Positions 1 through 42,965 of a DNA stretch of 42,965 nt are shown here, piece by piece. A model generated the notes under the pieces. The model was not told where the DNA came from, ran no database searches, and saw only the letters and a list, made by a program, of their open reading frames with translations. A program made the translations under genes and the position numbers. Position 1 is the first letter of the stretch; the number at the start of each line of letters is the position of its first letter. The stretch is taken from assembly GCA_902515625.1 (NCBI GenBank), contig CABXVD010000006.1, positions 1-42,965 of the forward strand. Direction: 5' to 3'. The stretch is from an uncultured Pelagibacteraceae bacterium. GTDB lineage: Bacteria > Pseudomonadota > Alphaproteobacteria > Pelagibacterales > Pelagibacteraceae.

Positions 1-114
1 AACCTATCAAAAAAGGGTATTGAAAGTCTTGGACCATCAGTTATAACACTTGCAAATTACGAAGGGCTGGTTGGACATGCTCAATCAGTAATAAAAAGAA
101 TTAGGAGAAAATAA
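1..114 (+). CDS. hisD: Histidinol dehydrogenase, C-terminal fragment (5' end outside window)
   Basis: Frame 1 reads [37 protein letters not shown], resembling the HisD C-terminus (LA..EGL.AHA.SV..R). Confidence 0.7.
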
Positions 115-116
115 AT

Positions 117-332
117 TTGTCAAAACAAGACTTACTGGAATTTAAAGGTAAAGTAATTGATTTACTTCCAAATGCCATGTTTAGAGTTAAGTTAGAAAAT
201 GGACATACCGTTACAGCTCATACAGCAGGTAAGTTAAGAAAAAACAGAATTAGAGTTCTTCAAGGTGATAACGTGACTGTAGAAATGACACCTTATGACC
301 TAACAAAAGGCAGAATAATCTTTAGAGGTTAA
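117..332 (+). CDS. infA: Translation initiation factor IF-1 (TTG start)
   Basis: 71 aa; [62 protein letters not shown] is typical IF-1. Confidence 0.97.
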
Positions 333-338
333 AATCTT

Positions 339-413
339 GCCTCGGTAGCTCAGGAGTAGAGCAGAGCCCTGAAAAGGCTTGTGTCGGAGGTGCGAATCCT
401 TCCCGAGGCACCA
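339..413 (+). tRNA. tRNA-Phe (GAA), CCA encoded
   Basis: Acceptor gcctcgg/ccgaggc, D stem gctc/gagc, anticodon stem gagcc/ggctt with loop ctGAAaa, T stem ggagg/ccttc, A73 + CCA. Confidence 0.93.
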
Positions 414-495
414 CCATATACTTTTCGTCTTGAAATAATTAAAAAAAAAATTAACCTAGTTACTATAATAAATAACAAAAGGACTAAGAAATAAG

Positions 496-708
496 ATGAG
501 TACACTAACTGGTAAAATTAAATGGTATAATGGAAAAAAAGGATATGGCTTTATTGAAAGAGACGATAAAGAAAAAGACGCCTTTGTTCATGCCTCTGCT
601 GTAAAAGATGCTGGAATGAGATATCTTAATGAGGGTGATAAACTTGAATTTACATTAGAAGACGGTCCTAAAGGTCCTTCTGCAGTTAATTTAAAGAAAG
701 TAGACTAA
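496..708 (+). CDS. Cold-shock domain protein
   Basis: 70 aa; GKIKWYNGKKGYGFIERDDKEKDAFVHASAV contains RNP1/RNP2-type CSD motifs. Confidence 0.95.
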   Translation: MSTLTGKIKWYNGKKGYGFIERDDKEKDAFVHASAVKDAGMRYLNEGDKLEFTLEDGPKGPSAVNLKKVD

Positions 709-724
709 TTTCTTTTTAATACTT

Positions 725-764
725 TAAGGACGTTTTATCTAATTATACGAGATATACGTCCTTA
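725..764 (+). other. Inverted repeat / stem-loop downstream of the csp gene
   Basis: taaggacgt (725-733) and acgtcctta (756-764) are perfect reverse complements; inner tatct/agata pairs inside the loop. No downstream T tract. Confidence 0.55.
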
Positions 765-869
765 CTAAATTAGCTCTTGTGTTATACTAGTTTTTGTCTA
801 AAAGACTGCTCATGATTATAAATTTTACATTTAGAGAGACTTCAAGAAGCACTCATAGAAACTGTTTCC

Positions 870-885
870 ATAGCCTATAGGCTAT
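870..885 (+). terminator. Possible weak intrinsic terminator (perfect 16-nt palindrome)
   Basis: atagcctataggctat is self-complementary (6-bp stem, 4-nt loop), followed by ttatttataat. Confidence 0.35.
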
Positions 886-938
886 TTATTTATAATATAA
901 TTTTAAATCCACAGAAAAATAATATAAAAACAAGGGAT

Positions 939-1013
939 GCCTGGGTGGTGTAACGGTTAGCACGAAAGTTTGTGGAACTTTAAGTTTGAGTTCGATTCTC
1001 AGCCCGGGTACCA
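939..1013 (+). tRNA. tRNA-His (GTG), CCA encoded, no encoded G-1
   Basis: Acceptor gcctggg/cccgggt (G1:U72 wobble), D stem gtgt/gcac, anticodon stem aaagt/acttt with loop ttGTGga, T stem ttgag/ctcag with loop ttcgatt, A73 + CCA; base at -1 is T. Confidence 0.93.
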
Positions 1014-1017
1014 AAAA

Positions 1018-2412
1018 ATGGATAAAGAAAATAAATTAGTACCTGGATTACCTCCAGGTTTTGAAGATCGTTGGGAAATTAAACTTCTTCTCAAAAAGAA
1101 GCTATTAAAAGCTATAGAGAATAATTTTATTAAGTTTGGAGCAGAACCTCTTGAAACACCTTCGTTCGAAATTAGTGAAAATATTGGATCTTTTTTGGCA
1201 GAAGATGAGGCCAATCCTATGTCTGATGTATTTTCATTCCAAGATGGAGAAAAAAGTATTACGCTTCGATATGATTTATCAAGCCCACTTGCACGATTTG
1301 TAGCTCAAAATAATCAAGAACTTCCATCAATTTTCAAAAGGTATCAAATTCAAAATGTATTTCGTAACGAAAAAGCTGGAAATGGAAGGTATAGAGAATT
1401 TATGCAAGCAGACTTTGATATTGTTGGGAATGTTGATCCAGCACAGGCAAATGCAGAACTTTGTAATCTAATAACAAGCACATTATTAGATTGTGGTTTG
1501 AACAAAGATCAATTTACAATCAATGTAAGTAATAGAAAAATCGTGCAAGGTTTAATTAATGAATTAAAAATATCTGAAGAAAAACAGGTCAAAGTTATTA
1601 GAGCTATAGATAAATTAGATAAGCCAGGATTTGGATTTAAGGGAGTTGAAGACTTATTAAAGAAAGAGAGAAAAGATCAAAGTGGAGCAATTACTAAAGG
1701 GGCTGATTTAACTGATCAACAAGCAGCACAAATATTAAATTTTCTAAAAATAAAAGATTTAAAAGAATTAAAACAAACCTTAAAAAATCAATTATCTCAA
1801 GAAGGAATAAGTGAATTAGAAAATGTATTCGAGATACTTGATTATGGATTAAATATAAATCAAGTTAAAACAAACTTTACGATTGTGAGAGGATTAGCTT
1901 ACTATTCGGACTTTATTGTTGAAACAAACTTAAACTTCAAAGTCACAAATAATAAAGGTAAGGAAGTTGATATCGGCAGCATATGTTCAGGTGGAGCCTA
2001 TGCAAAACTCATATCAAGATTTAGAGGGGTTGATATTCCAGGTACTGGAATAAGTTTTGGAGTTGATAGATTGTTATTCGCTTTAATGCAATTAGATCAG
2101 ACTAATGTAGAGGATCAAAAACCAGTTTTAGTATGTGTAATGGATAAAAAATATTTAAAAAATTATTATGAGATGGTTGATCAACTAAGAAATAATAGTA
2201 TTAATGCTGAAATTTTTTTAGACAGTAAAAAAAACCTAGGTAAACAATTAACTTTTGCAAATAAACGAGATTTATCAGTTGCGATTATTTGTGGTGAAGA
2301 TGAATTTAAAGATAAAACTGTTACTATAAAAAATCTAAAAGGTATCAAGGGCGAAAATAATAAAACAATCCCAAAAGAAGATTTGATCAATGAAGTCAAA
2401 AAACTTATCTGA
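1018..2412 (+). CDS. hisS: Histidine--tRNA ligase
   Basis: Class II aaRS motifs (TLRYDLSSPLARFVA, RYQIQNVFRNEKAGNGRYREFMQADFDIVG, GTGISFGVDRL). The track's 970 start lies inside tRNA-His; ATG at 1018 (MDKENKLVPGLPPGFED) is preferred. Confidence 0.95.
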   Translation: MDKENKLVPGLPPGFEDRWEIKLLLKKKLLKAIENNFIKFGAEPLETPSFEISENIGSFLAEDEANPMSDVFSFQDGEKSITLRYDLSSPLARFVAQNNQELPSIFKRYQIQNVFRNEKAGNGRYREFMQADFDIVGNVDPAQANAELCNLITSTLLDCGLNKDQFTINVSNRKIVQGLINELKISEEKQVKVIRAIDKLDKPGFGFKGVEDLLKKERKDQSGAITKGADLTDQQAAQILNFLKIKDLKELKQTLKNQLSQEGISELENVFEILDYGLNINQVKTNFTIVRGLAYYSDFIVETNLNFKVTNNKGKEVDIGSICSGGAYAKLISRFRGVDIPGTGISFGVDRLLFALMQLDQTNVEDQKPVLVCVMDKKYLKNYYEMVDQLRNNSINAEIFLDSKKNLGKQLTFANKRDLSVAIICGEDEFKDKTVTIKNLKGIKGENNKTIPKEDLINEVKKLI

Positions 2413-3442
2413 AAAAATTCTTAGGTCAGTAAAATCTAAGGGTTTTAAGTATATTGAGCTACCATCTGTAATAGAGGCAAATCATATTGTTCAAAGATCA
2501 GGAGAGAACTTTAGGAAATTCATGTTTTCCTTTACAGATATAAATGGCAAGGAATTATGCTTAAGACCTGACTTAACAATTGCCTCTTGTTTAAGATATT
2601 TAGAGGAAAAATTAAAAGGTAAAGAGAAAATTTTCTATAGTGGTCAGGCTTACAGGAAAGTACAAAATAAAAAAGACTCAATAATAAGAAATCAGGTTGG
2701 CTTTGAGATCATTGGATCTAAAAATGAAAAGAATGACGATAAAGAAATCATAAATACTTCTCTAGAGTCTCTACAAAGTATAAAATATACATCAGGAACA
2801 TTAACTATTGGGAATGTTGAAATCTTTAATTTATTAATTTCAAAACTGAATATCCCAAAGCGTTGGAAGTTAAGATTGATAAGGCATTTTTGGAGAGAGA
2901 AATATTTTAATGATCTTTTAAAAAGATTAGAAACTAACTCAGATGTAGATCCAACTATTGTTGAGATTGATAAAAAAAGATATTTTAAAATGTTAAAAGA
3001 AGATTTATCTAAATTTATTGCAGGAAGATCAATTAATGAAATATTAAAAAGATTTGATAATAAAATTAGAGACCCAAGAGGGGCTAGTAAGGGAAAAAAC
3101 ATATCACAGATCATAAAAAAATTTCTTAAAATAAAATGCCCAATAAATAAAGCAGCAGCTGAATTAAATAAATTTTTTAAAAAAAATAAGATTAATCTGG
3201 TGGTTGATCAAAAATATTTCCCGACTTCGAAAAATAAAATTTCAAAACTTAATATAGTTTTCTCAGCTTCTTTTGGAAGACAACTAGAATACTACACAGG
3301 TATGGTTTTTAAAATTGACATTAAATCAAAGTCAAAAAATAGAAATATAATTAATGGAGGCAGATATGACAAACTAATTTCTGATCTTGGCTCTGAAAAA
3401 CAAATACCAGCAGTTGGAGCTGCTTTAAACTTAAGTAATTAA
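2390..3442 (+). CDS. hisZ: ATP phosphoribosyltransferase regulatory subunit (HisRS paralogue)
   Basis: LRPDLTIASCLRYLEEKLKGKEKIFYSGQAYRKVQ and GGRYDKLISDLG; lies between hisS and hisG. Confidence 0.88.
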   Translation: MKSKNLSEKILRSVKSKGFKYIELPSVIEANHIVQRSGENFRKFMFSFTDINGKELCLRPDLTIASCLRYLEEKLKGKEKIFYSGQAYRKVQNKKDSIIRNQVGFEIIGSKNEKNDDKEIINTSLESLQSIKYTSGTLTIGNVEIFNLLISKLNIPKRWKLRLIRHFWREKYFNDLLKRLETNSDVDPTIVEIDKKRYFKMLKEDLSKFIAGRSINEILKRFDNKIRDPRGASKGKNISQIIKKFLKIKCPINKAAAELNKFFKKNKINLVVDQKYFPTSKNKISKLNIVFSASFGRQLEYYTGMVFKIDIKSKSKNRNIINGGRYDKLISDLGSEKQIPAVGAALNLSN

Positions 3443-4134
3443 TGACAAAAGATATTATTAGTATTGGAATTCCAAGCAAAGGTAGACTCAGAAAAGATAT
3501 TTTAAAGATCTTTAAAAATAATAAGTTAGATCTTATTTCTGAACATGGTGAAAGAGATTTGTTGGGCTCTATTAAACAATTAAAAAATATTAAAGTTTTG
3601 TATCTTCATGCAAGAGAAATTGTTGAAAGACTTGGTGATGGCTCATTAGATTTAGGTTTTTCAGGTTTTGATTTACTAAAAGAAAGTGAAATTAATATTC
3701 AAAATAAAATTTATGTTACTAAAAAATATAATTTTGGAAAAGCAACATTAGTTGTGGCAATTCCAGATCCCTGGATAGATGTTCAAACGGTTGCAGATTT
3801 AGAGGAAATTGCATTTGAGTTTAAAGATAAAAAGAAAAAAAGATTAAGAGTTGCCACGAAATATCCTAATTTAACTCGAGAGTTCTTATTTTCAAAAGGA
3901 GTAACACAATTCAAATTAGTAGGTAGTTTGGGGGCAACGGAGGCCTACCCTTTCACTGGATCAAGTGAGATTATCACAGATATAACTTCAACAGGTGAGA
4001 CTTTAAAAGCTAATAATCTTCGTATTCTAAAAGATGGAGAAATATTAAAATCCGAGGCTTGTATGATGATATCAAAATCTTCTTTTAAAAATAAAAAAGT
4101 GAAAAAATTGGCTAACTTGCTTTCTAAGAATTAG
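3442..4134 (+). CDS. hisG: ATP phosphoribosyltransferase, short form
   Basis: IGIPSKGRLRKDIL, DLGFSGFDLL, RVATKYPNLTREFLFSKGV, EAYPFTGSSEIITDITSTGETLKANNLRIL. Confidence 0.96.
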   Translation: MTKDIISIGIPSKGRLRKDILKIFKNNKLDLISEHGERDLLGSIKQLKNIKVLYLHAREIVERLGDGSLDLGFSGFDLLKESEINIQNKIYVTKKYNFGKATLVVAIPDPWIDVQTVADLEEIAFEFKDKKKKRLRVATKYPNLTREFLFSKGVTQFKLVGSLGATEAYPFTGSSEIITDITSTGETLKANNLRILKDGEILKSEACMMISKSSFKNKKVKKLANLLSKN

Positions 4135-4176
4135 TAACAAGTTGATTTACGATAAAACACGTATATCTTTGTAAAT

Positions 4177-5274
4177 GTGGATACGATTCTATTAATTGTT
4201 TTGGTTTTATTGCTTAGTGCAACTTTAGGTATTTTGTATCTAAATATAAGAACTAAGCCAAAAGATGAGAGCGAGAATAAAGAAGCGGAGGAAATAGCTA
4301 ATTTAAAGAACGAAATAGTTACTTTAAAAGATACTTTAAATAATACTATTAATACTTCCCTTGGTACAATGTCGACCTCATTTAACAACCTATCAACAGG
4401 GGTTACGAAAGATATGACTGAGGCCTTAACTAAAGTAGATGAGAAAGTTGGAAACTTTAACCAACAAGTGCAATTATTAAATCAAAGCCAAGAGGGGATT
4501 ACTAAAATTTTAGCTGGAGTTAAAAAATATGGAACGCTAGCTGAATTTAGTTTAGATGCTTTAATTAAAGATTTGTTGCCAGCTTCTCAATTCATGACGA
4601 ATGTAAAAATGAAAGATGAAACAAGTGAGAATGTTGAATTTGCAATTAAACTTCAAGGAGATGTTTTGGTCCCAGTTGATAGTCACTTTCCTGTTGAAAA
4701 ATTTAAAGCAATAACCGATGGTTATGACGCAGATGATAAAAGAGCTATTGCAGATGCAAGAGCTAAATTAGCAACTGCTTTTAAAGCTAAAGCTAAGAGT
4801 GTTAATGAAAAATACATTGTGCCACCTAAAACAACAGATTTTGCAATTGTTTATGCACCGACTGAAAGTTTATATAAAGAATTAACTGAATTCCAAGATC
4901 CAACTACTAAAGAATTATTAACTAAAGAATTGATGAAAAAATATAAAGTTATAATTTGTGGACCTAATACTTTATCTGCTTATTTACAATCTCTTCACAT
5001 GGGTTTTCAGTCATTGAAAGTTCAAAAAGGTGCAACAGAAATATACAACCATCTAAAAACAATCAGCTCAAGATTCGGTAAGCACTTCGATAATATTATT
5101 TCACTAAGAAAAAAATTAGAAGAAGCAATGATTGTAGTAGATAAGTTTGGGACAGATGCCAGATCAATCACAAGAACGCTTGAAAGCATTAAAGATCCTG
5201 AACAACTTGAAAAAGCTGTTCAAACTGAAAATGTAGAAAAATTTGTTGATCGTCCAAAACAAGCAAATAATTAA
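4177..5274 (+). CDS. rmuC: RmuC family DNA recombination protein
   Basis: N-terminal TM, coiled coil, then GDVLVPVDSHFPVEKFKAI and DFAIVYAPTESLYKELTEF, characteristic of RmuC. GTG start. Confidence 0.9.
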   Translation: MDTILLIVLVLLLSATLGILYLNIRTKPKDESENKEAEEIANLKNEIVTLKDTLNNTINTSLGTMSTSFNNLSTGVTKDMTEALTKVDEKVGNFNQQVQLLNQSQEGITKILAGVKKYGTLAEFSLDALIKDLLPASQFMTNVKMKDETSENVEFAIKLQGDVLVPVDSHFPVEKFKAITDGYDADDKRAIADARAKLATAFKAKAKSVNEKYIVPPKTTDFAIVYAPTESLYKELTEFQDPTTKELLTKELMKKYKVIICGPNTLSAYLQSLHMGFQSLKVQKGATEIYNHLKTISSRFGKHFDNIISLRKKLEEAMIVVDKFGTDARSITRTLESIKDPEQLEKAVQTENVEKFVDRPKQANN

Positions 5275-5311
5275 TTTCAATTTTTCTCCAATAAAGAATA
5301 TAAGAAATCAC

Positions 5312-5998
5312 ATGCAGTGGAATAAGAAATACAATTATCCAAAATCCTCAAGAGCTACAGTAGATGGAATAAGAAGATATTTATTGGGAGAGGACAAATT
5401 ACCATCAGTGACTAGTATTCTTGATCAAACTCGCTCTGAAGAGGATAAAGCTGCGCTAGCTAATTGGCGTGAGAGAACAGGATATAAAGAGGCTGAGGCA
5501 ATTACAAAAGCAGCAAGTACCAGGGGTTCCCAAATGCACAATTACTTAGAGTCTTATCTTCTAGGAAGAGAAAACTTAAGTTTTTTTGATGATAATGAAC
5601 AATTTAAACTAATGGCAAAAGAAATTATTGAAAAGGGATTAAAAAATAGATTGGAAGAAATTTGGGGAGTTGAATGCACACTTTACTATCCAGATAAATA
5701 TGCTGGTACAGCAGATTGTGTTGGAGTTTATGAGGGAAGAGAAACAATAATAGATTTTAAACAAAGTAATAAGCCAAAAAAATCTGAGTATATTGACTCA
5801 TGGCTACTACAAACGAGCGCTTATTCATTGGCTCATAACATAGTGTATAACTCTAATATCACTTCTTGTGTAATCCTAGTTTGCACAGTAGATAAATTAT
5901 TCCAAGAATTTAAAATTCAAAGTCATGATTTAGTTGTTTATCAAAACTTATTTTTGGGAAGATTAAAAAAATTTAATGAGCTTTCAAATTTAGATTAA
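5312..5998 (+). CDS. PD-(D/E)XK (RecB/MGME1-like) exonuclease family protein
   Basis: YAGTADCVGVYEGRETIIDFKQSNKPKKSEYIDSWLLQTSAYSLAHN carries the D...DxK core and a downstream QxxxY motif. Start at 5312 avoids overlapping rmuC. Confidence 0.8.
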   Translation: MQWNKKYNYPKSSRATVDGIRRYLLGEDKLPSVTSILDQTRSEEDKAALANWRERTGYKEAEAITKAASTRGSQMHNYLESYLLGRENLSFFDDNEQFKLMAKEIIEKGLKNRLEEIWGVECTLYYPDKYAGTADCVGVYEGRETIIDFKQSNKPKKSEYIDSWLLQTSAYSLAHNIVYNSNITSCVILVCTVDKLFQEFKIQSHDLVVYQNLFLGRLKKFNELSNLD

Positions 5999-6006
5999 AT
6001 ATTAAT

Positions 6007-7443
6007 ATGGATAAAATAGTAATCTACGATACCGAAACAACCAATAGTACTATCTGGGGAAGTATTATCGAGGTTGGAGCGGTAGTTGTAGATAAAAACC
6101 TTAAAGAAATTGGAAAATTAAATATTCGTGGGCGAATGCCAGAAGGCGAGGTACCTAGTGCAAAAGCACTTTTAGTAAATTCCACAAGTATTGATTTACT
6201 TACCAAAGGCAACTATTCACATTATGATTTTCTAGGAGCTGTCGAAAATTTCTTTTCAAAAGCAACTCCATCTTTGTTCATGGGTTGGAGTAATCTTAAT
6301 TTTGATCGTCGAATGTTTCATTTTAATTTTTTTAAAGGAAATAGATATCCTTATTTAACCCACTCTTCACCCAATCAAGAATCTGATGGTCTACATGTTG
6401 CAAGAGCTGCTCAAACGATAAACTCTAAAACTTTAAAAACCGAATTAACACCTGCAGGAAATGAAAGTTTGGCTTTGGAAGCACTTGCACGACAACAAGG
6501 ATTTGATACCACTCAACAACACACTGCTTATCACGATGCTTTTACAAGTTTAAAAATCCTTAGAATTATAAAAGATCAACATAAAGACAACTGGGACAAA
6601 TTTTTAAGCACATCAACAAAAAGTAGCGTTGAATCACTTTTAAAAAGCGAGGGAATTTATTCTATTTTTGAAAATGTAAAAGGAAGAAATATGATGTATC
6701 TTGTTTGCACACTTCATCCAGAACATTGTTTTCATCCTACCTATGCATCTTGGGGATATGTTTGGGACTTACGAAGAAATCCAGAACCTTTTTTAAATTT
6801 GTCAGTTAATGAGCTTAAAGCGAATTTGAAAAAAATAAGCCCAAAAGCATTAAGGGTATTAAAAACTAATAAGGCTCCAGTAGCTTTAGATAAAAAATTT
6901 GCATTAAAAGAAAAAGCATATTCAGAATTAGATTTAGAAACAATTCTGAAAAGAGCAAAGTTAGTGAGAAGCAGTGAAAATTTTTGCAAAAATATTCAAA
7001 TTATTAATAGGGAAGCTGCAGAAGAGAAAACCCAAACTCAGACGCAAGAAGATTTACTACCAGAGGAAACTTTGTATGAAAAATTTATTCCCAATAAAGA
7101 TACTGCATTATTTAAAACATGGCATAGTTCATCGTGGGAGGATAAATTAAGATTATTAGATAAGTTTCAAGACAAACGATGCAGCTGGTTTGGTCAAAAA
7201 ATCATTTACCAGGAGGCACCTCATATTTTACCCCCCGATTTATACAAAAATATAAAAAGTGAAATAGCTCGTAGAATATTGAGCAAAAACAAGGAAAAGT
7301 GGCAAACCATCGGTATGGCTTACACGGAAATTGATACATTGAGAGATCAAGCATCTAACCGAGATGATCAGGAAGAGTTGAAAAAATTGGATGAAATTAA
7401 TGAATTTATAATGTCTATTGAAAAAAAATATGAAATTGCCTAG
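6007..7443 (+). CDS. sbcB: Exodeoxyribonuclease I-like DEDD exonuclease
   Basis: IYDTETTNSTIWGSIIEVGAVVVD (Exo I motif), FMGWSNLNFDRRMF, HTAYHDAFTSLKI, about 480 aa. Confidence 0.87.
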   Translation: MDKIVIYDTETTNSTIWGSIIEVGAVVVDKNLKEIGKLNIRGRMPEGEVPSAKALLVNSTSIDLLTKGNYSHYDFLGAVENFFSKATPSLFMGWSNLNFDRRMFHFNFFKGNRYPYLTHSSPNQESDGLHVARAAQTINSKTLKTELTPAGNESLALEALARQQGFDTTQQHTAYHDAFTSLKILRIIKDQHKDNWDKFLSTSTKSSVESLLKSEGIYSIFENVKGRNMMYLVCTLHPEHCFHPTYASWGYVWDLRRNPEPFLNLSVNELKANLKKISPKALRVLKTNKAPVALDKKFALKEKAYSELDLETILKRAKLVRSSENFCKNIQIINREAAEEKTQTQTQEDLLPEETLYEKFIPNKDTALFKTWHSSSWEDKLRLLDKFQDKRCSWFGQKIIYQEAPHILPPDLYKNIKSEIARRILSKNKEKWQTIGMAYTEIDTLRDQASNRDDQEELKKLDEINEFIMSIEKKYEIA

Positions 7444-7477
7444 TTGACTTTAAGGCTCCAATTTATAAAAAGGATTT

Positions 7478-7795
7478 ATGCTTATAGATTTTAAAGATGA
7501 AGATTTTGATAATAAAATTAAAAAAGAAGACGTATCAGTAATTCAATTTTCAGCATCCTGGTGTGGTCCATGTAAAGCTCTTAAACCAGTAATGGATAAA
7601 TTATCAGATGAATACAAAGACAAAGCAAATTTTTATATAACCGATATTGAAGATGCTGGAATTAATACAGGTTCTGCAGCAGGGATCCGTGGAGTACCAA
7701 CAGTAATAATATATAAAAAAGGACAAGAAGTTAGCCGTAAAGTTGGAGGGGTTCCTGAAAGTCACATGAAAGAATTCCTAAACGAAAATATCTAG
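7478..7795 (+). CDS. Thioredoxin
   Basis: FSASWCGPCKALKPVMDKL and GVPTVIIYKKGQEV. Confidence 0.95.
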   Translation: MLIDFKDEDFDNKIKKEDVSVIQFSASWCGPCKALKPVMDKLSDEYKDKANFYITDIEDAGINTGSAAGIRGVPTVIIYKKGQEVSRKVGGVPESHMKEFLNENI

Positions 7796-9060
7796 TTTAA
7801 ATTTAACACCTCACCAGCAAGATACAAAGATCCGGTAATCAATATTATGTCGTTTTCCTTGACCGGAATTGACTTGATAGCATCAATAATACTTTCTTTA
7901 TATTGAACGTTTTCGAAGCTATTAAGCTTGCTTTTTAACACTTTTCCTTTGATGGTGTTTGGCTGATTGGGGATATCTATAGTGGTCAAGGAGGAAATAT
8001 TTTTAAAATAACTCATATAGTCGTTATGATCTTTGTTACTCATCATACCTAGAATAATATGTTTATTGCAATTTAAACTTTCCAAATATTCATTCAAAAC
8101 TTTTGCTCCTAAAGGGTTATGAGACCCATCAACAAGTAATTTATTATTTTTTACCAATTCTTTAAGATTACCGGAAGCTATTTCTTGAAGTCGTGCGATA
8201 CTTTTAATTTTAGTAATTCCATCTTTAATATGTTTTTCACTAACTTTTAAATGGTTGATTGATCTTAAGGTTGCTATTGCTGTTGAAATATTTTCAAGCT
8301 GAAATTGACCTTTAACGCTTGGAGTTGGAAGTTTAATACCACCATTTTTATCTTCATAAAAAATAAAACCATTTTCGTTTGATGAATAATTATAATCTTC
8401 ATTAAAAAAATATTTTTTTGAAGAATTTTTTAAAATTGAACTTTTAATTTCATTAACAATTTCAGATGAACTTTGCTTGGCAATGATAATATTAGAATTT
8501 ACTAAAGTTGAGGTTTTTTCAAATATTATTTTTTTAGTTGTTTGTTCATTTTCAGGTAACCAATCTAAATGATCCAAACCAATAGAAGTTACAACGCTCG
8601 CTAAATTATCTTTTAGTACATTTGTTGCATCAAATCGGTGAAATAACCCTGTTTCAATTAGGTTTATATTTTCAGGGTATTTTGAGGCATTATAAAAATA
8701 GGCTGCAGTTAATATTTCAAAAAAAGTTATTGGTTCATTGTTATTTGCTTCTTCAATTTCCTCAAAAAGAATTCCAAGATCATCATCATTTAATTCTTCA
8801 TTATTAAATACAAATCTTTCGTTTATTCTTTTGATATGGGGGCTGGTGTAAACATTACACTTAATATTTGCCTCTCTTAAAATTGCGAATATAGCCTGAA
8901 TAGTTGAATATTTGCCATTAGTTCCAACTACCGAAATAGCTTTTAATTTGTCCTGTGGGTTTCCAAGGGTTTTACAGAGTTTTTTTATTCTATCTAAACT
9001 TAGATCTATCTCTTTAGGATGCAACTTTTGTAAGCGATTGACTATCTTCTGCAGTTTCAT
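7792..9060 (-). CDS. folC: Bifunctional folylpolyglutamate/dihydrofolate synthase
   Basis: VVGTNGKYSTIQAIFAILREANIKCNVYTSPHI, ETGLFHRFDATNV, LLVDGSHNPLGAKVL. Confidence 0.93.
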   Translation of the reverse strand: MKLQKIVNRLQKLHPKEIDLSLDRIKKLCKTLGNPQDKLKAISVVGTNGKYSTIQAIFAILREANIKCNVYTSPHIKRINERFVFNNEELNDDDLGILFEEIEEANNNEPITFFEILTAAYFYNASKYPENINLIETGLFHRFDATNVLKDNLASVVTSIGLDHLDWLPENEQTTKKIIFEKTSTLVNSNIIIAKQSSSEIVNEIKSSILKNSSKKYFFNEDYNYSSNENGFIFYEDKNGGIKLPTPSVKGQFQLENISTAIATLRSINHLKVSEKHIKDGITKIKSIARLQEIASGNLKELVKNNKLLVDGSHNPLGAKVLNEYLESLNCNKHIILGMMSNKDHNDYMSYFKNISSLTTIDIPNQPNTIKGKVLKSKLNSFENVQYKESIIDAIKSIPVKENDIILITGSLYLAGEVLNLN

Positions 9061-9943
9061 TTTGTTCAGAAGTTATAACAGAATTTCGTTTTAACAATAT
9101 TGATAATAGAGTACCAATTTTAGAGGCTAGTTCTTTTCGTTCAACTATTAGGTCAACAAATCCAGTTTTTTCAACATACTCACTCTTTTGAAAACCTTCA
9201 GGCAACTCCTCTTTAACAGTACCTTGAATAACTCTAGCCCCTGCAAATGCAATCAATGCACCAGGTTCTGCAATATTGATATCACCAAGCATTGCATAAG
9301 AAGCAGTTATTCCTCCAGCAGTAGGGTCAGTGATACAAACCAAGTAAGGTAAACCATTTTTTTTTAATTCATTAATTGCTAGAGTAGTTCTCGTCATCTG
9401 AGATAATGAAATTAAACTTTCCATCATTCTCATTCCGCCACCAGCACTAATACATAAAAAAGGAGTTTTATTTTCTATCGCATGTTGAATTCCATATAAA
9501 AAAGCTTCACCTTCAGCAGCAGCCATTGAGGCACCTAAAAAATCAAAATCAGATGCAACTGCAGTAATTTTAACATTATCAATAGTGCCAGATGCAACCA
9601 TCATTCCACACTCTAAACCAGTTTTTTTTCGTGCACTTTTTAACCTGTCTTTGTATGACTTAGAATCAGTCCAATTTAATGGATCATCTTTCGGAATAGG
9701 AGTTTTAAATATTTCATAATTGTTTTTACCAAATAAAATATCAAATCTCTGTTTAGGCTTAATTCGGTGATGCTTGTTACATTCAGGACAAACCCATAGG
9801 TTATTTTCTAAATCCTTTTTAAGTATTGGGCCTACACAGCAGGAGGTCCAATCACTATTTGCAATATCTTCTTTCGAAGCTCTTTCTTTAATAGCTGTTT
9901 TGATTTTTTCACCAGCTTTTATTATCTTCGTAATCCAGTTCAT
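9014..9943 (-). CDS. accD: Acetyl-CoA carboxylase carboxyltransferase subunit beta
   Basis: Zinc ribbon (CC..C..C-type) and SAGGGMRMMESLISLSQMTRT, TDPTAGGITASYAMLGD. Confidence 0.97.
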   Translation of the reverse strand: MNWITKIIKAGEKIKTAIKERASKEDIANSDWTSCCVGPILKKDLENNLWVCPECNKHHRIKPKQRFDILFGKNNYEIFKTPIPKDDPLNWTDSKSYKDRLKSARKKTGLECGMMVASGTIDNVKITAVASDFDFLGASMAAAEGEAFLYGIQHAIENKTPFLCISAGGGMRMMESLISLSQMTRTTLAINELKKNGLPYLVCITDPTAGGITASYAMLGDINIAEPGALIAFAGARVIQGTVKEELPEGFQKSEYVEKTGFVDLIVERKELASKIGTLLSILLKRNSVITSEQNETAEDSQSLTKVAS

Positions 9944-10740
9944 TTAATTCTATTTTTTAATCTTTTAACTATATTAGTAACATTTGTGACAGCATTTTGT
10001 CTGTTTTTAATCGATTTAGATATTTCCTTGCAAATTGCGCTTCCTACAACCAAACCATCAGCTTTTTTGAGAGATTTAATTGTTTTTTCTGTGATTCCGA
10101 ATCCAATTACAACATTTTTTGATTTGTTTTGATTTTTAATTTTGAAATAATTTTCTAAAATTTTTTTAGGGGAAACTTTTAATTTTCCTCCTGTAGTTGA
10201 CAGCATACTTATATAGTAAATCATATCATGAGAGTCTTTGATAATCTTTTTTAATCTTATTTTTGATGTAGTTGGAGAAACTAATTGTATAAAGTTGATA
10301 CCTTTTCTTTTACACTTTTCAGAAAAACTTTTATTTTCTGGGTAGGGAAGGTCAACAACAATCAAACCATCTATTTTTGAACTTTTACATTTTATAAGAA
10401 ATTTATTTTCACCATATTGATAGATCATATTGTAATAGCCCATTAAAATAATAGGGGTTGTTTTTTTTGATAACTTAAATTCTTTAGCAATTTCAAAAAC
10501 ATCATTTATTTTAATCCCATTTTTAATTGCGCGGTAAGCACTAGTTTGTATTTGACCACCATCTGCAATGGGAGTGTTATGGGGGAAACCTAACTCACAT
10601 ATGTCAGCATGAGCTGATATTGATTTAAGAATATCTAAAGATTTTTTCTTAGTATTATCGCCAGCAACCGTATAAGTTAACAATGCTGGTCTGTTAGCAT
10701 TTCTTGCTTTTTTAAAAGCTTCGTTAATTAATGAGACCAT
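9940..10740 (-). CDS. trpA: Tryptophan synthase alpha chain
   Basis: CELGFPHNTPIADGGQIQTSAYRAI, YYISMLSTTGGKLK, VVIGFGI. ATG at 10740 overlaps the trpB stop (TAATG). Confidence 0.95.
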   Translation of the reverse strand: MVSLINEAFKKARNANRPALLTYTVAGDNTKKKSLDILKSISAHADICELGFPHNTPIADGGQIQTSAYRAIKNGIKINDVFEIAKEFKLSKKTTPIILMGYYNMIYQYGENKFLIKCKSSKIDGLIVVDLPYPENKSFSEKCKRKGINFIQLVSPTTSKIRLKKIIKDSHDMIYYISMLSTTGGKLKVSPKKILENYFKIKNQNKSKNVVIGFGITEKTIKSLKKADGLVVGSAICKEISKSIKNRQNAVTNVTNIVKRLKNRIK

Positions 10741-11969
10741 TAATTTTTTCCCAATCTCTCTTTTAAAATATCTCTGTCTTTTTTTGCATCTCCGCAAGAA
10801 TTTACAATTATAATTGTATCCTTGCTTAGTTTTGGTGCAATTTTAATTGCTTCTGCAAATGCATGACTAGGTTCCAAGCTTGGATTTAGGTTTTCAAATT
10901 TAGTTACCATAACGTAAGCACTTAAAGCGTCCTCATCAGTTGCATAAGTGTATCTTGCTCTTTTAGTATCTTTTAAATAACAATGGATAGGACTTACACC
11001 AGGATAATCTAATCCTGCACTTATTGACTCGGTTTCATTGATTTGACCTTCATTATCTTGGCAAACATAAGAAGCAGCACCATGTAAAACTCCAATCTTA
11101 GCATTTCTACTCAAGGGAGCTGCATGAAGTTTTGACTTTTTAGGTCCACCTGCCTCAACTCCAATAAGCTCAATTTGTTTTTTATTAAAATCTATAAATT
11201 CACTCCAGAAGCCATAAGCTGAACTTCCGCCACCTACACAATTAATTAATTTAATTTTTTTTGGAATTATTTTAAATTCAGATTTTAATTGTACCTTTAA
11301 TTCTCTGGATATTTGAGCAGTACTCCAGCCACATATTTTAACAAATATATTTGGACCTACAGTACTACCAACGCACATATGAGTATTATCACAGTTTGAT
11401 ACCCAATATCTCATGCATTCACTAACAGCATCTACTAAGGTCTGACTACCAGAATATACAGGAACAATCTCAGCTCCATTTTTTTTCATTGCATCACAAT
11501 TTGGTTTTTGTCTTTTAATATCTTTAGCACCCATAAAAATTTTACATTTTAAGCCAAACTTTTTCGCCGCCATACTTAGCATTTTTCCAGCATACCCCGC
11601 ACCTGTATCACCAACGATATATTTTTTACCCATTGCTTTGCAAAGAAGTGCATGCACAGTCGCATTATATATTTTATGTGCACCGCCGTTAGCTTCAGAT
11701 ACAACTTTTGCCCATATTTGAGCACCACCTAGATGACTAGATAAATTTTCTAATTTTACAAAAGAGGTTGGAGAGCCAATATAATTTTTAAAATAATAGT
11801 CTCTCTTTTTAATAAATTTTTTATCTTTTCTTAATTTTTTAAATTCTTCAGTTAAATCCTCTACAGGTTTTTTTAGAGTTTCAGGAATAAAGCTACCTCC
11901 AAATTTACCTCCCCAAAAACCGAATTGGTCATGTTGATCAATTAATGGAACACCTTTTTTAAGTTTCAT
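10740..11969 (-). CDS. trpB: Tryptophan synthase beta chain
   Basis: NGGAHKIYNATVHALLCKAMGKKYIVGDTGAGYAG, GGGSSAYGFWSEF; PLP enzyme. Confidence 0.97.
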   Translation of the reverse strand: MKLKKGVPLIDQHDQFGFWGGKFGGSFIPETLKKPVEDLTEEFKKLRKDKKFIKKRDYYFKNYIGSPTSFVKLENLSSHLGGAQIWAKVVSEANGGAHKIYNATVHALLCKAMGKKYIVGDTGAGYAGKMLSMAAKKFGLKCKIFMGAKDIKRQKPNCDAMKKNGAEIVPVYSGSQTLVDAVSECMRYWVSNCDNTHMCVGSTVGPNIFVKICGWSTAQISRELKVQLKSEFKIIPKKIKLINCVGGGSSAYGFWSEFIDFNKKQIELIGVEAGGPKKSKLHAAPLSRNAKIGVLHGAASYVCQDNEGQINETESISAGLDYPGVSPIHCYLKDTKRARYTYATDEDALSAYVMVTKFENLNPSLEPSHAFAEAIKIAPKLSKDTIIIVNSCGDAKKDRDILKERLGKN

Positions 11970-12588
11970 TTTTAATTTGTTTTACTTTTTTTAAAAAAAT
12001 TTCTATTTTGGATAGATCTTTTAATCCAGAAGTTTCTAAGCCTCCAGACAAATCTATAAAATCTGCTATTTTTCCATAATTTTCTAAGTCTTCATTGTAA
12101 TTAATATTACCAGCAATCATCAATTTTTTATTAAGTTTGATGTCTGTAATTAGATTATGATCAAATGATTTACTTTTTTCATAACCTTTACTATCAAATA
12201 AATAAATATCAGTTACCTCATTAAAATCTTTATATTTTTCTAAGTCTGTTTTATCTTTAATGGTAAATGCAGTGATGATTTTCTTATCGTAGGTATTTTT
12301 AATAGAGCCTATTTGTTCTGGAGTGCAATCATATAACTGGTAATAGTCAAAAGGGAGATTTTTAATTTTTTCTAATATTTCCTTACTAGGTTTGACTAAA
12401 ACAGCAACAAACTGAATATTATTTTTATTTATAGTTAACAATTTTTTTAATTGTTCAAAATCTACATATCTAGGACTTTTTTGATAGTTACAAATAAAAC
12501 CAATAAATTTAGGTGGATACGGATGATTAACAATAAAACTCAATGTGTCTAGATCAGAAACTCCACAAATTTTACAGCCGTCGATCAT
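11959..12588 (-). CDS. trpF: Phosphoribosylanthranilate isomerase (divergent)
   Basis: KICGVSDLDTL, SPRYV, YQLYDCTPEQI, SGGLETSGLKDLSKI and position between pyrF and trpB. Confidence 0.85.
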   Translation of the reverse strand: MIDGCKICGVSDLDTLSFIVNHPYPPKFIGFICNYQKSPRYVDFEQLKKLLTINKNNIQFVAVLVKPSKEILEKIKNLPFDYYQLYDCTPEQIGSIKNTYDKKIITAFTIKDKTDLEKYKDFNEVTDIYLFDSKGYEKSKSFDHNLITDIKLNKKLMIAGNINYNEDLENYGKIADFIDLSGGLETSGLKDLSKIEIFLKKVKQIKNET

Positions 12589-13277
12589 TGGCTTAAATGA
12601 TCTATCAATTTTTTTACATTAAGTTTAATATTACCTTTGGTGAGCGATCTACCCATTACAACTCCTGAGACTTTATTCTTAAAAGCATCTTTAGGAGACA
12701 TCACTCTTGCTTGATCGTTTGAATTATCTCCTGGTAGTCTTATGCCAGGTGTTATTATCAATAAATTTTTAAATTTTTTTCTAATCATTTTGGACTCTTG
12801 TGGTGAACATACAATTCCATCACAACCTGATTTTTTAATAAGTTCAGCTTGTTTTAAAACTAATTGTTGAACATTTTTTGTATGACCTATTTCTTTCAAA
12901 GATCTATTATTCAAGCTTGTTAAAATTGTTACACCTAAAACTTTTAAGTTTTTGTTTATTTTTTTAGAGTGTTTTTTTACAGCTTTAAGCATATCAAGAC
13001 CACCATTTGCATGAACTGTAATGTACTTACATTTTTTTAAATCTTTCAAACTATCAACAGCTGAAAGGGCAGTTTGTGGAATATCATTTATTTTTAAATC
13101 TAACCAAAAATCTCTTTTAAACTTCTCAAGGAACTTTCTTCCATTTTTTGAGTAAAAAAGTTGTAATCCAAATTTTGGTACTATCTTAAATTTATTATTT
13201 TTTGTTTGAAAAATTATATCTTGAATTTTTTTTATCTTTGATGCATCGCAAGCAACAAATATAATTTTATTCTTCAT
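12585..13277 (-). CDS. pyrF: Orotidine 5'-phosphate decarboxylase
   Basis: VACDAS, PKFGLQLF, WLDLKINDIPQT (D..K..D catalytic set), TPGIRLPGDNSNDQARVMSP. Confidence 0.94.
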   Translation of the reverse strand: MKNKIIFVACDASKIKKIQDIIFQTKNNKFKIVPKFGLQLFYSKNGRKFLEKFKRDFWLDLKINDIPQTALSAVDSLKDLKKCKYITVHANGGLDMLKAVKKHSKKINKNLKVLGVTILTSLNNRSLKEIGHTKNVQQLVLKQAELIKKSGCDGIVCSPQESKMIRKKFKNLLIITPGIRLPGDNSNDQARVMSPKDAFKNKVSGVVMGRSLTKGNIKLNVKKLIDHLSQ

Positions 13278-13557
13278 TATTTAATTTTTTAAACAAGTCT
13301 TTAGACATTTTAAAGTGAATAGTTTTTTTTTCAGGAGTATTGACTTTTTCTCCTGTTTTAGGATTTCTTGATATTCTGGCTTTTTGAATATTTGTAGAAA
13401 ATACTCCAAAACCTCTAAACTCTACCCGGTCTCCTCTTTTTAGAGATTTCTTTATTTCCATTAAGATTATATTTGTAAATTTTTCTAAGTCTTTTTTTAA
13501 AAAATTTGGATAATTGTCCGAGAGTTGTTTTAAAAGCTTTGATTTTACAATAGCCAA
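13267..13557 (-). CDS. ihfB: Integration host factor / HU family protein, beta-like
   Basis: RGDRVEFRGFGVFSTNIQKARISRNPKTGEKVNTPEKKTIHFKMSKDL; adjacent to rpsA. Confidence 0.9.
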   Translation of the reverse strand: MAIVKSKLLKQLSDNYPNFLKKDLEKFTNIILMEIKKSLKRGDRVEFRGFGVFSTNIQKARISRNPKTGEKVNTPEKKTIHFKMSKDLFKKLNNEE

Positions 13558-13574
13558 TTTGGATCTTCTTAATT

Positions 13575-15299
13575 TTAATTGTCTTCTTCTTTTTTCTTTA
13601 AGTCCTCAGATAAAGATGAAAATGGTAAGTTTTTACCGGATCCTTCTGATCCGTATTTTTCTAAAGCTTCTTTTTTTTCAATTTCCTCAAGCAATTTTAT
13701 GCTTAGTACAACTTTTCTTTTATTGAAATCTAGATCAGCTATTGCACAATCAAGCTTTTCTCCACCTGTCCATCTATTAGGCCTTGCGTCTGCAGCATTA
13801 ATAGCAATTGCAGATTTTTTAATTTGAAAATCCATCTCGCAACCTTCAGGCCTCACCATCAGGCCCTTATTGTCAGTTGAAACAACCTTTACTGTGATAG
13901 TTTGATTTTTAATTTTATCTTTAAAGAAATGAAAAGGATCTGTTTTGGTTTGTCTTAGACCAACTCTAATTTTCTGTTCTGAAGATTTAATCTCTAGAAC
14001 CATTACTTTTATTTTATCACCTTTCTTGTATTTTGCTAGTTCCTCTTCGCCATTATTTAAGTAAGTTAAGTCATTACAATGTAAAAAGGCGTCTACATCT
14101 AAATTTTGGATTTTAACAAATAATGAGTATTCATTTTTGTTCACAATTTCACCTTCAACAATAGTATTGATAGGAAATTTTTTTTCAAAAGTTTCAAAAG
14201 GGTTTTCTTGAGTTAATCTATGTGAAATAGCAACTCTTCTTTTATCTTTATCTATTTCAGTTATTACACAGTCTATTTCATCGCCAATTTTAAACATTTT
14301 TTTTGCAGAAATATTTTTCTTTGTCCAGCTTAGTTCACTTGAATGCAATAGGGTTGTCAGGCCTGGCTCTAATTCACAGAAAGCACCAAAGTCCATTAGT
14401 TTGACAACTTTAACTTTATATATTTTATTAAGTTCATAATTTTCTATATGTTCAAAAGGATCTGGAGATAATTGTTTTACTGAACAGCCAACTTGTAATT
14501 TTTCTTTATCAACACTTATAACTTTCAGATCATGTTTTTCACCAATATTAAATACTTCATCAGGATGATTAACTCTTGAGTAAGAAATTTCTTGTAAATG
14601 AACTAGTACATCTAATTCTCCATTAACATTAAAAAAACAACCAAAAGAACTGTAACCTTTTACTTCAGCTCCTTTTATGATGTCACCTACTTTAAATTTT
14701 TCAATTATTTTGGCTTTATCCTCTTTTTTAAAAGATGAAATAATTTCTCTTCTTGAAACACAAGCATTACCTCGCACCTTATCAAGTTTAATTAAAGCAA
14801 ATTTTTGAGGTTCGTTCATTAAGTGGCTGATATCTTTTAGAGGCTTATCACTGATTTGTGATCCTGGTAAAAACATCAGAGAGCCCGTATCTATGTGCTC
14901 TACAATACATCCACCTTTACATTTAGACGTGATCTTACCCATAATGGGTTCATTTTTTTCATATGCTTCGACTAATTTATCCCATCCTTTAATTTTTTGT
15001 GCTTTAGAAGCTGAAACTAATACTTCACCGTTTTTATCCTCAATTTTCTCCAATAAAACAGAAATATTTTCACCAACTTTTATTTTTTCACTTAAACCCA
15101 TGCTTTTTAATTCATTTACATCAAGAACTGGTTCAGACTTTAAACCTTCGACAAAAAGGAAAACGAATTTTTCAGTAATTTTATTTATCTTACCCTCGAT
15201 AATTTTTCCTTCTTCAATTTGGATTTTTGACAGTTGACTATTAAGTAATTTTTCAAATTCTTGTGAGGCTGGATTTGATAAATCTTTATAAATTTCCAT
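13575..15299 (-). CDS. rpsA: 30S ribosomal protein S1
   Basis: 574 aa with repeated S1 domains (VKLMDFGAFCELEPGLTTLLHSSELSW etc.). Confidence 0.96.
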   Translation of the reverse strand: MEIYKDLSNPASQEFEKLLNSQLSKIQIEEGKIIEGKINKITEKFVFLFVEGLKSEPVLDVNELKSMGLSEKIKVGENISVLLEKIEDKNGEVLVSASKAQKIKGWDKLVEAYEKNEPIMGKITSKCKGGCIVEHIDTGSLMFLPGSQISDKPLKDISHLMNEPQKFALIKLDKVRGNACVSRREIISSFKKEDKAKIIEKFKVGDIIKGAEVKGYSSFGCFFNVNGELDVLVHLQEISYSRVNHPDEVFNIGEKHDLKVISVDKEKLQVGCSVKQLSPDPFEHIENYELNKIYKVKVVKLMDFGAFCELEPGLTTLLHSSELSWTKKNISAKKMFKIGDEIDCVITEIDKDKRRVAISHRLTQENPFETFEKKFPINTIVEGEIVNKNEYSLFVKIQNLDVDAFLHCNDLTYLNNGEEELAKYKKGDKIKVMVLEIKSSEQKIRVGLRQTKTDPFHFFKDKIKNQTITVKVVSTDNKGLMVRPEGCEMDFQIKKSAIAINAADARPNRWTGGEKLDCAIADLDFNKRKVVLSIKLLEEIEKKEALEKYGSEGSGKNLPFSSLSEDLKKKEEDN

Positions 15300-15967
15300 T
15301 AAATAATTATTTTTCTATCTATTATTTTTTTTATTTTTAAAAAACAACGTCTTATACTTAGGTTGGTAGTGTTTAGCAAGATGCTATCCTTCGTTTTTTT
15401 TAGGGGTGAAATCTTTCTATTTTTATCATTTTTGTCACGGTTTTTGATGCTTTTTAGAACATCTGAGTAAGATATATAGTTCTTTTTAGCCTTAAGTTCT
15501 TTATATCTTCTCATTGCCCTAGTTTTAAGATTTGCAGTGATAAATAACTTTACATCTGCGTCAGGCACAATTACGGAGCATATGTCTCTACCATCCAGAC
15601 AAGAACCAGTATACTTTTTTGGGGGGTTATAAGCACATTTTAATTGAAAAGCATGTATCAATTTTCTTATTTTTTTGTCTTTAGCCACTAACGATGCAAC
15701 TGTTGCAACTTTATCGGAAAGTAGTTTTTTGTTTTCTAAATCTTTAATTTTTAATTTATTAATTTTTTTTTTTAAATAGCCATAATCAAACTTATTAGGT
15801 TCATTAATTTTAATATTTGCAACATATCTATAAACACGACCAGTATCTAATTGTAACAAATTATAATGTTTTGATATTAATTTTGCTTGTGTACCCGCAC
15901 CTGCAGCAGCAGGAGAGTCTATTGCGACTTTTATAATATTTTTTCTTTTATTATTTTTGTAACTCAT
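15299..15967 (-). CDS. cmk: Cytidylate kinase with altered Walker A
   Basis: LDTGRVYRYVA, LDGRDICSVIVPDADVKLFITANLKTRAMRRYKEL, RDKNDKNRKISPLKKTKDSILLNTTNL; P-loop reads IDSPAAAGAGTQAK. Confidence 0.9.
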   Translation of the reverse strand: MSYKNNKRKNIIKVAIDSPAAAGAGTQAKLISKHYNLLQLDTGRVYRYVANIKINEPNKFDYGYLKKKINKLKIKDLENKKLLSDKVATVASLVAKDKKIRKLIHAFQLKCAYNPPKKYTGSCLDGRDICSVIVPDADVKLFITANLKTRAMRRYKELKAKKNYISYSDVLKSIKNRDKNDKNRKISPLKKTKDSILLNTTNLSIRRCFLKIKKIIDRKIII

Positions 15968-17270
15968 TAATTATATTCATAAATTTTGGAAAAGAAGTAT
16001 TTATTGAGTCTTTGTCATGAATTTTCCAATTACCACCAAACGACAAAGCCGCAATTACACTTGTCATGAATACTCTGTGATCTTTTAAATAATTTTTAAT
16101 AGTTATCTTATGTGATATATTTAGATTTGGGTTGCCAAATATTTTAATTGAATTTTTTGTTATAATATTTTTTACACCTAGCAGATTTAAAATTTTTGAA
16201 CCCCATACAAGTCTTGGGCTTTCTTTTTGATTTAATTCTGCCAAATTTTTAAAGTTAGAAATTCCATTAGCCTTTGCAGCAACTAGGAAAATTAATAAAA
16301 ATTCATCAATAGCGCCACTATTAAATTTTGTCGGGCAATTAATAGATTTCAATTTTTTTGAGCTTTTCACAAAAATATCAGCATTTTTTTCACCCTTATA
16401 ATATCTTTGATTTTTTAATATTATCTTAACACCCATTCTTTTTAAAATATTTATAACACCAGTTCGTGACGGATTAATATTCACATTCTTAATCAAGAGT
16501 TTTGAATTTTCTGCTAAAGCAGTTAAGACTATAAAAAATGAGCTAGAGCTTAAGTCTGAAGGAATATTGTAATTTATAGGATTTATCTTCTTTATTTTTT
16601 TTATTTCGATCATGTCATATTTTTGTTTTTCCGTAACTTTAATAGGAAGTTTTAAATATTTACATAATAACTCTGTATGATTTCTACTTTTTTTTGCCTT
16701 AATAAAAGTTGTGCCATCTGTTCTCATGCCTGCAAAAATAATAGAACTTTTGCATTGTGCCGATCCTCTCGCTTCAATATATTTTATTGGTTTTAATTTT
16801 GGACAACCGAACATTTTCAAAGGAAGATTTTTGTTATTTGTCAGTTTAAAACTTGCACCAAATACACTTAGTGGATCAGAGATTCTTTTAAAATCTCTTT
16901 TTGATAAACTCTTGTCACCAATTAAACTGACTGGATAGGGTGTATTTATTAAAAGGCCAAGAATAAGTCTACCAAGAGTTCCAGAATTTTCAGCGTTTAT
17001 TGTTAGATTTTTTTTATATTTATAGCCATCTACACCCTTTCCATAAATTTCACAAAAATTTTTATTAAATTTTACTTTAATTCCTAATTTCTTAATTACA
17101 CTGATTGCCGCCAAAACATCTTCAGACATAAGTAAGTGTTTTGATTTTGAAACTCCACTTGCTAGAGAAGCAAATAAGACCCATCTTATACTTAGGCTTT
17201 TATCACCACTAATATTTACTCTTTTATTAAAATCTTTAATTTTCTTCTTAATTATGATCACTTCAGTCAT
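15951..17270 (-). CDS. aroA: 3-phosphoshikimate 1-carboxyvinyltransferase (EPSP synthase)
   Basis: ISGDKSLSIRWVLFASLASG, NAENSGTLGRLILGLL, GSAQCKSSIIFAG, DHRVFMTSVIAAL. Confidence 0.94.
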   Translation of the reverse strand: MTEVIIIKKKIKDFNKRVNISGDKSLSIRWVLFASLASGVSKSKHLLMSEDVLAAISVIKKLGIKVKFNKNFCEIYGKGVDGYKYKKNLTINAENSGTLGRLILGLLINTPYPVSLIGDKSLSKRDFKRISDPLSVFGASFKLTNNKNLPLKMFGCPKLKPIKYIEARGSAQCKSSIIFAGMRTDGTTFIKAKKSRNHTELLCKYLKLPIKVTEKQKYDMIEIKKIKKINPINYNIPSDLSSSSFFIVLTALAENSKLLIKNVNINPSRTGVINILKRMGVKIILKNQRYYKGEKNADIFVKSSKKLKSINCPTKFNSGAIDEFLLIFLVAAKANGISNFKNLAELNQKESPRLVWGSKILNLLGVKNIITKNSIKIFGNPNLNISHKITIKNYLKDHRVFMTSVIAALSFGGNWKIHDKDSINTSFPKFMNIINELQK

Positions 17271-17275
17271 AAATT

Positions 17276-18052
17276 TTAGTTAAATTTAAAACTTTCACCA
17301 AAGTAGGCATTCTTAGCATTTATATCATTAACTAAATTATTAGGTGTATCTTGAGCAATTATTTTACAGTTACTTAATATCATTGCAACATCTACACAGG
17401 CGAGTAGATCTCTTGCCTGATGATCACAAATACAAATAGTAATTTGTGTTTCTTGTTGCAAATTAACAATAATCTCTTGTAACATTTTGATAGTTAGTAC
17501 ATCGAGAGCTGCAAAACATTCATCTAATAATAAAACTTTAGGATCACTTAAAAGAGAAAGAGCAATAACCAATTTTTTTTTTTGCCCTCCAGATAAAAAC
17601 TTTGCTTTAATTTCTTTAACATTTTCTAACTCAAACTTAGAGAGTAAATAATTAATTTTTTCTGATCTTAAATTTTTATTATCAATAACAATTTCGCTAA
17701 TAGCTTTTAAATTATCATGAAGCGTTAATTCATTAAAGTATCCTCCATACTGTGGAACGTAGCCAACTTTAAATTTTTTAGTGCGTAGGTATATGGGATA
17801 ATTTGTTACATCCTCTCCATTTATTTTTATATAACCACTATCTGGATTTATAAGTCCAGTTATAAGATTGAATATTGTAGATTTACCAACACCATTTGGT
17901 CCAAGCATCCCAAAAATTTGGCCTTGGCTAATCTTAAAATTAATATTATCTAAAATTATTCTTTTACCATAAGAAAGGGTTATATTTTTAAACTCTATTA
18001 TTGAATTTTTATTCTTAAACGATTTAATTCTAAATTTTTTAATAATTCCCAT
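17276..18052 (-). CDS. lptB: LPS export ABC transporter ATP-binding protein
   Basis: GPNGVGKST Walker A, LSGGQKKK signature, LLLDECFAALD Walker B; adjacent to lptC. Confidence 0.85.
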   Translation of the reverse strand: MGIIKKFRIKSFKNKNSIIEFKNITLSYGKRIILDNINFKISQGQIFGMLGPNGVGKSTIFNLITGLINPDSGYIKINGEDVTNYPIYLRTKKFKVGYVPQYGGYFNELTLHDNLKAISEIVIDNKNLRSEKINYLLSKFELENVKEIKAKFLSGGQKKKLVIALSLLSDPKVLLLDECFAALDVLTIKMLQEIIVNLQQETQITICICDHQARDLLACVDVAMILSNCKIIAQDTPNNLVNDINAKNAYFGESFKFN

Positions 18053-18053
18053 G

Positions 18054-18626
18054 CTAGTTTTTACTTTTAATTTTTACTTTCTTTTTATCTTCATACATAA
18101 ATATTTTTGTATCTTTTGTCTGAATATTCATTTCTAGTACATCTGCTATTAAAATATTCTCAGGATTTGTATAAACAATATTTCTAGATATAATCATTAA
18201 GTTTCTTTCAAGTGAAAAATCTAAATATTCTCCAGTTATTTTGTTAGTTAAGTAATTAATTATTACATTTTTGGAAAAGATTGTATCGAAATTTTTTGTA
18301 TTGTATTTTCCATATTCAGAAGTTATCACAACTTTATTTGAGTTTTTAAGATTTATTTCAGCTCTTACATTAGTTAAGTAAATTACATCAGAATTATTAA
18401 TATCTATTTCTCCTGTTGATGCATTGATAATATATTCATTGCCTTTGGCGTCTTTCGATAAATAGCTTACATCCTTAATAGTGTTGGATGAGAAAGATTT
18501 TTCCTCTAAAGAATTAGAATTTATATTATAGGTTTCATTTTTTTTTAAAAAATTTAAATATATAAAGTAACTAACAACTACAAGGATTATTATTAATAAA
18601 AACCCCATAATTTTCTTATTTTTCAT
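18054..18626 (-). CDS. lptC: LPS export system protein LptC-like
   Basis: Single N-terminal TM followed by repetitive OstA-like beta-strands (VRAEINLKNSNKVVITSEYGKYNTKNFDTIFSKNVIINY); position between kdsD and lptB. Confidence 0.75.
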   Translation of the reverse strand: MKNKKIMGFLLIIILVVVSYFIYLNFLKKNETYNINSNSLEEKSFSSNTIKDVSYLSKDAKGNEYIINASTGEIDINNSDVIYLTNVRAEINLKNSNKVVITSEYGKYNTKNFDTIFSKNVIINYLTNKITGEYLDFSLERNLMIISRNIVYTNPENILIADVLEMNIQTKDTKIFMYEDKKKVKIKSKN

Positions 18627-19595
18627 TTATGAAATATTTGACTCTAAAATATTGTGTATGTGGATTACTCCAATAGTTTTGAATTTAAACTTTTTTTCAA
18701 AAACACACAATGAAGTAATTTTTTTGCTATTCATTAAAGATAAAGCTTTGACAGCTAAAGCATCTTTATTAATGCTAATAGGTTTTTTTGTCATAATTTT
18801 ATCTACGGTAATTGATTGTAAATCTAATTTTTTTTGACTGTATCTTCTTATCTGTCCATCTGTGATTATTCCTGTAGTTATTTTTCTTTTATTTCTTGCT
18901 ATCAAAATTCCTAGATTTTTTTTACTCAATATCTTTAGAGCCTCATTCATTTTAATATTTTCATGAACAAAGGGAATTTTGTTTCCGGTCAGCATTATAT
19001 CCTCAACAGTTTTTAATTGTGCACCTAAGCTACCTGAAGGATGCAATTTTTTAAAATCCATTTTACCAAATTTTTTGTAATTCATACTTGCAATCGCCAA
19101 TGCATCTCCCAAAGCCAACTGACTTGTAGTACTAGCTGTTGGAACGATTCCACCTGCCTCTTTAACTTTAGGGGTCAAAAGTTTAATGTCTGACTCCTTA
19201 TATAATATTGAATCTTTTTTGGTTACTATCCCGATTAATATAATTCTATTTCTTTTCGCAAATCGAATAATATTCTTAAGTTCACTAGTTTCACCTGAAT
19301 TACTAATCAAAATCAAGACATCCTTTTTAGAAATCATCCCTAGATCTCCATGTGAAGCTTCACTTGCAGAAAGATTAAACGATGGAGTTCCAACAGAAGC
19401 AAGTGTGGCTGCTATCTTTGATGCAATCAAACCACTTTTTCCAACACCACACAATATGACTTTTGATTGACATTTACTAATTTCAAATACAGCATCATTA
19501 AAAGAATTGTTAATATTTTTTTTTAAATCCTGAAGAGCTTTAATTTCTAGACTAATTACACTTTTAGCTATGTTAATAAATTTTTTTTTAATCAT
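18627..19595 (-). CDS. kdsD: KpsF/GutQ-type arabinose-5-phosphate isomerase (SIS + CBS)
   Basis: VILCGVGKSGLIASKIAATLASVGTPSFNLSASEASHGDLGMI, LISNSGETSEL, tandem CBS C-terminus. Confidence 0.93.
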   Translation of the reverse strand: MIKKKFINIAKSVISLEIKALQDLKKNINNSFNDAVFEISKCQSKVILCGVGKSGLIASKIAATLASVGTPSFNLSASEASHGDLGMISKKDVLILISNSGETSELKNIIRFAKRNRIILIGIVTKKDSILYKESDIKLLTPKVKEAGGIVPTASTTSQLALGDALAIASMNYKKFGKMDFKKLHPSGSLGAQLKTVEDIMLTGNKIPFVHENIKMNEALKILSKKNLGILIARNKRKITTGIITDGQIRRYSQKKLDLQSITVDKIMTKKPISINKDALAVKALSLMNSKKITSLCVFEKKFKFKTIGVIHIHNILESNIS

Positions 19596-20206
19596 TAATG
19601 TGACCAGATATCATCTTTAAAAAGAGCTAGATCTAAATCAACCCTAGTATTTAAAAATTTTATACATTCTCTGTAAAGTTTTATCCTATTTTCTCTCTCT
19701 AATATTTTATCTAGTTCATCATGAATTTTATGTAGGTAAATTACATCATTACTACAATATTTTAATTGTCCTGGAGTAAGTTCTCCTCCAAAATCTGAAG
19801 TCTGAAATTGCTTGCTGACATCTACATTAGCAAATTCTTTTATAAGAGTTTTTAAAGAATGAGAGTCCGTAAAAGTACGTGCTAGCTTTGATTTAAGTTT
19901 GCTGCATTCTATATTTTTAACATCTGTTTTTAAATAATATTTAATATGAGCTAAATCTGCCCTAGCAAAGTGAAAGAGTTTTTTGATATTTTCGTCACTC
20001 AATATTTTTACCAAATTTGGTGCTAGATAACTTTTTCTGTCTAATTGAACTATATGGGCATCTAAATTACCAGTAGATATTTGAATTAAACATAAAGGAT
20101 CACGTCTGACATTAAGACCCATAAACTCACCATCAACTGCTATTATATTGCCTAATTTCAAATCATCTGGTAGATCATTTTTGTGAAGTTGAATATTATT
20201 GCTCAT
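19595..20206 (-). CDS. rnd: Ribonuclease D-like 3'-5' exonuclease without HRDC domain
   Basis: IAVDGEFMGLNVRRDPLCLIQIST, FHFARADLAHI, YCSNDVIYLHKIHDEL (DEDD fold); 203 aa. Confidence 0.9.
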   Translation of the reverse strand: MSNNIQLHKNDLPDDLKLGNIIAVDGEFMGLNVRRDPLCLIQISTGNLDAHIVQLDRKSYLAPNLVKILSDENIKKLFHFARADLAHIKYYLKTDVKNIECSKLKSKLARTFTDSHSLKTLIKEFANVDVSKQFQTSDFGGELTPGQLKYCSNDVIYLHKIHDELDKILERENRIKLYRECIKFLNTRVDLDLALFKDDIWSH

Positions 20207-20222
20207 CTTTAAATATATATAT

Positions 20223-21209
20223 ATGAAAGCAAAGAATTGTCTAATTTTCGGTGGTAGTGGTCAAATTGGTCGTAACCTCATTAGAAAACTCACTAAGAAT
20301 AACTTTAAGGTTACTGTAGTAACTAGAAATATCCATCAAAAAAGTTACATTATTAAAACTCAAGCAAATGTTGGCTATATAGACATTGTTGAGTCTAATA
20401 TATTTGATGAAAAAAAGATAAGAGAGCTTTTTAAGAAATCTGACATTTGTGTCAATTTAGTTGGTATTTTGTTTGAAAAAAAAAATGGGAACTCGTTCAA
20501 AAATATTCATACAGCTTTTCCTTCACTGTTAGCAAAACTTTCCAAAGAATATAACCTAAAGCATTTTATTCATTTATCAGCTTTAGGTATAAATGAGGCC
20601 AAAGACTCAGCTTATGCAACTAGTAAGGTTGAGGGTGAAAATATGATCTTAAAAAATTTTCCACTTGCAACAATATTAAGACCATCTGTAGTTTATTCTG
20701 TAGATGATAATTTTACTACAAATTTTATGACACTTTTAAACAGATTACCTTTTTTCCCTTTATATTACGGTGGTAACACAAAGTTTTCTCCAATTCATTG
20801 TTCTGATTTGACAGACACTATTTATCATGTAATTTCGAACAATATTTATTCTAAAATTATTGAATGTGTAGGCCCAGAAGTTTTTACTTTCAAAGAAATA
20901 ATAATGAAATTGCTAGATTTGATTGGCAAAAAAAGGATTTTATTGCCTATGCCCTTACCTATTGCTGAAATTTCTGCAAGAATATTTGAAATAATGCCAA
21001 AACCCCTGCTTACAAGGGATCAATTAAAACTTCTAAAATACAACAATATTTCATCAGGAAAATATAAAACAAATGCAGATATTGGTGTGCCAAATGTAAG
21101 GCGTTTTGATGAGGAAGTTAAAAAATATTGCTATATGTGGAGAGAGGGTGGACAATTTTCTACAGAAAAATATAATTCTGAAAAAAGATCAGATGTTAAC
21201 ATTAGTTAA
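20223..21209 (+). CDS. NAD-dependent epimerase, complex I NDUFA9-like family
   Basis: LIFGGSGQIGRNLIRKL Rossmann motif, HLSALGINEAKDSAYATSKVEGE, ATILRPSVVY. ATG 20223 preferred over 20199, which would overlap rnd. Confidence 0.88.
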   Translation: MKAKNCLIFGGSGQIGRNLIRKLTKNNFKVTVVTRNIHQKSYIIKTQANVGYIDIVESNIFDEKKIRELFKKSDICVNLVGILFEKKNGNSFKNIHTAFPSLLAKLSKEYNLKHFIHLSALGINEAKDSAYATSKVEGENMILKNFPLATILRPSVVYSVDDNFTTNFMTLLNRLPFFPLYYGGNTKFSPIHCSDLTDTIYHVISNNIYSKIIECVGPEVFTFKEIIMKLLDLIGKKRILLPMPLPIAEISARIFEIMPKPLLTRDQLKLLKYNNISSGKYKTNADIGVPNVRRFDEEVKKYCYMWREGGQFSTEKYNSEKRSDVNIS

Positions 21210-21212
21210 AAT

Positions 21213-21707
21213 CTAAGCTGTTTGTATTTTCTTTTCTATGAGTTCAGCCACCTCTTCTTTATCAGTTGTTTCTTCTTTTTTACCTTTTGGCTGATATGCA
21301 TAAAGGAGATGTAATTTACAATATGAAAAATCTTTTAGGGAGGACCTTCCACAAAAATAAAAAGATTTCTCATCTGGATGACCAATGGGCCATTTGCATG
21401 AGCTTTCATCTAACTCCTCTAATTGTTTTGGATTTTCTGGTTCAAAGTCTTTTTCAATTATTAGAGATTTGAATTTACTTTTACGTCCTCTTTTGTTTCT
21501 TATGTTTTTTTCTTCCAAGGAATTTTCAAAATTTTGATTTGAGGTAGCCGCTCTAGTTTTAATTTTTGCGGACAAGTTAAGCCTATGAGCTTTCCCTATC
21601 ACTGCATTTCTACTAATTCCGCCAATAATTTCTGCAATTTGACTTGCAGTACTGCCTTTACCCCAAAGTTCTTTTAATTTTGCAACTTTTTCATCTGTCC
21701 AGCTCAT
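21213..21707 (-). CDS. gcrA: GcrA family cell-cycle regulator
   Basis: MSWTDEKVAKLKELWGKGSTASQIAEIIGGISRNAVIGKAHRLNLS and C-terminal CKWPIGHPDEKSFYFCGR. Confidence 0.94.
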   Translation of the reverse strand: MSWTDEKVAKLKELWGKGSTASQIAEIIGGISRNAVIGKAHRLNLSAKIKTRAATSNQNFENSLEEKNIRNKRGRKSKFKSLIIEKDFEPENPKQLEELDESSCKWPIGHPDEKSFYFCGRSSLKDFSYCKLHLLYAYQPKGKKEETTDKEEVAELIEKKIQTA

Positions 21708-21879
21708 ATATCAATATCTAGTATTAAACTTTTTAATAATAACAATATACTGATATTAAATTTAATTAAACAATCAAAATATCTGAGTTATCAACACTTA
21801 TTAGTTCAACTTATTAGATATGCACTTTCAATCATAGCTTGTATCTAATAATTAAAATTTATAAAAACAAATTAAATTT

Positions 21880-23046
21880 ATGAGCTATTTAGCAAAAAAC
21901 TATAATCGAAAAAAAATTTCCTTTAAGTATGGTAAAGGAAGTTATTTGTTCTCTACTGATAACAAAAAATATTTAGATTTTGTTCAAGGTATCGCTGTAA
22001 ACTCCTTAGGTCACGCACACCCAAGACTCACAAAAACGATTAATTCTCAGGCAAAAAAATTATGGCATGTTTCAAATGCTTTTCAAATTCCAGAAGGAGA
22101 AAAGTTAGCTAGAAAATTGTGTAAAAAAACTTTTGCTGATTATGTGATGTTTCAAAATAGTGGTGCTGAAGCTACTGAGGCTGCAATAAAAGTTGCTAGA
22201 AGATATTTCTACTCAATTGGTAAAATTAATAAAAACAAAATATTATGTGTTAGAAATTCCTTTCATGGAAGAACTTTGGCTGCAATTTATGCAAGTGGAT
22301 CAAAGAAAATGACAGAGGGGTTTGGCCCAAAAGTAAGTGGATTTGATCATTTTGTATTTGGAGACCACAAGTCTTTAAAGAAAAAAATCACCAAAAATAC
22401 AGCTGCTATAATGGTAGAAACGATTATGGGTGAGGGAGGAATTAAAGTAATACCTGATTGGTGTTTAATAGAACTGAGAAAGTTATGTAATCAAAAAAAG
22501 ATATTACTAATTTTAGATGAGGTTCAGTGTGGAATAGCAAGATCAGGTGACTTTTTTGCATTTGAAAAATCTAAAGTAAAGCCAGATATTGTTCCCATTG
22601 CAAAAGGAATTGGAGGTGGATTTCCTATTGGAGCAGTTTTAATGAATAAGAAAGTAGCTGCTGGAATGACACCAGGAACACATGGATCAACGTTTGGCGG
22701 CAATCCATTAGCTATGGCTGTTGGCAATACAGTAATGGATATTGTTTCAGATAAAAAATTTTTAAAAAATGTTAAAAGTATTTCTAAATATTTTTTATTA
22801 GAATTGAATAATTTAAAGAATATTTATCCAAATATAATAAAAAATATAAGAGGCAAAGGACTCCTAATTGGTATTCAACTACATACAGATCAGACAAAAT
22901 TTATAAAAAAACTCATGGATAATAATTTATTAACTATACGTGCAGCAGAAAATGTTGTCAGAATTTTACCTCCACTGAATGTAAAAAAAAACGAAGTTAA
23001 TCAAGCTTTAAAAATAATAAATAAAGTTTGCAAGGAATTAAATTAA
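21880..23046 (+). CDS. argD: Acetylornithine aminotransferase
   Basis: FVQGIAVNSLGHAHPRL, NSGAEATEAAIKVARRYF, ILDEVQCGIARSG; followed by argF. Confidence 0.94.
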   Translation: MSYLAKNYNRKKISFKYGKGSYLFSTDNKKYLDFVQGIAVNSLGHAHPRLTKTINSQAKKLWHVSNAFQIPEGEKLARKLCKKTFADYVMFQNSGAEATEAAIKVARRYFYSIGKINKNKILCVRNSFHGRTLAAIYASGSKKMTEGFGPKVSGFDHFVFGDHKSLKKKITKNTAAIMVETIMGEGGIKVIPDWCLIELRKLCNQKKILLILDEVQCGIARSGDFFAFEKSKVKPDIVPIAKGIGGGFPIGAVLMNKKVAAGMTPGTHGSTFGGNPLAMAVGNTVMDIVSDKKFLKNVKSISKYFLLELNNLKNIYPNIIKNIRGKGLLIGIQLHTDQTKFIKKLMDNNLLTIRAAENVVRILPPLNVKKNEVNQALKIINKVCKELN

Positions 23047-23047
23047 A

Positions 23048-23977
23048 ATGAAACACTTTATTAATTTAAAAGATATTCCATCTAGAGATTTAAAAAGAAT
23101 AATTATAGATGCAAAAAGAAGAAAAAAATTAAGAAAAAAACTAAGTACACTTGAAGTCGATAAAGGCGCCCCTTTGAGAGGAAAGTTGCTTATCCAAATG
23201 TTTGAAAAGTCAAGTTTAAGAACTAGACTAAGCTTTTATCTAGCAATCAAACAACTTGGAGGAGGCACTTTAACTCTTAGACCCAATGAGCTTCATCTTG
23301 GGCAGGGTGGTGAAAGCATTGCAGATACTGCAAAAATTCTCTCAACTTATGGTGATGGATTTATGCTTAGAACTGACAGTGATAAAAAGGTTGAAAATTT
23401 TAAAAAATATCTTTCAATTCCAGTAATAAACGGTCTAAGTCCATCATCTCATCCAACACAGGTTTTATCTGATGTATTTACAGTTGAAGAAATAAAGAAA
23501 AAATCCATTTCGAAATTGAGTATTTGTTGGATTGGAGATTCTAATAATGTTTTAGATAGTCTTATCGCAGCATCAGTTAAATTTTCATTTAAACTGAGTA
23601 TAGGCTGTCCAAGAAAATTCGAACCTGGCACAAAAGTAAGAAACTGGGTTAAAAAAAATAAAAAAGAAATTTTTATTTACAACGATCCAAAAAAAGCAGT
23701 TTTAAATGCAGATGTAATTTTTTCAGATAAAGTTATTTCTTTGAATGATAAAGTTAATAAGAAGAAAAAAATATCTCAATTTAAAAAATTTAAAATTGAC
23801 AAAAAACTTATGAGGTATGCAAAAAAAGATTGTATTTTCTTACATTGTCTTCCAAGAGGCAACGAGGTAACTGACGAAATTTTTTTAGGAAAAAAATCCC
23901 ATGTTTGGCAACAAGCTCTAAATAGAGTTCATGTTCAAAAAAGTATTTTATTATATTGTTTTGGAAAACTAAGGTAA
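23048..23977 (+). CDS. argF: Ornithine carbamoyltransferase
   Basis: FEKSSLRTRLSFYLAIKQLGG, HPTQVLSDVFTVEE, HCLPRGNEVTDEIF. Confidence 0.95.
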   Translation: MKHFINLKDIPSRDLKRIIIDAKRRKKLRKKLSTLEVDKGAPLRGKLLIQMFEKSSLRTRLSFYLAIKQLGGGTLTLRPNELHLGQGGESIADTAKILSTYGDGFMLRTDSDKKVENFKKYLSIPVINGLSPSSHPTQVLSDVFTVEEIKKKSISKLSICWIGDSNNVLDSLIAASVKFSFKLSIGCPRKFEPGTKVRNWVKKNKKEIFIYNDPKKAVLNADVIFSDKVISLNDKVNKKKKISQFKKFKIDKKLMRYAKKDCIFLHCLPRGNEVTDEIFLGKKSHVWQQALNRVHVQKSILLYCFGKLR

Positions 23978-24508
23978 TGCTATAGGATTATCTGAGTTTT
24001 GGTTTAGATATTTAATTACAGAAGCTCTATCTTTTTCTTTTCTCAATCCAGCAAAAGCCATCTTGGTTCCTTTGATCCATTTGGCAGGTTTGATTAAATA
24101 ACCGTTAAGTTCTTCAATAGTCCACTCTTTATCGTAAGAAGCTAATGCCTTCGAATATTTGTAGTCTTCAACTATACCAATTTTTCTTCCAACAACATTA
24201 TACAAAGCAGGACCAATATTATTTTTTCCATCTTTAACAATGGAGTGACATGCAGCACATTTCTTAAAAACTTTCTCTCCGTGGGTTAGATCACCCATTG
24301 CCATTAACGCATCAATATCAATTTTTTCTTCTACACTAGCCTCTGTTGAAGATGAAACTGTTTTTGCCTCTTCTACATCTACCGCATAACCTGGAGTTTT
24401 TGGTTTTTCTACATGAAAAATGACATCTGATAATTTTCCAATACCTATAACTAAAAGTGCAACCATTAAAACTGCAGCAACTATTTTATTTATTTCAAAA
24501 GAGTCCAT
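23969..24508 (-). CDS. Membrane-anchored class I cytochrome c
   Basis: N-terminal TM, CAACHS heme site, GPALYNVVGRKIG, GTKMAFAGL. Start at M of MDSFEINK (24508) preferred over 24538. Confidence 0.88.
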   Translation of the reverse strand: MDSFEINKIVAAVLMVALLVIGIGKLSDVIFHVEKPKTPGYAVDVEEAKTVSSSTEASVEEKIDIDALMAMGDLTHGEKVFKKCAACHSIVKDGKNNIGPALYNVVGRKIGIVEDYKYSKALASYDKEWTIEELNGYLIKPAKWIKGTKMAFAGLRKEKDRASVIKYLNQNSDNPIALP

Positions 24509-24618
24509 TTTTATTAAATAATTTTGAACATATATCATGATAAATTAAAAATTTATCAAAATTATGTGTATAAATTTGCCTCTATTTGTATTTAATAGGT
24601 ATAATTAATTCAGTAATT

Positions 24619-25353
24619 ATGAAAACTTTGGTCATTATACCATCAAGATTAGGAGCAACCAGATTACCAGGAAAACCTTTATTAAAAATTAATAATAGAT
24701 CAATTATCTCGCACGTATTCAAAAGAGCCCAAGATGCTAATATTGGTGATGTAATAGTAGCAACTGAAAATATTGAAATTGTTGATGACGTAACTATGAA
24801 TGGAGGCAGAGCCATTTTAACTAGCAATAATCACAAAACTGGTACTGACAGAATATATGAAGCTTTCAAAAAAATGAATTTAAATGATATTGATTTAATA
24901 ATGAACTTACAAGGAGACGAGCCAGCAATTAATATAGAAGATATAGTGAGTTTAAACGATAAAATGATTAACTACCAATCAAAAATTGGGACACTTGCTG
25001 CAAAAATGGAAAATGAAAAAGATTTTCAAAATGAAAATATAGTTAAAGTTCAAACAAAATCTAATCTTCAAAAAGAATCTTTTTCTGAAGCAGAAGCATT
25101 TTCAAGGACATCTAAGGAATTAGAAAACGTTTATCATCACATTGGTATTTATTGTTATTCTACTGAAACTCTCAAAAAATTTGTTGAATTAAATCAGACT
25201 AAAAATGAAATTGAGCAAAGACTAGAACAACTAAGAGCACTAGATAATAAAATCAAGATAAATGTTGCCTTAGCTAAATCACCTCCAATAGGAGTAGACA
25301 CTGAACAAGATTATATAGCCTTAAAAAAAATTATGGAATATAAAGTTTCATGA
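24619..25353 (+). CDS. kdsB: 3-deoxy-manno-octulosonate cytidylyltransferase
   Basis: VIIPSRLGATRLPGKPLLKI, HKTGTDRIYEA, NLQGDEPAI, HIGIYCYSTETLKKFV. Confidence 0.95.
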   Translation: MKTLVIIPSRLGATRLPGKPLLKINNRSIISHVFKRAQDANIGDVIVATENIEIVDDVTMNGGRAILTSNNHKTGTDRIYEAFKKMNLNDIDLIMNLQGDEPAINIEDIVSLNDKMINYQSKIGTLAAKMENEKDFQNENIVKVQTKSNLQKESFSEAEAFSRTSKELENVYHHIGIYCYSTETLKKFVELNQTKNEIEQRLEQLRALDNKIKINVALAKSPPIGVDTEQDYIALKKIMEYKVS

Positions 25354-26183
25354 GTAGAATTTATTTTCAGGGTACATTTGGTGCATATTCCCACCTCGCA
25401 GCTTTATCGGTTGATCCAAATGCTGAAATTATACCCTGTAAAACTTTTGATGAGTGTTTTAGTAAGGCTTCACTTGAACCAGAAAACAAAATAATTATTC
25501 CTGAGTCTAATAGAATAACAGGGAACATTGGAATTGAGTATTTGATATTTAAACATAGATTAAATATTTATATGGAGCATTTTCAAAAAATAGAACATAA
25601 TTTATTAGGTCAACCAGGGTCAAAATTAAAAGATATTAAAGAAGTATACTCTCATGCTCAGGGGCTATCTCAATGTTCACAATTTATAAAGGAAAATAAT
25701 TTAATAGAACATATTAGAGCAGATACTGCTGGCTCTGCTGAAATGATTTCAAAAACTAAAAATGTTAAGCAAGCTGCGATAGCTTCATCTTTAAGTGCTG
25801 AAATTTATGGGCTAGAGGTAATAAAAAAAAATATTGAAAATGAGAATGGAAACTTAACAAGATTTTTAGTAATGGGTAAAAATATTTCCCAGCCTGAGTT
25901 TAAAGACAAAAATTATATTACGTCTTTTTTATTTAAACTCAAAAGTAAACCAGCTGCTCTCTATCAATCACTAGGAGGTTTTGCAATTAATGGAGTAAAT
26001 TTAACTAAACTTCAGAGCTATCCTGAAAAAAATACATTCGATTCTTATTTTTTCTTATGTGACCTAGATGGACATATTGAAGATAAAAAAGTTCAAAAAT
26101 CTTTAGAGGAACTTGGTCTTCATTGTGAAGATTTTCACGTCTTAGGTGTTTTTGAAGCAGATAAGTTAAGAGAAAATAAGTAA
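25350..26183 (+). CDS. pheA: Prephenate dehydratase
   Basis: IYFQGTFGAYSHLAAL, IPESNRITGNIG, C-terminal ACT domain (LGGFAINGVNLTKLQSYPEKNTFDSYFFLCDLDGH). Confidence 0.92.
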   Translation: MSRIYFQGTFGAYSHLAALSVDPNAEIIPCKTFDECFSKASLEPENKIIIPESNRITGNIGIEYLIFKHRLNIYMEHFQKIEHNLLGQPGSKLKDIKEVYSHAQGLSQCSQFIKENNLIEHIRADTAGSAEMISKTKNVKQAAIASSLSAEIYGLEVIKKNIENENGNLTRFLVMGKNISQPEFKDKNYITSFLFKLKSKPAALYQSLGGFAINGVNLTKLQSYPEKNTFDSYFFLCDLDGHIEDKKVQKSLEELGLHCEDFHVLGVFEADKLRENK

Positions 26184-26193
26184 TAATCTTTTC

Positions 26194-26223
26194 TTGTAGA
26201 TTAGAAAATATAACTGCTATAAT
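26194..26223 (+). promoter_or_regulatory. Sigma70-type promoter of ffs
   Basis: TTGTAG (26194-26199), 18-nt spacer, TATAAT (26218-26223), about 7 nt before the ffs 5' end. Confidence 0.6.
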
Positions 26224-26229
26224 ACTTTT

Positions 26230-26313
26230 GGAGGCTAGAGGTGGATGCTGCTTGAACCCGACCAGATCTTAACGGAAGCAGTCGTAGAGACAGTTATTCA
26301 GGTTCTAGTCTCC
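26230..26313 (+). ncRNA. ffs: Signal recognition particle RNA (4.5S, small type)
   Basis: Ends pair ggaggctaga/tctagtctcc (one wobble); core CCAGATCTTAACGGAAGCAGTCGTAGAGA matches the SRP domain IV GGAAGCAG signature with a UAAC (URRC-type) tetraloop; lies just before dnaX. Confidence 0.9.
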
Positions 26314-26321
26314 TAACATAT

Positions 26322-27968
26322 ATGAATAATAATTCGAAAGTACTGGCATTAAAATATAGACCGCAAACTTTTGACGATCTAATAGGCCAGGAAGTGGTTG
26401 CAGAAACAATAACAAATTCAATTAAAGCAGACAAAATTCCAAATGCATATTTATTCACAGGCATTAGAGGGATTGGAAAAACAACAACAGCAAGAATAGT
26501 TGCAAAAGCATTAAATTGTTCAAATGGTACCGAAAAAATATGTAGAGAAAATTTTTGCGAGAATTGTGAGTCTATTATCAATTCAAGCCATATAGATGTA
26601 CTTGAAATGGATGCAGCTAGTAAAACTGGTGTAGATGATGTTAGAGATCTTATAGAATTTTCCAGATATGGACCTACTTCAGCTAAATATAAAATTTTTA
26701 TAATTGATGAAGTGCACATGCTTAGCAAACAGGCTTTTAATGCTCTGTTAAAAACATTAGAAGAGCCACCAGAATATCTTAAGTTTATTTTTGCAACTAC
26801 TGAAATTAAAAAAATTCCAATCACTGTTGTATCTAGATGTCAAAGATTTGATTTATCTAGAATTAAATCATCAGAATTATTTGAGTTTATAAAAAAAATT
26901 AAAGATAAAGAAAATGGTAAAGTTACTGACGAAGCTTTAAAACTAATTGTAAAAATTTCTGAAGGTTCAGTTAGAGATGCATTATCTTTATTAGATAGAG
27001 CTTTATTAAGTTTAGATGAAAATACTGAATTAGATTTAAACGCAGCACAAAAAATATTTGGCTACTTTGATAAATCTCAATTAATAGATTTATTTGAACT
27101 AGTCTTAAAAGGTGATGAAAAAAAAGTTATAAATATCTATAGAAAAATTTATGATCAAGGAGTTGAACCTAAAGTATTCATAAATGATTTCTTAGAATTG
27201 TTGTATTACTTTAAAAATATAAATTCTTTAACACTAGAAAGCACAAATTTTTCTCTAAATGATGAGGAGTTTTCGAAAATAAAAAGTATTTCAAATAAAG
27301 TAGAGTCTGATGTGTTAGTGCTGTTCTGGCAATTTGCAATTAGCTCTCTTGAAGAATTAGATATAGTTTCAAATCAACATTTATCGATTGAGATGTTTCT
27401 AATCCGATTAATGCATTTACAGTCTGTGAAATCTCAAAAAAAAATTGAGCCTGAAACTGAAAAAAGAGCAACTAATGAAATTGAGGAAAATATAAGCTCA
27501 AACAAAATAATAGATCAAATTAAAAATATTTCCCAAGAAGAAAAAAATAAACCACAAGTACAAACTGAAATTAAGGCAGAAAATAAAATATTAATAAATT
27601 CTTTTGATGATCTATTATTAATCTGCTCTGAAAAAAAAGAAATTAAATTGAAATATGAATTAGAAAAAAATGTCAATCTAGTAAAATTTGAAAAAAACAG
27701 AATAGAGATATCTTTTAACGATAGTTTAGATAAAGATTTTGTAAAAGATTTATCATTGAAACTTTTTGATTGGACTGCTGAGCGATGGATTATTACTTTT
27801 AGTAAATCTAAAGGCGAAATGTCTGTAAAAGAAAAACAACTTAACAATAAGAAACTTTTAATTGATGAAGCAAAATCTTCAAAAGCTTATAAAAATATAA
27901 TAGAAAATTTTCCTGATGCAGAATTAATTGACGTTAAAATAAAAAAGGATGAGGGTCAGAATGACTGA
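26322..27968 (+). CDS. dnaX: DNA polymerase III subunit gamma/tau
   Basis: KYRPQTFDDLIGQEVV, FTGIRGIGKTTTARIVAKALNC, IDEVHMLSKQAFNALLKTLEEPPEYLKFIFATTE. Confidence 0.97.
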   Translation: MNNNSKVLALKYRPQTFDDLIGQEVVAETITNSIKADKIPNAYLFTGIRGIGKTTTARIVAKALNCSNGTEKICRENFCENCESIINSSHIDVLEMDAASKTGVDDVRDLIEFSRYGPTSAKYKIFIIDEVHMLSKQAFNALLKTLEEPPEYLKFIFATTEIKKIPITVVSRCQRFDLSRIKSSELFEFIKKIKDKENGKVTDEALKLIVKISEGSVRDALSLLDRALLSLDENTELDLNAAQKIFGYFDKSQLIDLFELVLKGDEKKVINIYRKIYDQGVEPKVFINDFLELLYYFKNINSLTLESTNFSLNDEEFSKIKSISNKVESDVLVLFWQFAISSLEELDIVSNQHLSIEMFLIRLMHLQSVKSQKKIEPETEKRATNEIEENISSNKIIDQIKNISQEEKNKPQVQTEIKAENKILINSFDDLLLICSEKKEIKLKYELEKNVNLVKFEKNRIEISFNDSLDKDFVKDLSLKLFDWTAERWIITFSKSKGEMSVKEKQLNNKKLLIDEAKSSKAYKNIIENFPDAELIDVKIKKDEGQND

Positions 27969-28278
27969 TTTTAGTAAGATTTTAGATAAAGCCAAAGAGC
28001 TTGAGGCAAAAATGAAAGAAAGCCAGAAGAAAATTAAGGAAATAAGAGTGGAGGGCGTTTCTGGCTCTAATTCTGTAACAATAACTCTTGATGGTGAAGG
28101 TGAAATGCAAACAATAAAATTATCTGATGAGATTATGAAAGAGGACAAAGCTATTATTGAAGATTTAATTGTTGCCGCTCACAATAACGCTAAAGCACAG
28201 TTAAAATCAAAGACTTCTGAAGAAATTTCAAAAGCTACAGGTGGTTTTGGTATACCAGGCTTTAAATGGCCCTTATAA
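27961..28278 (+). CDS. YbaB/EbfC family nucleoid-associated protein
   Basis: MTDFSKILDKAKELEAKMKESQKKIKEIRVEGVSGSNSVTITLDGEGEM; between dnaX and recR. Confidence 0.92.
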   Translation: MTDFSKILDKAKELEAKMKESQKKIKEIRVEGVSGSNSVTITLDGEGEMQTIKLSDEIMKEDKAIIEDLIVAAHNNAKAQLKSKTSEEISKATGGFGIPGFKWPL

Positions 28279-28281
28279 TAG

Positions 28282-28893
28282 ATGCAAAATATTAGTGAGA
28301 TTGAAGAATTAATAAAATTAATATCTAGGTTGCCTGGCTTAGGTCCAAAATCTGCAAAACGAATTGTTCTTAAACTAATTAATAATCGAGATGAATTAGT
28401 GAAACCAATGGCAAACACTTTGGCTCAGGTTTACAAAAATGTAATCAGATGTAATTCTTGTGGATCACTAAAGTCTAATTTGAGCGGATGCGTTAATTGT
28501 GAGAATACAAAAAACAAGTTTTCCAAAATTTGTGTAGTTGAAGACATTGCTGATCAATGGTCAATTGAGAATTCAAATATTTTTCAAGGTTATTTTCATA
28601 TATTAGGTGGAACTATTTCATCAGTAGGCCAACGAAAAGAGGATCTTCTAGTAGACTCTTTAGTTGAGAGAGTAAATAAAGAAAAAATTGAAGAGGTAAT
28701 ATTAGCAACAAGTGCAACAGTCGAAGGACAGACAACTGCATATTATATACAGGACAGTCTAAAAGGTATTGAAGTTAAAGTAACGAAGTTGGCTCAGGGT
28801 TTACCTGTTGGTGGCGAAATAGAAAGTTTAGATGATGGAACTTTATTTTCGGCTTTTAAAAACCGTTCAAATTTAATTTCTAATTCAGATTAG
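28282..28893 (+). CDS. recR: Recombination protein RecR
   Basis: LISRLPGLGPKSAKRIVLKL, C4 zinc finger, Toprim CVVEDIADQWSIE, GQTTAYYIQD, LAQGLPVGGEIESLDDGTL. Confidence 0.96.
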   Translation: MQNISEIEELIKLISRLPGLGPKSAKRIVLKLINNRDELVKPMANTLAQVYKNVIRCNSCGSLKSNLSGCVNCENTKNKFSKICVVEDIADQWSIENSNIFQGYFHILGGTISSVGQRKEDLLVDSLVERVNKEKIEEVILATSATVEGQTTAYYIQDSLKGIEVKVTKLAQGLPVGGEIESLDDGTLFSAFKNRSNLISNSD

Positions 28894-31042
28894 ATTTTTT
28901 TTCTAATCTATTAATATGTAATAATGGTTCAGTATATCCAGAGGGCTGCTGCTTGCCTTTAAATACTAAATCACATGCAGTTTTGAAAGCTATTGAGTTT
29001 TCGAAGTCATCACTCATTTTGATATATTTAGAGTCATTCTTATTTTGACTATCAACAATTTTTGCCATTTCTTTCATAATTTCTGTTACTTGAATTTCTG
29101 TAGTAATTCCATGATGTATCCAGTTGGCAATATGTTGCGAGGAAATTCTTAAAGTTGCTCTATCTTCCATTAGACCTACGTTGTTAATATCTGGAACTTT
29201 AGAACAACCTATTCCTTGGTCAACCCATCTCACCACATATCCAAGTAATGTTTGGGCTGAATTACTTATTTCATTATTTATTTCTTCAACAGACCAATTA
29301 GTTCTATCTGCTACTGGTATTGTTAGAAGATCATCAAGTTTTGCTTGATCCCTATTTAAAATTTTTTTCTGTTCATCAAAAATATTTATTTCATGATAAT
29401 GTAAAGCGTGAAGGGCAGCAGCAGTTGGAGATGGCACCCAAGCACAATTTGCACCTGCTTTTAAATGGCCTGTTTTTTGTTCCATCATATCTTTCATTTT
29501 GTCAGGCATAGCCCACATACCTTTGCCAATTTGAGCTTTACCAGAAAAACCACATTTTAATCCAATATCCACATTTCTGTTTTCGTAAGCTGTAATCCAT
29601 TTTGATGACTTCATTTCTCCCTTTTTAATCATAGGTCCAGCCATCATTGATGTGTGCATTTCATCACCAGTTCTATCTAAAAATCCTGTATTTATAAAAA
29701 ATACTCTATTTTTTAAGGACCTAATACACTCTTTCAAATTAGAAGATGTTCTTCTTTCTTCATCCATTATTCCTATTTTGCATGTGTATTTTTTTAATCC
29801 TAAAACTTCTTCTACTTTTGAAAAAATTAAATCTGTAAATGCTGTTTCTTCTGGTCCATGCATTTTAGGTTTAACAATATATACAGATCCAGTTCGTGAA
29901 TTATTTTTTTTCTTTAAATCATGAAGTGCTGCAGCTGTCGTTATAAATGCATCTAAAATACCTTCTGGCACTTCATTTCCATCATCTAAAATAACGGATG
30001 GGTTTGTCATTAAATGCCCAACATTTCTTACAAGCAGAAGGCTTCTGCCATGTAATTTTAAACCCTTACCATTCCTAGAAATATAACTTCTATTTGGATT
30101 TAGCTTTCTCTCATATAATTTTCCATCCTTTTCAAATTTTGACTTTAGGTCTCCACGCATTAAACCTAGCCAATTTCTGTAACAAATAATTTTATCTTCT
30201 GAGTCAACTGCTGCTACACTGTCTTCATTATCACAAATAGTTGATACTGCTGACTCTACTATTATATCACTTATACCTGCATGATCTTGTTGAGCAGCAA
30301 ACGCTCTAGAATCTTTTAAAATTTCAATATGTAAATTATTATTTTTTAAAATAATTGCAGAAGGATTATCACTTTCGCCTCTATGACCAATAAATTTATC
30401 TTCATCTATCAAGCTAACTAAATCAGCACCTTTAAGAATTTTTAGCTTTCCATCTTTTACGGCAAAGCTTGTTATTTTTTTCCAGCTTAAATCTTTCAAT
30501 GTAAAATACTTGTCTAAAAAATCTCTGCCATACTTAATAACCATTTCACCTCTTAGTGGGTCATATCTCTCTGAAACACTATCTTCTGATTGCTCAATGA
30601 TATCAGTTCCGTATAGACTATCATATAAACTCATCCATCTAGCATTTGCAGCATTCAGAGCATATCTTGCGTTCATAACTGGCACTACCAGTTGAGGCCC
30701 TGCGATTTTTGCTATCTCGTCATCTACATCTTTTGTTTCAATTTGAAAATCAGGTCCTTCATTTTTTAAATAGCCTATTTCAATTAAAAATTTTTTATAC
30801 TCTTCAAAATTGAATTCTGATCCCTTATTTTTAATATGCCAATCATCAATTTTGTTTTGTAAATCTTTTCTAATGTTTATTAATTCTCTATTTTTAGGTG
30901 CTAATTCATTTACAGTTTTTTCGAAACCTGCCCAAAAATTTTCTGGTGATATCTCTGTTTCTTTAAGTAACTCATTCTTAACAAATTGAACAAGATCACT
31001 TGAAACTTTCAAACTTTTAATATTTATGTATTTTTCTTGCAT
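28880..31042 (-). CDS. glcB: Malate synthase G
   Basis: 720 aa; NARYALNAANARWMSLYDSLYGTD, VGHLMTNPSVILDDGNEVPEGILDAF, GANCAWVPSPTAAALHALHYH. Confidence 0.97.
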   Translation of the reverse strand: MQEKYINIKSLKVSSDLVQFVKNELLKETEISPENFWAGFEKTVNELAPKNRELINIRKDLQNKIDDWHIKNKGSEFNFEEYKKFLIEIGYLKNEGPDFQIETKDVDDEIAKIAGPQLVVPVMNARYALNAANARWMSLYDSLYGTDIIEQSEDSVSERYDPLRGEMVIKYGRDFLDKYFTLKDLSWKKITSFAVKDGKLKILKGADLVSLIDEDKFIGHRGESDNPSAIILKNNNLHIEILKDSRAFAAQQDHAGISDIIVESAVSTICDNEDSVAAVDSEDKIICYRNWLGLMRGDLKSKFEKDGKLYERKLNPNRSYISRNGKGLKLHGRSLLLVRNVGHLMTNPSVILDDGNEVPEGILDAFITTAAALHDLKKKNNSRTGSVYIVKPKMHGPEETAFTDLIFSKVEEVLGLKKYTCKIGIMDEERRTSSNLKECIRSLKNRVFFINTGFLDRTGDEMHTSMMAGPMIKKGEMKSSKWITAYENRNVDIGLKCGFSGKAQIGKGMWAMPDKMKDMMEQKTGHLKAGANCAWVPSPTAAALHALHYHEINIFDEQKKILNRDQAKLDDLLTIPVADRTNWSVEEINNEISNSAQTLLGYVVRWVDQGIGCSKVPDINNVGLMEDRATLRISSQHIANWIHHGITTEIQVTEIMKEMAKIVDSQNKNDSKYIKMSDDFENSIAFKTACDLVFKGKQQPSGYTEPLLHINRLEKKSNLN

Positions 31043-31065
31043 AGCACTTTCGTGACCCCATCTGT

Positions 31066-31206
31066 ATTTTTGCCTGAGAGTTTTGCTCCTTCGGCGGAAT
31101 TTAATCTCTTTCCAGAGTGTTATGCCTAAATCGGTCCTTTTGCCTGAGAGTTTCCGGGGTGGTTGCTCCTTCGGCGCTAAAAATTGCTTAGTCTCTCCCG
31201 ATCATG
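31066..31206 (-). promoter_or_regulatory. Tandem glycine riboswitch (two aptamers) upstream of glcB
   Basis: Minus strand contains GCGCCGAAGGAGCAACCACCCCGGAAACTCTCAGGCAAAAGG (aptamer 1) and CCGCCGAAGGAGCAAAACTCTCAGGCAAAAA (aptamer 2): the gcvT-type GCCGAAGGAGCAA...CTCTCAGGCAAAA consensus twice. Confidence 0.95.
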
Positions 31207-31313
31207 GATTTCTATCTGTTAAAATTATTTAGTCAATTAATAACAATTACCTTTAAAATAATTCATCATTTTATGGCCTTTTTTATAATTTAACTATCCG
31301 ATATAACTAAATC

Positions 31314-32408
31314 ATGAAAAATTACCTTAATTTTGAAAATGAAATTAAAAATCTTGAAAATGAGATAGAAAAATTAAAGGATCCTTATAATCAAGAAGGA
31401 CTATCAGAAGTTGATACTCAAAAAATTTCTAGTACCCAAGCCGAGTTGGATGAAAAACTAAAAAATATTTACTCAAATTTAGATCCATGGCAAACAACTA
31501 TGGTTGCAAGACATGAGGACAGACCAAAATCTAAATTTTTTATAGACAATTTATTTGAAGATTTTATTTCATTGTCTGGTGATCGTCACTATGGTGAAGA
31601 TAAATCAGTTTTAACTGGTTTTGCAAAATTTAAAGGAAATTCAGTTTTAGTTATTGGACAAGAAAAAGGAGAGGATTTAGATAGCAGAATCGAGAGAAAC
31701 TTTGGAATGATGAGACCTGAGGGATACAGGAAAACAATTCGATTAATGAATTTGGCAAATAAATTTAATATTCCAATAATTTCCTTTATAGATACTCCAG
31801 GTGCGTATCCAGGTGTTGGCGCAGAGGAAAGAGGTCAAGCAGAAGCAATCGCAAAATCAATAGAATGTTGCATGGAACTTAAGGTCCCAACAATTGCAAT
31901 AATAATTGGTGAGGGTGGTTCTGGAGGAGCAATCGCTCTTGCATCTTCAAATAAAGTTATAATGTTTGAGAATGCAATCTATTCAGTTATATCTCCTGAG
32001 GGATGTGCAACTATTCTTTGGAGAGACCCAAAGAAAATGCTCGACGCTGCAAAAGCAATGAAACTTTCAGCAAAAGACTTATTGAAATTAAAAGTTATCG
32101 ACGAAATTATTCCTGAGCCTTTGGGTGGTGCTCATCGAGACAGAGATACGATGCTTGAAAACTTAAAAACTTCTATCACACAAAATTTAGATTACTTCAA
32201 AGGCTTATCTCCAGAGGAGATAGCAAATGAAAGAAAAAATAAGTTTTTAAAGATTGGAAGGAATGATGGATTTATTAGTACAACAGAAGATTTAAGTTCA
32301 TTAACTGTCAAAAAAAATAAATTTGAAAGTATTTTAAAATCAAAAAAAATACAAATTGGTATTGGTATAAGTGTTATTTTGTTAGGTTTGATTTTTTTAT
32401 TAATTTAA
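31314..32408 (+). CDS. accA: Acetyl-CoA carboxylase carboxyltransferase subunit alpha
   Basis: GDRHYGEDKSVLTGFAKFKG, IPIISFIDTPGAYPGVGAEERGQAEAIA, GEGGSGGAIALASSNKVIMFENAIYSVISPEGCA; extra C-terminal hydrophobic tail. Confidence 0.97.
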   Translation: MKNYLNFENEIKNLENEIEKLKDPYNQEGLSEVDTQKISSTQAELDEKLKNIYSNLDPWQTTMVARHEDRPKSKFFIDNLFEDFISLSGDRHYGEDKSVLTGFAKFKGNSVLVIGQEKGEDLDSRIERNFGMMRPEGYRKTIRLMNLANKFNIPIISFIDTPGAYPGVGAEERGQAEAIAKSIECCMELKVPTIAIIIGEGGSGGAIALASSNKVIMFENAIYSVISPEGCATILWRDPKKMLDAAKAMKLSAKDLLKLKVIDEIIPEPLGGAHRDRDTMLENLKTSITQNLDYFKGLSPEEIANERKNKFLKIGRNDGFISTTEDLSSLTVKKNKFESILKSKKIQIGIGISVILLGLIFLLI

Positions 32409-32410
32409 AA

Positions 32411-34954
32411 TTATAAAGCACCGTGACAGTGTTTAAATTTTTTACCTGAGCCACAAAAACATGGTTCATTTCTTCCCATTTTTTTGGTTTGATTTTTTTG
32501 AGGTAAAATCTCAGTATTATTATCTTCTTTTTTAGGTTGTTCTGTGACAACTTTTAGATTCATCAAGATTGTAACATAGTCCAATTTTAGTTTTTCTAAG
32601 AGGTTTGAAAATAAATCAAAAGCTTCTTTTTTATATTCAACCAGGGGATCTCTTTGACCATAAGATCTTAAACCAACAACTTGTCTTAATTGTTCTAAAT
32701 ATTGAATGTGGGATTTCCAATTTAAATCAATGGATTGTAGAAAAATTCTTTTTTCTATTTCTTTTGCATAATCTTCTCCAAGGATCTTAATTCTTTCATT
32801 TCTTGTTTCATTAAATTTTGAAAGTATTTTTTCTTTTAACTCTTCATCTTTAGATGCAATTAATTCCTCAAACTCCTTATCTGTGAAACTTTTTCCTAGT
32901 ATTTGCTTAATTCTGTTACTAAATTCTGTGCTCTTAGGGTTTGAAAGTTTTTGAATCTTTAGTTTAATTAAGTCCTCAATTATCTCTTTTAAAAATTCAT
33001 CAGAATAACCAAAAATATCACCACTACTCATTGCGTTTTTTCTTTGAGAAAAAACAACATGTCTTTGATCATTCAGCACATTGTCAAATTTTATTAGGGT
33101 TTTTCTAATATCAAAATTTCTTGCCTCTACTTTCTGCTGCGCTCTCTCTAATGCTTTATTGATCCAAGGATGATCTATGCTTTCTCCATCTTTAAGCCCT
33201 AACTTTTCAAGCATGTTATTCATAGACTCAGAACCAAAAATTCTCATTAAGTCATCCTCCAAACTTACGTAGAATACCGAGCTCCCTTCATCCCCTTGTC
33301 GTCCTGATCTACCTCTTGCTTGATTATCAACTCTTCTAGACTCCATTCTTTCTGTGCCAATTACAAACAAGCCACCTAAAGACTTAATTTTATCTTTGTC
33401 AATTGTGAGCTGTTCATCAGGAATAGATCCTTTTTTTCCTCCAAGTTGGATGTCAACACCACGTCCTGAAATACTGGTTGTGATAATTAAAGATTTTTCT
33501 TTACCTGCATTTGCTATAATTTCAGCCTCATTTTCATGATTTTTGGCATTTAGGACCACATGTTTAATATTCTTTTTATTTAATAAATTTGAATAAACCT
33601 CAGATTTATTTACACTTGATGTAAAAACTAGTATTGGTTGGCCAAGCTCATTACGTTCTATAATTTTATTAATAATTGCATCATTTTTTTCTTTTTCAGT
33701 TCTAAATATTAAATCATTAAAGTCTTTTCTAATCATTTCTTTATTAGTAGGAATTACTACAACTGATAAATCATAAATTTCAAAGAACTCTGCAGATTCA
33801 GTTAAAGCAGTTCCAGTGCAACCTGCTATCTTTTTATAAAGTTTAAAATAATTTTGATAAGTTATTGATGCTAATGTTTGATTTTCAGCATGTATATCAA
33901 TTTTTTCTTTAGCTTCAAGTGCTTGATGAAGGCCATCTCCAAAACGTCTCCCTTCAAGAATTCTTCCAGTTAGCTCATCAACTATTTTCAAGCTTCCATC
34001 TTGAACAATATAATCTTTCCCTTTTTCAAATAAATGATTTGCTCTTAAAGCTTGATTAACATGATGAACTAAATGTAGGTTTTCTGGATCATAAAAATTA
34101 TCATTTTTTAATATTCCCGCATTTGAAAAATGTTTTTCAACACTATTAATTCCCTGATTACTTAAAAGAATACTTTTTTCTTTTTCATCAATTTCAAAAT
34201 CTTTTTCATTTAAAAATTTTATTAATTTATCGATAACTCTGTACTGTTCAGTTTTATTTTCGGCAGATCCAGAAATTACCAATGGTGTTCTTGCTTCATC
34301 AATCAAACAAGAGTCAATTTCATCGACAATTGAAAATGAATGTTCTCTTTGAACCATCTCATTTTGTGAAAATTTCATATTATCCCTTAGATAATCAAAT
34401 CCTAACTCACTATTAGTTGCATAGGTTATGTCACAATTATAATTTTTTTTACGTTCCTCATCGCTTTGATCATTATTAATAAACCCCGAAGTTAACCCAA
34501 GAAAATTATAAATTAGCCCCATTTCTATTGAGTCTCTCTTTGCCAAATAATCATTAACAGTTACTATATGAACTCCTTTTCCACTTAGTGCATTTAAAAA
34601 AGCTGCTAATGTGATTGTTAAAGTTTTTCCTTCACCTGTTCTCATCTCAGCAATTTTACCTTCATGTAGAATGACACCACCAATTAATTGAACATCAAAA
34701 TGTCTTTCTTTTCGAGTTCTTTTCGAAGCTTCTCTTACAAGTGCAAAAGCTTCAGGCATTATATCATTTAATGATTTTCCACTTTTAATAAGATCTTTAA
34801 GCTCTAAAGTTTTCTTTGGAAAATTTGAATCATCTAAATTTATAAATTTTTCCTCTAGCAAATTAATTTTTTCAACAATCTTGCTTACCCTATCAAGCTC
34901 TTTTTGGTTGCTAGATTTAATAAATTTGGAGATTAGATTTAATGGATTAAACAT
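32411..34954 (-). CDS. secA: Preprotein translocase subunit SecA
   Basis: MRTGEGKTLTITLAAFLNAL, VNDYLAKRDS, GRGVDIQLGG, C-terminal CFCGSGKKFKHCHG zinc site. Confidence 0.98.
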   Translation of the reverse strand: MFNPLNLISKFIKSSNQKELDRVSKIVEKINLLEEKFINLDDSNFPKKTLELKDLIKSGKSLNDIMPEAFALVREASKRTRKERHFDVQLIGGVILHEGKIAEMRTGEGKTLTITLAAFLNALSGKGVHIVTVNDYLAKRDSIEMGLIYNFLGLTSGFINNDQSDEERKKNYNCDITYATNSELGFDYLRDNMKFSQNEMVQREHSFSIVDEIDSCLIDEARTPLVISGSAENKTEQYRVIDKLIKFLNEKDFEIDEKEKSILLSNQGINSVEKHFSNAGILKNDNFYDPENLHLVHHVNQALRANHLFEKGKDYIVQDGSLKIVDELTGRILEGRRFGDGLHQALEAKEKIDIHAENQTLASITYQNYFKLYKKIAGCTGTALTESAEFFEIYDLSVVVIPTNKEMIRKDFNDLIFRTEKEKNDAIINKIIERNELGQPILVFTSSVNKSEVYSNLLNKKNIKHVVLNAKNHENEAEIIANAGKEKSLIITTSISGRGVDIQLGGKKGSIPDEQLTIDKDKIKSLGGLFVIGTERMESRRVDNQARGRSGRQGDEGSSVFYVSLEDDLMRIFGSESMNNMLEKLGLKDGESIDHPWINKALERAQQKVEARNFDIRKTLIKFDNVLNDQRHVVFSQRKNAMSSGDIFGYSDEFLKEIIEDLIKLKIQKLSNPKSTEFSNRIKQILGKSFTDKEFEELIASKDEELKEKILSKFNETRNERIKILGEDYAKEIEKRIFLQSIDLNWKSHIQYLEQLRQVVGLRSYGQRDPLVEYKKEAFDLFSNLLEKLKLDYVTILMNLKVVTEQPKKEDNNTEILPQKNQTKKMGRNEPCFCGSGKKFKHCHGAL

Positions 34955-35019
34955 GACTATTTGATTTATTCTTTAAGTATAATGTTTAATATATGTATTA
35001 AATAAATAATTTAAACAAT

Positions 35020-36321
35020 ATGGGAATTAATTTAACAAATTTTCTATCTTCACAATCAAAAAATACCAAAATGATTGATTTTCAAGACTTAGATCATATT
35101 GATGGTCTATCAATTTCAGTACTAAGCGCGAATTTATATAAAAATGACAGAGATGATTTAACAATGTTTTATTTCAGAGATGGTGCAAATCACGCCTCTC
35201 TCTATACACAGTCTAAAATTGTTTCTGAAAATATAAAATGGAACTTAAATCAAAAAACTAAAAAAGTATTTTCTTTAATTGTCAATACTAGAAATGCAAA
35301 CGCATTTACAGGTAAAGAAGGATATGAAAGTTTAAAAAAATTAGCAGATATAATCTCAAAAAATTTGACAGAGAAACAAAAACAAGACGAGGAAACACCT
35401 AAAAAAATAAATCCAAAAGAAATTCTGTTTGGCTGTACAGGAACAATCGGTGAAGAGTTTCCATTTGAAAAAATATCTTATCAAATACCTAATTTAATTA
35501 ATAAAATTCGTTACACTCAAAATAAATTTATTTGGATGAAAGCTGCTCTTGGAATAATGACTACTGACACTAAGCCAAAAATTGCTATGGAAGAGTGCAA
35601 TATAGGAAGTGAGAAAGTTAAAATTTATGGGATCGCTAAAGGTTCTGGGATGATACATCCTAATATGGCAACAACTTTAGCTTATATTTTTACAGATGCG
35701 AGTTTATCTAATGATATTTTAAGTAAGTTATTAAAAAAAAATATTTTTAATACTTTTAATGCTATTTCTTGTGATGGGGATACTAGTACAAACGACATGG
35801 TAACTATTTTTGCAACTAATAAAATCAATAATTCAAAAATAAAAAGTATAAATCAAAATAAAATAAAAAACTTTGATAAAGCTTTAAATAACGTTCTATT
35901 AAATTTGGCCAAAAGAGTTGTTGCAGATGGTGAGGGAGCATCAAAATTTATTTCTATAAACGTGTCTAAATGTAAAAATGAAATGGAAGCAAAAAAAATA
36001 GCTTTTTCTATAGGAAACTCACCTTTAGTAAAAACTGCAATTGCAGGAGAGGATCCAAATTGGGGAAGAATTATAATGGCAATAGGTAAAGCTGGACCAA
36101 AAATTAATTTAAAAAAACTCTGTATAAAATTAGGAAATATAAAAATAGTTCAAGATGGGAAACTTTATCAAAATTACAGTGAAGAGGTAGCATCTAAATA
36201 TATGAAAAATGAAAATATTGATATTAGTGTTGAAGTTTATACAGGAAAAAAAGATTTTACTTCTTACACGATGGATTTAACTAAGAAATATATAAATATT
36301 AATGCAGACTACAGAAGCTAA
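35020..36321 (+). CDS. argJ: Glutamate N-acetyltransferase / amino-acid acetyltransferase
   Basis: NTRNANAFTGKEGYESL, GIAKGSGMIHPNMATTLAYIFTDA (autocleavage site), GEDPNWGRIIMAIGKAG. Confidence 0.96.
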   Translation: MGINLTNFLSSQSKNTKMIDFQDLDHIDGLSISVLSANLYKNDRDDLTMFYFRDGANHASLYTQSKIVSENIKWNLNQKTKKVFSLIVNTRNANAFTGKEGYESLKKLADIISKNLTEKQKQDEETPKKINPKEILFGCTGTIGEEFPFEKISYQIPNLINKIRYTQNKFIWMKAALGIMTTDTKPKIAMEECNIGSEKVKIYGIAKGSGMIHPNMATTLAYIFTDASLSNDILSKLLKKNIFNTFNAISCDGDTSTNDMVTIFATNKINNSKIKSINQNKIKNFDKALNNVLLNLAKRVVADGEGASKFISINVSKCKNEMEAKKIAFSIGNSPLVKTAIAGEDPNWGRIIMAIGKAGPKINLKKLCIKLGNIKIVQDGKLYQNYSEEVASKYMKNENIDISVEVYTGKKDFTSYTMDLTKKYININADYRS

Positions 36322-36361
36322 ATCATATTGAAAATTTTTATTTAAAACCTATTTATAAAAT

Positions 36362-36790
36362 ATGATTAAATACAAGTTAATTTGCAAAGATTGTAACACT
36401 AAATTTGATAGTTGGTTTGCATCGTCTAATGAATATGAGAAGTTAAAAAAAAGAAAATTTTTGACCTGTCATAGTTGTAACTCATTAAAAGTAGAAAAAA
36501 CTTTGATGGCTCCACAATTAATAAACAGCAAAAATAAATCTGAGGCAAAATTAAATACCGCAAAGTACCAAAAAATTAAAAAAACTATTAAAAATTATCA
36601 AAAGTTCATTAAGGACAATTTTCAATACGTAGGAGACAATTTTGCTTATGAGGCAAGATCAATCCATTATAACAATAAAAAAAAATCTAAAGGCATATAT
36701 GGAAGTGCCTCAACACAAGATCTTAAAGAGCTAAAAGATGAAGGAATAGAAGCTCAGATGTTTCCCTGGATAGAAGATAAAGAAAATTAA
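36362..36790 (+). CDS. DUF1178 family putative zinc-ribbon protein
   Basis: LICKDCNTKFDSWFASSNEYEKLKKRKFLTCHSCNSLKVEKTLMAP with paired CxxC. Confidence 0.85.
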   Translation: MIKYKLICKDCNTKFDSWFASSNEYEKLKKRKFLTCHSCNSLKVEKTLMAPQLINSKNKSEAKLNTAKYQKIKKTIKNYQKFIKDNFQYVGDNFAYEARSIHYNNKKKSKGIYGSASTQDLKELKDEGIEAQMFPWIEDKEN

Positions 36791-37509
36791 TTTTTTAAAA
36801 ATTTCGCAATATAATTTACAGATAAATCTTTTGTAATACTCCACTCGTCTTTAATTATATTAAAATGCATTCCATCAAACTTTTTTAAAGATAAATTATT
36901 TTTGGTCAAAATCTTTTTAAGTTCCTCAGGTTTGACAAATTTTTCCCACTCATGAGTTCCTATTGGTAACCATCTTAAAACATATTCTGCTCCAACTATA
37001 GCAAACACATATGATTTTAAAGTTTTATTAATTGTTGCAACAAACATTAATCCGTTTTTCTTAAGAAGTTTAGAGCATGATTTTAAAAAGAAAGAAATAT
37101 CTTCTACATGCTCAACTATTTCCATATTGAGTATTACATCAAATTTTTTTGTAATTTTTAATTTTTCAGGTGATGAACAAATGTAATTTATTTTAAGCCC
37201 ATTTTTTTTTGCATGAAGTTTTGCAATTTTAATATTTTTAATTGATGCATCGATACCTGTAATATTAGCACCCAATCTAGACATTGGTTCAGAAAGTAAT
37301 CCCCCACCACAACCAATATCTAAAATATTAATTCCAGATAAAGGGTTAGCTATATTTTTTATTTTAAATTGTTCAATTATATTTTCTTTAATATATTTAA
37401 TCCTTATTGGATTGAATTTGTGTAAAGGTTTAAATTTTCCATGGGGATCCCACCATTCATCCGCTATATTTGAAAATTTTTCTATTTCTTTTTTATTTAC
37501 GCTACTCAT
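36787..37509 (-). CDS. ubiG: 3-demethylubiquinol 3-O-methyltransferase
   Basis: FSNIADEWWDPHGKFKPLHKFNPIRIKYI, LDIGCGGGLLSEPMSRLGANITGID. Confidence 0.95.
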   Translation of the reverse strand: MSSVNKKEIEKFSNIADEWWDPHGKFKPLHKFNPIRIKYIKENIIEQFKIKNIANPLSGINILDIGCGGGLLSEPMSRLGANITGIDASIKNIKIAKLHAKKNGLKINYICSSPEKLKITKKFDVILNMEIVEHVEDISFFLKSCSKLLKKNGLMFVATINKTLKSYVFAIVGAEYVLRWLPIGTHEWEKFVKPEELKKILTKNNLSLKKFDGMHFNIIKDEWSITKDLSVNYIAKFLKN

Positions 37510-37582
37510 GTAAGATAATTAGTTGACATAGCAATTAAGATGTATTTTATCAAATATTAATTAAATATTTATTTAGCTGATC

Positions 37583-38794
37583 ATGAAAACTGTAGTGCTT
37601 AAATTTGGTGGAACTTCTGTTGGTAGTATCGATAGAATTAAAAAAGTATGTAAAATTATAGCTTCTTATAAAAAGAAAAAATATAAAGTGGTTGTAATTT
37701 CTTCAGCTATGAGCGGTGTTACAAATGATCTAGTTAATAAATCAAAGTCAATTAGTAACAATTTTGATTTAGCAGAATATGACGCACTAGTATCTACTGG
37801 TGAACAAGTTTCATGTGCGCTTATAGCAGGCCGATTAAAACATATTGGATTAAAATCTAGATCTTGGTTATCTTGGCAGTTACCTATTTTTACAGAGGGT
37901 AATTATTCAAGTGCTAGAATAAATAAAATAAACATTAAAGAATTAAATAAATATATTAAAAGTGGCGGCATCCCAATTGTTACTGGTTTCCAAGGAATTA
38001 ATAAAAATTTTAGAATTACGACTATTGGTAGAAGTGGATCTGATGCTACAGCAATAATGTTAGCTAAATATATTAAAGCTGACGAATGTATAATCTATAC
38101 GGATGTAGAAGGAGTTTATACTACTGACCCGAGACAGCATAAAAAAGCAAAAAAAATTAAAAAAATTTTCTATGATGAGATGCTTGAAATGGCATCATTA
38201 GGTTCAAAAGTTATGCAACCAACATCAATCCAGGATGCAAAGCTGAATAAAATAGATATTAAAGTCAAATCCTCTTTTGCATTTAAGTCAGGAACTTTAA
38301 TTACAAATTCTAAAAAATCATTTAGTGACCAAATAATTACTGGAATTTCATCAACTAAAAATGATGCTAAAATAACAATAGTAGGTGTTAAGGATAGACC
38401 AGGGGTTGCTGCATCAATTTTTAAACCATTATCTAAAAATCTGATTAATGTTGATATGGTTGTTCAAAATATCTCACAAAATGGAAAAAATACTGATTTG
38501 ACTTTTACAATTAAATCTGAGGATCTTAAAAAAACTGAAAAGCTCATAAAAGAAAACAAAAGCATTTCATATAAAAAATTATCTTTTGACAGAAATGTAT
38601 CTAAAGTGTCAATAATTGGTGTTGGAATGATTACAACACCAGGAATAACTTACAGAATGTTTCAAGCTTTAGCATCAAAAAAAATAAATATTTTAGTTAT
38701 TTCAACATCTGAAATTAAAATTTCAGTTTTAGTATCTGCAATGCATGTTAAAAAAGCGATTGCATCTTTACATAAAGAATTTAAATTAGATTAA
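37583..38794 (+). CDS. lysC: Aspartate kinase
   Basis: [55 protein letters not shown], tandem ACT domains. Confidence 0.96.
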
Positions 38795-38798
38795 CCAA

Positions 38799-39893
38799 AT
38801 GAGTGTAAGGCCATTTAGAGATATCAACAGAAGAAAAACAAAAGTAATAAATGTTGGTGATGTTAAAATTGGAGGAGATAACCCAATTTCAGTTCAATCA
38901 ATGACAAACACTTTAACAACTGATGTTAAAGCAACAATAAATCAAATTAATGATATTGCAGAGGAAGGAGCTGATATAGTTAGAGTTTCGTGTCCAGATA
39001 CAGACTCAACCAAAGCTCTTAAAGAAATAGTTAAACATGTTTCTATCCCAGTAGTAGCGGATATTCATTTTCATTATAAAAGAGCGATTGAAGCGGCTGA
39101 AAATGGAGCTAAATGTTTAAGGATTAATCCTGGAAATATTGGTGAGGAGTCAAAAATTCATGAGGTTCTTAGTGCCGCAAAGAATAACGGTTGCTCGGTT
39201 AGAATTGGAGTAAATGCTGGATCATTAGAAAAAGATATATTAGATAAGTTTAAAGAACCATGTCCGGAAGCTCTAGTGGAAAGTGCTTTAAGAAATATAA
39301 AAATATTAGAAGATAAAGATTTTTTTAATTTTAAAATAAGCGTTAAGTCTTCAGATGTTTTCTTATCTATTGGTGCCTATAGACAATTATCTAAAGTTTG
39401 TGATTATCCTCTTCATCTGGGTATTACTGAGGCTGGGAGTTTTGTATCTGGGAGTATAAAGTCTTCTATTGGACTTGGAAGTCTTTTAATGGACGGAATT
39501 GGAGACACAATAAGGATTTCCCTATCAGATAATCCTACAAAGGAAGTTACAATTGGAAATGAAATTCTAAAATCATTAAACCTAAGAAATAGAGGTGTTA
39601 AAATTATATCTTGTCCTTCTTGTGCAAGACAAGCTTTTCAAGTAATTGATACTGTCAAAATATTAGAGGAAAAACTATCTCATATAAAAACACCAATAAC
39701 TCTCTCAATAATTGGGTGTGTTGTAAATGGGCCAGGAGAAGCAGCTATGACTGACGTAGGAATTACTGGAGGCGGAAAAGGAAATAATATGCTTTATTTA
39801 TCAGGAGTTCAAAATGAAAAGGTTTTGACCAAAGATATTATAGAAAAAGTTGTTACAGAAGTTGAAAAAAAAGCATCTGAGCTAGAAATCTAA
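38799..39893 (+). CDS. ispG: 4-hydroxy-3-methylbut-2-en-1-yl diphosphate synthase
   Basis: [55 protein letters not shown]. Confidence 0.97.
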
Positions 39894-39895
39894 AA

Positions 39896-40972
39896 ATGAT
39901 ACCCAATAAAACAATTAAAGAACTTATATCAAGGCATTCTACATTAGAAAAGGATTTATCTTCTGGAACTATAGATAAAAAGTTATTTGCGGATAAATCA
40001 AAAGAATATTCAGATGTAAATGAAATTATTGAAAATGCAAAAAAATATATTTCATTTGATAATGATAAGAAAGAATTAGAAAAAATATTAAATGATAGTT
40101 CATTGGATGACGAATTAAGAAATATGGCTGAAACTGAATTAAGTGATCTACAAATACAACATGAGACAAATGAAAAAAAATTAAAATTATTTTTGTTACC
40201 AAAAGATGAAGCAGATAAAAAAAATGCTATTATTGAAATAAGAGCAGGTACAGGTGGATTAGAAGCAAGTTTATTTGCATCTGATCTTTTTAAAATGTAT
40301 GAAAAAGTTAGCCATAAAAAAAAATGGTCTTTAGAACTCATTTCAATTTCAAGAAGCGATGCAGGTGGTTTAAAAGAAGTTATAGCCTCAATTAAAGGTA
40401 ATAATATTTATTCAACACTTAAATATGAAAGTGGAGTCCATAGAGTGCAAAGAGTTCCTGATACTGAAACTCAAGGCAGAGTTCATACATCAGCGGCAAC
40501 AGTTGCTGTATTACCTGAAGCAGAAGAGGTTGATTTAAAAATAAATGATTCAGATTTAAGAATTGATGTTTTTAGAGCTGGCGGACCTGGTGGTCAATCT
40601 GTGAATACAACCGATAGTGCTGTGAGAATAACCCATATTCCTTCTGGACTATCTGTCTCTCAACAGGATGAAAAATCTCAACATAAAAATAAAGCAAAAG
40701 GAATGAAAATATTGAGAGCACGTTTATATGAATTGGAAAGATCTAGAATTGATCAAGAAAGATCAAAAGATCGTAAAACTAAAATTGGGACTGGGGACAG
40801 ATCAGAACGTATTAGAACTTATAATTTTCCGCAGGGAAGAGTGACTGATCATAGAATAAACCTAACATTACATAGATTAGAAGAGTTTTTAGAAGGAGAA
40901 GCCTTTGATGAGATAATTGAGTCATTAACTTTGCAAGCTCAAGAAGAGAGTCTCAGTAATTTGAAAAAATGA
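39896..40972 (+). CDS. prfA: Peptide chain release factor 1
   Basis: [71 protein letters not shown] (GGQ). Confidence 0.96.
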
Positions 40973-41811
40973 ATATTAATTCAGCAATAATAAATGGTGC
41001 AAAAGTTTTAAAAGATAATTTTATTAGTAATCCATATTTAGATTCTGAGATATTGATGGCTAAGGCAATTGATAAAGATAGAAAATATGTTTTGCTTAAT
41101 CCTAAAAGACCTCTCGATATAGATGATTTAAATATTTTTAAAAAATTAATAAAAAAGAGATCACTTGGAAAACCAATTGCTTATTTAACCAATAAAAAAT
41201 TCTTTTGGAACTCAGAATTTTTAGTATCAAATGATACTTTGATACCTCGGCCAGATACAGAGTTAATTATTGAAAAAGTTCTAGAATTAACAGCTCATAA
41301 AAAAAAAATAAGTATATTAGAGATAGGAATTGGAACCGGTTGTATAATTTTGTCTATTTTGAAAGAGAGAAAAAGTTTTTATGGAACAGGAATTGACATA
41401 AGCAAAAGTTGTTTAAATGTAACTAAATTAAACGCTATTATGCTTAAAGTAAGCTCCAGACTTAAAATATATAAATCAGATGTTGACAAATTCAAATTAG
41501 GCAAATATGATTTAGTTATATCTAATCCTCCATATATTAAAAAAAAAGTTTTAAAATATTTGGAAAAAGAAGTTGCTATGTTTGAGCCAAAACTAGCTTT
41601 AGATGGTGGTTTAGATGGTTTATCAGCAATCAGAAAAGTAATTAAAAAATCATCTGAACTGATTAAGAAGAACGGCAAGTTTGTTTTAGAGATCGGTTTT
41701 GATCAAAAAAATAAAATAACTAGTTTATTAAAAAAAGAAGGATTTTATATTAATAGTGTTAACAAAGACCTTGCTAATAAAGATCGATGTATAGTTTGTA
41801 CAAAAATATAG
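40969..41811 (+). CDS. prmC: Release factor N5-glutamine methyltransferase
   Basis: [41 protein letters not shown]; immediately downstream of prfA. Confidence 0.95.
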
Positions 41812-41824
41812 TTTTTTAAAAATC

Positions 41825-42271
41825 ATGGTAACATTTAGAAACAATAGCAATAACAACAATAGAAGAAATAACTTCAGAAGAAATGATAGAAACTTTAAAT
41901 CAAATGGAGACAGACCAAAGTTTGCATCAAATTTCTCAAATAATGAAAATTTTAAAAGAAAAGCTCCTGGTAGAAATAACCACAATGCACCAAAATTAAT
42001 TGAAAAATATAATGATTTAGCAAGAGAAGCTTCTTCAAATGGGGACAAAATTTTATCAGAAAATTATCTTCAACACGCAGATCATTTTACAAGGGTTTTG
42101 AATGAACGAGAAAGCATTAGAAAAGAAAGATTTTCTGAAAATAAAAGTCAGGAGAATTCTAATCTTCCAGAAGAAACCAAGATACAAAATGAAGAAATTT
42201 CAAAAACTAATTTAGCTAATGTATCAAATAAAGAGAATGAGGAAGAAAAAGGTTCAGAGCCTCAAGTTTAA
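41825..42271 (+). CDS. DUF4167 family protein
   Basis: N/R-rich N-terminus then APKLIEKYNDLAREASSNGDKILSENYLQHADHFTRVLNE. Confidence 0.85.
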   Translation: MVTFRNNSNNNNRRNNFRRNDRNFKSNGDRPKFASNFSNNENFKRKAPGRNNHNAPKLIEKYNDLAREASSNGDKILSENYLQHADHFTRVLNERESIRKERFSENKSQENSNLPEETKIQNEEISKTNLANVSNKENEEEKGSEPQV

Positions 42272-42275
42272 ATCA

Positions 42276-42965
42276 TTAATTTAACCCTATAATTTTTTCA
42301 GATTTTAAAACATCTAATTTAATTTTTTTAGTCTCAAATATTTTTCTTTCTTTACCCTTAAGAATTTTTCCAGAGGGTAATTTTAGTTTTTGAGAATTAA
42401 CTTTTTTTCCATTGACTATAACTTCGTAGTGTAAATGTGGACCAGTTGATTTACCAGTTGATCCTACATAACCTATGGTTTGACCTTGTTTAACTCTTAC
42501 GCCTGTTTTAATTCCACGAGCAAAATTTGACATATGAGCATAAATAGTTTGATAGGTTGAGTTATGTCTTATTTTAACACAGTTTCCTCCACCACCACAC
42601 CATCCAGCTTTTTTAACTACACCATCTCCCGATGCCATAATTGGAGTTCCCATTGGTGCAGCAAAATCCGTTCCTCTATGCATTTTATTAAATCCATCTA
42701 TAGGATGTTTTCTCATTCCAAAAGGAGATGAAAGTCTGGCTCCATTTATTGGAGTCTTCATTAATGCTTTTTTTACACTTTTTCCATTTTTATCATAATG
42801 ACCTTCACTTCCATTATTATCAAAATAATACAAACTATTATCTTGACCGCTAAGTTTTAGATTAGCAAAAAGAATTTCTCCAGTTTCAATTATTTCATTT
42901 TTTTCATTCAAGAATATTTCATACATAATTTGAAATTTATCTTGTTTTCTTATATCTCTTTGAAA
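42276..42965 (-). CDS. M23 family metallopeptidase, C-terminal part (5' end outside window)
   Basis: SSPFGMRKHPIDGFNKMHRGTDFAAPMGTPIMASGDGVV, IYAHMSNF, STGPHLHYEVIVNG. Frame stays open to the window edge (FQRDIRKQDKFQIMYEIF), so 42926 is not the true start. Confidence 0.92.
   Translation of the reverse strand, partial: FQRDIRKQDKFQIMYEIFLNEKNEIIETGEILFANLKLSGQDNSLYYFDNNGSEGHYDKNGKSVKKALMKTPINGARLSSPFGMRKHPIDGFNKMHRGTDFAAPMGTPIMASGDGVVKKAGWCGGGGNCVKIRHNSTYQTIYAHMSNFARGIKTGVRVKQGQTIGYVGSTGKSTGPHLHYEVIVNGKKVNSQKLKLPSGKILKGKERKIFETKKIKLDVLKSEKIIGLN

Follow-up and report, generated by a model that had tools for sequence, protein, structure and literature searches.

Bacteria of the SAR11 group are the most abundant bacteria of the ocean, and co-transfer of the pair of tRNA-His and histidyl-tRNA synthetase (HisRS) into this group has reportedly been discussed by Wang and colleagues in 2007. 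The combination of tRNA and protein-coding genes on one transcript has been recognized in Escherichia coli, where thrU-tyrU-glyT-thrT-tufB forms a dicistronic tRNA-mRNA unit with a leader and a ribosome-binding site after the tRNA, and in animal mitochondria mRNA 5' ends are made by tRNA excision. Equally, the thrS operator of E. coli exemplifies the autoregulation of a synthetase via a tRNA-like element in its mRNA. The HisRS of yeast represses translation of its own mRNA by binding to an anticodon mimic therein, and rising tRNA-His relieves this repression (PMC6542539). Leaderless mRNAs, of which 375 have been described in Caulobacter, are common and well translated in this organism (PMC4117421). 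Furthermore, two studies report A73 in the absence of an encoded G-1 as a tRNA-His trait of most SAR11 (PMC3937112; PMC4284800). An earlier description of the tRNA-His-hisS layout was not found under either SAR11 leaderless mRNA or bacterial tRNA punctuation, in a search outside which most of the subscription literature lay; prior notice is possible. Here, such a layout is analysed in the window, a stretch of 42,965 nucleotides from the uncultured Pelagibacteraceae assembly GCA_902515625.1, which is 66 percent complete.

Gene order, hisS start and probable transcription unit

In the window, infA (117-332), the tRNA-Phe gene (339-413) and csp (496-708) precede a forward-strand array that consists of the tRNA-His gene with GTG anticodon and encoded CCA (939-1013; ARAGORN and sequence), hisS for a HisRS of 464 amino acids (1018-2412), hisZ for the regulatory subunit of ATP phosphoribosyltransferase (2390-3442; NF008953 above cut-off) and hisG for ATP phosphoribosyltransferase itself (3442-4134; TIGR00070). 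The hisS open reading frame belongs to TIGR00442 with 340.7 bits at a cut-off of 286.75, and hisS overlaps hisZ by 23 nt and hisZ overlaps hisG by 1 nt. The junction reads ...GGGTACCA, then AAAA (1014-1017, forward strand), the presumed processing site, and then the hisS ATG at 1018, so that the distance of 4 nt between tRNA-His and start codon, from which the sequence-only reading had set out, is confirmed. ATG 1018 likewise stands as the best candidate for the hisS start, as the homologous HisRS N-terminus (M-x-K-E-x-K-L) begins exactly there in relatives and the window sequence holds no alternative in-frame ATG close by. Within hisS codons 9-15 (1041-1059), about 23 nt past the AUG, lies a hairpin (ACCTGGA-TTACC-TCCAGGT), which could be no more than a consequence of the conserved PGLPxG motif.

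A terminator-like hairpin (ATAGCCTATAGGCTAT, then TTATTTATAA; 870-885, forward strand) is placed to close the csp transcript, the scan having returned two terminator-like sites in the region where 0.1 are expected in shuffles. Downstream of it, 13 nt 5' of the tRNA, a -10-like element TAATAT (920-925, forward strand) followed by AAAA stands out by conservation: of 185 loci, 173 have the motif TA[AG][TG]ATAAA upstream of the tRNA, 170 of them at a distance of 13-19 nt. A classical sigma-70 promoter scan returned nothing on the forward strand, and it is thus from conservation that TAATAT is taken as the probable promoter of tRNA-His-hisS-hisZ-hisG. Since the 4 nt between tRNA and hisS cannot accommodate a promoter, and since the part of the tRNA where a -10 could lie (about 1001-1008, TCAGCCCG) is G+C-rich, tRNA-His and hisS are almost certainly co-transcribed. 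The co-transcript that had been proposed from the letters of the window is, considering the csp hairpin, the conserved -10-like element and the short gap, the most economical reading.

Conservation of the junction and turnover of the tRNA-His gene

The hisS loci compared derive from 80 named SAR11 contigs, a search of 397 family genomes, regions taken directly and 30 further genomes, a set in which the same genome is possibly counted twice in places. Among the 189 readable SAR11 loci, all with ATG as the hisS start codon, the gap between CCA and ATG amounts to 3-7 nt in 180 (3 nt in two, 4 nt in 145, 5 nt in 29, 6 nt in three and 7 nt in one), with AAAA or a close variant as spacer, and to 23-47 nt in nine. 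A spacing of 0-10 nt conserved across SAR11, which had been named beforehand as a check, is therefore found, while none of 28 hisS loci in other alphaproteobacteria has a tRNA upstream. As the SAR11 loci share ancestry, the independent cases are fewer than 180 of 189 suggests; a better gauge is provided by the turnover of the tRNA, described below. Elsewhere in these loci the gaps are wider or less constant, with 73-137 nt from tRNA-Phe to csp and 219-518 nt from csp to tRNA-His. In the nine long-gap loci, reading of the sequences reveals mostly a small inverted repeat in the gap; at L134-L136, L138, L141, L142, L150 and L151, a gap of 23-29 nt holds a small hairpin, some with GGAG or AGGA.

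The tRNA-His of the window has the GTG anticodon, a T at 938 and hence no encoded G-1, G1:U72 and A73, and is thus of the alphaproteobacterial type. Grouped at 85 percent identity, the tRNA-His genes upstream of hisS fall into 14 sequence types, throughout which the GTG anticodon and G1:U72 are invariant and A73 has a single exception. The HisRS tree of 86 loci requires at least 25 changes of type. The short gap is found in 11 of the 14 types; as it persists across tRNA types, the spacing belongs to the junction itself and is not the frozen accident of one sequence. As judged from the sequences, the tRNA-His gene has been replaced many times with the junction unchanged. The clearest pair is L007 versus L004, where the tRNAs are 80 percent identical, the flanking DNA 90 percent and the hisS start 97 percent. 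An exchange of tRNA-His together with hisS as a cassette was considered and rejected, as the type changes equally often on the HisZ tree, so that the tRNA follows hisS no more closely than hisZ. In genus g1, hisS and hisZ diverge unequally (L122: hisS 78%, hisZ 47%; L173: hisS 42%, hisZ 71%, infA 94%), which suggests frequent allelic exchange within the operon.

A phage origin of the odd tRNA type was equally rejected, a match being absent in phages and viral contigs; the IMG/VR contig L353 holds a chance match within a phage tRNA array. A T4-like phage contig (L322, with helicase, late sigma factor and an SbcD-like nuclease) carries on its minus strand, at 4300-4376, a tRNA-His that matches the SAR11 g4 type and is followed by AAAAATGGTAAAAG, the hisS start, and then by phage genes. 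This tRNA was apparently captured from a host junction, and tRNA-His replacement may have such a vehicle.

The most extreme tRNA-His, at L147 (G174), possesses a D-loop AAAATTA without G, a T-loop AGAGTTA and G73 instead of A73, and lies 47 nt before hisS; hisZ and hisG adjoining hisS were not found at this locus. With respect to the tRNA elbow, a D-loop with G18-G19 always occurs together with T55 in SAR11 tRNA-His and a D-loop without GG always with G55, as noted for the tRNA upstream of hisS at L072, L078, L115, L119, L120, L122, L125, L132, L141, L142, L152 and L164. In several lineages, the elbow pair G18:U55 thus seems to be replaced by A18:G55. The same elbow pattern occurs in a tRNA-Val (GAC) of L252, G55 is also present in tRNA-Phe (L245, and 339-413 of the window), and several of these tRNAs are missed by ARAGORN.

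A second tRNA-His gene was not found in the SAR11 genomes checked. In the complete genome G003, a covariance search returned 33 tRNA hits, 31 of which have other anticodons by ARAGORN and one of which is the hisS-linked tRNA-His; the remaining hit (L256) is partial and not recognized as a tRNA. Of the 32 tRNAs of G009, each of which was read, one is tRNA-His, and a pattern search with ARAGORN revealed a single tRNA-His in G000, G026, G035, G043 and G078. The tRNA-His of the window is the sole one found in the examined part of its genome. The idea of a degenerate upstream tRNA as a dedicated mimic beside a normal tRNA-His was rejected, as the 33 hits of G003 include no tRNA-His besides the odd one, which itself reaches a tRNA score of 50.6 bits, and as no second tRNA-His was seen in other genomes among the pattern hits read.

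Proposed release of the hisS message and competing explanations

From the observed gene order, spacing, conservation, single tRNA-His and RNase E gene we infer a functional promoter, a cut by a particular enzyme, and the leaderless state and leaderless translation of the hisS message. A promoter just 5' of tRNA-His would drive the unit tRNA-His-hisS-hisZ-hisG with the tRNA first, and the transcript would fold as a tRNA with the hisS AUG 4 nt past the acceptor stem. The tRNA 3' end would most likely be freed by an RNase E cut in the A-rich spacer and exonuclease trimming to CCA. A cut within AAAA would yield 5'-P-(A)0-4-AUG, so that the hisS mRNA would begin with a 5' monophosphate and about 0-4 leader nucleotides. 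This mRNA would be translated as a leaderless or near-leaderless message in an organism where Shine-Dalgarno sites are rarely used, and supply of HisRS and tRNA-His from one promoter would be a built-in consequence that needs no feedback regulation. That a near-leaderless hisS mRNA is released by 3' processing of tRNA-His, as one case of a general streamlined SAR11 layout, appears to us rather probable, if by no means certain.

An encoded CCA followed by an A-rich spacer is processed in E. coli by RNase E and then exonucleases, and this is the likely route by which tRNA-His would be cut from the hisS transcript. RNase E/G is found above cut-off in all nine SAR11 genomes searched and the RNase Z model in none of the nine. 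RNase Z was rejected as the cutting enzyme, as only weak partial metallo-beta-lactamase matches to its model occur, in eight of the nine genomes (none in G009), and the match L263 was read as PhnP-like; the existence of such weak matches nevertheless speaks against the model to some extent. Endonucleases that cut past an encoded CCA do so usually a few nucleotides downstream, as in P. acnes (PMC3848588); a cut 5 nt or more downstream of CCA would destroy the hisS start, which counts against the model. In fold predictions, the uncut RNA has tRNA helices beside the AUG and, with the tRNA removed, the first 27 nt are unpaired. A second predicted fold, a centroid in which the 3' strand of the tRNA pairs with hisS codons, was rejected, as the pairing hisS letters differ among relatives.

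The lack of a ribosome-binding site outside the tRNA, pointed out by the sequence-only reading, holds true for hisS but is not special to it: Shine-Dalgarno matches of at least 4 precede 2 of 42 window genes by crude gene calls, so that its absence is normal for the organism. Of what would be expected of a leaderless message, hisS shows the lack of a Shine-Dalgarno site and, in all loci, an AUG start, whereas the position of this AUG at the mRNA 5' end is predicted. A near-leaderless hisS message after processing is likewise the most economical reading; as an obligatory state it does not stand, given the nine loci with 23-47 nt.

The arrangement is not confined to histidine. By an ORF-based count, the ATG of a long ORF follows within 12 nt at 8 of 33 tRNAs in G003 and at 11 of 32 in G009; pooled for these two complete genomes, 19 of 65 tRNAs have a long ORF within 12 nt and 15 of 65 within 7 nt. 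In G426, another alphaproteobacterium of 1.4 Mb, the figures are 8 and 2 of 35, a difference that is significant for up to 7 nt (15/65 versus 2/35; Fisher, p = 0.03) and not significant for up to 12 nt. Most of the downstream genes, among them a gene for trigger factor (recognized from the N-terminus) and one for a GIY-YIG-like protein, are unrelated to charging. No dedicated HisRS circuit is therefore needed to account for the spacing, for which streamlining suffices, and tight tRNA-gene spacing probably represents a general layout and not a histidine-specific switch; against the processing model, deletion bias alone may have created the spacing. What still sets hisS apart is that the tRNA is followed by the gene for its own synthetase, for which chance accounts with roughly 1 percent if, by our own rough estimate, about 10 such junctions are set against about 1300 genes. 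This coincidence, together with family-wide adjacency and the single tRNA-His of the genomes checked, speaks for a dedicated coupling, in which the rate of tRNA-His cutting sets HisRS output and balances synthetase and substrate. On the other hand, each transcript delivers one tRNA and one mRNA regardless of need and without inherent feedback, unrelated genes are served by the same layout and nine loci lack the short gap, so that such coupling is considered unlikely. The regulatory claim of the sequence-only reading, that HisRS output is tied to maturation of its own substrate, is possible but unsupported because of this one-to-one output and of the unrelated genes. A more far-reaching proposal, in which about a quarter of SAR11 tRNAs act as 5' processing signals of near-leaderless mRNAs and tRNA-His-hisS is self-balancing, the precursor hiding the AUG until it is cut, is tentative and, as a whole, doubtful.

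Regulation might also proceed as with E. coli thrS or yeast HisRS, with HisRS binding the uncut tRNA-His and blocking the ribosome at the AUG until free tRNA-His relieves the block. The true ligand of HisRS adjoins the start codon, the yeast enzyme provides a precedent, and the GTG anticodon and G1:U72, and nearly always A73, are kept across the types; these identity elements would, however, be kept anyway in what is the cell's own tRNA-His, some loci have 20-40 nt between tRNA and AUG, and a long-lived precursor is required, which renders this explanation improbable. Translation of hisS on a co-transcript that is still uncut, in which the tRNA would form a folded 5' leader and processing would be unneeded or competing, would be compatible with SAR11 initiation without Shine-Dalgarno sites and with the A-rich unstructured sequence after the AUG. 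The initiating 30S subunit, however, occupies the mRNA from about -35 to +5 (PMC3121790) and would reach into the acceptor and T arms of the folded tRNA, and we regard such translation as unlikely. Finally, the spacing would be without consequence if the hisS promoter was located inside the tRNA gene or if hisS started elsewhere, for which the upstream frame, open into the tRNA back to a TTG at 970, could be invoked; with the G+C-rich stretch where the -10 would lie, and with an ATG and N-terminus that stay constant in relatives while the tRNA sequence varies widely, this can hardly be upheld.

If the cut of the favoured processing model takes place, excision of tRNAs would generate mRNA 5' ends in SAR11 as it does in animal mitochondria, yet in an abundant free-living bacterium, and genome streamlining could merge stable-RNA maturation with mRNA production. 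A promoter that supplies all tRNA-His must also heavily transcribe hisS-hisZ-hisG. A 5'-monophosphate near-leaderless end could, we infer, hold expression of these genes down via altered translation or decay, which would suggest that a promoter of tRNA strength could serve hisS-hisZ-hisG without an excess of enzyme in the cell.

Relation to known systems

With mitochondrial tRNA punctuation the SAR11 junction shares a tRNA that abuts the start codon, the predicted creation, by tRNA excision, of an mRNA that is leaderless or nearly so, and the use of the layout at many genes. SAR11 differs in being free-living with its own promoters and an encoded CCA, in placing only about a quarter of its tRNAs in this way and in an excision that is predicted. 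As in bacterial tRNA-mRNA units, tRNA and protein gene would share one transcript that is split by RNA processing, whereas in SAR11 4 nt without a ribosome-binding site separate the two and the protein encoded is the synthetase of that very tRNA. A shape recognized by the synthetase within its own message is common to synthetase autoregulation, of which the yeast case also concerns HisRS; in SAR11, however, the shape is a real tRNA rather than a mimic, and binding and repression would be hypothetical. A predicted AUG at or near the 5' end and initiation independent of Shine-Dalgarno sequences would connect hisS with the leaderless mRNAs of Caulobacter, which are described as having the transcription start as 5' end (PMC4117421), while the SAR11 end would derive from tRNA processing. 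Finally, the tRNA-His/HisRS pair without G-1 has been described with the A73 and the missing encoded G-1 found here and with SAR11 named, and the accessible parts of these descriptions mention neither gene adjacency nor spacing (PMC3937112; PMC4284800).
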